Source: an uncultured SAR86 cluster bacterium (lineage in GTDB: Bacteria > Pseudomonadota > Gammaproteobacteria > Magnimaribacterales > Magnimaribacteraceae). From it: 64,000 nucleotides of DNA. The notes beneath the pieces are model-generated. The model worked only from the letters and a program-made list of their open reading frames with translations, ran no database searches and was not told the origin of the DNA. A program made the position numbers and the translations under genes. Below are positions 1 through 64,000 of the stretch, piece after piece; positions within the stretch are counted from its first letter, which is position 1; every line of letters begins with the position of its first letter. The stretch is taken from positions 186,001 to 250,000 of the forward strand of contig CACLAF010000001.1 of assembly GCA_902604855.1 (NCBI GenBank), read 5' to 3'.

Positions 1-726
1 TCTGAAAGGACGGTGAAACCACATAGCATGATCTAAGCTTGCGCTCATTACATTACCTTTAGCAAAACTTAGTTTATGAGGATTCATCGAAGTACTGAGA
101 AGTCCCATGTCAGATGCATATGCCAATATAGCTTGGTGTTGCAAAGCATTGTCTGGTAGTTTTCCAACTGCTTTCATCCACACGTGCTTATAAGGAAGTT
201 TATTTTTTGGTTCATCAAACATACTTTCACCAGGCAAATGTCTCATTTCAATTGGCTTTTCCCTTAGAAAGAAATCTCTATACTTTGCTGGTACCTTATC
301 GATCATTTTCTTTTTGATCTCTAATTCACTTACACATTCATTGGGACCAGGAATGTCTTCCATGTTTATTTGATGAGATGGACCCTTTTCTTTTTTATGA
401 AAAGATAATGCCATATCAAATATAGGTTCACCTTTCTGAATAGCTACTACACGTCGTGTAGTAAAACTTCCTCCATCGCGTGTTCTTTCCACATCATAGA
501 TTATTGGATACTCCATATCACCCGGACGAAGAAAATATGCATGTAAAGAGTGAGTATATCTCTTTTCTGGAACTGTTCTGGCTGCAGCCGTCAGTGCCTG
601 TCCGATTACTTGGCCACCAAAGACTCTGGGGCCACCTATATTCTCACTTTGGCCCCTGAAAAGATTCTCTTCTAAGGTCTCAAGATCTAATAACTTTATT
701 AATTTTTTTAGGGCTTTTTTTTGCAT
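1..726 (-). CDS. tesB: Acyl-CoA thioesterase II (TesB-like), C-terminus cut by window start
   Basis: Not in the ORF track because it runs off the window. Minus-strand reading from the ATG at 726 gives MQKKALKKLIKLLDLETLEENLFRGQSENIGGPRVFGGQVIGQAL..., typical TesB hotdog thioesterase sequence. Confidence 0.85.
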   Translation of the reverse strand, partial: MQKKALKKLIKLLDLETLEENLFRGQSENIGGPRVFGGQVIGQALTAAARTVPEKRYTHSLHAYFLRPGDMEYPIIYDVERTRDGGSFTTRRVVAIQKGEPIFDMALSFHKKEKGPSHQINMEDIPGPNECVSELEIKKKMIDKVPAKYRDFFLREKPIEMRHLPGESMFDEPKNKLPYKHVWMKAVGKLPDNALQHQAILAYASDMGLLSTSMNPHKLSFAKGNVMSASLDHAMWFHRPFR

Positions 727-727
727 A

Positions 728-1609
728 CTAAGTAAATTTCTTTTCTTCCCACCAAGGGTAATGTTCTGGCATATCTTTAGAGACTTTATTGGGGAAATTA
801 GGTGATCTCTTTTCAAGAAAAGAGTTAACACCTTCTTTGGCATCATCTCCTCTACCTAATTCATATATAAACCTTGAATCAACTTTGTGAGCCTCCATAG
901 GATGGTCTGCTCCTAACATCTTCCATAACATCTGTCTTGTTAGAGAAACTGATATCGATGAAGTGTTTTGAATAATTTCATATGCTATCGACCTCGCCTC
1001 TTCTAGAAGTTCATCCGGTTTATGGATAGAACGGATTAAACCTCCTTCTTTAGCCTCTAAAGCACTAAAAACCTTACCAGAGTAAGTCCATTCTAATGCT
1101 TTGCTTATGCCTACTAAACGTGGCAGAAACCAACTTGAAGCAGCCTCAGGCACTAGACCTCTTCTAGCAAAAACAAATCCAAACTTAGCATCCTCACTAG
1201 CAAGCCTAATATCCATTGGTAAAGTCATGGTCACACCTACTCCAACAGCGGGGCCATTAATTGCGGCTATGATAGGTTTTGGACAATCAAATATTGATAA
1301 AGTGGTCCTTCCACCACCGTCCCTCATCCATTCTGGGTTTGTTTTATGATCGACCTCTTCACCCTTATTATTTCTTACATCTCTATTAAAAGTATTAGAT
1401 CCAGAAGATAGATCAGCTCCTGCACAAAATCCTCTACCTTCACCTGTAACAATTATCACTCTTACATCGTCATCCCTCCCCGCTTCATCAAATGCAGATA
1501 TTAATTCATCCATCATCTGGCCTGTAAAAGCATTTAGTTTTTCAGGACGGTTTAAGGTGAGAGTTAAAATATTGCTCTCTACTTCATATTTTATAGTTTC
1601 ATATTTCAT
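728..1609 (-). CDS. Enoyl-CoA hydratase/isomerase (crotonase family)
   Basis: LTLNRPEKLNAFTGQMMDEL, GRGFCAGADLSS and AAINGPAVGVGVTMTLPMDIRLAS crotonase motifs. Confidence 0.9.
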   Translation of the reverse strand: MKYETIKYEVESNILTLTLNRPEKLNAFTGQMMDELISAFDEAGRDDDVRVIIVTGEGRGFCAGADLSSGSNTFNRDVRNNKGEEVDHKTNPEWMRDGGGRTTLSIFDCPKPIIAAINGPAVGVGVTMTLPMDIRLASEDAKFGFVFARRGLVPEAASSWFLPRLVGISKALEWTYSGKVFSALEAKEGGLIRSIHKPDELLEEARSIAYEIIQNTSSISVSLTRQMLWKMLGADHPMEAHKVDSRFIYELGRGDDAKEGVNSFLEKRSPNFPNKVSKDMPEHYPWWEEKKFT

Positions 1610-1618
1610 ACATACTTC

Positions 1619-2407
1619 CTATTCGATTAAATGATCGATGTCATCTGCAGGCACATTATCTATTGCTTGACTTACCTCTTTTGCCGGAACACCCGCAACT
1701 GTTGTGCCCTCCTTTACGTCCTCGAGGACAACACTCCCAGCAGCTATTTTAGCATTACGCCCAATCTGTACATTTCCAAGTACTGTAGAAGAAGCACTCA
1801 AAAGAACACCTTCCATTACCTTGGGATGTCTATCTCCTGTTTCTTTACCTGTGCCTCCTAAAGTTACCCCTTGGAAAATTGAGACATTATCTTTAATAAC
1901 GGAAGTTTCGCCAATAACAACTCCAGTACCATGATCAATCATTATTCCCTTTCCTAATTTAGCAGCTGGGTGTATATCTACTCCATAAACTTCAGAGGTT
2001 CTGCTCTGAAAATAATGAGCTAAAGTATGGCGTGAATTTTCCCATAACCAGCTAGCGACTCTATGGGATTGCAAGGACTTAAATCCTTTAAAAAACAACA
2101 GAGGCTCAGATAGATATTTGCACGAAGGATCTTTTTCCTTTGCTGCAAGAAGATCCGTCATAGTTCCTTCAAGAATTTCTTCACTTGAATTAATTGCATC
2201 CTTAATGACGCTTCTAAGCATCATAGGTTGGACTGAACTGCTCCCAAGATCATTTGCAATTAGGTCTGCAATAGCTGCAGAAAAGGAGCGATGCTCCAAT
2301 ATAGTCGTATGAAAAAAACTTGCCAGTACAGGTTCTGCTTTAACTCTCTTTTGAGTCTCGTCTTGAATCGTATTCCAAATATTTTCTATAGATTCCTTGT
2401 CTTTCAT
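1619..2407 (-). CDS. cysE: Serine O-acetyltransferase
   Basis: Left-handed beta-helix hexapeptide repeats, GVDIHPAAKLGKGIMIDHGTGVVIGETSVI; full CysE length. Confidence 0.92.
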   Translation of the reverse strand: MKDKESIENIWNTIQDETQKRVKAEPVLASFFHTTILEHRSFSAAIADLIANDLGSSSVQPMMLRSVIKDAINSSEEILEGTMTDLLAAKEKDPSCKYLSEPLLFFKGFKSLQSHRVASWLWENSRHTLAHYFQSRTSEVYGVDIHPAAKLGKGIMIDHGTGVVIGETSVIKDNVSIFQGVTLGGTGKETGDRHPKVMEGVLLSASSTVLGNVQIGRNAKIAAGSVVLEDVKEGTTVAGVPAKEVSQAIDNVPADDIDHLIE

Positions 2408-2487
2408 ATGACTATTGTACTTCAGCCTAAGTATTGCTGAAACGGTTCAAATCAGGATAATGGGCGCCTCCCTATAATTAATTAAAC

Positions 2488-3471
2488 ATGAATAATAAAA
2501 CTGATAAAGAAATCCCAGATCTTGAGATAGATGTAAGAAAAACATTTGATATAGATATTGACCTTAAGGTAATGGCCTTTAAAGAACCAAATGAATATGT
2601 ACCTAGTATCGATGAATCTTATAAATTCGATAAGAATACTACTTTAGCGATCCTTGCTGGGTTTTCTCATAACCGAAGAGTAATGATCCAAGGTTATCAT
2701 GGCTCAGGTAAATCAACTCACATTGAACAAGTAGCTGCCAGACTGAATTGGCCATGCATCAGAGTTAATCTAGATAGCCATATAAGTAGAATAGATTTAC
2801 TAGGCAAAGATGCAATAACCTTAAAAGATGGAAAACAGATAACTGAATTTAAAGAAGGTATTCTTCCATGGGCTCTTCAAACACCTACTGCCTTAGTCTT
2901 TGATGAATATGATGCGGGACGACCTGATGTAATGTTTGTTATTCAAAGAGTTCTAGAAGTAGAGGGTAAATTAACTTTACTAGATCAAAATAAAGTTATC
3001 TCTCCCCATTCAGGATTTAGATTATTTGCAACAGCAAATACCGTAGGCTTGGGTGATACATCAGGTCTTTATCATGGAACACAACAGATAAATCAGGGGC
3101 AGATGGACAGATGGCATATCGTCTCAACCCTAAATTATCTTGATCCAGAACTAGAATCAAAGGTTGTTCTTTCAAAAGTACCTAGTCTGGATAACAAAGA
3201 AGGCTTAGAGGTTGCAAGAAATATGATTTCTGTAGCTAATCTGTCTAGGCAAGGTTTTGCAAATGGAGATATATCAACTTTAATGTCTCCAAGAACAGTA
3301 ATTAGTTGGGCAGAAAATTTTAAAATCTTTAGTGATCTTAATAAGTCCTTTGAAATAACCTTTCTTAATAAATGTGATGAAACCGAGAGGGTTATAATTG
3401 CAGAGTACTACCAAAGGTGTTTTGATTCTGAAACCGCAGATTCTATTGCAGAAGATGTAGAAAAGGTTTAA
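2488..3471 (+). CDS. cobS: CobS-like AAA+ (MoxR-type) ATPase
   Basis: Walker A GYHGSGKST, Walker B ALVFDEYDAG, FATANTVGLGDTSGLYHGTQQINQGQMDRW typical of CobS. Confidence 0.85.
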   Translation: MNNKTDKEIPDLEIDVRKTFDIDIDLKVMAFKEPNEYVPSIDESYKFDKNTTLAILAGFSHNRRVMIQGYHGSGKSTHIEQVAARLNWPCIRVNLDSHISRIDLLGKDAITLKDGKQITEFKEGILPWALQTPTALVFDEYDAGRPDVMFVIQRVLEVEGKLTLLDQNKVISPHSGFRLFATANTVGLGDTSGLYHGTQQINQGQMDRWHIVSTLNYLDPELESKVVLSKVPSLDNKEGLEVARNMISVANLSRQGFANGDISTLMSPRTVISWAENFKIFSDLNKSFEITFLNKCDETERVIIAEYYQRCFDSETADSIAEDVEKV

Positions 3472-3480
3472 GTAACCAAC

Positions 3481-5238
3481 ATGGCATCAAAAAACTCTCA
3501 TTCAGAGACCATAAAAGAAGCCGTTACAGCTGCAACTAGAGCAATATCAGGCAACAAAGAATTAGAAATTAATTTTGGAGGAATGGGCTCATCACTTCCT
3601 CACCCACCTAAAACGCTTAAAGAGTTATCAGCTTACAGAGGAAAAGCTGATTCTCTTGCTTGTGTAGAAAAATATAGAGATAAATCAGTCAGGATTACCG
3701 CAAGCAACGAAAAAGTTAATTCTCTAATTAAAGTTATGGAGGATTCACGGGTAGAAATACTTGGGTCGATAAACTATCCAGGTATAGCAACAAATATCAA
3801 ATCTAAATTTGATGATAAATGTAAATTATATGAAAGTTTTGAAGATCACGAAGATCATCTAGAAATTGCTTTAGAAACTTGGCTAAGAAATTTATGCCTT
3901 CCAAACATTGAATCAAATAATTCCAGTTTTTTTCTGAAATATTGGGGCAAGGTTTTTGATAATCAAGAAACAGAGTTCAAAGAAAGATTAATAGAATCAC
4001 TGAATGATCAAACTAAATTTCAAGAGATTGCTGAAGACTTTTTAAAGAATCTAAATATTGATCAAGAAGAAAATGAACAAGAAGAGAGTGATTTAGAAGA
4101 TGAGAATGAAAAAGAAGAAGAATCAGCTTCTGAAAGTGGAGAAGATGAAGAATCACAAGAATCTGAAAGCTCACCAGAACAAGATAATCAAGAAGGCGAT
4201 GAAGAGACTGATGCGGATTCTGGAGACATAGATGAAGATGCGATTGTAGATGAAAATCAGGAAATCATGACTAATCAATCATGGCTTGAATCTCTTGTAG
4301 GCCAGACTTCAACATTCTCATATAAAGTCTATACAAGAAATTTTGACGAGGAAATCAAAGCAGAGGATTTATGTAGCCCCGAAGAGCTTCAGAGGCTTAG
4401 AAAACATCTTGATCAACTTATGGGTCCCAGTAAGGCTACAATCTCTAAATTAGCTCACCGATTACAAAGATTTTTAATGGCCCAACAAAATAGATCTTGG
4501 GAATTTAATAAAGAAGAAGGAATGTTAGACTCAGCGCGTTTACATAAAATCATTACCGATCCTCTTACCCCTTTAACTTACAAAATAGAGAAGGATACTG
4601 AATTCCGAGATACGAGCGTTTCTCTTCTGGTAGACAGTTCGGGGTCAATGAGAGGTAGATCTATGACAGTAGCGGCAATTTGTGCCGATATAATAAGCAC
4701 TACTCTAGAGCGTTGTAATGTAAAGACTGAGGTTTTGGGCTTCACGACTAAGCAATGGAAAGGGGGAGAGAGTAGAAAATTGTGGATGGAAAATGGTAAG
4801 CCAGAAAATCCAGGAAGGTTAAATGATATAAGACATATTATTTTTAAATCAGCTGATACACCATGGAGAAGAGGACAAAAAAACTTTGGATTAATGCTTA
4901 GGGAAGGTTTGCTAAAAGAAAATGTTGATGGAGAGGCGCTCATTTGGGCTCATGACAGACTCGCAAGAAGAACTGAACAGAGAAAGATACTCATGGTAAT
5001 TTCTGATGGAGCTCCGGTAGACGATAGCACCTTATCAACTAATCCAACTAATTTCTTAGATCTTCATTTAAGACAAGTAATACATTCTATCGAAACACAA
5101 TCAGATATTAATCTAATAGCAATCGGTATTGGTCATGACGTAACTCGCTACTATAAAAATGCTGTTACCATTCATAGGGCTGAAGAGCTTGGCGGAGCAA
5201 TGTTAGAACAGTTAACAGATCTTTTTAAAGTAGATTAA
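3481..5238 (+). CDS. cobT: CobT-like protein with acidic linker and C-terminal VWA domain
   Basis: Glu/Asp/Ser-rich central linker, then [16 protein letters not shown] (MIDAS DxSxS) and [16 protein letters not shown]; directly downstream of the CobS-like gene. Confidence 0.83.
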
Positions 5239-5275
5239 AAAATTTTACTTTTCATGTGTTGTCATAAAAGCAGTT

Positions 5276-5303
5276 TTGACTGATTTAATGTAAACTATAT
5301 AAA
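5276..5303 (+). promoter_or_regulatory. Candidate sigma-70 promoter for the tandem ferritin-like genes
   Basis: TTGACT - 16 nt - TATAAA, ending 16 bp before the ATG at 5320. Confidence 0.4.
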
Positions 5304-5319
5304 ATTTTAGGAAATATAA

Positions 5320-6429
5320 ATGCGAATAACAAAAGTAGAAAACTGTCCATCAGATATCAGGTACTTTGATGATCATGATGATGATCTAGAAAATAAACTC
5401 GAACCAAAAGACGTAGAAGATATTGTCGAGATTTTCCAAACGCCTTTAACAGGGACGTATAATTGGGACTATACACATGCAGATAATCGTCTCAAAAAGC
5501 TTTATGAACTCGGTAAAAAATTAAATTGGAATGCAACTTTAGATCTAGATTGGTCAAAAGATCCATATCCACACACTCAATGGGCAACTAATCCAGAATT
5601 TCAACAGCTCAAAGGTTTCAAACCCTATGATGACCTCCCTGAGGAAAAGAAAATTGAGTGTTCATGGCATTTATTAGCAAGTAGTTTGAGTCAAATCGTC
5701 CATGGTGAACAAGGAGCATTGCTAGTAGCTTCTCAGCTGGTCTCATGCGCACCTACATATAACGCTAAGCTTTATGCCGCTTCCCAAACTTTTGATGAGG
5801 CACGCCATGTTGAAGTCTTTAATAAGTACCTTCAAGAGAGAATTGGATGGAATTATCCAGTTATGCCAGGACTTAAATTGCTTTTAGACAAAATACTTTC
5901 TGATCCGAGATGGGATCTCAAATTTATTGGAATGCAAATTATTATTGAAGGACTTGCTCTCGCTGCGTTTGAAAGACAAAGAGCTGCTGCGATGGACCCA
6001 TTACTGAAGGACCTCTTTTACCTAGTAATTAGAGATGAAGCTAGACATGTAACATTTGGTGTGAATTATCTAGAAGAATTTGTAGATACATTATCTAATG
6101 AAGAGAAAGAAGATAGAGCCGATTTTGCTTATGAAGCATGCGTGGTTATGAGAAATAGATTTGGATCTGATAACGTCATGAAACATTACGGATGGAATGT
6201 TGAAGAGGCACAGCAAGTTCTAAATCAATCTGAAACATCAAGACTTTTTAACAATCTATTATTTTCTAAGATCATGCCAAATCTAAAAAGAATAGGTTTA
6301 TTAACAGATAAGACCTTAGAAAAATACGAAGAGATGGATATTCTCCAATTCCAAGATCTAGAGGATAATGGGAGCATTGATTGGGATGAATTATCTCAAC
6401 CCCTAGATTATTCCTCCAAAACCGCTTAA
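5320..6429 (+). CDS. Ferritin-like diiron protein, paralog 1
   Basis: Two E...DEARH motifs: EQGALLVASQLVSCAPTYNAKLYAASQTFDEARHVEVF and IIEGLALAAF...VIRDEARHVTFGVNYLE. Confidence 0.8.
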   Translation: MRITKVENCPSDIRYFDDHDDDLENKLEPKDVEDIVEIFQTPLTGTYNWDYTHADNRLKKLYELGKKLNWNATLDLDWSKDPYPHTQWATNPEFQQLKGFKPYDDLPEEKKIECSWHLLASSLSQIVHGEQGALLVASQLVSCAPTYNAKLYAASQTFDEARHVEVFNKYLQERIGWNYPVMPGLKLLLDKILSDPRWDLKFIGMQIIIEGLALAAFERQRAAAMDPLLKDLFYLVIRDEARHVTFGVNYLEEFVDTLSNEEKEDRADFAYEACVVMRNRFGSDNVMKHYGWNVEEAQQVLNQSETSRLFNNLLFSKIMPNLKRIGLLTDKTLEKYEEMDILQFQDLEDNGSIDWDELSQPLDYSSKTA

Positions 6430-6436
6430 TTTTAAT

Positions 6437-7576
6437 ATGAAGATAAAAGTTGTTGAAAATCCCCCTGTAGATCCCAGAGAGTTTGACCTACCAGAAGGTT
6501 TCAGTGAAGAAAATATTGAAGATGTCGTCGAAATATTCAATACACCCTTAATTGGACACTACAATTGGGACTATACTGATGCTGATACCCGTATAAAGAA
6601 ATTATATGAATTAGGTAAGAAACTAAATTGGGATGGCTCTATTGACCTAGACTGGTCGAAAGCTATAAAAAAAGATGAACCTCCACTGAAAGCGGAGTTG
6701 ATAGCTAGAATGGAAGGCCCTCTTGCTGCATTACCTGAAGATGAGCGCATTGAATATATGCGACATGATAGTGCTTGGTCATTGAGTCAATTTCTTCACG
6801 GTGAGCAAGGTGCATTATTAGTTGCCTCACAACTAGTATCTTGTGCTCCAACTTACCAAGCTAAACTTTATGCAGCTTCGCAGACTTTTGATGAAGCGAG
6901 ACATGTCGAAGTTTTTGCTAGATATTTAAAAGAAGTAAGTGGAATTGAATATCCAATAAATAAAAATCTAAAATCTTTGATCGATAAAATACTTTCGGAT
7001 CCAAGATGGGACCTTAAATTCATTGGCATGCAAATAATAATCGAAGGATTGGCGCTAGCAGCCTTTCAAACAACTAAAGAAACTTCAAATTGCCCCTTGC
7101 TAAGACAACTGGTGCATTACGTCATTAGAGACGAAGCTAGACATGTTACCTTTGGAGTGAATTATCTTGAAGATTTCTTAAGCACCCTTTCAGAAGAAGA
7201 GGTTGAAGATAGAGCAATGTTTGCTTATGAAGCCTGTGTAGTTATGAGAGACCGAATCATCAATACTGAATTGCCCGCAAGGTGGTTTAATGTAAGTGAA
7301 GAAGAAATTAGAGAAATGCTGATCAATGATGAAACACAAGACATGTTCACAAATCTCTTATTCAGCAGAGTTATGCCAAACCTGAAAAGAATAGGTCTTC
7401 TCACAGATAAAGTACTGCCGCTTTATGAAAAGCTTAATCTCACTTCATATATGGATGCAGATAGTGAATTTGAGATTGATTGGGCGGAACTTAATAAACC
7501 ACTAGAGTCATCTAAGGAAATAGATAAACAATCTGAGAAAGAATTAGCTGCTCATGCAGCTCAGGGATTATTCTAG
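6437..7576 (+). CDS. Ferritin-like diiron protein, paralog 2
   Basis: Same paired DEARH motifs; long near-identical blocks with the 5320..6429 product; 7 bp gap between the two ORFs. Confidence 0.8.
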   Translation: MKIKVVENPPVDPREFDLPEGFSEENIEDVVEIFNTPLIGHYNWDYTDADTRIKKLYELGKKLNWDGSIDLDWSKAIKKDEPPLKAELIARMEGPLAALPEDERIEYMRHDSAWSLSQFLHGEQGALLVASQLVSCAPTYQAKLYAASQTFDEARHVEVFARYLKEVSGIEYPINKNLKSLIDKILSDPRWDLKFIGMQIIIEGLALAAFQTTKETSNCPLLRQLVHYVIRDEARHVTFGVNYLEDFLSTLSEEEVEDRAMFAYEACVVMRDRIINTELPARWFNVSEEEIREMLINDETQDMFTNLLFSRVMPNLKRIGLLTDKVLPLYEKLNLTSYMDADSEFEIDWAELNKPLESSKEIDKQSEKELAAHAAQGLF

Positions 7577-10036
7577 GCTCAATTCAACATCGAACTGAAA
7601 GTATGGCTTTACTTTGCTCTCTTTTTGATGAAATTCGTTAGACACTAAACCTATCTTTCCAAAGAAAGAGAGGTTGCGACTTTTCGTGTTATAAACTAAT
7701 TGAGAATTTATTTGTCTTCCTGAAGGTGTTAAATCTATGTTAAGGTTTTGAAAAAGTATCTCTCTATCCTTTGTTCTACCAACAGGAAGAGAGAAATTCA
7801 TATTAGATCGTTCTGATCTTAGAGGTTGATACACTTCCAATCCTAATGAATCTGAGTCAGTGAATATATTATCTTTGTAAATTCCTATATCAAAAGATGA
7901 ATAGTATGTATCCTCTATATCTTCTATCATTCCCATTTGATTGAAAGTTGAAGAAGTCATACCTACGTGAAATGAGCTTTTAAAAAGAGTGTCTTTCACT
8001 CTATTTAAGAAGTCTACTCCAATAAAAGATGTTAGAGATTTGTCAGCCTGTCCAAAACTTCCTTCTGAAGATATACCTAATAAATTGGTATTATTTGTAG
8101 TGAGCCCTACTTGATACGAGATTGAAGCCATTTCTATATAATCTCTTATCTCTAAAAGAATACCTTTGCTGTCTCCTATTTGATTTACGAATCTTTTGCC
8201 GTCTCGATGAGAACCTTGAAAAAATGAAAAAAGCATAGATTTTTTCGAGGGTATATGTATATCCATACCAATATAAGATCCATCAGAGGAATACTCCAGA
8301 AAAGGGATTCCTTTATATTTAAAGCCTTTTTTTGATGCAAGATAGGTGTTAGGACTTGTTCCGCTGCCAAAAAATAATTTACTATTTTGGGTAAGGCTTT
8401 GTTCAAATGAAAAATAGGCTAATTTATTCTCAGTATCAGCCCACAAAGATAGAAGATTATATTCGTGGGAGAAACCATCATTAATGCCTAATTGAACGAA
8501 ACCATTTTTCGTTGCAATTGATCTCTCATAAACTCTTTTACTTGGATTGAGTTGAAAAGATGTCAGCCAATTAATATTGGGAATATTATTCAGTATGCGA
8601 TCATTGAAAGATCTCTCAAAAGGAGCACCTAATTCATCAAAAATTACATATGATAACTGGCTTAATTTTTTAGAGATAATATTACCAAACGCAGGGCCTA
8701 CTATTCCTATATAACTTCCCTCTTCTTTGAGATTTAACTTAGAAAGAGATGCACCAGCCGTTGCTATCATTGCAGTACCTAATGGTTTTGTTGCAGCATC
8801 TAAATCCATTAGGCCTTGACCATAAATTTCAGAGTCTGAATAAATACCTGATTTATTTGCTGTTGTAAAAAGCCTTTGCAGTATTTCTGTATTACCTAAC
8901 TGTCCATCAAAATAATCAGCAAGAAGGGCTATTCCACCTGAAACATGAGGTGCTGCCATTGATGTACCACTAGCTCTTCCATATGAATCAATTATGGGTT
9001 CGTCTTGGGCATATACACTTAATATAGAATTTCCAGGAGCTGCTAAACAATAATCTTGTGCAACACCACATCTATTAGAAAAGCTACTTATAGTGCCATC
9101 CTCATCGACAGAAACAGCAGCAACGGTATTTCCTCTCAGTTCAGGCAGTAGATATGCCAAACCTCCGAATACCTCCGGACTTGAATAATCAACTCCTTGA
9201 TCTGAATAGCTACCACCATTACCAGCCGCCCAAACAAAAATTGTTTTATTTTCATCTGCTTTTTGTGCCTGTGCTAATACCTCAATAGTCTTTGGAAATG
9301 CTTGCCTTATATTCTCTTCGGTATAATCATTTATATTCCCTTGATAGCCAAAACTTCCGTTAACAACTGTAACCTCCTTAGAAACAAACTCAGCCTCAAG
9401 TTGAGACCAGCTATTATCGATTCCAGTGTAATCTACTGACGAATTAATGATTGCGGGGTCATAGGTATCACCCGCAGTTCCTAGCTCTATGGAGATAAAA
9501 AATAACTGAGCATCAAATGCAACTCCGTGAATTCCAGATCCATCTCTTTCGCCTAAGGCGATACCTGCAACATGAGAACCATGTCTTTTTTCATCAGTTG
9601 TTGGTGTTCTATCTGGATAGACTAAATAACTTTCTGGTAAAAGTTTATTGGAACTATTTAGCTCTTGGTGTGAAGTATCAATGCCAGAATCCATAATACC
9701 TATAATTGCACCTCTTCCTGTAGCGCCTCTCGCATAAGCAGACGAAGCCTTGATTAGACCTAAACCATATTGATCACTATATTCTGAGGAGTCTTCATAG
9801 GTCATTTTGTCGGCATCAAAATTGCCGGTAAGCGAAATTGAACCTGAAGTAGGTAGATTAGGATTATAAGAACTAGTAGTTGTTGTTGTGGAAGTTGAAG
9901 AGGAAGACGTATTTGTGCTTTGAGTACTTTCGCTTCCAGTGGAAGTTTGGGGAATCGGAGAACTCGAACTGCCTCCGCCGCCACCCCCACAAGACAAGAG
10001 AAAAACCATTAAAAAGCATGGAATACTTTTCTTCAT
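7568..10036 (-). CDS. S8 (subtilisin-like) serine peptidase lipoprotein with C-terminal autotransporter-like region
   Basis: Lipobox-like N-terminus MKKSIPCFLMVFLLSCGGGGGG; Ser/Thr linker; catalytic motifs IIGIMDSGID, HGSHVAGIA, GTSMAAPHVSG. Start set at the ATG at 10036 rather than the ORF-track start at 10066. Confidence 0.87.
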   Translation of the reverse strand: MKKSIPCFLMVFLLSCGGGGGGSSSSPIPQTSTGSESTQSTNTSSSSTSTTTTTSSYNPNLPTSGSISLTGNFDADKMTYEDSSEYSDQYGLGLIKASSAYARGATGRGAIIGIMDSGIDTSHQELNSSNKLLPESYLVYPDRTPTTDEKRHGSHVAGIALGERDGSGIHGVAFDAQLFFISIELGTAGDTYDPAIINSSVDYTGIDNSWSQLEAEFVSKEVTVVNGSFGYQGNINDYTEENIRQAFPKTIEVLAQAQKADENKTIFVWAAGNGGSYSDQGVDYSSPEVFGGLAYLLPELRGNTVAAVSVDEDGTISSFSNRCGVAQDYCLAAPGNSILSVYAQDEPIIDSYGRASGTSMAAPHVSGGIALLADYFDGQLGNTEILQRLFTTANKSGIYSDSEIYGQGLMDLDAATKPLGTAMIATAGASLSKLNLKEEGSYIGIVGPAFGNIISKKLSQLSYVIFDELGAPFERSFNDRILNNIPNINWLTSFQLNPSKRVYERSIATKNGFVQLGINDGFSHEYNLLSLWADTENKLAYFSFEQSLTQNSKLFFGSGTSPNTYLASKKGFKYKGIPFLEYSSDGSYIGMDIHIPSKKSMLFSFFQGSHRDGKRFVNQIGDSKGILLEIRDYIEMASISYQVGLTTNNTNLLGISSEGSFGQADKSLTSFIGVDFLNRVKDTLFKSSFHVGMTSSTFNQMGMIEDIEDTYYSSFDIGIYKDNIFTDSDSLGLEVYQPLRSERSNMNFSLPVGRTKDREILFQNLNIDLTPSGRQINSQLVYNTKSRNLSFFGKIGLVSNEFHQKESKVKPYFQFDVELSLE

Positions 10037-10767
10037 ACTAGAAAGAACTTTAATCCGCCTAAACAAATCACACCCTCACTTATAAAGCCTAACTCTGCAG
10101 CTCTTTTATTAATAATATCGTGATCTCTTGCCTTGAGGCTAAAAGCTGAAATCCCAGGACCTCTTCCATCACTATCCAAAATAAATTCTAACCAGGTGTT
10201 ATCTAGAAATATTTTTAACTTTTCTTTACTTGATGTGGGATTGCCTAAAACTTCAAGCCAGTCTTGAAACATAGCTTCAGGATTATCAGACTGAATTTGA
10301 ACTCCATCTACACCTGTAATAGGTCCAGATATATGACTTGTCCACTCCGGTCCAGCCCATTTCCAACTTTCTTTAGGATTCATCCAGTCAAGAGAAAGTA
10401 TTGCCCCTCCCATTTGTTTAGGATGAAGATGTATAGCTTTTGCTTCAGGTAGGTCTGTTTCCCAAACAACCCCTATATTATTCTTTTCTACTGAGCCTTT
10501 TGAATCCTTAAAGTCATCTACTTGAATTATAATCATGTAACCGCCATCGCCATTTCTCTTTTCCAAAAATCTCTCGGCTGTTGTATTTTCTTCCTTCGGA
10601 CTAACTACCTCTAAAAAATCTGTTCCTATAGGTATAACCGCATTTTCAAGACCAAAATGGCCTACTCCAGGATCATTAAAAGCAACTTCGCATTCAAACA
10701 ACTCACATAGACTATTAACAATTGGATCTCTTAGAGCTGAGACCATAACTATCTGTCTTATATCCAT
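10033..10767 (-). CDS. VOC/glyoxalase-like domain protein
   Basis: MDIRQIVMVSALRDPIVNSLCELFECEVAFNDPGVGHFGLENAVIPIGTDFLEVVSP resembles the VOC superfamily. Confidence 0.65.
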   Translation of the reverse strand: MDIRQIVMVSALRDPIVNSLCELFECEVAFNDPGVGHFGLENAVIPIGTDFLEVVSPKEENTTAERFLEKRNGDGGYMIIIQVDDFKDSKGSVEKNNIGVVWETDLPEAKAIHLHPKQMGGAILSLDWMNPKESWKWAGPEWTSHISGPITGVDGVQIQSDNPEAMFQDWLEVLGNPTSSKEKLKIFLDNTWLEFILDSDGRGPGISAFSLKARDHDIINKRAAELGFISEGVICLGGLKFFLV

Positions 10768-10838
10768 TTACAAACCTACTATATTCCCCTTTAAATAATA
10801 ACCTCGCTTATACTAACTCATTATTAATAGAATACCCC

Positions 10839-11669
10839 ATGAATATATCGGCTGATTTTGGTATTACAGTAACAGATACACTTAGAAGAAATGGTGACGA
10901 GTTAGACCATAGTATGGAGCTAAGCTCTAAAGATTTGGATCATCAAAGAATTAGGGAACTCTTTCCTGATGTAGACTTTACTTCAAATCAGGGTTTTTTG
11001 GCTGTTACTGGTGGCAGACATTTAGAGTTAGGCGATGAAATAGATTCAACTCCAATTATTCATATAAATGAAATAGAAGCGATAGGAGAGGGCTCAATGA
11101 ATCTTTCTGGATTAAATAAAGAAGACTCAGTAATTATAGTTAGTGCTGGATCAGGTACCGCTTGTATTCATGCTAAAAATGGGAAATTCACACATTGCTC
11201 TGGTACAGGAGTTGGTGGAGGAACTGTTCTGGGTTTAAGTAAACTGCTTTTAGATACTAGTGACCCTTTTGAAATCGCATCTCTGGCAGAAAAAGGTAAT
11301 AAAAGTCAGGTTGATTTAATATTGGAAGATGTCGTATCAGGTCCCATAGGTCAATTACCTCCCTCTACAACAGCAGTTAACTTTGGGAAGATAACTAAAA
11401 TTGAAGATGGCTACTCTAAGGAAGATATTGCAGCTGGTATTGTTAACTTAGTAGGTCAGACCGCCGCTAGGATAGCAACATCAGTAGCAATGATGTTCGA
11501 GGCTAAACAAATTGTAGTTGTTGGAAGAGCTCCTTCTTTTAATGGTCTTAAAGAGTCACTTGAAGAAGCCGCTTCTATCACAGGATTTACACCACATTTC
11601 CCGCAAAATGGAGAATATGCCTCCGCTCTTGGTGCACTATTATTGGCAGAAAAAAACCCTCCTAATTAA
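10839..11669 (+). CDS. coaW: Type II pantothenate kinase-like protein
   Basis: IIVSAGSGTACIHAKNGKFTHCSGTGVGGGTVLGLSKLL and KSQVDLILEDVVSG...LPPSTTAVNFG resemble CoaW/PanK-II motifs. Confidence 0.75.
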   Translation: MNISADFGITVTDTLRRNGDELDHSMELSSKDLDHQRIRELFPDVDFTSNQGFLAVTGGRHLELGDEIDSTPIIHINEIEAIGEGSMNLSGLNKEDSVIIVSAGSGTACIHAKNGKFTHCSGTGVGGGTVLGLSKLLLDTSDPFEIASLAEKGNKSQVDLILEDVVSGPIGQLPPSTTAVNFGKITKIEDGYSKEDIAAGIVNLVGQTAARIATSVAMMFEAKQIVVVGRAPSFNGLKESLEEAASITGFTPHFPQNGEYASALGALLLAEKNPPN

Positions 11670-11683
11670 AAATTAGAAGGGTT
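11655..11683 (-). terminator. Intrinsic terminator of the rRNA operon
   Basis: Stem aaccct/agggtt plus taatt/aatta around an AAA loop. The A-run at 11651-11656 becomes a T-run on the minus strand, matching rRNA transcription. Confidence 0.7.
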
Positions 11684-11695
11684 ATTTAAAAAAAG

Positions 11696-11812
11696 TCTGA
11701 CGATGTCCTACTCTCACATGGTCGCAACCACACTACCATCGGCGCTAAAAGGTTTCACTTCTGAGTTCGAAAAGGTATCAGGTGGTTCACTCTTGCTATG
11801 GTCATCAGACAT
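11696..11812 (-). rRNA. rrf: 5S ribosomal RNA
   Basis: Reverse complement contains GGTAGTGTGG and GAACTCAGAAGTGAAA-type 5S core (here cactaccatcggcgctaaaaggtttcacttctgagttcg). Confidence 0.93.
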
Positions 11813-11875
11813 AAACTTATAAATTCAATCTAATTAGCAACTTGGCTATATCAAGAAATTACTTGATGTAATACG

Positions 11876-14770
<2,895 letters not shown>

Positions 14771-15060
14771 CATATTACATCAATTAACTTAATGATATTT
14801 TCAAGCATTTCTATCTACTATATGTGTTTTCAAAAAAACACAAAAACGCCAAATTACTTTGCAGTTATTCAAATAAGGTTTCGGATTAAAAGAATAATAA
14901 AACCTTTAATGAATAATTAATTTGCATATCTAGAACATAAATGCTCTTGATATGACTTGATTGAACTTATAAAAATGTTAAAAAACGCATCTAGAATCCC
15001 TAAGAGATCAAAGATAAATAAGTAATTCGTGTGAACGCCTACAAAAAAACGATTTTATTT

Positions 15061-16613
<1,553 letters not shown>

Positions 16614-16751
16614 AATTTTGAATTAAGTGCCAAAATGACACTAAATCAGCTTATTAATCTATATAAATATGGATTAATTACTGACTTTGGTAAGTTGCGC
16701 TTAATTATAAGCGCCCACACGAATTACTTATTAAAACTTTTAAAAAACTCC

Positions 16752-16767
16752 CCTTCGCGAACGAAGG
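16752..16767 (-). terminator. Hairpin plus T-run just downstream of the rRNA promoter; possible tyrS terminator or leader element
   Basis: Minus strand CCTTCG-TTCG-CGAAGG then GGAGTTTTTT. Confidence 0.5.
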
Positions 16768-16773
16768 CAGCGC

Positions 16774-16800
16774 AGTATACAACATAATATGGTGTTTCAA
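16774..16800 (-). promoter_or_regulatory. Candidate rRNA operon promoter with GC-rich discriminator
   Basis: Minus strand TTGAAA-N15-TATACT followed by GCGCTGCC. Confidence 0.5.
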
Positions 16801-16815
16801 AGAAGTTTTTCTTTA

Positions 16816-18006
16816 TTATTTGATATTAATTTTTGCAGCTTTCTTTTTACCTACCAACACTAAATTCGAAGAGCCTTTTTTTAATGAGAATTTAGGATCT
16901 GAAACTCTTTCATCATTAACTTTAATTGCACCTTGTTTTATCATCCGGATGGCATCAGAGGTGCTCTTTAGCAACTCTGATTCTTTTAATACTCTAGTTA
17001 AAAGCTCTGAATTTTCTGAGATTTCAAAATTTATTTCGTCAAGCTCCTGTGAAATATTTCCTTTTTGGAACCTGTTTATAAAATTGTCTTTTGATTTGCT
17101 ACCCCAACCATTATTGAATCTCTCAACTATTTCTTCAGCCAGTAAAAACTTAATATCTCTTGGATTAGCTCCTTCTTTAATCTCTTCTTTCAGGTTAGAT
17201 ATCTCTTCAGATGATTTAAAACTCAAAAGATAAAAATATCGCCACATTAAATGGTCGGAAATAGACATAATTTTTCCAAACATATCATCAGGGCTATCTT
17301 CTAAAGCAACATAATTTCCTAAAGATTTAGACATCTTCTTAACACCATCCAATCCTTCAAGAAGTGGAACAGTCATAATGGATTGTTGATTACATCCATA
17401 GTGTTTTTGGACTTCGCGACCTAAAAGTAAATTAAATTTCTGATCTGTTCCACCCAATTCAATGTCCGCTTCCAATTTTACGGAATCAAACCCTTGCAAA
17501 ATGGGATACAAAAATTCATGAATAGAAATCGGCTGTTGAGATTTATATCTTTTTGAGAAATCATCCCGTTCTAACATTCTTGCAACCGTATAAGACGAAA
17601 GCATTTTAATAAATTCAGAAGGATCAACTTGGTTCATCCATTCAGAATTGAATCTGATTTCTGTTTTTTTAGGATCTAAAATTTTGAAAACCTGTTCTTT
17701 GTAAGTCTCTGCATTTTTATCAAGCTGGTCTTGAGTTAAAACTGGGCGTGTTTCATTTACTCCCGAAGGATCTCCAACAAGACCAGTAAAATCTCCAATC
17801 AAAAAAATTACTTCATGACCTAAATCTTGGAAGATTTTCATCTTATTCAAAAGTACAGTATGGCCTAAATGTAAATCAGGCGAGGTAGGATCGAATCCTG
17901 CTTTAACTCTTAACTTTCTCTTTGATTTTATCTGCTCCAAAAAGCTCTCTTCAGGGATAATTTCTTCAGTCCCTCTAGTGAGTAATTCTAGGTTCTCTTT
18001 GCTCAT
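16816..18006 (-). CDS. tyrS: Tyrosyl-tRNA synthetase
   Basis: Class I signature [25 protein letters not shown]-terminal S4-like domain. Confidence 0.96.
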
Positions 18007-18020
18007 TGTTATTCTATTAT

Positions 18021-19355
18021 ATGTCCTTTTTTAAGGTATCATTCGACTTTATGCTGGTTAGAGAATTAATCTATGTTTTAAAAAACTTTCCGAGAAAGCA
18101 TATCTTTACTCTTTTGATTGGCCTGATTTTGATAATTTCTATCAGCCTACTAGGCAACATAAAATTTACTGAAGAAAATCAATACTCCGAACTCATAAAA
18201 TCACTTTCACTTAGTTCCCTTACTGATGACTATCAAATTGATATACCCCCGATAGAAAAAGAGGCTTTAATTAAAAGAAATGATTCACTCTTCACAATTC
18301 TGAATCAACTTGGAGTTTTGCAAGAAGACATAATCAAGTTAATTAATAGTCAAGAAAGTAGTCTTTTATCGAAAATTGAAGTCGGAGATAAGATCAAGAT
18401 CTTAATGAATGACAGAGGAGAGCTACTGAAAATGTTTTATATTGATGACATAAAGAGTGGCATACAAGCTGAAAGAAACGAAGATAGTTACTCAATTTCA
18501 AAATATGTATCAAAAATCGAAAAGGTTAAAGTCTTTAAGCATGTGATTATTGAAGATTCAATGTATGTATCCGGTCTGAAGGAGAATGTCCCGGACAGTG
18601 TATTAATGGACTTGGCTTACATTAATGGTTGGGATATAGATTTTACTCATGACATAAGAAAAGGTGATAGTTACAGCATAATCTATGAAGAAATAATTAT
18701 TAATGGAGAAAAAGCAATTGACGGAGATATCCTTATTTCAGAGTTCAATAATAGGGATAAAAAATTTATTGCAGTAAGATATGACTTAGATTCAAAAACT
18801 TCAGAGTATTTCAATCTTGATGGCCAAAATGTTAAGAAGGCATTTCTTAGATCTCCTGTGAAATTAAGTTACATAAGTTCAAAGTATAATCTTAATAGGA
18901 GACATCCTGTTTTACATACAATAAGGGCACACAAAGGAGTAGATTATGCAGCCAATAAGGGCTCTCCAATTAGAGCAACTGGCGATGGAACAATATTATT
19001 TGCTGAATATAATGGAGGATGCGGTAATGAAATTAAGATTAAGCACTCTGAAGATTATGTTACTCGTTACTGTCATCTCGATAAATTTAGCTCCAGAACA
19101 AAAGTTGGTCGTAAGGTCAAACAAGGTCAAACAATTGGGTATGTAGGTAGCACTGGTCTAGCAACTGGGCCTCATTTGCATTATGAATTCCATGTTAATG
19201 GGAAGCACACGGACCCTCTTAAAGTAAAATTTCCAAATGCCTCACCCATTAATTCTTCTGAACTTAATAACTATAGAAAAAAATCTCAAAATCTCCTTAA
19301 TGAACTAAGTAACTATAAATATCTCATTAATCAAAGAGAAGTTTATGGCGGGTGA
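18021..19355 (+). CDS. M23 family metallopeptidase (murein endopeptidase-like)
   Basis: [22 protein letters not shown]...[17 protein letters not shown] LytM signature; N-terminal transmembrane segment. Confidence 0.9.
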
Positions 19356-20454
19356 AATCTACATTGGCTTAATGACTGGAACTAGTGCAGATTCTTTAGA
19401 TTGTGCAGCAGTTGAGTTTTCTGATAATGAGTTGAACATTGTTGGACTAAAGAATTACGATATACCGAGTAATTTAAAGGAAGAAATTAGTAAAAATACA
19501 AGATCTAAAGAGCTTAACGAAAGTCTAATCAAAGATTTAGATTTAAGACTAGGCGAATTTTTTTCCGATAGAGTAGAAGAATTTATTACATCTCTCAGTT
19601 TGAAAAAAGAAAAAATTGAAGCGATAGGTTCGCATGGGCAAACTATAAAACATGAACCTAATTCTATACCTCCTTTTTCACTTCAAATTGGTAATCCTCA
19701 GTTAATAAGTAATCAGCTCGGCATAAAAACTATTGCCAATTTTAGAGATGATGACATTGCGAAAGGAGGACAAGGTGCACCTTTGTCTCCCATTTTTCAT
19801 AAAGAAGTATTCGCTATAGAGAATAAGAAGAGGGTAATAATAAATATCGGAGGTATTACTAATATTTCCTTATTAGGTGGCGCAAAATTAATAGGTTTTG
19901 ATACTGGCCCAGGAAATTGTCTTTTAGATATTTGGACAAAGAAAAATAAAATGGGTAACTACGACAACGAAGGTAATTGGGCAAAATCAGGGACTGTAGA
20001 TCATGACTTACTGAATATAATGATGAAAGACAATTATTTTTCGCTTGAACCACCTAAAAGCACTGGCCCAGATTACTTTAACTTATCTTGGCTTCAAGAT
20101 TGTCTTACGAAACTTAAGCAAGAAATAGATCCTCGTGATACTCAAGCAACCTTGGCAGAACTTACTGCAAGCAGTCTTTCAAATTCTTTGAAGAGACTTA
20201 AAATCATTAATGAAAAAATGTATATATGCGGCGGCGGAGTTCATAATAAATTTTTGATGAGTAGGATATCATTCCTTTTAGGAGAGAAATGTTACTCAAC
20301 AGATAAACTTGGGCTAGATCCAGATTACATAGAAGCTATTTGTTTTGCTTGGTTAGCATATAAAAGAGTAAATAATATTAAATTTAATATGAGTGCAATT
20401 ACAGGAAGCAATGAAAAAGTATTCTTAGGTAAAGTATATTTACCTTCTAAATAG
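19345..20454 (+). CDS. anmK: Anhydro-N-acetylmuramic acid kinase
   Basis: [44 protein letters not shown]. Confidence 0.95.
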
Positions 20455-20797
20455 AGAAAGATTCTCCACAGCCGCAAGTTGTAGTGGCATTCGGGTTAGA
20501 AATTATAAATTTTGAACCAGTTAAATCCTCTACATAATCTACTGTTGATCCTTGCAGATACTGCAGGCTTAATGAGTCAATAACCAGATTAGCTCCCTCT
20601 TTTTCTATACAGGTGTCATCTTCATCTATTGTCTTATCAAAGGAAAATCCATACTGAAAACCCGAACATCCTCCGCCGGTAACATAAACCCTAAGATTTA
20701 AAATTTCAGATTCTGACTCTTTATTTTTAAGAGATAAAATCTTATGAACAGCTCCGTCAGTCAGTTGCATTAAAGAGGGTGTATAAGTTTCAACCAT
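20447..20797 (-). CDS. erpA: Iron-sulfur cluster insertion protein
   Basis: A-type carrier; [13 protein letters not shown] and CGCGESFSI cysteine motifs. Confidence 0.93.
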
Positions 20798-21800
20798 TAT
20801 TTATACCTTTCAATTGATAATTACCAGTGATTAGATTATAGCATTCTATCGCTTGACCTGCGGCTCCCTTAACTAAATTATCAATAGCTGAAATGATTAC
20901 AATTTGATTCTCAATGGCTGATTGATAAATACCTATCTGACAATTGTTTGTCTCAGCAACTTTTAGAATTTCAGGAACCTGACCATCTAACATTAATTCA
21001 ATATTAAGTGAGTCTTGGTAAAAATCTCTATAAATCTCTTCTATTGATTTATTCTGAGTATCCTCAAAATTTACATATATTGTTGAGTAGATTCCCCTCA
21101 TGGCGGGAATAAGGTGAGGTAAAAAATTAATTTTTAAAGATGATCCATAAACTCCTTCAAGGACTTCAATTATTTCTGGGAGATGTCGATGTCCTCCAGT
21201 AGCATATGCTCTAAAATTTTCATGAATGTCATCTTTTAGATTTTCATTAACTGTAGTCCTACCTGCTCCACTAATTCCTGACTTTGCATCAATGATAATT
21301 GAATCTAATGGAAGCTTGTTCTTGACTAAAGGTAGCAGTCCAAGAATAGATGCAGTTGGATAACAGCCAGGTACAGCTACAAGATTGCTGGTTTCTATCA
21401 ACTCAGCATTAAGTTCAGTCAGACCATAAATAGAATTCTTTAAGTTTTCTAAATCTCTATGATTCGAACCGTACCATTCTTTCCAGATTGAAGGATCTTT
21501 CAGTCGGAAATCTGCAGATAGGTCAATGACTTTTATTCCTTTCTGGATAAAAGAATTTACTTTATCCATTGCAGTTCCGTGCGGAGTTGCAAAGAAAACG
21601 ACATCACATTGAAAAAAGATCTGATCTTCCGGATCTACAAAATTTAAATCAGAACCTTGAAATAAGTCTGATACAGGAGTGTTTTTTAGCTCTCTAGAGC
21701 TAATAGCTATTAAAGAGGTTGAGTCATGGAGAGATAAGAGTTTTATTAGCTCCTCGCCAGTAAAACCTGATCCTCCTATAATTCCAACTTTAGTCATCAA
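20790..21800 (-). CDS. argC: N-acetyl-gamma-glutamyl-phosphate reductase
   Basis: [36 protein letters not shown] active-site Cys. Confidence 0.95.
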
Positions 21801-21858
21801 TATGCTTCCATATTTAAGGGAAGCGGATTATATATACTTGTAATAAGACTATCTAGGC

Positions 21859-22299
21859 TTAGTTTTTTAGATAAACATTTAGGAGTAATCTTTCCCAAGA
21901 TGAAATATTTGTTAACATCAATCCTTTAGAGGCAAAGGATTCAGATTCCTTCAATAACCCTTGTTTATATCTTAAGTGTGCTAATCTCAGATAAAGAGCG
22001 CCATCATTTTTAGTTATCCTAAAAGCCCTCTCAAGTTCAGAATTAGTTTTAATATAGTTTTCTTGTTTCAGGTCGGAGTCAGCAGCTAAAAGTATCCTTT
22101 GTACAGAAGGGTTTTGTGAGTTTATTTTCATAATTTCATCTTCCAAAAACTCTTGGTTAGAAATCAAGAGCTCAACAGTTCTGGAGAAATCATTTACTGG
22201 GATCTTATAATTACTTACATCCCTCATGTTTTGATTAGATGCACATGACCATAAGCCAATAATAACTAGAAGGATTATTAATAACTTAATTGACTTCAT
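21859..22299 (-). CDS. TPR-like lipoprotein
   Basis: Signal/lipobox LLIILLVIIGLWSCAS; helical repeat region. Confidence 0.6.
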   Translation of the reverse strand: MKSIKLLIILLVIIGLWSCASNQNMRDVSNYKIPVNDFSRTVELLISNQEFLEDEIMKINSQNPSVQRILLAADSDLKQENYIKTNSELERAFRITKNDGALYLRLAHLRYKQGLLKESESFASKGLMLTNISSWERLLLNVYLKN

Positions 22300-24593
22300 C
22301 CCTGACCCACCTCAAAAACTTCTTTTAACTTATCCATTACAGTATTTCTTGAGTTTTCAATCTTACTTGAACACTCTCTTCTGACATCTGGAATTTTATT
22401 CGGTTCAGTGCCTTCTATAAAAGGAATAAGTATAGAATTTTTGCATTTTTTACCACTTCGTAGTCCATCCTCAATATCCGTCCATACATAATTGATACGA
22501 GGAAGTGGAGATTTAATGGTTTTAACCGGTTTAATATCGTTTATGAAATTTTTCCAAACCTGAAAAGCACCCGTTCGTCCAGTCAAGGGAGTTTGTCTAT
22601 TGTCATCAAATCCCAGCCACACAAGAACCAAAAGTTCGCCTGCAAAACCAATAAACCAACTATCTCTTTGATCATCTGAAGTACCTGTTTTACCTCCTGC
22701 ATTCCATAATTGAATCTGCTTCTTTGAATATCCTCTAGCAGTTCCGCGTTCAAAGGTTTGTTGCATAGCAAATTTCAATAATGCTACCGGCTCAGGTCTA
22801 ATTGTTTGATCTATACTGTAAGGGTAAGAGAATTCAATCTTACCCTCAGTATCTTTAATTTGCCTAATTGATCTCAACGGTGAGTAAAAACCGTCACTTG
22901 CTATAGTCTGATAAGCTTGAATAGCTTGGTAAGGAGAAAGTTCAAATGACCCAATAAAAAGTGAAGGATAGTTAGGAACATCCTTTGTTATGCCAAGGTT
23001 TAGAAACATGTTTTCTACAGCCTCATATCCCAAATCTAATCCAAGCCTGGCTGAAGCTATATTGTAAGATTGCCATAAAGCCACGTGTAATGGTATTTCA
23101 CCATGAAATTTCTTATCAAAATTATCAGGCTCCCAAAGCTTACCTCCACTCATAAGACTTAACCTAGAATCATCTAATAAAGTTGTGAGATTGTAATCAT
23201 TATATTGATCTAAAGCAGTTAGATAGATGAAAGGTTTCACTAAAGATCCTATTGGTCTTATTGCATTTATAGATCTATTGAAACCATAACTAGAGGGTTC
23301 AGTACTTCCTGCTACAGCTTTGACTTCGCCGCTAGAAATATCAACTGCAATGGCAGCACCTTCAAGCTCCTCTAATCTAGGTCCATATTTTTTTATTAAC
23401 TGCAGTTTAGTTTTTTTAAGATTATTCTCTAAAGAATCTTGTAATACAGGGTCCAAATTAGTTTCGATAGCCAAGCCCTTAGTTCTAAGTTCTTTTTCAT
23501 TAAAATTCTTCTGAAGTTCAAGCCTAACTATGTCATGAAAAGCGGGATATCGTGTCTCAGTTCTATAATTTGGTAAGGAGACACCAAGCTCTTTGTTTTT
23601 TAATGTCTCAAAAGCTGAGTCCGATATCTTATTACTAGTGTTTAAAACTCTTAAAACTAAGTTCCTTCTTTTAGTGGCATTATTTGGATTTCTTCTTGGA
23701 TTATAAAAAGAAGGCCCTTTAAGCATTCCTACTAAAAGAGCCACTTGATCTGTAGAAAGATTTTGAATTGAAGTGCCAAAAAAATGTTGAGCGCCCATCC
23801 CAAATCCATGAATTGCTCTCTTCCCTGATTGTGCAAGAAATACATCATTAATATATGCCAAAAGAATTTCTTCTTTTGTATAACGAAATTCTATTATCAA
23901 AGAAGCTATTGCTTCCAAAACCTTTCTTCTGATGGTTTGCTCAGATGAGAAGAAAAGGCTTTTAGCTAATTGTTGCGTGATGGTACTTCCGCCTTGCTCT
24001 ACCTCTCCGGCTTGCACATTTCTTAGAAATGCTCTTGAAATAGATTTCAATGATATTCCATAGTGATTAAAAAAATCTTGGTCCTCCACTGCAAGAATAG
24101 TATCGACTAATATAGGTGGCACTTCTGGCCAATTAAGAAGTACTCTATCCTCCATGTGGGAGGGGTACATGCCACCAATAACGGTTGGTTCAAGTTTTAT
24201 TAAATCCTCGGCTATACCTAACTGATTGGTAATTCCCTTGATCTCAGAAGCATCAAAATTGATATTAAATATACCCGAGCGCTGATCTAAATAACCTCGG
24301 AGAAATATTTTTAGATCATCTTTAGAGAATTTAAACTCACCAGGCTGCGCAGGATTTTTAACCCTTTCGTACGAAAGCATTTCTAATTCTTTAATCAGAT
24401 TATCCTTATTGAGGTTAATACCTTCTGCCAATTCCAAAGGACGTGAGTATATTTTTGCAGGTATGGTCCACAGTACTCCGTCTAGTTTAGATGTAACTCG
24501 ATAATCGAGAACTGCAACAGTTGCGGCAGTGAAAATAAAGACTATTATCGAAATAAAACCGATAAAAAATCCTATTGTCAGCTTAAATTTCAT
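22296..24593 (-). CDS. mrcB: Penicillin-binding protein 1B
   Basis: Glycosyltransferase 51 (EDQDFFNHYGIS, QGGSTITQQLAKSLFFS) and transpeptidase (SLVKPFIYLTAL, GGKTGTSDDQRDSWFIGF). Confidence 0.94.
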   Translation of the reverse strand: MKFKLTIGFFIGFISIIVFIFTAATVAVLDYRVTSKLDGVLWTIPAKIYSRPLELAEGINLNKDNLIKELEMLSYERVKNPAQPGEFKFSKDDLKIFLRGYLDQRSGIFNINFDASEIKGITNQLGIAEDLIKLEPTVIGGMYPSHMEDRVLLNWPEVPPILVDTILAVEDQDFFNHYGISLKSISRAFLRNVQAGEVEQGGSTITQQLAKSLFFSSEQTIRRKVLEAIASLIIEFRYTKEEILLAYINDVFLAQSGKRAIHGFGMGAQHFFGTSIQNLSTDQVALLVGMLKGPSFYNPRRNPNNATKRRNLVLRVLNTSNKISDSAFETLKNKELGVSLPNYRTETRYPAFHDIVRLELQKNFNEKELRTKGLAIETNLDPVLQDSLENNLKKTKLQLIKKYGPRLEELEGAAIAVDISSGEVKAVAGSTEPSSYGFNRSINAIRPIGSLVKPFIYLTALDQYNDYNLTTLLDDSRLSLMSGGKLWEPDNFDKKFHGEIPLHVALWQSYNIASARLGLDLGYEAVENMFLNLGITKDVPNYPSLFIGSFELSPYQAIQAYQTIASDGFYSPLRSIRQIKDTEGKIEFSYPYSIDQTIRPEPVALLKFAMQQTFERGTARGYSKKQIQLWNAGGKTGTSDDQRDSWFIGFAGELLVLVWLGFDDNRQTPLTGRTGAFQVWKNFINDIKPVKTIKSPLPRINYVWTDIEDGLRSGKKCKNSILIPFIEGTEPNKIPDVRRECSSKIENSRNTVMDKLKEVFEVGQG

Positions 24594-24658
24594 TTAATAC
24601 TTGATTACTTGCTCCATTTGGCACAGTCTACGTTTTTTAAAAAATTTTGTGTAAAAAA

Positions 24659-25666
24659 ATGAAATATGATCTTTGTTGTCTTGGTAGTGCTTTAGTCGAT
24701 ATAACCTTCCAAATTGACGATGATTTCGTTGAAGCAAATGAAGAGAGAGGCATAGCCAAGGGAGGTATGACATTAATTGAAAAAGATGATCAGATTAATT
24801 TAATTCAAGAGCTCATGGATTTAGGGAAATCACCTGATAAGTCTTGCGGCGGTTCTGCCACTAATTCAGTTGTTGCTGCCTCTCTTTTTGGATCTTCTTG
24901 TCATATGTCTTGTATTGTTTCTGATGATGACAACGGAAGATTTTACTTGGAAGACTTGTCATCTAATGGAATAGGTCATACTTCTGAGTTGATTGATTCA
25001 GAAATGCCTTCTGGGCAATGTCTAGTTATGATCTCGGATGATGCAGATAGAACCATGTGCACAAATCTTGGAATAAATTCTAATATTTCTACCAGCAATG
25101 TGGATCAAGAAGTTATCAAAAATTCTGATTACATATTTTTAGAAGGCTATCTAGTTGCTTCTCCAGAAGGTTATGATACTTTCAAAGAGGCAATTACACA
25201 TGCAAAAAAACATAATACTAAAGTGGCTCTATCTTTGTCAGATGCTTTTATAGTGAAGTCATTTAAGAAAGAACTTGTAGAACTCATAGAAATTAATTGC
25301 GATCTAATTTTCTGTAATGAATCTGAAGCGCAAGAGTTCGCTGGTAGTGTTATTGAAAAGGAAATTTTTAGTTATTTTAAAAATTACACTCGTAACCTTA
25401 TCATTACAAAAGGGTCAGATGGCTGCATCGGTTATGATGAAGATTATGAATTTTCTGTTTCTGGGCAAGAGGTTAAGGCTATAGATACAAATGGTGCTGG
25501 CGATATGTTTGCTGGTGCTGTTTTAAATGGTCTAAATAATCAAAAAAATCTTGAAGAATCCTCAAAATTTGGATGTTACGCTGCTTCTAAAATTGTTCAA
25601 AAAAATGGGCCTAGACTGTCAAAAAAAGAATACGAAGAAATTAAAAGAACTTTTACTAGCAATTGA
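24659..25666 (+). CDS. PfkB family sugar/nucleoside kinase
   Basis: CGGSATNSVVAASLFG; DTNGAGDMFAGAVLNGL. Confidence 0.9.
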   Translation: MKYDLCCLGSALVDITFQIDDDFVEANEERGIAKGGMTLIEKDDQINLIQELMDLGKSPDKSCGGSATNSVVAASLFGSSCHMSCIVSDDDNGRFYLEDLSSNGIGHTSELIDSEMPSGQCLVMISDDADRTMCTNLGINSNISTSNVDQEVIKNSDYIFLEGYLVASPEGYDTFKEAITHAKKHNTKVALSLSDAFIVKSFKKELVELIEINCDLIFCNESEAQEFAGSVIEKEIFSYFKNYTRNLIITKGSDGCIGYDEDYEFSVSGQEVKAIDTNGAGDMFAGAVLNGLNNQKNLEESSKFGCYAASKIVQKNGPRLSKKEYEEIKRTFTSN

Positions 25667-25724
25667 AAAATTATTCTGCTAAATTGCTGCGCCTTCAGCA
25701 TTAAACAATAAGAGTATTCATAAA

Positions 25725-26330
25725 ATGCCTGCGAAAAAAACTGTAAAAAAAGCCACTATCAGAAAGACTCCTGCTAAGAAAGTATCGGCAAAAAAAGCGC
25801 CTCCTAAAACAAAGCCCGCTAAGAAAACAACTGCTAAAAAAAGTTCAGCAAAGAAGGTATCAACTAGAAAAGTAATATCTAAAAAAACTAAGAAAGTTGA
25901 TCGTTATGAAGAGTCTCAATTCCTAGCTTCAATTAAGCCCTATGCGCTTAAGAAGAATGAGAAATATATGAATGCCAAACAAAAACAGCATTTTCAAGAA
26001 ATACTAGCAAGTTGGAAAAAACAATTACAGCTAGAACAAGACCGAACGGCAGATAAAATACAAAAAAATGCTAGCCACTTTCCAGATGAATCTGATAGAG
26101 CTACACATGAGGAAGAATTTACTCTAGAACTTAGGACAAGAGAAAGAGAAAGAAGACTTTTATCTAAAATTAGTGAATCTATTGAAGATCTAAAATCCGA
26201 TGATTATGGATATTGTGCTTCATGTGGGATAGAAATTGGAATTAGAAGGTTAGAGGCTAGGCCAACTGCAACTAGATGTATTGATTGCAAAACCATCGAA
26301 GAGATTCATGAAAGGCAACAATATGGCTAA
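25725..26330 (+). CDS. dksA: DksA-family protein with Lys/Ala-rich N-terminal extension
   Basis: Core FQEILASWKKQLQ...SDRATHEEEFTLELRTRERERRLLSKI and zinc finger CASCG...CIDC; about 55 residues of AKK/KKA repeats at the N-terminus. Confidence 0.92.
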   Translation: MPAKKTVKKATIRKTPAKKVSAKKAPPKTKPAKKTTAKKSSAKKVSTRKVISKKTKKVDRYEESQFLASIKPYALKKNEKYMNAKQKQHFQEILASWKKQLQLEQDRTADKIQKNASHFPDESDRATHEEEFTLELRTRERERRLLSKISESIEDLKSDDYGYCASCGIEIGIRRLEARPTATRCIDCKTIEEIHERQQYG

Positions 26331-26336
26331 AATATT

Positions 26337-27536
26337 TTGGTGCTAAACCAAAATACCAACTCTCCCAAGGTCATTAAGGCCTCTAAACATGGTATAGAAA
26401 ATAAACATCTTGATAAGGATGCTAAATCTATCATCGCAAAGCTAAATAATTCAGGGTTCGATGCGTTTATAGTTGGCGGCTTTGTAAGAGATTCAATTCT
26501 AGGGCTAAAACCAAAAGATTGTGATGTAGTTACAAATGCCACGCCAGAAGAAATAAAAAAGGCTATTCCAAAAACAAGAATCATTGGAAGAAGATTTAAA
26601 ATAGTTCATGCAAGATCTGGTAGAAATATTACAGAAATATCTACGTTTAGATCATCTAGCAAAAGGCATACTAAAAAATCTCAAAAAGGAATTATTCTCA
26701 GAGATAATAATTATGGCAGCATAGAAGATGATGCCTATAGAAGAGACTTTACAATTAATTCTTTATATTTAGATATCAGAAATATGGATGTAATTGATTT
26801 CGTTGGTGGCTACGAAGATATACAAAATAGAGTACTCAGATCAATTGGAGATAGTTCAAAAAGATTCAGAGAAGATCCTGTAAGAATAATTAGAGCCCTC
26901 AGATTCAAGTCTAAGCTAGATTTAACTTTTGAACCCAATCTTGAGAAAGAAATACTCAAACTTTCACACTTACTCAATGAAATATCATCAGGAAGAATTT
27001 ATGAAGAAACACTCAAGTTGTTCCTGACGGGAAATGCGCAATCAATCATGCAAGATATGCAAAAGTATCAAATTATTAAATACATCCTCCCTGTAACGCA
27101 AGGTTTTCTGGATGCCAAGAAAGACAGAAGATTTATATTTAATGCTTTAAGAAATACAGATAAAAGATTTCATGAGGATAAAACACTTACTCCATCCTTT
27201 TTATTTTCAGTATTCTTATGGCCTGCCTTAATAAATAAGGTAGGAGAACTCAATTCAAAGAAAATAAAGGTTCCAAAGATTACAAGAGCAGCAAATATAA
27301 TACTCAAGCAACATAATGAACATTGCTTTATCCCGAGTAGAATTCAAAAATCTATAAAAGAGACATGGGAAATGCAAGTGATGTTATTAAGAATACCTGA
27401 AAAATCCAAAATTTTAATTAAACATCCTAGATTTAGAGCTTCTTATGACTTTCTTTTGCTGAGAGAAAAATCAGGAGAAGATCTCAGCGGCGCTGGTGAG
27501 TGGTGGACAAAAAAAATTGCAACTAAAGCTATTTAA
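26337..27536 (+). CDS. pcnB: Poly(A) polymerase I
   Basis: FIVGGFVRDSILGLKPKDCDVVTNATPEEIKK; EDAYRRDFTINSLYLD-type motif; downstream of dksA as in other gammaproteobacteria. Confidence 0.92.
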   Translation: MVLNQNTNSPKVIKASKHGIENKHLDKDAKSIIAKLNNSGFDAFIVGGFVRDSILGLKPKDCDVVTNATPEEIKKAIPKTRIIGRRFKIVHARSGRNITEISTFRSSSKRHTKKSQKGIILRDNNYGSIEDDAYRRDFTINSLYLDIRNMDVIDFVGGYEDIQNRVLRSIGDSSKRFREDPVRIIRALRFKSKLDLTFEPNLEKEILKLSHLLNEISSGRIYEETLKLFLTGNAQSIMQDMQKYQIIKYILPVTQGFLDAKKDRRFIFNALRNTDKRFHEDKTLTPSFLFSVFLWPALINKVGELNSKKIKVPKITRAANIILKQHNEHCFIPSRIQKSIKETWEMQVMLLRIPEKSKILIKHPRFRASYDFLLLREKSGEDLSGAGEWWTKKIATKAI

Positions 27537-27597
27537 ACCTAAAAATTCTTAAATGTTTTGAAGTTAGGATAAGATATATTTTTTAATAACCTAGCAC

Positions 27598-28287
27598 ATG
27601 GAAAAAGGTCAAATAGATATAAAAAAGTATGATAAGTTGCCTACATTTATAGCTGTAGAAGGACCTATTGGCGCAGGAAAAACAACCTTAACAAAACTTC
27701 TTGCAGACTCTTTTAGTTATGATACTTTTTTAGAGCGACCATCCGAAAATCCTTTTTTACCTGATTTTTACATCAATCAGTCTCAAGCTGCTTTAGCAAC
27801 TCAACTTTTTTTTCTTTTTCAAAGAGTAAAACAAATCCAAGAGCTTAAACAAGAAGATATCTTCTCATCTAATAGAGTTTCAGATTTTCTTTTAGATAAA
27901 GACAAACTGTTTGCTAAGGCAACCCTCTCATCAGAAGAGTTAAAGCTGTACGAACAAATCTATCAGTATCTTGCTATAGATCTTCCATCTCCTGATTTGG
28001 TTATCTATCTTCAAGCTGAGACAAAAACTCTTTATGAAAGAGTTATGCACAGGGGTATTGAAATGGAAAAAACAATCAGTTTTGACTACCTAGAATTACT
28101 AAATGAGACATACAAAGAATTTTTCTTTGAATACGATAGATCGCCAGTTTTGATAGTAAATTCGGATTATTTAGACTTACAAGCCAATAAAAACGATTAC
28201 GACCTTCTTTTGGAAAAGTTACTTGAGTACTTTAATAAACCAGAAGGTTCCAAAATGTACTTTAATCCCTCACCTGCATTAATATAA
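27598..28287 (+). CDS. Deoxynucleoside kinase family protein
   Basis: P-loop FIAVEGPIGAGKTTLTKLLADSF; ERPSENPFLPDFY; DRVSDFLLDKD-like motif. Confidence 0.85.
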   Translation: MEKGQIDIKKYDKLPTFIAVEGPIGAGKTTLTKLLADSFSYDTFLERPSENPFLPDFYINQSQAALATQLFFLFQRVKQIQELKQEDIFSSNRVSDFLLDKDKLFAKATLSSEELKLYEQIYQYLAIDLPSPDLVIYLQAETKTLYERVMHRGIEMEKTISFDYLELLNETYKEFFFEYDRSPVLIVNSDYLDLQANKNDYDLLLEKLLEYFNKPEGSKMYFNPSPALI

Positions 28288-28293
28288 AATTTC

Positions 28294-30231
28294 ATGATTA
28301 AAGATAAAATTTATAATCCCCCCCTATCAGTTCTGGAGAATTCAAATATAAAAGAATCTGAATTTGAAGAACTATATCAATGGTCTTTAACCAAACCAGA
28401 AGAGTTTTGGGCTTCCCAGGCTGAGAATTATCTAACCTGGAATAATAAATGGTCTAAAGTAAAAGAGACTAATATAGAGAAAGGCGAAATCGTATGGTTT
28501 AAAGATGCAAAATTAAATGCGTCTGTGAACTGCATTGATAGACATCTTCCTGAAAATGCTGAGAAAACTGCTTTCATATGGGAGGGAGATAATCCTGAAG
28601 AAACAAAAAATATCAGCTATCAGAAACTTCACGATGAAGTATGTAAATTTGCCAATGTCCTAAAAGCTAGAAATGTAAAAAAAGGCGATAGAGTTTGTAT
28701 CTATATGCCTATGATCCCCGAAGCAACATATGCGATGTTGGCTTGTGCGAGAATTGGGGCTATACACTCTGTTGTTTTTGGAGGCTTTTCCCCTGAGTCC
28801 TTAAAAGACCGTATCCTGGATTCTGATTGCCAAACTGTTATAACTGCTGATGAGGGCTTGAGAGGAGGGAAAAAAGTTCCTCTTAAAGAGAATGTCGATG
28901 AGGCTCTTCAAGGATGTCCAAATGTCCATACTGTTTTAGTCATCACCAGAACAGGAGCAGAGATTTCATGGAATGAGAACTGCGATGTTAGATTTGAAGA
29001 AATTTCAAAGGGTGTGCCTTCCAATTGCGAGCCAGAAATAATGGATTCCGAAGATCCCCTATTTATTCTCTACACATCAGGATCAACAGGTAAGCCAAAA
29101 GGAGTTTTGCACACTACAGGTGGATATCTTCTTCAAGCGGCTATGTCTCACAAGCTGGTATTCGACTATAAGGATGATGAGATCTATTGGTGTACTGCAG
29201 ATGTTGGCTGGGTTACGGGGCATTCTTATATTGTTTATGGGCCTCTAGCAAATGGTGCAACATCATTAATCTTTGAAGGAATACCGACCTTTCCTTCGCC
29301 TTCAAGATTTTGGGAAGTTATTGATAAACATAAAGTAAATATCTTTTATACAGCACCAACTGCACTGAGAGCTCTTATGGCACAAGGTGATGAATTTGTT
29401 AAATCAGCAAGCAGAGATTCACTGAGAATCTTAGGGACAGTGGGAGAACCTATTAATCCTGAAGCCTGGGAATGGTATTTTAAAGTTGTTGGAGATTCTT
29501 CTTGTCCCATAGTCGATACTTGGTGGCAGACTGAAACTGGAGCCATGATGATTACCCCTATAGCAGGATTTACTTCGATGAAGCCAGGAAGTGCCACAAA
29601 ACCTTTTCTTGGAATTGAGCCAGCTCTTCTGGACGAAAATGGAGAAGAAATTATAGGCGAGGGTTCTGGAAATCTTGTCATTAAATCTAGCTGGCCCTCT
29701 CAAATCAGAACGGTATATGGTGACCATCAGAGATGCATAGATACTTACTACTCAATGTATCCCGGGTACTACACAACTGGGGATGGAGCGAGAAGAGATT
29801 CAGATGGATATTATTGGATAACTGGGAGAGTAGATGATGTACTCAACGTATCCGGTCATAGATTAGGGACAGCAGAAGTTGAAAGTGCTTTAGTTCTTCA
29901 TCAAGATGTAGCTGAAGCGGCAGTAGTTGGTTATGAACATGATATTAAGGGACAAGGAATTTATTGCTATGTAACTTTGATGTCTGGTATTTTGCCAGAA
30001 GAAGGTCTCAAATCTGATTTAATTAAACTAGTTGCAAAAGAAATAGGACCTATTGCTAAACCAGATATTATTCAATGGGCTCCTGGATTACCCAAGACAA
30101 GATCTGGTAAAATTATGAGAAGAATATTGAGAAAAATTGCCACCAACGAAATTGATAACTTAGGTGATACCACAACTTTAGCAGATCCATCTGTAGTTGA
30201 TGAACTCATTGCAAATAGAGAGAATAAATAA
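28294..30231 (+). CDS. acs: Acetyl-CoA synthetase
   Basis: Full-length [78 protein letters not shown]. Confidence 0.95.
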
Positions 30232-30872
30232 TGTCGCTAATAGATTTACTAAATAAAAAAAGCATCCTACCTCTTGAATCTGAAGCTTTGATTGGTAGAG
30301 AAGAGGAAGTTGAAGTTCCAGAGCACCACTTTGTAAAGGGAACGCCATTGAAAGGTCCTTTTCCAGATCACCTAAAACAAGCCATATTTGGAATGGGATG
30401 TTTTTGGGGTGTCGAGAGAAGGTTTTGGGAATTAGATGGCGTCTATACTACTTCAGCAGGATACGCTGGTGGATATACAAAAAATCCATCTTATAAAGAA
30501 GTTTGTACAGGTTTTACAGGGCATAATGAAGTTGTGCTTGTTGTTTATGATCCTGCAATTGTAAGTTATGAATCGTTACTAAAAACATTTTGGGAAGATC
30601 ATGATCCTACTCAAGGCATGAGACAAGGTAATGATATGGGTACCCAATATAGATCAGGCATTTATTACTCCTCAGAGGAAGAGAAAGAAATCATTGCCGA
30701 GACAAAACAAAAATATCAATCTGAATTAGACCTAAATGGATTTGGCTCAATTACGACTGAAGTTAAGGAAGCTGGTATCTTTTATTATGCAGAACATTAT
30801 CATCAACAATATCTAGCTAAAAATCCTGATGGTTATTGTGCTCTAGCCGGCACAGGGGTAAAAATTAATTAA
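30231..30872 (+). CDS. msrA: Peptide-methionine (S)-S-oxide reductase
   Basis: AIFGMGCFWGVERRFWEL; GTQYRSGIYY; HYHQQYLAKNPDGYC. Confidence 0.95.
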   Translation: MSLIDLLNKKSILPLESEALIGREEEVEVPEHHFVKGTPLKGPFPDHLKQAIFGMGCFWGVERRFWELDGVYTTSAGYAGGYTKNPSYKEVCTGFTGHNEVVLVVYDPAIVSYESLLKTFWEDHDPTQGMRQGNDMGTQYRSGIYYSSEEEKEIIAETKQKYQSELDLNGFGSITTEVKEAGIFYYAEHYHQQYLAKNPDGYCALAGTGVKIN

Positions 30873-31692
30873 GCTCTTCCCAAATATATTCTTCGCCTTC
30901 TTTTGAAATAACCTTATCTTCTTCAAGTTTTATTAAATGGGCTAAAAGCGAAGCTTTTGCGATAGGAAATAAAGATGAATCTACATCATCATAAACCCGT
31001 TCTACCAAAGATTCGGGCGTTCCTCGAGAAGCCTCTTTGAGGGCTGAAAATACCTTCTTCTCTCTTTCTAATCTATGACTGATTATCCAGTCAGCTACTT
31101 CATGAGGGTTTTCTAATATATCACCGTGACCAGGTGCGATCTTTTTAATATCATAATTCTTAAGTTTTTCTAATGACTTTATATACTGTTTCATATTCCC
31201 ATCTGGCGGTCCTATAACGACAGTAGAGCCACTCATAATATGATCTCCTGTGAAAATAAATTTCTCTTCCTTCAGAATAAAGCAGAGATGATTAGAGGCA
31301 TGACCGGGCGTATGAACCACTTCTAAAGAAAATTCATTTTCTTCAAGCAATTCCCCATCTTCTAAAACTCTTTCCGGGCTAAAAGTTGTATCTTGATTTT
31401 TCGTAGAGTTCGTAAGCATGCCATAAGCTGGAATATCTAACTTGTTTTTAAGTAAACGAACTCCAGGAGAATGATCTGGATGTGTATGAGTCACGATTAT
31501 TTGTTTGATATTTTTAGAGGCAGCTAAAATGGCATCGATATGATCTTGCATAGCAGGTCCGGGATCAATGACTGTTACATCTTCATTACCTACTAAGTAG
31601 GTATTTGTACCAGGGCCTGTAAAAACACTTCCATTGCCAGCGGTAATCCTTCTTATTAAAGGAGAGATTTGTACAACCTTTTCAGCTTCCAT
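30865..31692 (-). CDS. MBL-fold metallohydrolase (LACTB2-like)
   Basis: IIVTHTHPDHSPGVRLL; FTGDHIMSGSTVVI. Confidence 0.88.
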   Translation of the reverse strand: MEAEKVVQISPLIRRITAGNGSVFTGPGTNTYLVGNEDVTVIDPGPAMQDHIDAILAASKNIKQIIVTHTHPDHSPGVRLLKNKLDIPAYGMLTNSTKNQDTTFSPERVLEDGELLEENEFSLEVVHTPGHASNHLCFILKEEKFIFTGDHIMSGSTVVIGPPDGNMKQYIKSLEKLKNYDIKKIAPGHGDILENPHEVADWIISHRLEREKKVFSALKEASRGTPESLVERVYDDVDSSLFPIAKASLLAHLIKLEEDKVISKEGEEYIWEELN

Positions 31693-32540
31693 TAATGGTC
31701 CTCGTAACCTTCATCTCCAGGAAGAAGTCCTACCATTTTTCCATCTTCCATAAAAAATTTAGGTTCAATTGTAGGAATTGTTGATGGGTCTATTGAGGAT
31801 TTATCCTCTAGGAGTGTTTCGACATTTGAGTAACCACAAATACTCTCAAGATTTTTAATAGTGGGCATTATCAACAAAAGTTTTCCATCTTTTTGTTGTT
31901 GAAGAGCATCTTCAGGTCTAATCCATAAACTATTTACACTCTCTGAACCGTCATGAAGACCTTCTTGACCTTGAGGTGCAATGGCCACAAAGAAACGAGT
32001 TGTATATCTTCTCTTTTCTATTTTAGGAGTTATCCAATGGGCCAAATAGGCAAGTCTTTCAGTAGCAAGGGTTAGTTTTTCATTTTTACACATCTCTTCC
32101 AATACAGCTTCTCCAGCATTCAGTCTATTTCTATACTCCATAAATCTATTCCTTTCATTAGAATCTGAGGGATCAAATGGAGAGCCATCTTCCCTGAATG
32201 CAATTAATATTCCCGCTTCCTCAAAACATTCCCTAATACAGGCCACCCAGTATGCTAACCCTCCTTTTTCTTCACCTAGAATATTAGAAAGGAACTGATC
32301 AGATGAGCCAGTTGTTATTGCCTCCATATTATCCAGGCCATCTTCTGGATCTACTTTTCCACCAGGAAAAACAAAAGCACCTCCAAAATTTGCTTTAGAT
32401 GCCCTTTCAACTAAAAAGACTTCTATTCCTTTGTCTTTAGAATCTCTAACCAATAAAACTGTTGCAGCAGCCTGAGGAACAGTCGGTTCTTCATTCGGGT
32501 CTGCCATCTGAGTATTTGCACCTTGTAATGGATTTTTCAT
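31692..32540 (-). CDS. NUDIX hydrolase-like protein (NUDT19-type)
   Basis: FVFPGGKVDPEDG ... VACIRECFEEAGILIAF. Confidence 0.8.
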   Translation of the reverse strand: MKNPLQGANTQMADPNEEPTVPQAAATVLLVRDSKDKGIEVFLVERASKANFGGAFVFPGGKVDPEDGLDNMEAITTGSSDQFLSNILGEEKGGLAYWVACIRECFEEAGILIAFREDGSPFDPSDSNERNRFMEYRNRLNAGEAVLEEMCKNEKLTLATERLAYLAHWITPKIEKRRYTTRFFVAIAPQGQEGLHDGSESVNSLWIRPEDALQQQKDGKLLLIMPTIKNLESICGYSNVETLLEDKSSIDPSTIPTIEPKFFMEDGKMVGLLPGDEGYEDH

Positions 32541-32626
32541 AAATCGTCCTTATTGTCTAAGATTATAATAGACTAGCACCTTCAAAAACTTAATTAACTA
32601 TAAATTTATTTCAAAGGAATGTCTAA

Positions 32627-33502
32627 ATGATGAATTCTCATCCTGAATGGTTTAAAAAAGCCTTGTCCATACCAAAGGAACAAAAGAGTATAGTTGTTGA
32701 TGATGGAGCTGTTCACTATCAACATTGGGGCGACGCAACTAAACCTGGCATGGTTCTAGTTCATGGCAGCGGAAGTCATTCTCACTGGTGGGACTTCATA
32801 GCTCCATTATTATTGGAAGATTTTCAAATTAGTGCAATAGATATGTCCGGAATGGGTGATAGTGATCATAGAGAAGACTACTCTGCTCAACTTTATGCTA
32901 AAGAAATCTTATCAGTAGCTGAAGACAGTGGCTTTTTTGAGATATCTGATCCAATAATTTGTGGACACAGCATGGGAGGTTTCATGAGCGCCTTTGCTGG
33001 CACCATATCTGACAAAAAGCTTGGGGGAGTAATAATGATAGATTCACCCATCAGACCTCCAACCTATGACTATTCAACTCATGTAAGAAGTGGACCTATA
33101 AGAAGAATAAAAACCTACCCTACAAGAGATGCTATTTTGGAGAGATTTAGGCTGACTCCAGAGCAGGAATGTGAAAATGAATTTTTAGTTAAATACATAG
33201 CTGAATGGTCTATCAGAGAAGTTCAAGATGGGTATCAGTGGAAATTTGACGATACAATATTTGATAAATTAGGTTTTTCTCATATGACAAAGAATCAAGC
33301 TTTTGAACTTAAATGTAATCTTGGAATTATTTACGGAACTGAAAGCAATATGATGACAGATGAAATTCTAAATTTTATGAGAGAGAATGTTCCTGAGAAT
33401 ACTCCAATGTTGGCGATAGAAAAAGCAGCTCATCATGTCCTATTGGACCAGCCATTAGATTTGGCAGCAGCTATAAAGGATATTGCAAAAAAATGGGTTT
33501 GA
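32627..33502 (+). CDS. Alpha/beta hydrolase
   Basis: VLVHGSGSHSHWWDF; ICGHSMGGFMS; AAHHVLLDQP. Confidence 0.88.
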   Translation: MMNSHPEWFKKALSIPKEQKSIVVDDGAVHYQHWGDATKPGMVLVHGSGSHSHWWDFIAPLLLEDFQISAIDMSGMGDSDHREDYSAQLYAKEILSVAEDSGFFEISDPIICGHSMGGFMSAFAGTISDKKLGGVIMIDSPIRPPTYDYSTHVRSGPIRRIKTYPTRDAILERFRLTPEQECENEFLVKYIAEWSIREVQDGYQWKFDDTIFDKLGFSHMTKNQAFELKCNLGIIYGTESNMMTDEILNFMRENVPENTPMLAIEKAAHHVLLDQPLDLAAAIKDIAKKWV

Positions 33503-33668
33503 TTCAGTGATAAAAATTTTTTTCCTTCTTGTTTTTTTATACTTTTCTTTCTCAATCCATAAATCGTTACACAAAGAAGAAATATCTTATGGCTGTACGT
33601 CAATCAGTGTGCTGATGTTTGTTGATGTGATGCTTCTTCTTTTGATTTACTTCACTTTTTTTGAATAA
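33483..33668 (+). CDS. Small hydrophobic protein, unknown function
   Basis: 61 aa, two predicted hydrophobic segments, overlaps the upstream CDS end by 20 bp and fills the gap before a convergent gene. Confidence 0.35.
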   Translation: MQKNGFDSVIKIFFLLVFLYFSFSIHKSLHKEEISYGCTSISVLMFVDVMLLLLIYFTFFE

Positions 33669-33669
33669 A

Positions 33670-33987
33670 TCAGGATCTTGGAGGTAAGCCTTTTATTAGA
33701 CTTAATGAACGTAATGGAGCACCTTCTTTTCTAAACTTAGATAGCTCTTGATACTCGGGATCGTTATACCATCCGTCTGCTGCAGCTTCAGATGGAAAAG
33801 AAAATATTATTACTCGACCTCCAGATAGAGGTTCTGGCCCCTCCAGATGTCTAAATGAGTCATCAAATGTTAAAAACTCACCACCATGTTTTTTTAGAAT
33901 GGGGAAAAAACCTTTTTCATATTTAAGATAAGTATCTTTATCTTCAATTTCCAGATTTACAACCATATATACTTTCACATCTTCCAT
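33670..33987 (-). CDS. DUF1330-like protein
   Basis: MVVNLEIEDKDTYLKYEKGFFPILKKHGGEFL...RVIIFSFPSEAAADGWYNDPEYQ. Confidence 0.8.
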   Translation of the reverse strand: MEDVKVYMVVNLEIEDKDTYLKYEKGFFPILKKHGGEFLTFDDSFRHLEGPEPLSGGRVIIFSFPSEAAADGWYNDPEYQELSKFRKEGAPLRSLSLIKGLPPRS

Positions 33988-33997
33988 TGATATCTCC

Positions 33998-34972
33998 TTA
34001 AGCCTTAACCGACTGCAGTCTTCCGTCTATGATCTCCTCTGCCTCTGAAACTAACCTAGCAACCATTTCTTTACAAGTTGGCACGTCTTTAACTCTCGCT
34101 ACTGAGATTCCAGCCGACCATATGCCATGCTCTAGATCTCCCTCTTCAAAAACGACTCTTCCCCTTTGTCCGGCTACAAGGTCCTTAACATCATCAAAGG
34201 TAGCAGAACCTGTAGACTCTATCTCAACTACTTGATCAGATATTGAATTTTTAAAAACTCTTGCTGTATTGTGCATTGTTCTAAACATTAGGTTTGTAGA
34301 GAGTTCATCTGCTTCTGTCATTTTTTCTTTAACATTTTGATGTATACCAGCTTCCTGAGTAGCCATAAATCGAGTGCCCATAACTATTGCTTCTCCGCCT
34401 AGAGCTAATGCTGCAACCATGCTTTTAGCATCGCTAAATCCTCCACAGCCCGCTACAGGTACATCTAAAGCTTCTGCTGCTTGTGGTAAAAGAACTAAGG
34501 AAGGAATATCATCTTCACCAGGATGACCAGCACACTCAAAACCATCAATTGTTATTGCACTTACACCCACAGATTGAGCTTTTAAAGCATGCCTTACTGA
34601 AGTACATTTATGGATGACTTTCACGTCATACTCTTTAAATAATTCCATAAAGGGTTCTGGACTGCGTCCCGCAGTTTCAACGATCTTTACCCCTGACCCA
34701 ACAATAGCTTGAGCATATTCTTCATAAGGAGGAGGATTGATAGTTGGCAGTACAGTGAGGTTTACTCCAAAAGGCTTGTCGGTCATTTCTCTAGTCCTAT
34801 CTATCTCTTTCGCTAAATCTTCAGGTGTAGGTTGGGTTAACGCAGTTAAAATTCCTAACGCTCCTGCATTGGATACCGCCGATACCAACTCGGCATATCC
34901 AACCCATTGCATTCCACCTTGTATCACTGGATGTTCTATTCCAAATAAATCTGTAATTCTTGTTTTTAGCAT
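33998..34972 (-). CDS. Nitronate monooxygenase family protein
   Basis: LFGIEHPVIQGGMQWVGYAELVSAVSNAGALGIL; GGEAIVMGTRFMATQE. Confidence 0.9.
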   Translation of the reverse strand: MLKTRITDLFGIEHPVIQGGMQWVGYAELVSAVSNAGALGILTALTQPTPEDLAKEIDRTREMTDKPFGVNLTVLPTINPPPYEEYAQAIVGSGVKIVETAGRSPEPFMELFKEYDVKVIHKCTSVRHALKAQSVGVSAITIDGFECAGHPGEDDIPSLVLLPQAAEALDVPVAGCGGFSDAKSMVAALALGGEAIVMGTRFMATQEAGIHQNVKEKMTEADELSTNLMFRTMHNTARVFKNSISDQVVEIESTGSATFDDVKDLVAGQRGRVVFEEGDLEHGIWSAGISVARVKDVPTCKEMVARLVSEAEEIIDGRLQSVKA

Positions 34973-35059
34973 CTTTTTCTCCCCGCGATTTAATTCAATT
35001 TATATCAGTTTCTAAGAAAGATAGTAAGATACTTCAGATAAATTAAGAAGAAATACTTT

Positions 35060-36550
35060 ATGACTGAAAAATTGAATCTCTTTATAGGCGGCAGCTCAGT
35101 TAAGAGTACTACAAAAAATTGGATTGAAGTTCTAAATCCAGCCACACAAGAAGTTCTTTGCGAAGCTCCATGCGCTACCGATGAAGAAATCGAGGGTGCC
35201 ATAGGTTTAGCTAAAGAAGCTTTTTTCTCTTGGAGAGAAACTCCTCCCCCTGAAAGATCTAGAGTCATGATGAAATATCAAGATCTTCTTAAAATTAATC
35301 AAGATGAAATAGCTGAAATCCTTAGTAAAGAGAATGGAAAAACTTTTGAAGATGCTAAAGGTGATGTATGGAGAGGTATAGAGGTTGTTGAGCAAGCAGC
35401 GAATATAACTCCTTTATTAATGGGTGAAACTGTTGAAAATGTTGCAAGAGAAATAGATTCTTACAGTTATACTCAGTCTCTAGGTGTTTGTTTAGGTATA
35501 ACTCCATTCAATTTTCCTGCCATGATACCTCTGTGGATGTTCCCGATGGCTATAGCCTGTGGCAACACTTTTATTCTAAAGCCTTCTGAGCAAGATCCTA
35601 TGACCTCCAATAAACTTGCAGAACTTTTTACAGAAGCTGGTGCACCTCCAAATCTCCTGCAGGTAATCCATGGCGGTAAAGATCAAGTAGACCAGCTTAT
35701 TAGACACCCTAATATAAGAGCTATTTCATTTGTTGGATCAGTTCCCGTTGGCCAATATATTTATAAAACAGGAACTGAACATCTAAAAAGAGTTCAATCT
35801 TTCGCTGGGGCTAAGAATCATATGGTTGTGATGCCAGATGCGAATAAAAATAAAACTATTGATAGTTTAGTGGGAGCTTCAGTTGGAGCCGCAGGTCAAA
35901 GATGCATGGCGATTAGTGTAGCTGTTTTCGTGGGTTCTTCGAAGGAATGGATCGAAGACCTTAAGAAAGAAATGGAAATCGTGAAACCAGGTCCATGGGA
36001 CTCAGAAGAATCTGGATTTGGCCCTGTCATTAGCGCTCAAGCTAAAGAAAAGATTATTGGTTTGATAGAAAAAGGAAAAAGCGAAGCAACATGCCTAATA
36101 GATGGAAGCAAATGTGAAGTTGAAGGATTTCCTGATGGGAACTGGATTGGTACTACCTTATTTTCTGGCGTAAAAACTGAATCTGAAATATATAAAACAG
36201 AGATATTTGGACCTGTTTTACTCTGCATCGAAGTTGATACTTTAGAAGAAGCAATAGAATTAATAAACGCAAATCCATACGGTAATGGGACATCTATATT
36301 TACAGCATCTGGTAGGTCTGCAAGAAAATTCAGACATGAAATTGAAGTTGGCCAAGTAGGAATAAATGTACCTATACCTGTTCCACTACCTTTCTTTTCA
36401 TTTACTGGTTGGAAACAATCCTTTTATGGAGATCTTCATGCTTATGGCAAACAGGCAGTTAGGTTTTACACAGAGACCAAAACTGTAACTGAAAGATGGT
36501 TTGAAGAAGATGAAAAAAGCACAAAAAACTTAACCATCAATCTGGAGTAG
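35060..36550 (+). CDS. mmsA: Methylmalonate-semialdehyde dehydrogenase (CoA acylating)
   Basis: ALDH fold; [30 protein letters not shown]. Confidence 0.93.
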
Positions 36551-36553
36551 TTC

Positions 36554-37714
36554 ATGGATTTCGATTTAAATTCTGATCAAAAACATTACAGGGACTTAGC
36601 AAAAAGCTTTTCTGATAAAGAACTGAAACCTAATGCCGCGGAATGGGATAAAGAAGCTTTTTTTCCAAAAGAAACTCTTATGAAAGCGGGGGAGTTGGGC
36701 TTCTTATCACTCTATGTTGATACTAGTCTAGGGGGAATGGGTTTAGGTAGACTGGATGCTTCGATAGTTTTTGAGCAGCTAGCCCAAGGATGCACAAGCA
36801 CTACGGCTTTTATGACAATTCATAATATGGCGATTTGGATGGTCAGCAAATTTGGTTCGGAAGAATTAAAAAGAGAATGGTTTCCTCAACTTAGCTCAGG
36901 TGAGAAGCTTGCCTCTTATTGTTTGACTGAACCTGGTTCAGGTTCAGATTCCGCTTCTTTGAGCACTTCAGCTAAGAAAGATGGTGATAATTACATTCTA
37001 AATGGCTCAAAGGCTTTCATATCAGGATCTGGAGCTACAGATTGTCTTGTGTTGATGGCCAGAACAGGTGATTCAGGAGCGAAAGGTATTTCATGTTTTC
37101 TAATTCCAGCTGATTTACCAGGCATAGAGTATGGGAAAAATGAGCCTAAGATGGGTTGGAAAAATCAACCAACAAGATTGGTATCTTTAACTGATGTTAA
37201 GGTTTCTAAAAAGAATTTAGTAGGAGAAGAAGGTAATGGTTTCAAAATCGCTATGCAAGGATTGGATGGAGGTCGAATAAATATAGCAACCTGCTCTATT
37301 GGAACAGCTCAATCTGCATTAGAAGAAGCCCAGAACTATATGAATCAAAGAGAACAATTTGGGAAAAAGATATCTGAATTTCAGACGATGCAATTCAAGA
37401 TTGCTGATATGGTCACTGAACTTATTGCAGCCAGAACTATGACAAGACTTGCAGCTTCAAAAGTTGATAAAAATGATTCTGAAGCAACCATCTATTCAGC
37501 AATGGCAAAAAGATTTGCTACTGATGTAGGTTTTAATGTTTGCAATGAAGCTCTTCAAATATTTGGAGGTTACGGATATATTCAAGAGTACCCTTTAGAA
37601 AGATATGTAAGAGATGTAAGGGTCCATCAAATACTAGAAGGTACTAACGAAATTATGAAAATGATAATTGGGCGAAGAATGATAATGGAAGATGCAGCCT
37701 CAATAATCCAATGA
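36554..37714 (+). CDS. Acyl-CoA dehydrogenase (likely isobutyryl-CoA dehydrogenase)
   Basis: YCLTEPGSGSDSASL; QIFGGYGYIQEYPLERYVRDVRVHQILEGTNEIMKMIIGR; position in valine cluster. Confidence 0.92.
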   Translation: MDFDLNSDQKHYRDLAKSFSDKELKPNAAEWDKEAFFPKETLMKAGELGFLSLYVDTSLGGMGLGRLDASIVFEQLAQGCTSTTAFMTIHNMAIWMVSKFGSEELKREWFPQLSSGEKLASYCLTEPGSGSDSASLSTSAKKDGDNYILNGSKAFISGSGATDCLVLMARTGDSGAKGISCFLIPADLPGIEYGKNEPKMGWKNQPTRLVSLTDVKVSKKNLVGEEGNGFKIAMQGLDGGRINIATCSIGTAQSALEEAQNYMNQREQFGKKISEFQTMQFKIADMVTELIAARTMTRLAASKVDKNDSEATIYSAMAKRFATDVGFNVCNEALQIFGGYGYIQEYPLERYVRDVRVHQILEGTNEIMKMIIGRRMIMEDAASIIQ

Positions 37715-38490
37715 AAATTATGACTGAAAAATTAATACTCGAAAAAATAGATAATATTGCCAAGATTACTATAAATAATCCTAGCGCTAATACATGGGAT
37801 CTTGAGAGCCTAGCAGGATTAGAAGAAATTATTGAGCATCTCAATCAAGATGATGGGATCTTTTCTTTAGTTATAACTGGACAGGGAGAAAAGTTCTTTT
37901 CTGCAGGAGCTGACCTTAAAGTATTCCAAGAAGGAGGGAAAGATGCAGCCAAGGAAATGAGTAATGCATTTTCAAAAGCCTTCAACTCGCTAAGTAAATT
38001 TAGAGGTGTGTCTATCGCCGCTATCAATGGATTTGCTATGGGAGGAGGACTCGAGTGTGCTTTAGCTTGTGATATTAGAGTCGCTGAAGAAAAAGCAGTA
38101 CTTGCCCTGCCTGAACCTAAAGTAGGTTTATTGCCGTGCGGAGGCGGGACTCAAGTACTACCAAGACTAGTTGGGGAAGGCTGGGCTAAAAGAATTATTT
38201 TAACTGGTGAACAAATTAGACCTGATAAAGCCCTTAAAATTGGGTTAATTGAAGAAAAGGTGGAAAATGGAAAGGCTTTAGAAACCGCTTTATCTATTGC
38301 CACTTCCGTGGCTAACCAAAGTCCTATTAGCATTGCACAGTGCAAGGAGTTAATTCATAAAGCACGTCTTTCTAGCGAACCTTATCGAGAAGAACTTGAA
38401 CCTTTTGTAAATTTATTTGATACAAAAGACCAAAAAGAAGGTGTTGATGCATTCTTAGATAAAAGAAAACCAAATTGGCAAAATGCCTAA
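37711..38490 (+). CDS. Enoyl-CoA hydratase
   Basis: FFSAGADLKVFQEG; AAINGFAMGGGLECALACDIRVAEE; overlaps the upstream ORF by 4 bp. Confidence 0.9.
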   Translation: MKIMTEKLILEKIDNIAKITINNPSANTWDLESLAGLEEIIEHLNQDDGIFSLVITGQGEKFFSAGADLKVFQEGGKDAAKEMSNAFSKAFNSLSKFRGVSIAAINGFAMGGGLECALACDIRVAEEKAVLALPEPKVGLLPCGGGTQVLPRLVGEGWAKRIILTGEQIRPDKALKIGLIEEKVENGKALETALSIATSVANQSPISIAQCKELIHKARLSSEPYREELEPFVNLFDTKDQKEGVDAFLDKRKPNWQNA

Positions 38491-39595
38491 TGATGAATTA
38501 TTAGTAGAGATATTAGAGTGTCAGAATGACACTAAAATTGGTCATATAACCCTCAACTCTCCTGAGACATTAAACTCATTAACCTTAAATATGGTTAATG
38601 AGATCTCTAACCTATTAGACAAATGGCAATCTGATCCTAAAATAAAGATGATCATAATAGATGGTTCAGGAGAAAAGGCCTTTTGTGCTGGAGGAGATAT
38701 CAGAGCATTATATGAATCAATGTGTTCTTCAGATGGTCCAATTTTTGCAGAAACGTTTTTTGAGTCTGAATATAGACTAGACTATAAACTACATAATTTT
38801 CCCAAACCTATAATTTCTATCATAGATGGTATTGTTATGGGTGGTGGCGCGGGCTTGATGTTTGGAAGTAGTTATAGGATTTCTACAGAAAGAACGAAAT
38901 TTGCCATGCCAGAAATTGGTGTTGGATTATTCCCAGATGTAGGATTTACATCTGTAATAAAAGATTTACCTGAAGGCCTTGGTCTTTATATTATGCTAAC
39001 TTCAACTCAATTGAATGCTGCCGATACCCTATTTTGTAATTTGACGGATTGTTCATTAAGCTCAGAAGATCTAGAAAAATTTTTCAGAGAGGTCCAGGAA
39101 ACAGAATGGAAAGATAAGAAAATAGACAACTTAAAAATACTTAATGCAATTGTTCAACAAGATGGTTACATAAAAAAATTAAATAATTTTCCTAAGAGCA
39201 AGCTCAAAGATGAATTAAGCAACATTCAGTCACTTACTGATGCTTCAAATCTAATTGAAGTTTCTGAGAATATTTTGTCGAATCCAAGTAAAGACGAGTG
39301 GTATTTGAAAGGTAAAGAATCATTGAAGAAAGGGAGTCCAACATCTGCACATCTGATTTGGCTGCAATGTCAGAATTCATCACATTTAGATCTCAAGGAA
39401 GTATTTCAGTTTGAACTCAACCTCGCGATTCAAATAACTAGGATGGGAGACTTTAAGGAAGGTATACGCGCATTAATAATAGATAAAGATAATGAAGCTA
39501 AATGGAAATATGATTCAATATCAAATACACCATCAGTATGGCTTGAGAGGCATACTGATTTAGCCTGGGATATAAATCCTTTGGAGGATCTCTGA
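38483..39595 (+). CDS. 3-hydroxyisobutyryl-CoA hydrolase family
   Basis: KAFCAGGDIRALYES; DGIVMGGGAGLMFGSSYRISTERTKFAMPEIGVGLFPDVG. Confidence 0.9.
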   Translation: MPNDELLVEILECQNDTKIGHITLNSPETLNSLTLNMVNEISNLLDKWQSDPKIKMIIIDGSGEKAFCAGGDIRALYESMCSSDGPIFAETFFESEYRLDYKLHNFPKPIISIIDGIVMGGGAGLMFGSSYRISTERTKFAMPEIGVGLFPDVGFTSVIKDLPEGLGLYIMLTSTQLNAADTLFCNLTDCSLSSEDLEKFFREVQETEWKDKKIDNLKILNAIVQQDGYIKKLNNFPKSKLKDELSNIQSLTDASNLIEVSENILSNPSKDEWYLKGKESLKKGSPTSAHLIWLQCQNSSHLDLKEVFQFELNLAIQITRMGDFKEGIRALIIDKDNEAKWKYDSISNTPSVWLERHTDLAWDINPLEDL

Positions 39596-39596
39596 G

Positions 39597-40475
39597 ATGA
39601 AAAAAATAGGTTTTATAGGGTTAGGCAATATGGGTCTACCAATGGCTAATAATATATTAAAAGCAGGAATTGAAGTTAATGCTTTTGACTTATCTGAGAA
39701 AGCTTTAAATCAGGCTGAAACTTTAGGAATGTCAATCAAGCAAAATTCTGAAAGCGTTTTAGAAGATATAGATGCTCTAATTACAATGCTGCCAAATGGA
39801 AGCTCAGTAGAAAAAATCTTTTTAGATGACAATTTGCTCGAAGGGATTAATAAGCAAACGCTTATTATTGAATCGTCCACTATCAGTCCTGAAATAAGTA
39901 AGAAAGTTTCCAAGATGGCTAAAAATTATGGCATTTCAATGCTTGATGCTCCTGTGTCTGGAGGCGTAAAAGGAGCTGAATTGGGAAATCTTACATTTAT
40001 GGTAGGCGGAAGCGAAGCTGATCTACAGAAAGGTTCAAGTCTTTTTAAAATTATGGGAGACAAAATATTTTATGCAGGTGAATCTGGTTCCGGTCAAATT
40101 GCTAAGCTCTGTAATAATATGTTGCTGGCTGTTCATATGTGTGGAACTGCAGAAACTCTCGCTTTAGGTGTAAATAACGGATTAGATCCAGTAGTTCTCT
40201 CTGAAATTATGAAAAATAGTTCAGGAGGAAATTGGTCTCTAGAGAAATATAATCCTTATCCAGGAGTGATGAAGACAGCCCCCGCTAGCGAAGATTATTC
40301 TGGTGGATTCTTAAATACCTTAATGCTTAAAGATCTCAACTTAGTATCAGAATTAGCTCTTCAATCTGAATCAAGTACTCCAATGGGTAAACTTGCTTTG
40401 CAGCTGTATGAGGAGATGAAAAATCAAGGTTTTGGTACACTAGATTTCTCAAGTATTCAAAAAAAGTACCTCTAG
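39597..40475 (+). CDS. mmsB: 3-hydroxyisobutyrate dehydrogenase
   Basis: IGFIGLGNMGLPMANNILKAG; LDAPVSGGVKGAELGNLTFMVGG. Confidence 0.93.
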   Translation: MKKIGFIGLGNMGLPMANNILKAGIEVNAFDLSEKALNQAETLGMSIKQNSESVLEDIDALITMLPNGSSVEKIFLDDNLLEGINKQTLIIESSTISPEISKKVSKMAKNYGISMLDAPVSGGVKGAELGNLTFMVGGSEADLQKGSSLFKIMGDKIFYAGESGSGQIAKLCNNMLLAVHMCGTAETLALGVNNGLDPVVLSEIMKNSSGGNWSLEKYNPYPGVMKTAPASEDYSGGFLNTLMLKDLNLVSELALQSESSTPMGKLALQLYEEMKNQGFGTLDFSSIQKKYL

Positions 40476-40491
40476 TAATTAAGGGAGAAAG

Positions 40492-41280
40492 ATGTCTTTA
40501 CTAAATGTAGGAAAAAAGTTTTTTATATTCTGTATATTAGCCAGCTCCATTTCTTATCATATCTCGGCTAATAAAGCCTTAGAGATTGCCATACTGAATG
40601 ACCAAAACAATAATGGCTTTATAGATAGTTCATCAGATATGACTATGAACTTAATAAATAGAAAAGGCGATGTAGTCTCAAGAAAATTAAGATTTAAAAG
40701 ACTAGAAGTTCCGGAAGACGGAGATAAGTCAATAGCGGTATTTGAAAGTCCTAGAGATGTTAAAGGTGTAGCAATTTTATCTTATGCACATAAAGTTCAA
40801 TCAGATGATCAGTGGCTTTATTTGCCTGCGTTGAAAAGAGTAAAAAGGATCGCCTCAAAAAATAAATCTGGGCCATTTTTAGGGAGTGAATTCTCCTTTG
40901 AAGATTTTTCATTCCAGGAAGTGGAGAAATATGAATATAAATTAATTGGTGAAGAAGATTATTTGAACCTCAAGTGCTTTGTTATTGAAAGAACACCTTT
41001 AGATCCCTATTCAGGATATACAAAACAACTAGTATGGATTGACAAAGAAAATTACCTAATACAAAAGATACACCTCTTTGATAGAAAATCTTTTCATCTG
41101 AAAACTCAAAAATTTGAAGAATATAAACTATATGAAGGTTTTTTTTGGCAACCACAAAAAATAGAAATGATTAATCATCAAAATGGAAAAAGTTCCATCC
41201 TGTTGTTTGAGAATGTGAAGCTTAATAGTGGCTTTACTGATAGAGATTTCACTCAAAACAGTCTTAAAAGATCCAGATAA
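40492..41280 (+). CDS. Outer-membrane lipoprotein-sorting-like (LolA-like) periplasmic protein
   Basis: Signal peptide; DDQWLYLPALKRVKRIASKNKSGPFLGSEFSFEDF is characteristic of LolA-like proteins next to RND exporters. Confidence 0.75.
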   Translation: MSLLNVGKKFFIFCILASSISYHISANKALEIAILNDQNNNGFIDSSSDMTMNLINRKGDVVSRKLRFKRLEVPEDGDKSIAVFESPRDVKGVAILSYAHKVQSDDQWLYLPALKRVKRIASKNKSGPFLGSEFSFEDFSFQEVEKYEYKLIGEEDYLNLKCFVIERTPLDPYSGYTKQLVWIDKENYLIQKIHLFDRKSFHLKTQKFEEYKLYEGFFWQPQKIEMINHQNGKSSILLFENVKLNSGFTDRDFTQNSLKRSR

Positions 41281-42447
41281 ATGTCTTACAAATATCTTGG
41301 AGTATTTATTGCTTTCTTGTGTCCTGCGCTTATCGGAGAGATTATTGGAGAGTATTCTCTTGATAATAGATATTTTTTTAATTCGGGCATGCAAGGACAA
41401 GAAAGAAATCATTCCTCATTCACTTTATCACCAGAAATATTTCTTGAAGAAGAAAATTCAATTCTGCACTTTAAACCCAAGTTAAGAAAAGATAATGAAG
41501 ACAATGAAAGAAATTTGGTAGATATACAAGAACTGTACTTAATTAATCTACTCGAAGATAAAGAAATCAAGTATGGAATAAGTAAGGAATTTTGGGGCGT
41601 TACAGAAACTACTCATAGAGTGGATATAATCAATCAAACAGATACCGCCGAAAGTTTCGATGGTGAAGATAAGCTTGGTCAGCCGATGGTCAAGGTATCA
41701 TTCGAAGAAAATTGGGGCCTCTTAGATTTTTATGCTTTGCTTGGTTTTCGTGAAAGAACTTATCCAGGAAACGATGGAAGACTCAGACAGCCAATGATCA
41801 TCGATACCGATAATCCTCAATATTTATCCTCTGCAAAAAATAAAAGAGTAGATTTTGCTTTTAGATGGAGCAATTACTTTGATCAACTTGAAATAGCGAT
41901 TTCTCACTTTTCTGGTACTTCCAGGGAGCCGAGATTCGTAGTATCTAACCAAAATTTGAAAGAGATAATTCCACTTTATGAGGTGATAGACCAAACAGGA
42001 TTTGAATTTCAATATCTATTAGGTAGCTTGGCTATTAAGTCAGAGATTATCTCAAGATCAGGACAGAGAGATAGATTTACAGCCGCTACATATGGTTTTG
42101 AATACACACAAGTGGGCATTCTCAGTTCTAGACTTGATCTCGGATGGATTTTAGAAGCAAATCATGACGATCGACTCCCAAGCTCGCCGGCGGTAATTGG
42201 CTCGAGGCTTACATTTAATGATATATCTGATACTCAAATATTAACGGGGATAATCTATGATGAAAGATCTGAGGAAATAGGAATTTTATTGGAAGCATCG
42301 AGAAGGTTGGGTGTATGTTGTTCCTTATCAATTGAAGGATTTTATTTCGACGATACGAATGAAGATAATGAAGAGTTTAAACTTTTTCAGTCCTACAAAG
42401 AGGACGATTTTTTGAGATTTGAATTTATATATTACATAGGTGATTAA
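41281..42447 (+). CDS. Putative outer-membrane beta-barrel protein
   Basis: Signal-like N-terminus; alternating amphipathic strands; sits between LolA-like and RND genes with 0-5 bp gaps. Confidence 0.55.
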   Translation: MSYKYLGVFIAFLCPALIGEIIGEYSLDNRYFFNSGMQGQERNHSSFTLSPEIFLEEENSILHFKPKLRKDNEDNERNLVDIQELYLINLLEDKEIKYGISKEFWGVTETTHRVDIINQTDTAESFDGEDKLGQPMVKVSFEENWGLLDFYALLGFRERTYPGNDGRLRQPMIIDTDNPQYLSSAKNKRVDFAFRWSNYFDQLEIAISHFSGTSREPRFVVSNQNLKEIIPLYEVIDQTGFEFQYLLGSLAIKSEIISRSGQRDRFTAATYGFEYTQVGILSSRLDLGWILEANHDDRLPSSPAVIGSRLTFNDISDTQILTGIIYDERSEEIGILLEASRRLGVCCSLSIEGFYFDDTNEDNEEFKLFQSYKEDDFLRFEFIYYIGD

Positions 42448-42452
42448 TAGGC

Positions 42453-44747
42453 GTGAATAAAAAAGTATTAGCTAGATTGATAATTGAATATAGAAAATTA
42501 TCGATATTTCTTTGCCTTATTTTATTCTTAGGATTGTCTCAGGGTTTATCTAAATTAGTATTCAATCCAGACTTAGAAACGTTCTTCCCTGAAGGACATC
42601 CCGCTACAGAGTTAAAGCATGATATAGATGATACTTTCCTTCCAACAGATAGTTTAATTATTGCGATAAGCGGCGGAAATGAAACAATTTTCAAGAAACA
42701 GACCTTAAATGTAATAGAAAAACTTACTGAATTGTCATGGACAACACCATTCTCAGTAAGAGTCGACAGCCTTACAAACTTTTCTTACGTTCGCTCTGTT
42801 GATGACGATTTAATAGTAGAACCTTTCATTGAAAATGCTCTGCTTCTGTCAGATCAAGAAATAAGGGAGAAATCCATAATAGTCGAAGACGAAGAAGCTA
42901 TATATGGCTCGGTAGTCTCTAAAGATAAGAAGACTTCAATCATAAACCTAGTTATAGATCCGCCTCAGCCTAATAAGGAAGCAAACTTAGAAGTAACTGT
43001 TGATTATGTTCTTGAATATCTTGATGAGGCTCAGAGAGAAAATCCAGAATTAGACATAAGGATATTAGGCAACCCTTATCAGGAATATATGGATCCAAAA
43101 ATGCTTGAAGAAGAAATACCGACGGTCATGAGTCTGATGTTTTTGATGATTTTCTTGTCTATATTTTTTGTATTAAGAAGTCTTGCCGCAGTTTTTTCAA
43201 CCTTTGGTGTCATCCTTCTGACAATTGGAGCAACTTTCGGTTCAGTTGGTCTTTTGGGTAATGTCCTTAATCAAATGGTTATAACCTATCCAGTTTTAAT
43301 TATAACTCTCGCATTAGCGGACTGTGTTCACCTTTTTGCAATCTATTTTCAGGAACGTAATAAAGGGGAAACAAGTAAAGAGTCAATGATAAAAAGCTTA
43401 GAATTAAATCTTCAACCACTTTTTTTGACAACGGTTACAACCTGTATTGGATTTTTATCATTTAATGCACTCGATGTGGAGCCTTTGAGAGATCTTGGAA
43501 ATGGAATTTCACTTGGAGTTCTATTTGCATTTATATACACAATATTTTTTATAGCTCCTCTTATCTCATTTTTAGATATAAAAATTCCGACATCTACACA
43601 ACAACAAATAAATTTATCTAGGAAGCTTGCGATTTTTAGTCTCTCTAGTGGAAAGACTTTTCTTTGGACAATTCCTTTGATTTGTTTCTTGCTTATTTTA
43701 TTAATTCCTTTGAATAAATTAGAAATGAATCCTACTCAAATGTATTCAGAAAAATATACGAGTTTTGGTCCAGATGTTTTATGGCTCGATAAAAAATTAG
43801 GAGCAAGCTTTCCTATAAGCTTTAAAGCTACTTCGGACAATGGCAGTGTCTCAAATCCAAGATTTTTGGAAGGCCTTGATAGTTTCTCTATATGGCTAGA
43901 AAAGCAAAAAGAAGTCACTCATGTTACATCTTTAGCAAGAACGATGAAATCTCTTAACAAAAGTATGCATGGCGATGATTTGAAAATGAAAGTTATACCT
44001 GAAGATCAAGAGCTATCATCCCAATACCTTTTCTTCTATGAAATGTCTCTCCCTTTGGGTTTAGATCTTAATACCTCGATTAGCCAAGATAGAGGTTCTA
44101 CAAGAATAGCAGCAACATTGAGGGAAATGACGTCTAAAGAATATCTAATATTTGATGAAAAGGTCACCAAATATCTTAGGGAAAATAATCTTGAAAGTAC
44201 CATTTCAAAACCTGCTGGATTCAGAGTTATTTTTGTCTATTTGATGGAAGCTATAGTGAACTCTTTATTAGTTGGTGTGACCATAGGGCTGGCTTTAATC
44301 ATAACTGTAATAGGGTTTTTCTTTAGATCAGCTTCTTTCGGATTTCTATCCTCTTTTCCCAATATCCTTCCAATTGTGAGCGCCTTTGGTATCTGGGCAA
44401 TTATAGATGGTCAAATAGATTTTATGGTTGCAGTTGGAATGGGTTCCACTTTAGGCATCATCGTTGACTTCACAGTCCACCTTCTTAGCAAATATGATTT
44501 AGCGAGACAAGAATTGAAAAAGAGTCCGGAAGATGCAGTTCTTTTTGCCTTTGAAGCAGTTGGTTTTGCATTAATGGCTATGACCATCATACTGGCCTTG
44601 GGCTTCTCAGTTTTGCATCTTGTAAGTTTTCTTCCAATGCACAATTTTGCACAATTTTCTATACTCGCTTTTGTCTTTGCACTTATTATTGATTTCTTTC
44701 TATTCCCAAATCTACTCGTCAGATTCGACAAAAGAAAGTTTGACTAA
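42453..44747 (+). CDS. RND/MMPL-family exporter
   Basis: About 12 TM segments in two halves with large extracytoplasmic loops; FNPDLETFFPEGHPATEL; ITLALADCVHLFAIYFQE. Confidence 0.85.
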   Translation: MNKKVLARLIIEYRKLSIFLCLILFLGLSQGLSKLVFNPDLETFFPEGHPATELKHDIDDTFLPTDSLIIAISGGNETIFKKQTLNVIEKLTELSWTTPFSVRVDSLTNFSYVRSVDDDLIVEPFIENALLLSDQEIREKSIIVEDEEAIYGSVVSKDKKTSIINLVIDPPQPNKEANLEVTVDYVLEYLDEAQRENPELDIRILGNPYQEYMDPKMLEEEIPTVMSLMFLMIFLSIFFVLRSLAAVFSTFGVILLTIGATFGSVGLLGNVLNQMVITYPVLIITLALADCVHLFAIYFQERNKGETSKESMIKSLELNLQPLFLTTVTTCIGFLSFNALDVEPLRDLGNGISLGVLFAFIYTIFFIAPLISFLDIKIPTSTQQQINLSRKLAIFSLSSGKTFLWTIPLICFLLILLIPLNKLEMNPTQMYSEKYTSFGPDVLWLDKKLGASFPISFKATSDNGSVSNPRFLEGLDSFSIWLEKQKEVTHVTSLARTMKSLNKSMHGDDLKMKVIPEDQELSSQYLFFYEMSLPLGLDLNTSISQDRGSTRIAATLREMTSKEYLIFDEKVTKYLRENNLESTISKPAGFRVIFVYLMEAIVNSLLVGVTIGLALIITVIGFFFRSASFGFLSSFPNILPIVSAFGIWAIIDGQIDFMVAVGMGSTLGIIVDFTVHLLSKYDLARQELKKSPEDAVLFAFEAVGFALMAMTIILALGFSVLHLVSFLPMHNFAQFSILAFVFALIIDFFLFPNLLVRFDKRKFD

Positions 44748-45979
44748 GACTTGGTCAAATAGTAACCACAAAACCAACAAGGAATTAACGATAAAGCTGC
44801 AATCATAAAAGCAAAGCTATAATCTCCTGAGCCTAATACTAAGGGTGCTATGTTGTTTCCTATTAGCATGGAAATATTCCCAAAACCCATAAAAATTCCA
44901 AAGTTTGTTGCGCTAGTATTTGAAGTACAAAGTGCCATTAGGATGGAAAATATTAAAACCGACCAACCTGCATCAACAGCATCCACACCAATGATGGCTA
45001 TTGATGAAATAAGATCAGAAGTTTCAGAACTAAAACTACTCACCGCAAAAAAGATAAAAGCTTGTCCAGTAATAAAAAATAGAAGAAGAAATCTTTTTGA
45101 AAAATAGATGGTTAGTAAACCTGCCGATAAACCAATCAATCCTCCTAACCACATGCCATAGGGACGTAAAGAGCCTATATCCTCTCCAGTCCAACCTAGA
45201 ACTTTGATATAGAATTCATTGTAGATTACATCAAATATTCCATATCCTATGTTCGAAAAAAGCATAAAGATAATTGCAGCAAATGCGCTTCTATTGAATA
45301 GACTTTGACTAATGCCTTTTATTAACTCATTGAGCGTAAGTCTATTCTTATAAGATAGCTCTCGTTGGCCGGCCTTATGAGACAGCTCTTTAGAAAAAAG
45401 TGGGAATAGGAAAGCTAGGGACATCAGTAAAATCAAGACTAAGAAACCTTCATTAATTCCATAACCATAAAAAACAGAAGTAGCCAAAGCCATCCCAAAA
45501 CCTCGTCCCAATGTCTTACTGCCCCACATGAAACCATTTGCGTTGGCCATCTGGTCTTTTCTTAAACTATCTGCAGCAAGGGCATCTATAGCAATATCCG
45601 ATATTGCTACAAACGTGTTATGAAGCGTCAATAAACTTATAAGGATGAAGTTAACTTGCGTCACCTCAATAAAGATTAAAGGTGAGACAGCTAACATCAT
45701 TGCAACCTGACTGATCAATATCCAAAATCTTCTTCTACCGAATCTACTTAAAGTAAATGAATCAATAATTGGCCCAAGAAATACTTTTAGTGTCCACGGA
45801 ACCATTGTTATAGACAACAATAATGAGATATCTTTTACAGAAGCACCGATAGATACAAGATAGGTTGTTAAGGCAAATAAAGTGCCTCCAGAAAGTCCTT
45901 GAGACAAATAAACGGCGCTAAGACTCCCAATATGCCAAATACTGCCTTCACTCAAAAGACGAGATTTAAATAATTCCAT
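44744..45979 (-). CDS. MFS transporter (AmpG-like)
   Basis: SLSAVYLSQGLSGGTLFALTTYLVSIGAS...VPWTLKVFLGPIIDSF; multiple TM segments. Confidence 0.82.
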   Translation of the reverse strand: MELFKSRLLSEGSIWHIGSLSAVYLSQGLSGGTLFALTTYLVSIGASVKDISLLLSITMVPWTLKVFLGPIIDSFTLSRFGRRRFWILISQVAMMLAVSPLIFIEVTQVNFILISLLTLHNTFVAISDIAIDALAADSLRKDQMANANGFMWGSKTLGRGFGMALATSVFYGYGINEGFLVLILLMSLAFLFPLFSKELSHKAGQRELSYKNRLTLNELIKGISQSLFNRSAFAAIIFMLFSNIGYGIFDVIYNEFYIKVLGWTGEDIGSLRPYGMWLGGLIGLSAGLLTIYFSKRFLLLFFITGQAFIFFAVSSFSSETSDLISSIAIIGVDAVDAGWSVLIFSILMALCTSNTSATNFGIFMGFGNISMLIGNNIAPLVLGSGDYSFAFMIAALSLIPCWFCGYYLTKS

Positions 45980-45998
45980 TTATGTTAAATTTATTGAG

Positions 45999-46985
45999 TT
46001 AGTTAAGAGCAAATGATTGCTTAATTAGATCATAGGATCTTACTCTGGCAGAAAAGGGTTCGCATATAGTTATGATTTTTAGCTCCTCAGGTTCAACTTT
46101 GTTCAAAATTGGTTGAAGCTTCTCTCTTATAGTCTGTGCGGTACCTACAAATGTTCTATTATCATTTGTTCTCACAAGATCGCCATTAATAGAGTCTTTT
46201 GCCTCTTCCAAAGTTGGGAATGTTCCGAAAATCCCTTTTTGAGAATTAAGTCTCCATGCAGCTGCACTTAAAGATAATTCTTCTGCTTCCTTATCTGTAT
46301 CAGCACAGATAGAAAATACGCCCACACTTATTTTTGGTTTATCTGCAAAAATGGATGGCTGAAAGTTATCTCGATAAACATCTGCGAGTTCTATGCATGA
46401 AGGATCAATAAAATATGCCAGTGCCATAGGTAACCCGAAATGGGCGGCATATTCTGCCCCCTGTCTTGAGGATACCAATAGCCAAACTTCAGGCAATTCA
46501 CCTAGTCCAGGAGTAACGTTAACTGACTCAAAAGATTCTGTGGATGAAACACTTCCCTCTAGAAAGGACTTCAAATCATTCATCTTTGTCGGAAAAAACT
46601 CTGGTCCAGTTGTCTTAGAACCATAAGCAAGCGCGCCAGCCTGGTAGGCATCACTTCCTGGTGCCCTTCCAAGACCCAAATCAATTCTATTTGGAAATAA
46701 TGATTCTAATAGTCTAAAATTTTCTGCTACTTTATAGGGACTATAGTGCATAAGCATAACCCCTCCTGAGCCTATGCGAATCGATTCTGTTTCTGATGCC
46801 AGACTAGGTATTAATATCTCAGGTGAACATCCAGCAAATGAAGAAGACCCGTGATGCTCAGCTAACCAAAATCGGTTTAATCCCAAAGAATCACAATATT
46901 TAGCTAACTCTCTAGTGTCTTTGATTGCTTGATCTGCACTTGAGTTAGAAAAAATAGGAGATTGGTCGACTACGCTTATCTTCAT
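45999..46985 (-). CDS. LLM-class flavin-dependent oxidoreductase (luciferase-like)
   Basis: YCDSLGLNRFWLAEHHGSSSFAGCSPEILI; RIGSGGVMLMHYSPYKVAENFRLLESLFPNRIDLGLGRAPG. Confidence 0.92.
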   Translation of the reverse strand: MKISVVDQSPIFSNSSADQAIKDTRELAKYCDSLGLNRFWLAEHHGSSSFAGCSPEILIPSLASETESIRIGSGGVMLMHYSPYKVAENFRLLESLFPNRIDLGLGRAPGSDAYQAGALAYGSKTTGPEFFPTKMNDLKSFLEGSVSSTESFESVNVTPGLGELPEVWLLVSSRQGAEYAAHFGLPMALAYFIDPSCIELADVYRDNFQPSIFADKPKISVGVFSICADTDKEAEELSLSAAAWRLNSQKGIFGTFPTLEEAKDSINGDLVRTNDNRTFVGTAQTIREKLQPILNKVEPEELKIITICEPFSARVRSYDLIKQSFALN

Positions 46986-47995
46986 GGTCCGATAGGCTTA
47001 CCATCAATTACTTGATCTAAATATTCGGACATGCCATAACCAACAATACCTTTGTATGTATACTGAGTCATTCCTTCAGTAATTCTTGTGACAAGGCTAT
47101 CTCCTGCAGGCGTGTTTCTTCTGTTTCTTAGGGGAATCAAAGAGATAACTTTTCCTTCAACCTCATATTCACCTTCATCGGTTTCTGCCCAAGCCGTAAA
47201 AGTCTTTTGGAAATGATCATCATCATATTCAGTCTCTATTTTGCAGTCCTTAACAATCTCATATTTTCCATCTTTAAGAACTATCCCTCCTCTTCTTTCA
47301 GAATCTTCGCTCTGGTGAACAATACTAAACATAAACCCTATCTCGTCATTTATATTTATCGTTAACCATCGATACCATTCAATTGCTTGCCAATATCTAG
47401 GACCCCAGCTTTTATCTCTAAGGCCTAGGCCATCGATAGTCCATTCTTCACCATTTATTTTAATAACACCTTTTCCAGACGTATGTTGTTCATAGTGGGC
47501 TTTTGAGAAACTTTTTTCAGGATCTCTTTCTAGAGGCCTCCCATCTTTTCTTACTGCCTGTCCTCCAAACATAGGGGATATGCCACTAATATTTATATCA
47601 GCTTCGCATTCAACTCTTGGATTCTCTTTAAAAGCTTTGCTTGGGTTTAACATATCTTTAGGATTGTCTAATAGTAATATCTTCCCTTTATATTGAACTT
47701 TTAATGACTTGAAGGGATCAATTACCTCAAACTTCATGCCACCTGCATCAAAAAATTCATTTGTTGTTATTTCAGGTCTACCAAACATGAAACCAATCCT
47801 TCCATCAGGAAGATATATACAACAAGTCATCTCTGCGTATCCCTCATTAGGTCTATTACCCAATCTAAACCAGCCACCCATTTTCTTATTGTGGTCAAAT
47901 ACATTGAAATACATACTTTCGTTGTAATTGGAGGCTTCATCAGGTTGATGATTAAATTCATCTTGTGGTTCAAGTTTAATTTCAATATCACTCAT
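46982..47995 (-). CDS. Uncharacterised protein, possibly AttH/CrtC-like lipocalin fold
   Basis: Long clean ORF overlapping the LLM gene by 4 bp; GLGLRDKSWGPRYWQAIEWYRWLTININDEIGFMFS-type motif. Confidence 0.6.
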   Translation of the reverse strand: MSDIEIKLEPQDEFNHQPDEASNYNESMYFNVFDHNKKMGGWFRLGNRPNEGYAEMTCCIYLPDGRIGFMFGRPEITTNEFFDAGGMKFEVIDPFKSLKVQYKGKILLLDNPKDMLNPSKAFKENPRVECEADINISGISPMFGGQAVRKDGRPLERDPEKSFSKAHYEQHTSGKGVIKINGEEWTIDGLGLRDKSWGPRYWQAIEWYRWLTININDEIGFMFSIVHQSEDSERRGGIVLKDGKYEIVKDCKIETEYDDDHFQKTFTAWAETDEGEYEVEGKVISLIPLRNRRNTPAGDSLVTRITEGMTQYTYKGIVGYGMSEYLDQVIDGKPIGP

Positions 47996-48101
47996 ATCTT
48001 TTATATCCTTTAATCTATTATCTAGTTTATATCTTCTTTTACAATCGCTGAAGGAAAGTCTGTCTTAGAGTTATAATTAAAAAATAAGAATTAATCTAGA
48101 A

Positions 48102-49616
48102 ATGAAACTTTATACCGCCAAAGAAACGAAAAAAATTGATAACCTTGCAATAAAAGAAAAAGAAATATCAGGTTATTCACTTATGCAAAGGGCTGCTGAA
48201 TTTGCATTAGATGTAATTTTAAAGGAGTTTGGACCACTAGAAGAATTAGTTATCTTTTGCGCAAAAGGAAAAAACTCTGGAGATGGTTTTCTTTTAGGAA
48301 GCTTAGCAAAAGAGTTTGGCCTGAATGTGACTATAGTTACTTGTTGTCCTTCTAAAGAAATTAAGGGAGTGTCCATCAAAGCATTCAAAGAAATGAAGGC
48401 GTCCAAGGCCAAAATTATCTCTATCAACTCTATTGGAAAGTTAAAAGTTTCTAGGAAAGCGGTCATAGTAGACGCTCTGATTGGAACTGGCATAAAAGGT
48501 AATCTAAGAAAGAATATTAAGGACTCCATATTGGCCTTGAATAGATTGGGCACCAAATTACCAGTTGTATCTCTAGATATAGCATCTGGTGTTAATCCAG
48601 ATACAGGGGAAGTAGAGGATATTTGTGTCTATGCAGACATCACTACAACCTTTGTTGCTCAAAAAAGAGGTTGCTTTACCTCGATTGGGAAAAAAGTGTC
48701 AGGAGAAGTAATGTACTCTGATCTTGAAATACCAAAACAATTATTTTCTAAAGTCACTTCAACAAGTTCCATCATTAATTTTGAAGAAAATTTAGATAAG
48801 GTGGTTTACAGAGAACAAGATGCCCATAAAGGAAATTTTGGGCATGTTCTTGTAGTAGGCGGGGATAGAGGTTTGGGTGGAGCTGGACTTATGGCCTCAA
48901 AAGCAGCAGTCTACTCTGGTGCAGGATTAACCAGTTTAGTTACAAGACCTGAACATGTTAATGCAAGCTTAGTATCATGTCCTGAAGTGATGGTGAAAGG
49001 AGTAAATTCTGGGCAAGATTTAGAAGAGCATCTAATTAAACCAACTGTAATTGCAATAGGTCCAGGTCTCGGGCGGACAGCTTGGTCAGAACAAATGATA
49101 CAAAGAGTTTTTTGGGAAGCTGAAAAAAGAGATTTTGTAGTCATTATGGATGCCGATGCACTAAATCTTTTACCCAAATTAAAACTATCTAGTAAATTAC
49201 CAAGGCGTTTGGTCTTAACCCCTCATCCTGGAGAGGCAGCTACATTATTGAATACTAATGTAGAAACTATTGAATCAGATAGATTTGCTTATTCAGCAAA
49301 GATTCAAAAAAAATTCAATGCAACCGTCGTATTGAAAGGATCAGGAACTGTCATATGTCACAAAAAAAATGGGATTCAGCAATGGGGAGTCTGCAATGCC
49401 GGTAATCCAGGAATGGCATCAGGAGGTATGGGTGACGTCTTAACGGGTATCATTGCAGGAATGATAGCCCAAGGACTAACACCAAAGGAAGCCTGTGAAG
49501 TAGGCGTAGACTTGCATGCCAAAGCAGCTGATCAAGCTTCATTCGATTTGGGTGAAGTTGGACTGACGCCAAGTGATGTGATTGAAGAGTTAAGATACTT
49601 ACTGAAATATGACTAG
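48102..49616 (+). CDS. nnrDE: Bifunctional NAD(P)H-hydrate epimerase / ADP-dependent dehydratase
   Basis: N-terminal YjeF_N (CAKGKNSGDGFLLGSLA) and C-terminal carbohydrate kinase-like domain (GNPGMASGGMGDVLTGIIAGMIAQG). Confidence 0.94.
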   Translation: MKLYTAKETKKIDNLAIKEKEISGYSLMQRAAEFALDVILKEFGPLEELVIFCAKGKNSGDGFLLGSLAKEFGLNVTIVTCCPSKEIKGVSIKAFKEMKASKAKIISINSIGKLKVSRKAVIVDALIGTGIKGNLRKNIKDSILALNRLGTKLPVVSLDIASGVNPDTGEVEDICVYADITTTFVAQKRGCFTSIGKKVSGEVMYSDLEIPKQLFSKVTSTSSIINFEENLDKVVYREQDAHKGNFGHVLVVGGDRGLGGAGLMASKAAVYSGAGLTSLVTRPEHVNASLVSCPEVMVKGVNSGQDLEEHLIKPTVIAIGPGLGRTAWSEQMIQRVFWEAEKRDFVVIMDADALNLLPKLKLSSKLPRRLVLTPHPGEAATLLNTNVETIESDRFAYSAKIQKKFNATVVLKGSGTVICHKKNGIQQWGVCNAGNPGMASGGMGDVLTGIIAGMIAQGLTPKEACEVGVDLHAKAADQASFDLGEVGLTPSDVIEELRYLLKYD

Positions 49617-50046
49617 GCTTACAGTTACCTCAAATGAGAATGAAACCATCGCTGCCGGGGAGGAGCTAGCGCAAGAAATTAGTAAAATTAAAACTGATAG
49701 ATCAATAATTATATTTTTAGAAGGCGAACTGGGAGCTGGTAAAACAACTTTCACCAAAGGAATTCTTAAAGGCTTTAATTATAAAGAGTTAGTTAAAAGT
49801 CCTACTTACAATATTGTTGAAATACACGAAACAGATAAATATAGAGTTTTTCATTTTGATCTTTATAGAATCTCTGAACCGATAGAACTAGAAGAAATTG
49901 GTATAGAAGAATACCTTAAAGAGCTTAAATCAGTCTCAATCTTTGAGTGGCCTAAAAATGGTAAAGGAACTCTTCCCTCTGCCGATTTTAATGTTCAAAT
50001 TTCATACAATGGGAAAGATGATAGAAGAGAGTTATTGATATCATGA
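49609..50046 (+). CDS. tsaE: tRNA threonylcarbamoyladenosine biosynthesis ATPase
   Basis: LEGELGAGKTTFTKGILKGF; SPTYNIVEIHE...FHFDLYRI. Confidence 0.94.
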   Translation: MTRLTVTSNENETIAAGEELAQEISKIKTDRSIIIFLEGELGAGKTTFTKGILKGFNYKELVKSPTYNIVEIHETDKYRVFHFDLYRISEPIELEEIGIEEYLKELKSVSIFEWPKNGKGTLPSADFNVQISYNGKDDRRELLIS

Positions 50047-50915
50047 ACGGGAAATCTTTAAAAAAAATCTTATTATTAATTCTAATGATAGTTAGTAAAT
50101 CTATACTTTCAGAAGAGAATATCTACTGTTTTGTAGGAGATGCTGGGGAAGTTAATCCAACTCAAAAAATGGTTGTAAAAGCTTTGGCAAATTCTGATTG
50201 TTCCATGGTCTGGCATCTAGGAGACATAACACAACTTGGAGTCCAATCATTAGACGATCCAGAACTACAAGAAAGTTTTTTAACACCCTTCAAACCATTT
50301 CTAGAAACTGAAATTCCCTTTTACTTAACAGTTGGTAACCATGATTATAAAGGTGATCCAAGTGTATATCTTCAAGTTGCAAAGAATTATCCATCTATTA
50401 ATCATCCTAGTAATTTCTATACCAAAAAATTTGGAAGAACGTGTTTTTTTGTTCTGGATACGACTATTTTCGACAAGCTATATTATTTTTATAAAAGGGG
50501 CAGTCAGATTAGATGGTTGCAAGATGAAGTAGATAAACTGCAAGAAAAGTGTGATTTTTCTATCGCAGTAGCTCATCATCCTTTATTTAGTTCAGGTGAT
50601 AGAGACAGGGCCAACCCACAGTTAGCAATGTTTCTAGAAAACTATGTCTTTGGAACTTTTGATATTTATATCACAGGCCATAATCATGTATTAGCAGATG
50701 AAGGTGATCATAAAAACACTCTGCAACTCATAAGCGCTACTGGCGCTCTTCCCGGTGGCTCGCCCGCCGAGGTTGACTCGGGTAAATTCAACATAGAGAC
50801 TCCGGGGTATCTAAAAATGATAGTAAATAATAATAGTGCTAATTATCAATTTGTGAGCGCTAGGGATAACGAAATCCTATGGTCTAATACAAAACTTGGT
50901 AATGGCCTTAGATGA
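50043..50915 (+). CDS. Exported metallophosphoesterase
   Basis: Signal peptide; GDAGE, HLGDITQLG, TVGNHDYKGD, VAHHPLFSSG, TGHNHV. Confidence 0.85.
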   Translation: MNGKSLKKILLLILMIVSKSILSEENIYCFVGDAGEVNPTQKMVVKALANSDCSMVWHLGDITQLGVQSLDDPELQESFLTPFKPFLETEIPFYLTVGNHDYKGDPSVYLQVAKNYPSINHPSNFYTKKFGRTCFFVLDTTIFDKLYYFYKRGSQIRWLQDEVDKLQEKCDFSIAVAHHPLFSSGDRDRANPQLAMFLENYVFGTFDIYITGHNHVLADEGDHKNTLQLISATGALPGGSPAEVDSGKFNIETPGYLKMIVNNNSANYQFVSARDNEILWSNTKLGNGLR

Positions 50916-50918
50916 CAA

Positions 50919-52013
50919 CTATTCTATTAAGTTTGATACTTCAATTCCCAACGCTAGAGAGGAGGTTAAGCCAGGAGAAGCGTAACCAAGAACATTTACA
51001 TACTGGTTATCATTTATTGTGCCAGAATCTATAATAAAGTCCTTTATTCCCTTGAGTTTAGGTCTTATCCCAGAGTAACCAGGAGTAAGATCTTCAGCGT
51101 GGATGCTGGGCCAATAAGACTGAACTGCGCTAAGAAAGTCAGATTTTTGATGTGAAGAGAGGCTATAGTCAATCTCATCAACCACATATGCAGAAGGTCC
51201 AAATCTAATGCCTTTGCCAAGATCTATTGTTGCATGAAGGCCTAGACTATTTTCAGATGGAGTTGGATAAATCAGATTCTCTAATCTTTCTTTACCTTGA
51301 TAAATGTAATACTCACCTTTTACAAATTCTTCTTGATAAGAATTTCCTTCATCAATAAGACCTGCAATATGAACCGCATTAAGTCCTGCAGAATTTACGA
51401 GAATATTAGTAATAACAACGAATTGATTTTCAGTATTCTTATCCTCTATCAAAACCTCGTAACCTTTAGAAGATTGCTCCACATTTAATGTTTCATTGCC
51501 TAGTAGTATGTTTCCACCCAAGCTCTGAAAATCTCTACTCAAAGAATGAATAAATGAATGGCTATCAAAAATTCCAGTTGAGGGAGAAAATATAGCTTCT
51601 TTATAGTGAAGAAAGGGGTATTTGGATCTCAGAGAATTATCATAAGTTAAATCATCTACCCCACAAGTCAGGCCATTCTCATAAATACTGTTTAAGGTTT
51701 CTGATTCCGCGTCATTTGAAGATAAAATATATTTTCCACAACGATTGAAGTCAATCTTCCTCTCCTCTAAGTATTTATATAGTAATTCTTTACCTTTCAA
51801 GCACAGTTTTGATTTGAGAGATCCATGATCATAATACATACCAGCGTGTATGACTTCAGAGTTTCTGCTAGAGGTTTCTTGTGCTATGTGAAGATTCCGT
51901 TCAATAAGGAAGATGTTATCAAATTTTGAAGAGAGCTCTCTTGCAATAGCTATTCCAGAGACTCCTCCTCCTATAACCAAGCAATCAACTTCAAATTTTT
52001 CTAATTTGCTCAA
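50919..52013 (-). CDS. FAD-dependent oxidoreductase (LhgO/DadA-like)
   Basis: DCLVIGGGVSGIAIARELSSKF; SSRNSEVIHAGMYYDHGSLKSKLCLKG. Confidence 0.85.
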   Translation of the reverse strand: MSKLEKFEVDCLVIGGGVSGIAIARELSSKFDNIFLIERNLHIAQETSSRNSEVIHAGMYYDHGSLKSKLCLKGKELLYKYLEERKIDFNRCGKYILSSNDAESETLNSIYENGLTCGVDDLTYDNSLRSKYPFLHYKEAIFSPSTGIFDSHSFIHSLSRDFQSLGGNILLGNETLNVEQSSKGYEVLIEDKNTENQFVVITNILVNSAGLNAVHIAGLIDEGNSYQEEFVKGEYYIYQGKERLENLIYPTPSENSLGLHATIDLGKGIRFGPSAYVVDEIDYSLSSHQKSDFLSAVQSYWPSIHAEDLTPGYSGIRPKLKGIKDFIIDSGTINDNQYVNVLGYASPGLTSSLALGIEVSNLIE

Positions 52014-52108
52014 TATTTACTAAAGATATTTATTATATTTACTGTTAAGGTTGAGGCACACTCAGTATAGATACCTAATGTAGAAAAGTTTAGAAAAATC
52101 GAGCATTT

Positions 52109-53170
52109 ATGAAATTAAATTATGGAGTCATAGGAACTGGGATGATGGGTTGCGAACACATCCGTAATCTCAAAAAAATACCTGATGTAAGTATAGTTGC
52201 AATTGCGGATCCTAATGAGGAATCTAGGACATGGGCCCTTAAGGCTTGTGAAGATAAATTCAAAATTAGGTTATATGAAGACTATAAAGAGCTCTTAGCA
52301 CAAAAAGATATTGATGTTGTTGTGGTTGCTAGCCCAAACTTTACTCATATAGAGGTTATGAGAGAGCTGTTCAAAACAGATAAACATGTATTGCTTGAAA
52401 AACCAATGTGCACGACTTTTCCAGATGGCTTAGAAATTCTCAAGAAAAGTAAAGAACATGAGGGTTTAGTTTGGATTGGTCTTGAATACAGGTTTATGTC
52501 TCCTATTCAATCTTTGATAAAACATATTGAAGAAATTGGTGATATAAGAATGCTATCAATAAGAGAGCATAGATTTCCATTTCTAGAAAAAGTGGGTAAC
52601 TGGAATCGTTTTAATAAAAATACTGGAGGAACACTAGTTGAAAAATGTTGTCATTTTTTTGATTTGATGAATCTAATAGTCCCGAGTAAACCAATAAAAA
52701 TTTATGCTTCTGGAGGTCAAGATGTAAACCATTTGGATGAAAAATATAACGGAAAAACTCCGGACATAATTGATAATTCTTTTGTAATCATAGACTATCA
52801 AGATGGACAAAGAGCCATGCTTGATTTGTGTATGTTTGCCGAAGCGGGAAAATATGAACAAGAGATTGTACTTACTGGAGATCAAGGTAAGTTAGAAACA
52901 TATATTCCTGGAAATGAACTTATATTAACCAATAGGAAAAATTATTCACTTAAGACCATAGTAGTTAAAGATGATCCTCGAGTGAAAGAAGTAGGTTTTC
53001 ATCATGGCGCTAGTTATATCGAACATTTGGAGTTAATAGATTGTATTAAAAATAAAAAGAAACCACTTGTAGATTGCCAAAAAGGTCTCGATTCGATTAT
53101 TCTTGGGTTAGCTGCACAAGAATCCATTCAAACAGGCAATCCCGTTTTCTTGGAAAATTTCTCAAATTAA
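52109..53170 (+). CDS. Gfo/Idh/MocA family oxidoreductase
   Basis: YGVIGTGMMGCEHIRNLKKIP; VVVASPNFTHIEVM; HVLLEKPMCTT. Confidence 0.92.
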   Translation: MKLNYGVIGTGMMGCEHIRNLKKIPDVSIVAIADPNEESRTWALKACEDKFKIRLYEDYKELLAQKDIDVVVVASPNFTHIEVMRELFKTDKHVLLEKPMCTTFPDGLEILKKSKEHEGLVWIGLEYRFMSPIQSLIKHIEEIGDIRMLSIREHRFPFLEKVGNWNRFNKNTGGTLVEKCCHFFDLMNLIVPSKPIKIYASGGQDVNHLDEKYNGKTPDIIDNSFVIIDYQDGQRAMLDLCMFAEAGKYEQEIVLTGDQGKLETYIPGNELILTNRKNYSLKTIVVKDDPRVKEVGFHHGASYIEHLELIDCIKNKKKPLVDCQKGLDSIILGLAAQESIQTGNPVFLENFSN

Positions 53171-53173
53171 AAT

Positions 53174-54142
53174 ATGAAATACAGATCAATAAAAGACATA
53201 CCTCAAGTGGGCTTTGGGCTTTGGAAAGTCCCAAAAGATGTGTGTTCTGCTACAGTTTTTAAAGCAATAGAATTAGGTTACAGACACTTAGATTCAGCTT
53301 CTGACTATGGTAATGAAAAGGAGGTTGGCCAAGGAATAAAGGCGGCTTTAGAAAAGGGTTTGTGTACTAGAGAAGAACTATGGATAACATCTAAGCTATG
53401 GAATACCTATCACCATCCCGATCATGTTCAACCGGCTCTAGATAAAACACTGCAAGACCTTCAATTAGATTATCTTGATCTGTATATGATTCACTTTCCC
53501 ATTTCTTTGAAGTTTGTGCCTTTCGAGAAAAGATATCCACCTGAATGGTTCAATGATCCAGATAGCCCTGAGCCTAAAATGATCTCGTCTAGAGTTCCGC
53601 TATCTGAAACTTGGCAAGCGATGGAATCATTAAAAGAAGAAAATTTGACCAAACATATAGGCGTTTGTAATTACTCTTCTGGTTTACTGCATGATCTTAT
53701 GAACTACTGTGAAACCAAACCAGAAATTCTCCAAATAGAATCTCATCCATACCTTACTCAAGAAAAACTTATACGACTAGCTAAAGACTATGGGTTAGAA
53801 GTCACAGCTTTTTCGCCATTAGGATCTATATCCTATGAGGAACTGGGTGGCGCTGAAGAAAGTGAATCAATTTTAAAGAATGAAACTGTACAGTCTATTT
53901 CTAAAGATCTTGGTATAACGCCAGCTCAATTAATTCTAGGATGGGGCTTGAATAGAGGTACTTCAATTGTAGTTAAAAGCACTAATGAAATACGTATGAA
54001 AGAAAATTTAGCTGCTTCCAGAATACAACTACAACAATCCATCATAGATAAAATATCGGCCCTCAATGAAAATAAAAGATATAACGATCCGGGAATATTT
54101 TGTGAGGATGCATTTAATACCTTCTTTCCAATTTATGAATAA
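53174..54142 (+). CDS. Aldo/keto reductase
   Basis: GYRHLDSASDYGNEKEVGQGI; LDYLDLYMIHFPISLK; KHIGVCNYS. Confidence 0.92.
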   Translation: MKYRSIKDIPQVGFGLWKVPKDVCSATVFKAIELGYRHLDSASDYGNEKEVGQGIKAALEKGLCTREELWITSKLWNTYHHPDHVQPALDKTLQDLQLDYLDLYMIHFPISLKFVPFEKRYPPEWFNDPDSPEPKMISSRVPLSETWQAMESLKEENLTKHIGVCNYSSGLLHDLMNYCETKPEILQIESHPYLTQEKLIRLAKDYGLEVTAFSPLGSISYEELGGAEESESILKNETVQSISKDLGITPAQLILGWGLNRGTSIVVKSTNEIRMKENLAASRIQLQQSIIDKISALNENKRYNDPGIFCEDAFNTFFPIYE

Positions 54143-55073
54143 AAAAGATTTCTTAAAAGAAATACAAGAAGATACAGAATTGATAACAATGTCTTCTACT
54201 GAGAAATGGGTACATGAAAATAAGGTTTCTATTGAATCTCAACTTGATGAATATGGAGCAATCCTCTTTAGGGACCTTCCAGTAGAAAATGCTGAGGATT
54301 TTGATCTTTTTGTTTCTGCTTTCAAATACGATACATTTACTTATGAAGAGTCTCTGTCGAATGCAGTTAGAATAAACAAAACTGATAAAGTTTTTACTGC
54401 AAATGAAGCGCCTAGTGAGATTGAGATATTTCTCCATCATGAAATGGCGCAGACTCCCATGTATCCAAAAAATATATTCTTTTTTTGCAAATCTGCTTCT
54501 CAGTATGGAGGAGAAACTCCTTTATGTAGGTCTGATTATCTTTATGCTGAGCTTCTAAAAGAAGATGCAAGTTTAATAGCCAAGTTTGAAAAAAATGGGG
54601 TTATTTATAATTCTATCATGTCGAATGGGGACGAATTAGTCTCAGGACAAGGAAGAAGTTGGCAAAAAACTTTAGGTGTTAGCTCTAAAGAAGAGGTCGA
54701 GCTCAAATTAAAAGAACTTGGGTATACTTGGAGCTGGCTTGAAAGCGACAACCTATCAGTTACAACAAGAACTCTAAAAGCCATAAAAGAACTTAGAAAT
54801 GGTAATAAATCATTCTTTAATCAAGTTCTTGCAGCATCTTTAGGATGGAAAAAAAACTTAAATAATGAAACTTCGCCCGTCAGGTTTGGTAATGGCGAAG
54901 AAATTTGTAACTCAAATCTTCAAATGATTTCTAGCTTAGCAGAGTCATTAACTCTTCTTAGAAATTGGAAAGATAAGGACATCTTGTTAATTGATAATCA
55001 TAGGGTGATGCATGGCAGGAAACCATTTTCAGGAGAAAAGAATAGAGAAGTTTTAGTTTCTTTAACTGCTTAG
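54135..55073 (+). CDS. TauD/TfdA-family Fe(II)/2-oxoglutarate dioxygenase-like
   Basis: LHHEMAQTPMYPKNIFFFC (HxE/D) and LLIDNHRVMHGRKPFSGEKNREVLVSL; start moved to the internal ATG at 54135. Confidence 0.85.
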   Translation: MNKKDFLKEIQEDTELITMSSTEKWVHENKVSIESQLDEYGAILFRDLPVENAEDFDLFVSAFKYDTFTYEESLSNAVRINKTDKVFTANEAPSEIEIFLHHEMAQTPMYPKNIFFFCKSASQYGGETPLCRSDYLYAELLKEDASLIAKFEKNGVIYNSIMSNGDELVSGQGRSWQKTLGVSSKEEVELKLKELGYTWSWLESDNLSVTTRTLKAIKELRNGNKSFFNQVLAASLGWKKNLNNETSPVRFGNGEEICNSNLQMISSLAESLTLLRNWKDKDILLIDNHRVMHGRKPFSGEKNREVLVSLTA

Positions 55074-55074
55074 A

Positions 55075-55992
55075 TTAAGCATGCAAGTGAAACCAGCTTT
55101 TGTGTATTCTTTGGTCAAGATTTGAAATCTTACCTTGTAAGTTATCCAAAAAAGTATGGAGCTTGTCGTCGTCATAACTCTCAACTCTTGATGACATTAT
55201 TCTTTCTATGACTTTGTAAACTTCTTCTTTCAATAAACTATTATTTGGTAATACAGCGACGCATTTATCAATCTCCCTAAGACAGGTATTCAATGATCTT
55301 GGGAAACCTTTATTTTTAAAGAGAAATCTAAGAACGCTGCCTCTTTCAATTTCACCCTTTGATTCTTCTCTGTATGCACCTTGGGCAGAGAGATTTCTTA
55401 ACATACTAGCCCATTCGAGAGTTGAGAAGTCATGTGTCTGAGAATTCTTCTTTGAGACGCATAATGTATCAAGAGTTCTGGAGATCATATCCACACGTTC
55501 GATATACCTTCCTAACCTGATGAATTCAAAAACTAATCCAGTAGAAAAATTGTCATTTATTATGCCAAAAAATCTTTGAGATCCTTCAATGAGTTTATAC
55601 ATATCTTTTGGTTGTCCTCTTCTTGCTTTCAAAGTACCTCGGTTAAATTCATTTAAAAGATTATTAACTTGCTCTGTTGCAGATTGGGGAAGATAGTCTC
55701 TTGTTTCTTTAACATTATAAGCTGCTTTAACTAGAGAATTTTTAATTGAGTTAGGATTAGCTTCTTCATAGCAAAGAAAATTAATTACATTAGCTTCTTT
55801 GAAGGTCATATACCTTCTTTGATAAATATCAAGATTATCCAGAGTTTCAATTATTGATTGCCATCCTAAAGTTTTATCACCAGGAAAATCTAACATTAGC
55901 TCAGAATTAACATTTATTAATCTAGCAGTATTCTCAACTCTTTCTACATATCTAGAAAGCCAATATAGGTGTTCTGCATCTCTACTTAACAT
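55075..55992 (-). CDS. Alpha-E domain protein
   Basis: MLSRDAEHLYWLSRYVERVENTARLINVN, characteristic alpha-E N-terminus; next to circularly permuted ATP-grasp. Confidence 0.92.
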   Translation of the reverse strand: MLSRDAEHLYWLSRYVERVENTARLINVNSELMLDFPGDKTLGWQSIIETLDNLDIYQRRYMTFKEANVINFLCYEEANPNSIKNSLVKAAYNVKETRDYLPQSATEQVNNLLNEFNRGTLKARRGQPKDMYKLIEGSQRFFGIINDNFSTGLVFEFIRLGRYIERVDMISRTLDTLCVSKKNSQTHDFSTLEWASMLRNLSAQGAYREESKGEIERGSVLRFLFKNKGFPRSLNTCLREIDKCVAVLPNNSLLKEEVYKVIERIMSSRVESYDDDKLHTFLDNLQGKISNLDQRIHKSWFHLHA

Positions 55993-55994
55993 AA

Positions 55995-57476
55995 CTATTT
56001 ATCTACAATCCATGTATCCTTGCTTCCTCCTCCTTGAGAAGAATTAACTACGGTAGAGCCTTTCTTCAATGCAACTCTAGTTAGGCCGCCTACAGTCACA
56101 TAACTTTTTTCACCAGTTAAAATAAATGGTCTTAAATCTAAGTGTCTAGGCTCTATGGAACCTTTATCATAAGTTGGAGTGGTAGATAACAACGCAAGCG
56201 GTTGTGCAATGTAATTGCGTGGATCTTTTCTTATTAACTTCAGTGTCTCTTCTTTTTCCTTTTTGGAAGCGCTCTTCCCAATGACTATACCATAACCACC
56301 AGACTCAGCTACAGGCTTAATAACAAATTCTTTAAATCTATCTTTTATTAATTCAAAGCTTTCTTTATCACTCATCAAATAGGTTTTGAGATTTTCTATA
56401 ATTGGTTCTTCCTTTAAATAAAATTTGATCATTTCAGGTACGAAAGAATAAACCGCTTTATCATCTGCTATTCCACAGCCCGGCGCATTTATTATAGAAA
56501 CATGTTTTTTTCTCCATGATTCGATTAAGCCTTCAACGCCCAACACAGAATCTTTATTACCTCTTAAGGGATCTAAAAAATCATCATCAATTCTCCTGTA
56601 AATCACATCAACACGAACTAAACCTTCTATAGTTTTTTTGTATACAAAGTTATCCTTTAATACTACCAAATCCGTCCCTTGAACTAGATCTATGCCCATT
56701 TGCTGAGCAAGATATGAGTGTTCATAATATGCTGAATTGTAAATGCCGGGAGTGAGGAGAACCATTTCTGGTTGACGACTTCTAGAGTAACTTAGAGATA
56801 CAAGTGTCTCGTAGAGTTTTGTTGGATATGCACCTACCGGCATTACTCCATAATGTTGGAATAGATCAGGAAAAACTCTCTTCATAACGGTTCTGTTCTC
56901 GAGCATGTAACTTACACCAGAGGGCACCCTGAGGTTATCCTCTAATACATAGAAAATTCCATCTTTATCTTTAATCAGATCAGAACCGCAGATGCTAGAC
57001 CAAGAATGATGTTTAAGTTTCATACCCATACAGTATTCTTTAAAAGCGGGAGATTCAGTTATTAGAGATTCATCCATATCGCTTTCTTTTATAAATTTCT
57101 GTTCGTTGTAACAATCTTCTATGAAGAGATTTAAAGCTTTTACTCTTTGCTCTAAACCTTTCTCTACTTTGTCCCATTCTTTTTTTCTGATGATTCTTGG
57201 AATGAAATCTAACGGCCAAGACCTGTCTTGCCCCTCTATATACTCCTCAGAATAAACTCGAAAGGAGATTCCCATTGATTTAATAGCTGACTCAGTGGCA
57301 TTATTTATTTCATTTAGGTCATTTGGACTTAATGATCCTAGAAACTTACCTATTTTCTTTGTGTGAGTTCTGAAGCCTTGAGATGTGTTGAGGTATTCAT
57401 CAAAAAAAGGTGATGTTTGATAGTTTTTCCATGAAATAGCCACTTTAAATAATATGCAATTAGCAAGCCAAAACAT
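55995..57476 (-). CDS. Circularly permuted ATP-grasp protein (start uncertain)
   Basis: LEDNLRVPSGVSYMLENR, NAPGCGIADDKAVYSFVPEMIKFYL, RHLDLRPFILTG, GLTRVAL, NSSQGGGSKDTWIV. Confidence 0.92.
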   Translation of the reverse strand: MFWLANCILFKVAISWKNYQTSPFFDEYLNTSQGFRTHTKKIGKFLGSLSPNDLNEINNATESAIKSMGISFRVYSEEYIEGQDRSWPLDFIPRIIRKKEWDKVEKGLEQRVKALNLFIEDCYNEQKFIKESDMDESLITESPAFKEYCMGMKLKHHSWSSICGSDLIKDKDGIFYVLEDNLRVPSGVSYMLENRTVMKRVFPDLFQHYGVMPVGAYPTKLYETLVSLSYSRSRQPEMVLLTPGIYNSAYYEHSYLAQQMGIDLVQGTDLVVLKDNFVYKKTIEGLVRVDVIYRRIDDDFLDPLRGNKDSVLGVEGLIESWRKKHVSIINAPGCGIADDKAVYSFVPEMIKFYLKEEPIIENLKTYLMSDKESFELIKDRFKEFVIKPVAESGGYGIVIGKSASKKEKEETLKLIRKDPRNYIAQPLALLSTTPTYDKGSIEPRHLDLRPFILTGEKSYVTVGGLTRVALKKGSTVVNSSQGGGSKDTWIVDK

Positions 57477-57498
57477 TTTGGTTCTTTATCGTAAATAA

Positions 57499-57515
57499 TG
57501 CACTTTTTAAGTGCT
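57499..57515. promoter_or_regulatory. NtrC-like dyad (candidate enhancer or operator)
   Basis: TGCACTTTTTAAGTGCT; imperfect match to TGCACC-N5-GGTGCA, with the inner GCACTT/AAGTGC palindrome perfect. Confidence 0.35.
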
Positions 57516-57618
57516 GTTTGTAGCTTAAAAAGAATATAATAATTTATGAGATTTCTTCCTGAGTGCCTTTTACAGGCCTTATATAAAAAAAATGGCAGAG
57601 AGTTAAAGAAAGATTAAA

Positions 57619-57635
57619 CTGGCATAAGTATTGCA
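57619..57635 (+). promoter_or_regulatory. Candidate sigma-54 -24/-12 promoter
   Basis: CTGGCATAAGTATTGCA: GG and GC dinucleotides separated by 10 nt, as in the TGGCAC-N5-TTGCW consensus. Confidence 0.4.
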
Positions 57636-57654
57636 TGTTCTTGTGGGAGGTTAT

Positions 57655-58389
57655 ATGTCTTACTGTCTAGCAATTAAAGTAAATGAAGGTTTAGTATTTG
57701 CTTCTGATTCCAGAACTAATGCGGGGTTAGATAATATAAATACTTATTCAAAAATGTTTACCTATAACGTAGGTGACAGGGCTTTTGTTGTTCTAACAGC
57801 TGGAAATCTCGCCACATCTCAAGCGGTATATCACCAACTCGAGAAAGATCTAAATGCAGATAACCCAGAAATGAACCTTAATCTTTGTGAAGATATTGAA
57901 GCTGCTGCTCAATATATTGGAAGACTAAGTGTTTCTAGTTCAAACCAGTCCCTAGAAGTTCAAAATCAATCTTCCATGTTGGGATCATTTTTTATTTTAG
58001 GTGGACAAATCAAAGATCAAGAGCCAAACCTATTGTTAATTTATCCAGAAGGTAACTTCATTTATGTTTCAAATGAACAACCCTACCTACAAATAGGCGA
58101 AACTAAGTATGGAAAACCAATACTTGATAGGATGATAAATAAGGATACTCCTATTGGAGATTCAGCAAGAGTAGCACTTCTTTCTCTTGATTCAACTATG
58201 AGAAGTGACCTGACTGTCGGACCACCGATCGATTTTGTAGTTTATAAAAAGGATCAAATACATTTAGATTATCAAGGAAAATATGAATTTATGTCACCTT
58301 ATTTCAAAGAAATGTCAGATACCTGGGCCCAAAAACTCTCGGATGCAATTCACACATTACCGAAGTTCGAATGGGAAGAAGAGGATTAG
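57655..58389 (+). CDS. Proteasome-type protease (Anbu family)
   Basis: MSYCLAIKVNEGLVFASDSRTNAGLDNINTYSKMF (Ntn-hydrolase proteasome-like); divergent from the alpha-E/ATP-grasp genes it is usually found with. RBS GGGAGG before the ATG at 57655. Confidence 0.88.
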   Translation: MSYCLAIKVNEGLVFASDSRTNAGLDNINTYSKMFTYNVGDRAFVVLTAGNLATSQAVYHQLEKDLNADNPEMNLNLCEDIEAAAQYIGRLSVSSSNQSLEVQNQSSMLGSFFILGGQIKDQEPNLLLIYPEGNFIYVSNEQPYLQIGETKYGKPILDRMINKDTPIGDSARVALLSLDSTMRSDLTVGPPIDFVVYKKDQIHLDYQGKYEFMSPYFKEMSDTWAQKLSDAIHTLPKFEWEEED

Positions 58390-58394
58390 GTAAA

Positions 58395-59309
58395 TTAAAG
58401 ATATTTCTTAAAAAACATCCATACTGCTTCTGAAGCACTTATTTCATCTTCTCCAGAACCGAAATAGTAACGAAGAATTGGGTTATTCCACCAAGTCAAT
58501 TTTACTCCCGCTCCTGGCCAAATATGTCCACCCCCTTCTATTCTGTACATCCATACTTCAGTTTCATCACCTTCACTCCAATATCTTTCAAAAAATATAT
58601 CATTAGGCGCTCCTTCATCTTTACTCAAAATTAATTCTTCAGATTTCAGGGCCAATTGATATTTTTCAACAAAAAAGTCTATAGTTTCTGGTAAGCCATA
58701 ATAGGCACCCCAACCGGTTGAGTTATTTATATCGCCATCAAAAAAAGAGATGTCATCAGCCGTTCCATGAATTTCAAATATAGGAACGGGATTATCTAAC
58801 TCACAATTATCCATTGTTTGTTTCATCATGACTCCCGTGACAGAAGCAACAGCTTTAAATAAATCAGATGATGTGCATGCCAATAAGTATGCCATATCGC
58901 CCCCGTTAGACATCCCAGTTGCAAAGGCCTTTTTTCTTTTAAGATTAAATTCTTGAGTCAGGGAATTTACTAAATATCTAATGAATGATACATCATCTAC
59001 AGTTGAGTCTGAATGAAAATCATAACCTACTTTAAAGAATGTATTACCATCTCTGCCCACCGTTCCCTGAGGGTAAACAACAATGAAGCCCTCCCTGTTT
59101 GCTATATCATTCATGCCAGAATAGGTCATAATAATTTCAGCACTACTTGTATATCCATGTATGACAACTACTAAAGGAGAATCTTGATTTATATTAGGTG
59201 GAACATGAATAATATAGTCTCTTTCTAATCCTTCATGAATAACAGTCCTATGCTCACTCATCAGATTTAACGAGCAACACAATATTAATAATAAAAATTT
59301 AAATTTCAT
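58395..59309 (-). CDS. LpqC/PHB-depolymerase-like secreted esterase
   Basis: Signal peptide; PLVVVIHGYTSSAEIIM; FATGMSNGGDMAYLLAC; GGGHIWPGA. Confidence 0.88.
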   Translation of the reverse strand: MKFKFLLLILCCSLNLMSEHRTVIHEGLERDYIIHVPPNINQDSPLVVVIHGYTSSAEIIMTYSGMNDIANREGFIVVYPQGTVGRDGNTFFKVGYDFHSDSTVDDVSFIRYLVNSLTQEFNLKRKKAFATGMSNGGDMAYLLACTSSDLFKAVASVTGVMMKQTMDNCELDNPVPIFEIHGTADDISFFDGDINNSTGWGAYYGLPETIDFFVEKYQLALKSEELILSKDEGAPNDIFFERYWSEGDETEVWMYRIEGGGHIWPGAGVKLTWWNNPILRYYFGSGEDEISASEAVWMFFKKYL

Positions 59310-60377
59310 TTAGTTTTCCTGGTGAAATCGTATCAATCTTTCACCTGCCGTCTCATAAAATAAAAAAGGATTATGATCTATTCCGTCGATGGCCAAGAAG
59401 TCATGTTCTATAGAGAATTTCTCTAAGTAGGAACTATACTCTTCTATGCTTTTAAAATTCATATCCTCTTTTCCTGACCAAAGAAGTAATTTAGGAGTTC
59501 TTTTTCCAGAATCCACATGTATCTTTGCAAGGGACCAGGCATCATTCCCTTCCCCTACGTAATAGATTGCTTCGTCGTTATCTCTTGGATCATCTTCAAT
59601 GCCATTATTATCTTTAATTAACTTTTCCATCATATAAGAAGCACCGCCAGCGGCAACAGTTCCAAAAAGTTCTGGATACTTGAACATATAACGAGTCGCT
59701 CCCCTTCCTCCTTGAGAAAAGCCTTCAAGGCCTCGCGCATTCCTTGTGGAGATTGTTCTATATTCTTTATCAATGAAAGGAATGAGCTCATTAATAAAAA
59801 TATCCTCTCCAAAAGAATTTTTTTCTTTAGAATTGTAATGGCTTAGCTCCCCTCCATTCACAAAGATATAAAGAGCCGGCTCAATAGAAGTATCGGACAT
59901 AATATCTTTCAAAAAATTAGATATGTATACCGACCTAGCCTCATTACCGGGTCTACCACCATGAAGATAATAGACCGATCTAAATCTTCTGTTAGGATTT
60001 TCAAAGTATATATCGGGGATATAAATATAATAACCGACAGGAATATTCATTGAAGCACTGGTGAAAGTACCTTTTTTTAACTGTGCTGGTAAATCAAATT
60101 TTTCATTAACTTCATTTACCCAAGAAAAATCTCTGGAGTAACCTCTTATAAACTCTCTTAGCTCGCTCTTACTAATTAAGTCATTTCGATTAGAATCAAC
60201 TAAAGAAAATATCCCCTTAGCCCATTCTTCTCTTTCTATAGTTCCATTTGAGTTCTTATCTTGCTCTTGGAATGAAAAATAAACGCCTAGCTCAATACCA
60301 ATGAAAGTTAATATATTTTTTGATTGAACTAATACGACTAAAAAGAAAATACTTACAAGTATCCACCCTAATCTCAT
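59310..60377 (-). CDS. EF-hand plus esterase-D-like secreted hydrolase
   Basis: Two EF-hand-like loops (DKNSNGTIEREE, DSNRNDLISKSE), then FRSVYYLHGG and GLEGFSQGGRGATRYMF. Confidence 0.8.
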   Translation of the reverse strand: MRLGWILVSIFFLVVLVQSKNILTFIGIELGVYFSFQEQDKNSNGTIEREEWAKGIFSLVDSNRNDLISKSELREFIRGYSRDFSWVNEVNEKFDLPAQLKKGTFTSASMNIPVGYYIYIPDIYFENPNRRFRSVYYLHGGRPGNEARSVYISNFLKDIMSDTSIEPALYIFVNGGELSHYNSKEKNSFGEDIFINELIPFIDKEYRTISTRNARGLEGFSQGGRGATRYMFKYPELFGTVAAGGASYMMEKLIKDNNGIEDDPRDNDEAIYYVGEGNDAWSLAKIHVDSGKRTPKLLLWSGKEDMNFKSIEEYSSYLEKFSIEHDFLAIDGIDHNPFLFYETAGERLIRFHQEN

Positions 60378-60997
60378 TGTTTACTTACTGCATATCCCCA
60401 ATAATTATACCCAGCAATCTTAGGAGTGCTTGGGAGATACATTTCTTCCATCTCAACAATATCGAAGCCTGATTCTTGGATTAGATCTGGAATCTTTCGA
60501 TCAATATTGCAACCACCTGCAATTAATCCCCAGAAAGGATTAATTCTTTTCTGCCATTTCTTTATATTCGCATCTGGAGCTTCGCCATGTTCGCAAAAAA
60601 TCATTTTGCCATCGTTTTTAAGTACTCTTTTAATTTCAGTATTAGCTCTATGTACTTCTGGAATAGTGCACATAGTGTAAGTAACTAAAACGGTGTCAAA
60701 ATAGTTATCTGGTAATGGCATTTCTTCAGCTCCCGAAGAAACAAATTTGACATCTATCCCTTGTTGGATGGCGACTTCTTTAGCCATTTTACTGAGCTCT
60801 TCAGAAGGATCTAAACCCCATAATTCTTCGATTTTAGTTTTATCATAAAAAGGTAAATTGAGACCGGACCCAATTCCTATCTCTAAAACCTTTCCCTCAG
60901 CATGAGGAACAACTTTTTTTCTTTGGTAAGAAACCGGTTTAGATCCGCAGGCACAATTTAGAAATTTTGGCAGCACATATTTTTCGTATAAACTCAT
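60374..60997 (-). CDS. Class I SAM-dependent methyltransferase
   Basis: GKVLEIGIGSGLNLPFY; DTVLVTYTMCTIPEV. Confidence 0.9.
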   Translation of the reverse strand: MSLYEKYVLPKFLNCACGSKPVSYQRKKVVPHAEGKVLEIGIGSGLNLPFYDKTKIEELWGLDPSEELSKMAKEVAIQQGIDVKFVSSGAEEMPLPDNYFDTVLVTYTMCTIPEVHRANTEIKRVLKNDGKMIFCEHGEAPDANIKKWQKRINPFWGLIAGGCNIDRKIPDLIQESGFDIVEMEEMYLPSTPKIAGYNYWGYAVSKQ

Positions 60998-61031
60998 AGA
61001 ACTAATCTAATACGTAGAAGAATTAAAGGCA

Positions 61032-61898
61032 ATGACAATGAATGAGAACCTAGAAAATAAAGTTTGTTTAATAACTGGTGCAACAAATGGAATCGGTGAA
61101 GAGTCAGCAAAAGAACTTAATAAGATGGGAGCCGAAATAATATTTATTGCTAGAAATCCAGAAAAAGGTAACCGCTTAAAAGAACAACTTCTAAAGGAAT
61201 CGGGAAGGGAGGCAACTATGATAGTAGCTGATCTATCTTCCCAAGCAGATGTCAAACAAGCAGCTGAGGCATTTTTGTCCATGGAGAAACCTCTAGATAT
61301 TCTGCTCAATAACGCAGGCATTATGAATAGAGAAAGAAATGAAACTATTGATGGCCTTGAGGAAGTTTTTTCAGTTAATCATTTAGCATACTTTACCTTT
61401 ACTCTGTTATTGGCTGAAAAGCTTAAGAACACAAGTGGATCTAGAGTTGTAAATGTTGCGTCTGGTGCTCATCAATTCGTCAAAGGTATGAATTTTGAAG
61501 ATTTACAGTCAGAAAAAACCTTCAGACCTATGCAAGTTTATGGTCAATCCAAACTTGCAAATATATTATTTACAAAATCTCTCTCTGAAAAACTTTCAAG
61601 ATTTGGTGTAACTGTTAATTGCTTGCATCCAGGCTTTGTAAGCACAGGTATAGGATCAAACAATAATCAGGGGCTATGGCCTTTTCTCATGTTCTTAGCA
61701 AAGCCTTTTGCAAGAAAGACAGATAAAGGAGCAGAAACTTCGATCTACTTATGCTGCTCGTCTGAAGTCAAAGATACAACCGGAGAATATTTCGTAGACT
61801 GTAAAATAGAAAAAATCTCAGAAGCAGCAAAAGATCCGAAGCAAGCCACCAGACTTTGGGAAATAAGCGAAGAAATTACGGGATTGAAATTAAATTGA
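61032..61898 (+). CDS. Short-chain dehydrogenase/reductase (retinol dehydrogenase-like)
   Basis: CLITGATNGIGEESAKEL; LLNNAGIM; YGQSKLANILF. Confidence 0.93.
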   Translation: MTMNENLENKVCLITGATNGIGEESAKELNKMGAEIIFIARNPEKGNRLKEQLLKESGREATMIVADLSSQADVKQAAEAFLSMEKPLDILLNNAGIMNRERNETIDGLEEVFSVNHLAYFTFTLLLAEKLKNTSGSRVVNVASGAHQFVKGMNFEDLQSEKTFRPMQVYGQSKLANILFTKSLSEKLSRFGVTVNCLHPGFVSTGIGSNNNQGLWPFLMFLAKPFARKTDKGAETSIYLCCSSEVKDTTGEYFVDCKIEKISEAAKDPKQATRLWEISEEITGLKLN

Positions 61899-64000
61899 TG
61901 AAAGCGGATCTACATCAATAGACCACCTAACTTGCTTTGTTAATTTAGGTTCATAAAGCCTAGACTGCATAACATCTAAAAATTTATGTAAACTTGATCT
62001 GCTGCTTGAAAAAATACTTAACTCCCATCTATAAACGCCAGATTTTTTCTCCATGATGGATGGCAAAGGACCTACGATACGAACATTCGAACTTATCTGT
62101 TTCTCTATTTTTGATTTATTCAATAAATTTAAAATAAAATCTCTACTGACTAAGCTTTTTGGTGATTCTGCAAAAATTTTAGCTTGAAATGAAAATGGAG
62201 GGATCTTATAACTTTTTCTTTCTTCTAATAATTTTTTTGCAAACTTTTCATAACTTCCAGTGATAATTTCCTCTATTTGAGGATGATCAAGGCAATAAGA
62301 TTGCAAAATTACTCTTCCCGGTTTTTTATCTCTTCCTGCCCTACCAGCGACTTGAGTCATGAGCTGGGCAACTCTTTCACTACCTCTGAAGTCTGCGCTA
62401 AATAGACCTGAGTCCGCATCGATTATTCCGACTAATGTTACATTGGGAAAATGATGACCTTTTGCCAGAAGTTGTGTACCCAGCAAAATAATGGGCTCTC
62501 CTTTTTTAATTTCATCAAAATATTCATTAAGACTTTCTTTCTTTCTTGTTGAGTCACTATCTATTCTTAGTGTCTTTGTATCGGGAAAGTGACCTCTTAA
62601 AAACTCTTCAACTCTCTCTGTTCCAAAACCATATGTAAGGAAATCATCAGAACCACAAGACGGGCACTTACTTGGGTAAGGCTTCTGTGCTTCGCAGTGG
62701 TGACAATGTAATTTAAGTGGGTTCTTATGAACTGTCATAAGGGCATCACATCTGTCGCAATTTGAAATCCAGCCACAAGCCTTACAAATCATTGAAGGTG
62801 CGTAACCTCTTCTATTCAAAAATATTAATACTTGATTGCCTTTATCAAGTTCAGTTTGAGTGGCCTCTAAAAGCTCTTTACTTAGTCCTTCATGGAGCTC
62901 TTTGCCTTTTAAATCTACAGCATGAAATGTAGGTAAGTTTGCTCCAGTTGCTCTTTTGTTCAATTTCAATACTTTGTACTTTTCTTCTTTTACGTTTTTT
63001 AGGGTCTCCAAAGATGGTGTGGCAGATGCTAGTACAACTGGTATCTTTTCGAGTTTAGCCCTATATAGAGCCATGTCTCTTGCTGAGTAACGAAATTTCT
63101 CCATCTGTTTAAATGATAGATCATGCTCTTCATCTACAACGATGATGCCTAGGTTTTTCATTGGCAAAAATACACTCGAACGAGTACCAATGATTATATC
63201 AACCAAACCTCTAGATGCTCCCAACCATGCATCAACTTTTTCTCGCTCATTTTTAGCGGAATGAAAAGACATTACTCTATCTCCAAAATATTCTCGAAAT
63301 CGCTCTTCAGCTTGAGGAGCGAGTCCTATTTCTGGGATGAGTATTAATGCTTGTTTGCCTTCTTTAATGACCTCCTGGATTGCTTGCAAGTAAACTTCAG
63401 TCTTCCCACTTCCTGTAATTCCATCTAATAAAAACGTGATATTTTTATCCTTAGCTTTTTTAATAGAATTAACTGCTTTATCTTGCTCCGGGTTAAGTTG
63501 CTTAGGTGACGATAACTGTTTGTTTTCTAATTTCTTATAAGGAGATAACTCTCTTGAAAACCTATTAACAAATCCTTTTTCAATTAGACCGTTTACTGCA
63601 GCATTACTTATCCCAAAAGCCTGAGCAGATTTTAATGTCATTTCTTTCTTATCTTTCAGTATGGAAATAAGTTTCTGTTGACTCGGTGCTCTTGTGAGGG
63701 TCTCTTCTTCCAAAAAAGAACCTTTGGAAGTTAATTCTAAATATTTACTCTCTCTAAATTTTGCTTCCTTGCCTTTTCTTAAAGAGGGAGGAAAAAAATA
63801 AGAAATGATTTCACCAAGTGGATAATGATAATAACGTGACGACCACTCGGCTAGGTTTATTGCATTAGAATCTAACAAGGGAACCTCATCAAGAATCTCT
63901 TTAATATATTTATATTTCCTTTTTAAAGATTTATCTCTTTCAGAAAAACTCCAGACAACTCCAACCAATGTTCTTTTTCCAAAAGGTACCAAAACTCTTG
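61890..64000 (-). CDS. priA: Primosomal protein N' helicase, N-terminus beyond window end
   Basis: LLDGITGSGKTEVYLQAI, VVDEEHDLSFKQME, CHHCEAQKPYPSKCPSCGS zinc-binding, AGRAGRDKKPGRVILQSY. The ORF begins at VPFGKRTLVG, which is internal in other PriA proteins. Confidence 0.95.
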   Translation of the reverse strand, partial: RVLVPFGKRTLVGVVWSFSERDKSLKRKYKYIKEILDEVPLLDSNAINLAEWSSRYYHYPLGEIISYFFPPSLRKGKEAKFRESKYLELTSKGSFLEEETLTRAPSQQKLISILKDKKEMTLKSAQAFGISNAAVNGLIEKGFVNRFSRELSPYKKLENKQLSSPKQLNPEQDKAVNSIKKAKDKNITFLLDGITGSGKTEVYLQAIQEVIKEGKQALILIPEIGLAPQAEERFREYFGDRVMSFHSAKNEREKVDAWLGASRGLVDIIIGTRSSVFLPMKNLGIIVVDEEHDLSFKQMEKFRYSARDMALYRAKLEKIPVVLASATPSLETLKNVKEEKYKVLKLNKRATGANLPTFHAVDLKGKELHEGLSKELLEATQTELDKGNQVLIFLNRRGYAPSMICKACGWISNCDRCDALMTVHKNPLKLHCHHCEAQKPYPSKCPSCGSDDFLTYGFGTERVEEFLRGHFPDTKTLRIDSDSTRKKESLNEYFDEIKKGEPIILLGTQLLAKGHHFPNVTLVGIIDADSGLFSADFRGSERVAQLMTQVAGRAGRDKKPGRVILQSYCLDHPQIEEIITGSYEKFAKKLLEERKSYKIPPFSFQAKIFAESPKSLVSRDFILNLLNKSKIEKQISSNVRIVGPLPSIMEKKSGVYRWELSIFSSSRSSLHKFLDVMQSRLYEPKLTKQVRWSIDVDPLSSI

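Follow-up and report, generated by a model that had tools for sequence, protein, structure and literature searches.

A conserved NtrC-type dyad between divergent sigma-54-type promoters points to joint nitrogen control of anbu and its ATP-grasp/alpha-E neighbours in a SAR86 bacterium

The window, a 64,000-nucleotide stretch from an uncultured SAR86 bacterium (genome of 1.36 Mb, ~83% complete), carries anbu and, facing away from it, the genes for an ATP-grasp and an alpha-E protein (Table 1). The sequence finds its best matches among genomes of the SAR86 cluster. The Anbu protein matches the solved structures 5loy (E 2.8e-63) and 5lox (E 1.2e-52). When we looked for the catalytic residues Thr1, Asp17 and Lys32(33), Asp17 and Lys32 were kept, while Thr1 was replaced by Ser in 11/11 genomes of clade A, by which we mean this genome and its 10 closest relatives (L029-L038, with Anbu identities of 82-100%). 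The clade A proteins begin MSY (57655-57660 in the window, and L029-L038), and Thr1 is found in other SAR86 and in SAR11. We read Ser1 as a conservative substitution; in other respects the protein is clearly an Anbu. In one relative, a single-cell genome (L036), the anbu frame (4001-4733) is broken after ~33 codons, which could be due to a sequencing error or a real frameshift.

ATP-grasp, alpha-E, transglutaminase and Anbu genes do not form a single four-gene operon here: the ATP-grasp and alpha-E genes are divergent from anbu, and the transglutaminase N-terminal domain (PF08379) was absent from 13/13 SAR86 genomes searched. Because of this absence, the SAR86 set appears to comprise three genes: Anbu, ATP-grasp and alpha-E.

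Table 1. Features of the anbu locus (window coordinates) and of RpoN-box loci in deeper SAR86 genomes (locus coordinates).
Feature	Position	Strand	Remark
alpha-E gene	55075-55992	-	directly downstream of ATP-grasp gene
circularly permuted ATP-grasp gene	55995-57443	-	corrected GTG start 57443-57441
predicted sigma-54 -24/-12 element of ATP-grasp/alpha-E genes, TTGGCTTGCTAATTGCA	57455-57471	-	second, divergent element; inferred +1 ~57444
NtrC-type enhancer dyad, GCACTTTTTAAGTGC (GCAC-N7-GTGC)	57500-57514	.	common to both promoters
predicted sigma-54 -24/-12 element of anbu, CTGGCATAAGTATTGCA	57619-57635	+	inferred +1 ~57646
anbu, proteasome-like Ntn hydrolase, 244 aa	57655-58389	+	Ser1 instead of Thr1
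stand-alone RpoN-box protein	L115:1846-2088	-	
stand-alone RpoN-box protein	L116:5536-5766	-	
stand-alone RpoN-box protein	L117:5315-5545	-	
stand-alone RpoN-box protein	L118:5574-5801	+	
stand-alone RpoN-box protein	L119:5513-5740	-	
stand-alone RpoN-box protein	L120:4853-5089	+	
stand-alone RpoN-box protein	L121:5193-5420	+	
stand-alone RpoN-box protein	L122:5004-5240	-	

The first-pass annotation had reported an NtrC-like dyad and a GG-N10-GC sigma-54-type element upstream of anbu, and both are present where it placed them. The dyad, TGCACTTTTTAAGTGCT (57499-57515), had been called an imperfect consensus match; its core (57500-57514) is in fact an exact GCAC-N7-GTGC, with the half-site spacing of TGCACC-N5-GGTGCA. 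The anbu element (GG at 57621-57622, GC at 57633-57634, spacing N10) matches 13/13 scored consensus positions (TGGCAY/TTGCW flanks). With +1 placed at the customary distance of about 12 nt after the -12 C, the anbu leader would be ~9 nt long here and 0-10 nt across the 11 clade A genomes. The dyad lies 139 bp from the predicted anbu start (134-141 bp across clade A), in agreement with the ~140 bp proposed earlier and within the usual enhancer range.

Both motifs are rare in the genome. GCAC-N7-GTGC occurs in 4 places (reversed-pattern control, 0) and the strict promoter pattern TGGCAYRNNNNTTGCW in 7 (control, 0). Arithmetic from these counts gives ~0.004 dyad and strict promoter pairs no more than 200 bp apart expected genome-wide, compared to 2 observed: one at anbu and one at a putative porin gene of the Gcw_chp family (TorF-like) on contig C17, where the upstream dyad begins 43 bp before the strict -24/-12 element. 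Three of the 4 dyads lie ahead of either a nitrogen gene or a sigma-54 promoter; the dyad on C4 falls within a purE-like coding gene, and we discounted it as a chance match. Among the strict promoter matches, we rejected C1:72655 (antisense within a coding gene), C3:99444 (within a gene) and C4:118270 (its start site would almost coincide with the first codon, and we saw no dyad). Strict elements at L009:1501-1516 and L010:1501-1516 (-), upstream of small or repeat-rich ORFs and without an exact dyad, are possible other sigma-54 targets.

What the first-pass annotation missed, beside the anbu element that it found, is another -24/-12 element, which lies on the minus strand in front of the ATP-grasp/alpha-E genes. 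A looser search retrieved TGGCTTGCTAATTGCA at 57455-57470 on that strand; the full element matches 12/13 scored consensus positions and reads TTGG-N10-GCA in 11/11 clade A genomes, and the dyad centre is exactly 63 bp from the predicted ATP-grasp +1 in all 11. This element overlaps the beginning of the ATP-grasp ORF if the listed start (57476) is used. We ruled out that start because four relatives (L030, L031, L033, L038) carry in-frame stops between the element and the GTG given in Table 1, and because sequences matched in other families align only from about residue 12 of the longer ORF onward. Together with the element itself, these observations place the true start at the GTG, ~1 base past the predicted +1. 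The spacer that follows the element is unconserved in sequence and always 12 nt long. The gap between the divergent genes does hold the motifs attributed to it, but it should begin at 57444 rather than 57477, the ATP-grasp start having been misplaced. We infer that the anbu and ATP-grasp mRNAs are leaderless or nearly so; a short 5' UTR, previously counted for anbu as a sign of coincidence, is characteristic of both promoters and conserved.

The dyad and both GG-N10-GC elements are retained in 11/11 clade A genomes, so that the two motifs first reported are kept upstream of anbu in 10/10 close relatives. This retention is informative because five of the relatives (L032, L033, L034, L035, L037) have clearly diverged in the gap; the others are close copies, several of them near-duplicates, and the number of independent comparisons is therefore smaller than 11. 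The dyad and promoter of the porin gene recur at every clade A locus for which upstream sequence is available (5/5) and are missing from all of the deeper SAR86 homologues. At 16 deeper SAR86 anbu loci, we found neither the dyad nor a -24/-12 element. In the Anbu tree, clade A groups together with 100/99 support.

The genome also encodes the proteins that such sites would need, a check that had been suggested along with the motifs: full-length RpoN, NtrB and NtrC are all present. RpoN is 427 aa long, with DBD and CBD over the cut-off; its AID is weak in this genome (18.1 bits) and over the cut-off in 4 relatives. The ntrB and ntrC genes are adjacent, and a glutamine synthetase gene (Pfam) lies just upstream of ntrB. 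NtrC carries GAFTGA and is the only full match to a sigma-54 activator (bEBP) in the assembly; two other activator matches are weak, both in one 756-aa frame. One of the 4 dyads precedes the glutamine synthetase gene. In most clade A genomes a dyad stands upstream of glutamine synthetase-ntrB-ntrC (L109:3656-3670, L125-L133), but instead of GG/GC this region has only the degenerate sequence TTGCAC-N5-TTGTT (L109, L125-L133).

Taken together, the anbu/ATP-grasp-alpha-E intergenic region is very probably a bidirectional nitrogen-regulated control region, in which NtrC at a shared dyad would serve two divergent sigma-54 promoters. Under nitrogen shortage, NtrB would phosphorylate NtrC, and NtrC-P would bind the dyad. 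Its AAA+ domain, with the GAFTGA motif, would then remodel RNA polymerase-sigma-54 at both -24/-12 promoters, and expression of anbu and of ATP-grasp-alpha-E would rise together, supplying a proteasome-like protein along with its peptide-ligase partners. This scheme is built from sequence, namely the sites, their spacing and conservation, the presence of RpoN, NtrB and NtrC, and the joint absence in deeper clades; DNA binding, transcription start sites, phosphorylation and a nitrogen response are what it predicts. We find the wiring convincing because it is conserved here and absent in relatives without a detected full-length sigma-54. The earlier suggestion that Anbu is under nitrogen-type control is thus supported by the sites, their conservation and the regulators, yet it was incomplete: the divergent ATP-grasp/alpha-E genes would be included through the second promoter, and control of this kind is already documented elsewhere. 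NtrC enhancers often have two dyads, and the presence of only one strong dyad in the gap counts against the proposal, as do the unusually short predicted leaders and the lack of a canonical GG/GC element at the glutamine synthetase promoter, where the dyad is present.

NtrC could instead act mainly on the ATP-grasp/alpha-E promoter and drive the anbu element only weakly. The dyad is nearer to the ATP-grasp promoter and held at a rigid 63 bp from it, a position that resembles the one at the porin gene. However, of the two elements that of anbu comes closer to the consensus and keeps GG/GC in 11/11 genomes, a distance of 134-141 bp is normal for an enhancer, and sigma-54 promoters need an activator; we therefore consider such a bias unlikely. 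We give still less credence to the idea that both sigma-54 promoters are real while the dyad is read by a factor unrelated to NtrC or nitrogen. Other bEBPs can drive sigma-54, and an assembly that is ~83% complete could lack a second one, but NtrC is the sole full bEBP match and the same type of dyad precedes the glutamine synthetase-ntrB-ntrC genes. Finally, chance resemblance, in which an AT-rich gap contains a palindrome and a GG-N10-GC string by accident and transcription starts from sigma-70, had been left open earlier and could draw on the AT-rich genome, the short predicted leader and at least 3 strict-pattern matches elsewhere that lie within genes or do not line up with a gene start, but it is very unlikely, scarcely credible in our view, given motif rarity with genome-wide controls of 0, motifs and spacing kept in diverged relatives while the intervening sequence drifted, and their absence in clades without a detected full-length RpoN.

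The joint NtrC/sigma-54 control that we favour can be compared to systems known in other bacteria. In the E. coli glnAp2 type, a GCAC-N7-GTGC enhancer lies upstream of a -24/-12 promoter and works with NtrB/NtrC and a GAFTGA activator. The SAR86 locus has all of these elements, and unlike the glnAp2 type it has one dyad common to two divergent promoters and leaders of ~0-10 nt. In Burkholderia cenocepacia H111, I35_5080-83 (a DUF404/407 ATP-grasp, a DUF403 alpha-E and two transglutaminase-like genes) are reported as common targets of NtrC and sigma-54, with log2 changes of -8.2, -9.4, -9.4 and -6.0 in RNA-seq of an ntrC mutant under nitrogen limitation (PMC5491218). The ATP-grasp and alpha-E families and the regulators are alike in the two organisms. 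The B. cenocepacia cluster differs in that it includes transglutaminases and that the passages describing it do not mention Anbu, whereas SAR86 has a divergent anbu and no detected transglutaminase N-terminal domain. In Pseudomonas putida, Anbu is described as induced by nitrogen limitation (Hervas et al. 2008, cited in PMC5666114 and PMC6376114), which would be the same nitrogen-type control as that predicted from sequence for SAR86. Because the B. cenocepacia cluster and P. putida Anbu have already been reported, nitrogen control of the Anbu gene set is not new. A paper on the P. stutzeri NtrC regulon does not name the anbu, ATP-grasp or alpha-E genes, and in marine metagenomes the domains of the Anbu set co-vary with urea metabolism. 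In the literature searched, we found no description of the SAR86 instance, the shared-enhancer divergent architecture or the near-leaderless starts.

Elsewhere in the class, GCAC-N7-GTGC occurs upstream of the ATP-grasp gene at 8/69 loci of other genera (a single one belongs to the same order, all others to the class at large), compared to a mean of 1.0 for permuted half-sites and 0-5 of 69 loci for other half-site spacings. A -24/-12 scan of 29 other class loci plus our own (score >=9) was not clearly above shuffles, which are expected to give ~10/30 loci, and we therefore used only the dyad enrichment as class-wide evidence. Clear pairs of dyad and -24/-12 element are seen at a few other loci, such as L175 and L184. 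NtrC-type control of the ATP-grasp locus thus appears to recur, in a minority by the strict test.

The distribution of sigma-54 itself follows the same split. Full RpoN is found in 6/10 clade A relatives as well as in this genome; none was seen in the other 4, probably because their single-cell genomes are incomplete. Among 16 deeper SAR86 genomes, full-length RpoN was found in none. Eight of these (groups B1 and B2) match only the last third of the RpoN DBD, in ORFs of 75-80 residues that occupy the same place next to lptB (Table 1), and neither CBD nor AID was found in these groups. The short ORFs match the solved stand-alone RpoN domains 2o8k and 2mt3, and dN/dS is 0.05-0.26 where calculable; for both reasons the RpoN-box proteins look selected, that is, under purifying selection. 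NtrC of B1/B2 keeps an intact GAFTGA and a strongly constrained AAA+ domain, as seen at L134-L142, from SAR86 groups with no detectable full sigma-54. Group C (7 genomes) shows no RpoN match, and in 6/7 of its genomes NtrC is 258-261 aa long (L143-L148), with the AAA+ domain missing and the receiver fused to the C-terminal HTH; the seventh, G019, yielded no NtrC ortholog. Since single-cell genomes are incomplete, single absences mean little, while the group-wide pattern is consistent. Clade A versus the rest is one inherited split, so the association between motifs and RpoN counts as one event.

It is tempting to read these groups as a stepwise dismantling of sigma-54 control, a reading that in our judgement could equally well hold or fail. 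In clade A the switch would still be complete, and anbu/ATP-grasp would be one of the few clear targets; B1/B2 would keep a GAFTGA NtrC and a selected RpoN-box protein, which may now be a DNA-binding regulator in its own right at what used to be -24 sites; and a further group would have no detectable sigma-54 and an NtrC from which AAA+ was excised. We found no paper on RpoN in SAR86, and the newest aspect of this work is this by-product, that some SAR86 clades retain only a selected RpoN-box protein of ~75-80 residues.

An NtrC/sigma-54 circuit acting through one enhancer in an abundant ocean lineage would tie the Anbu/ATP-grasp/alpha-E set to nitrogen shortage. Solved structures of Anbu exist, and the predicted nitrogen circuit indicates when its substrates should be sought. 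SAR86 may also serve as a natural series of sigma-54 loss, along which the decay of regulator, activator and promoter can be traced.
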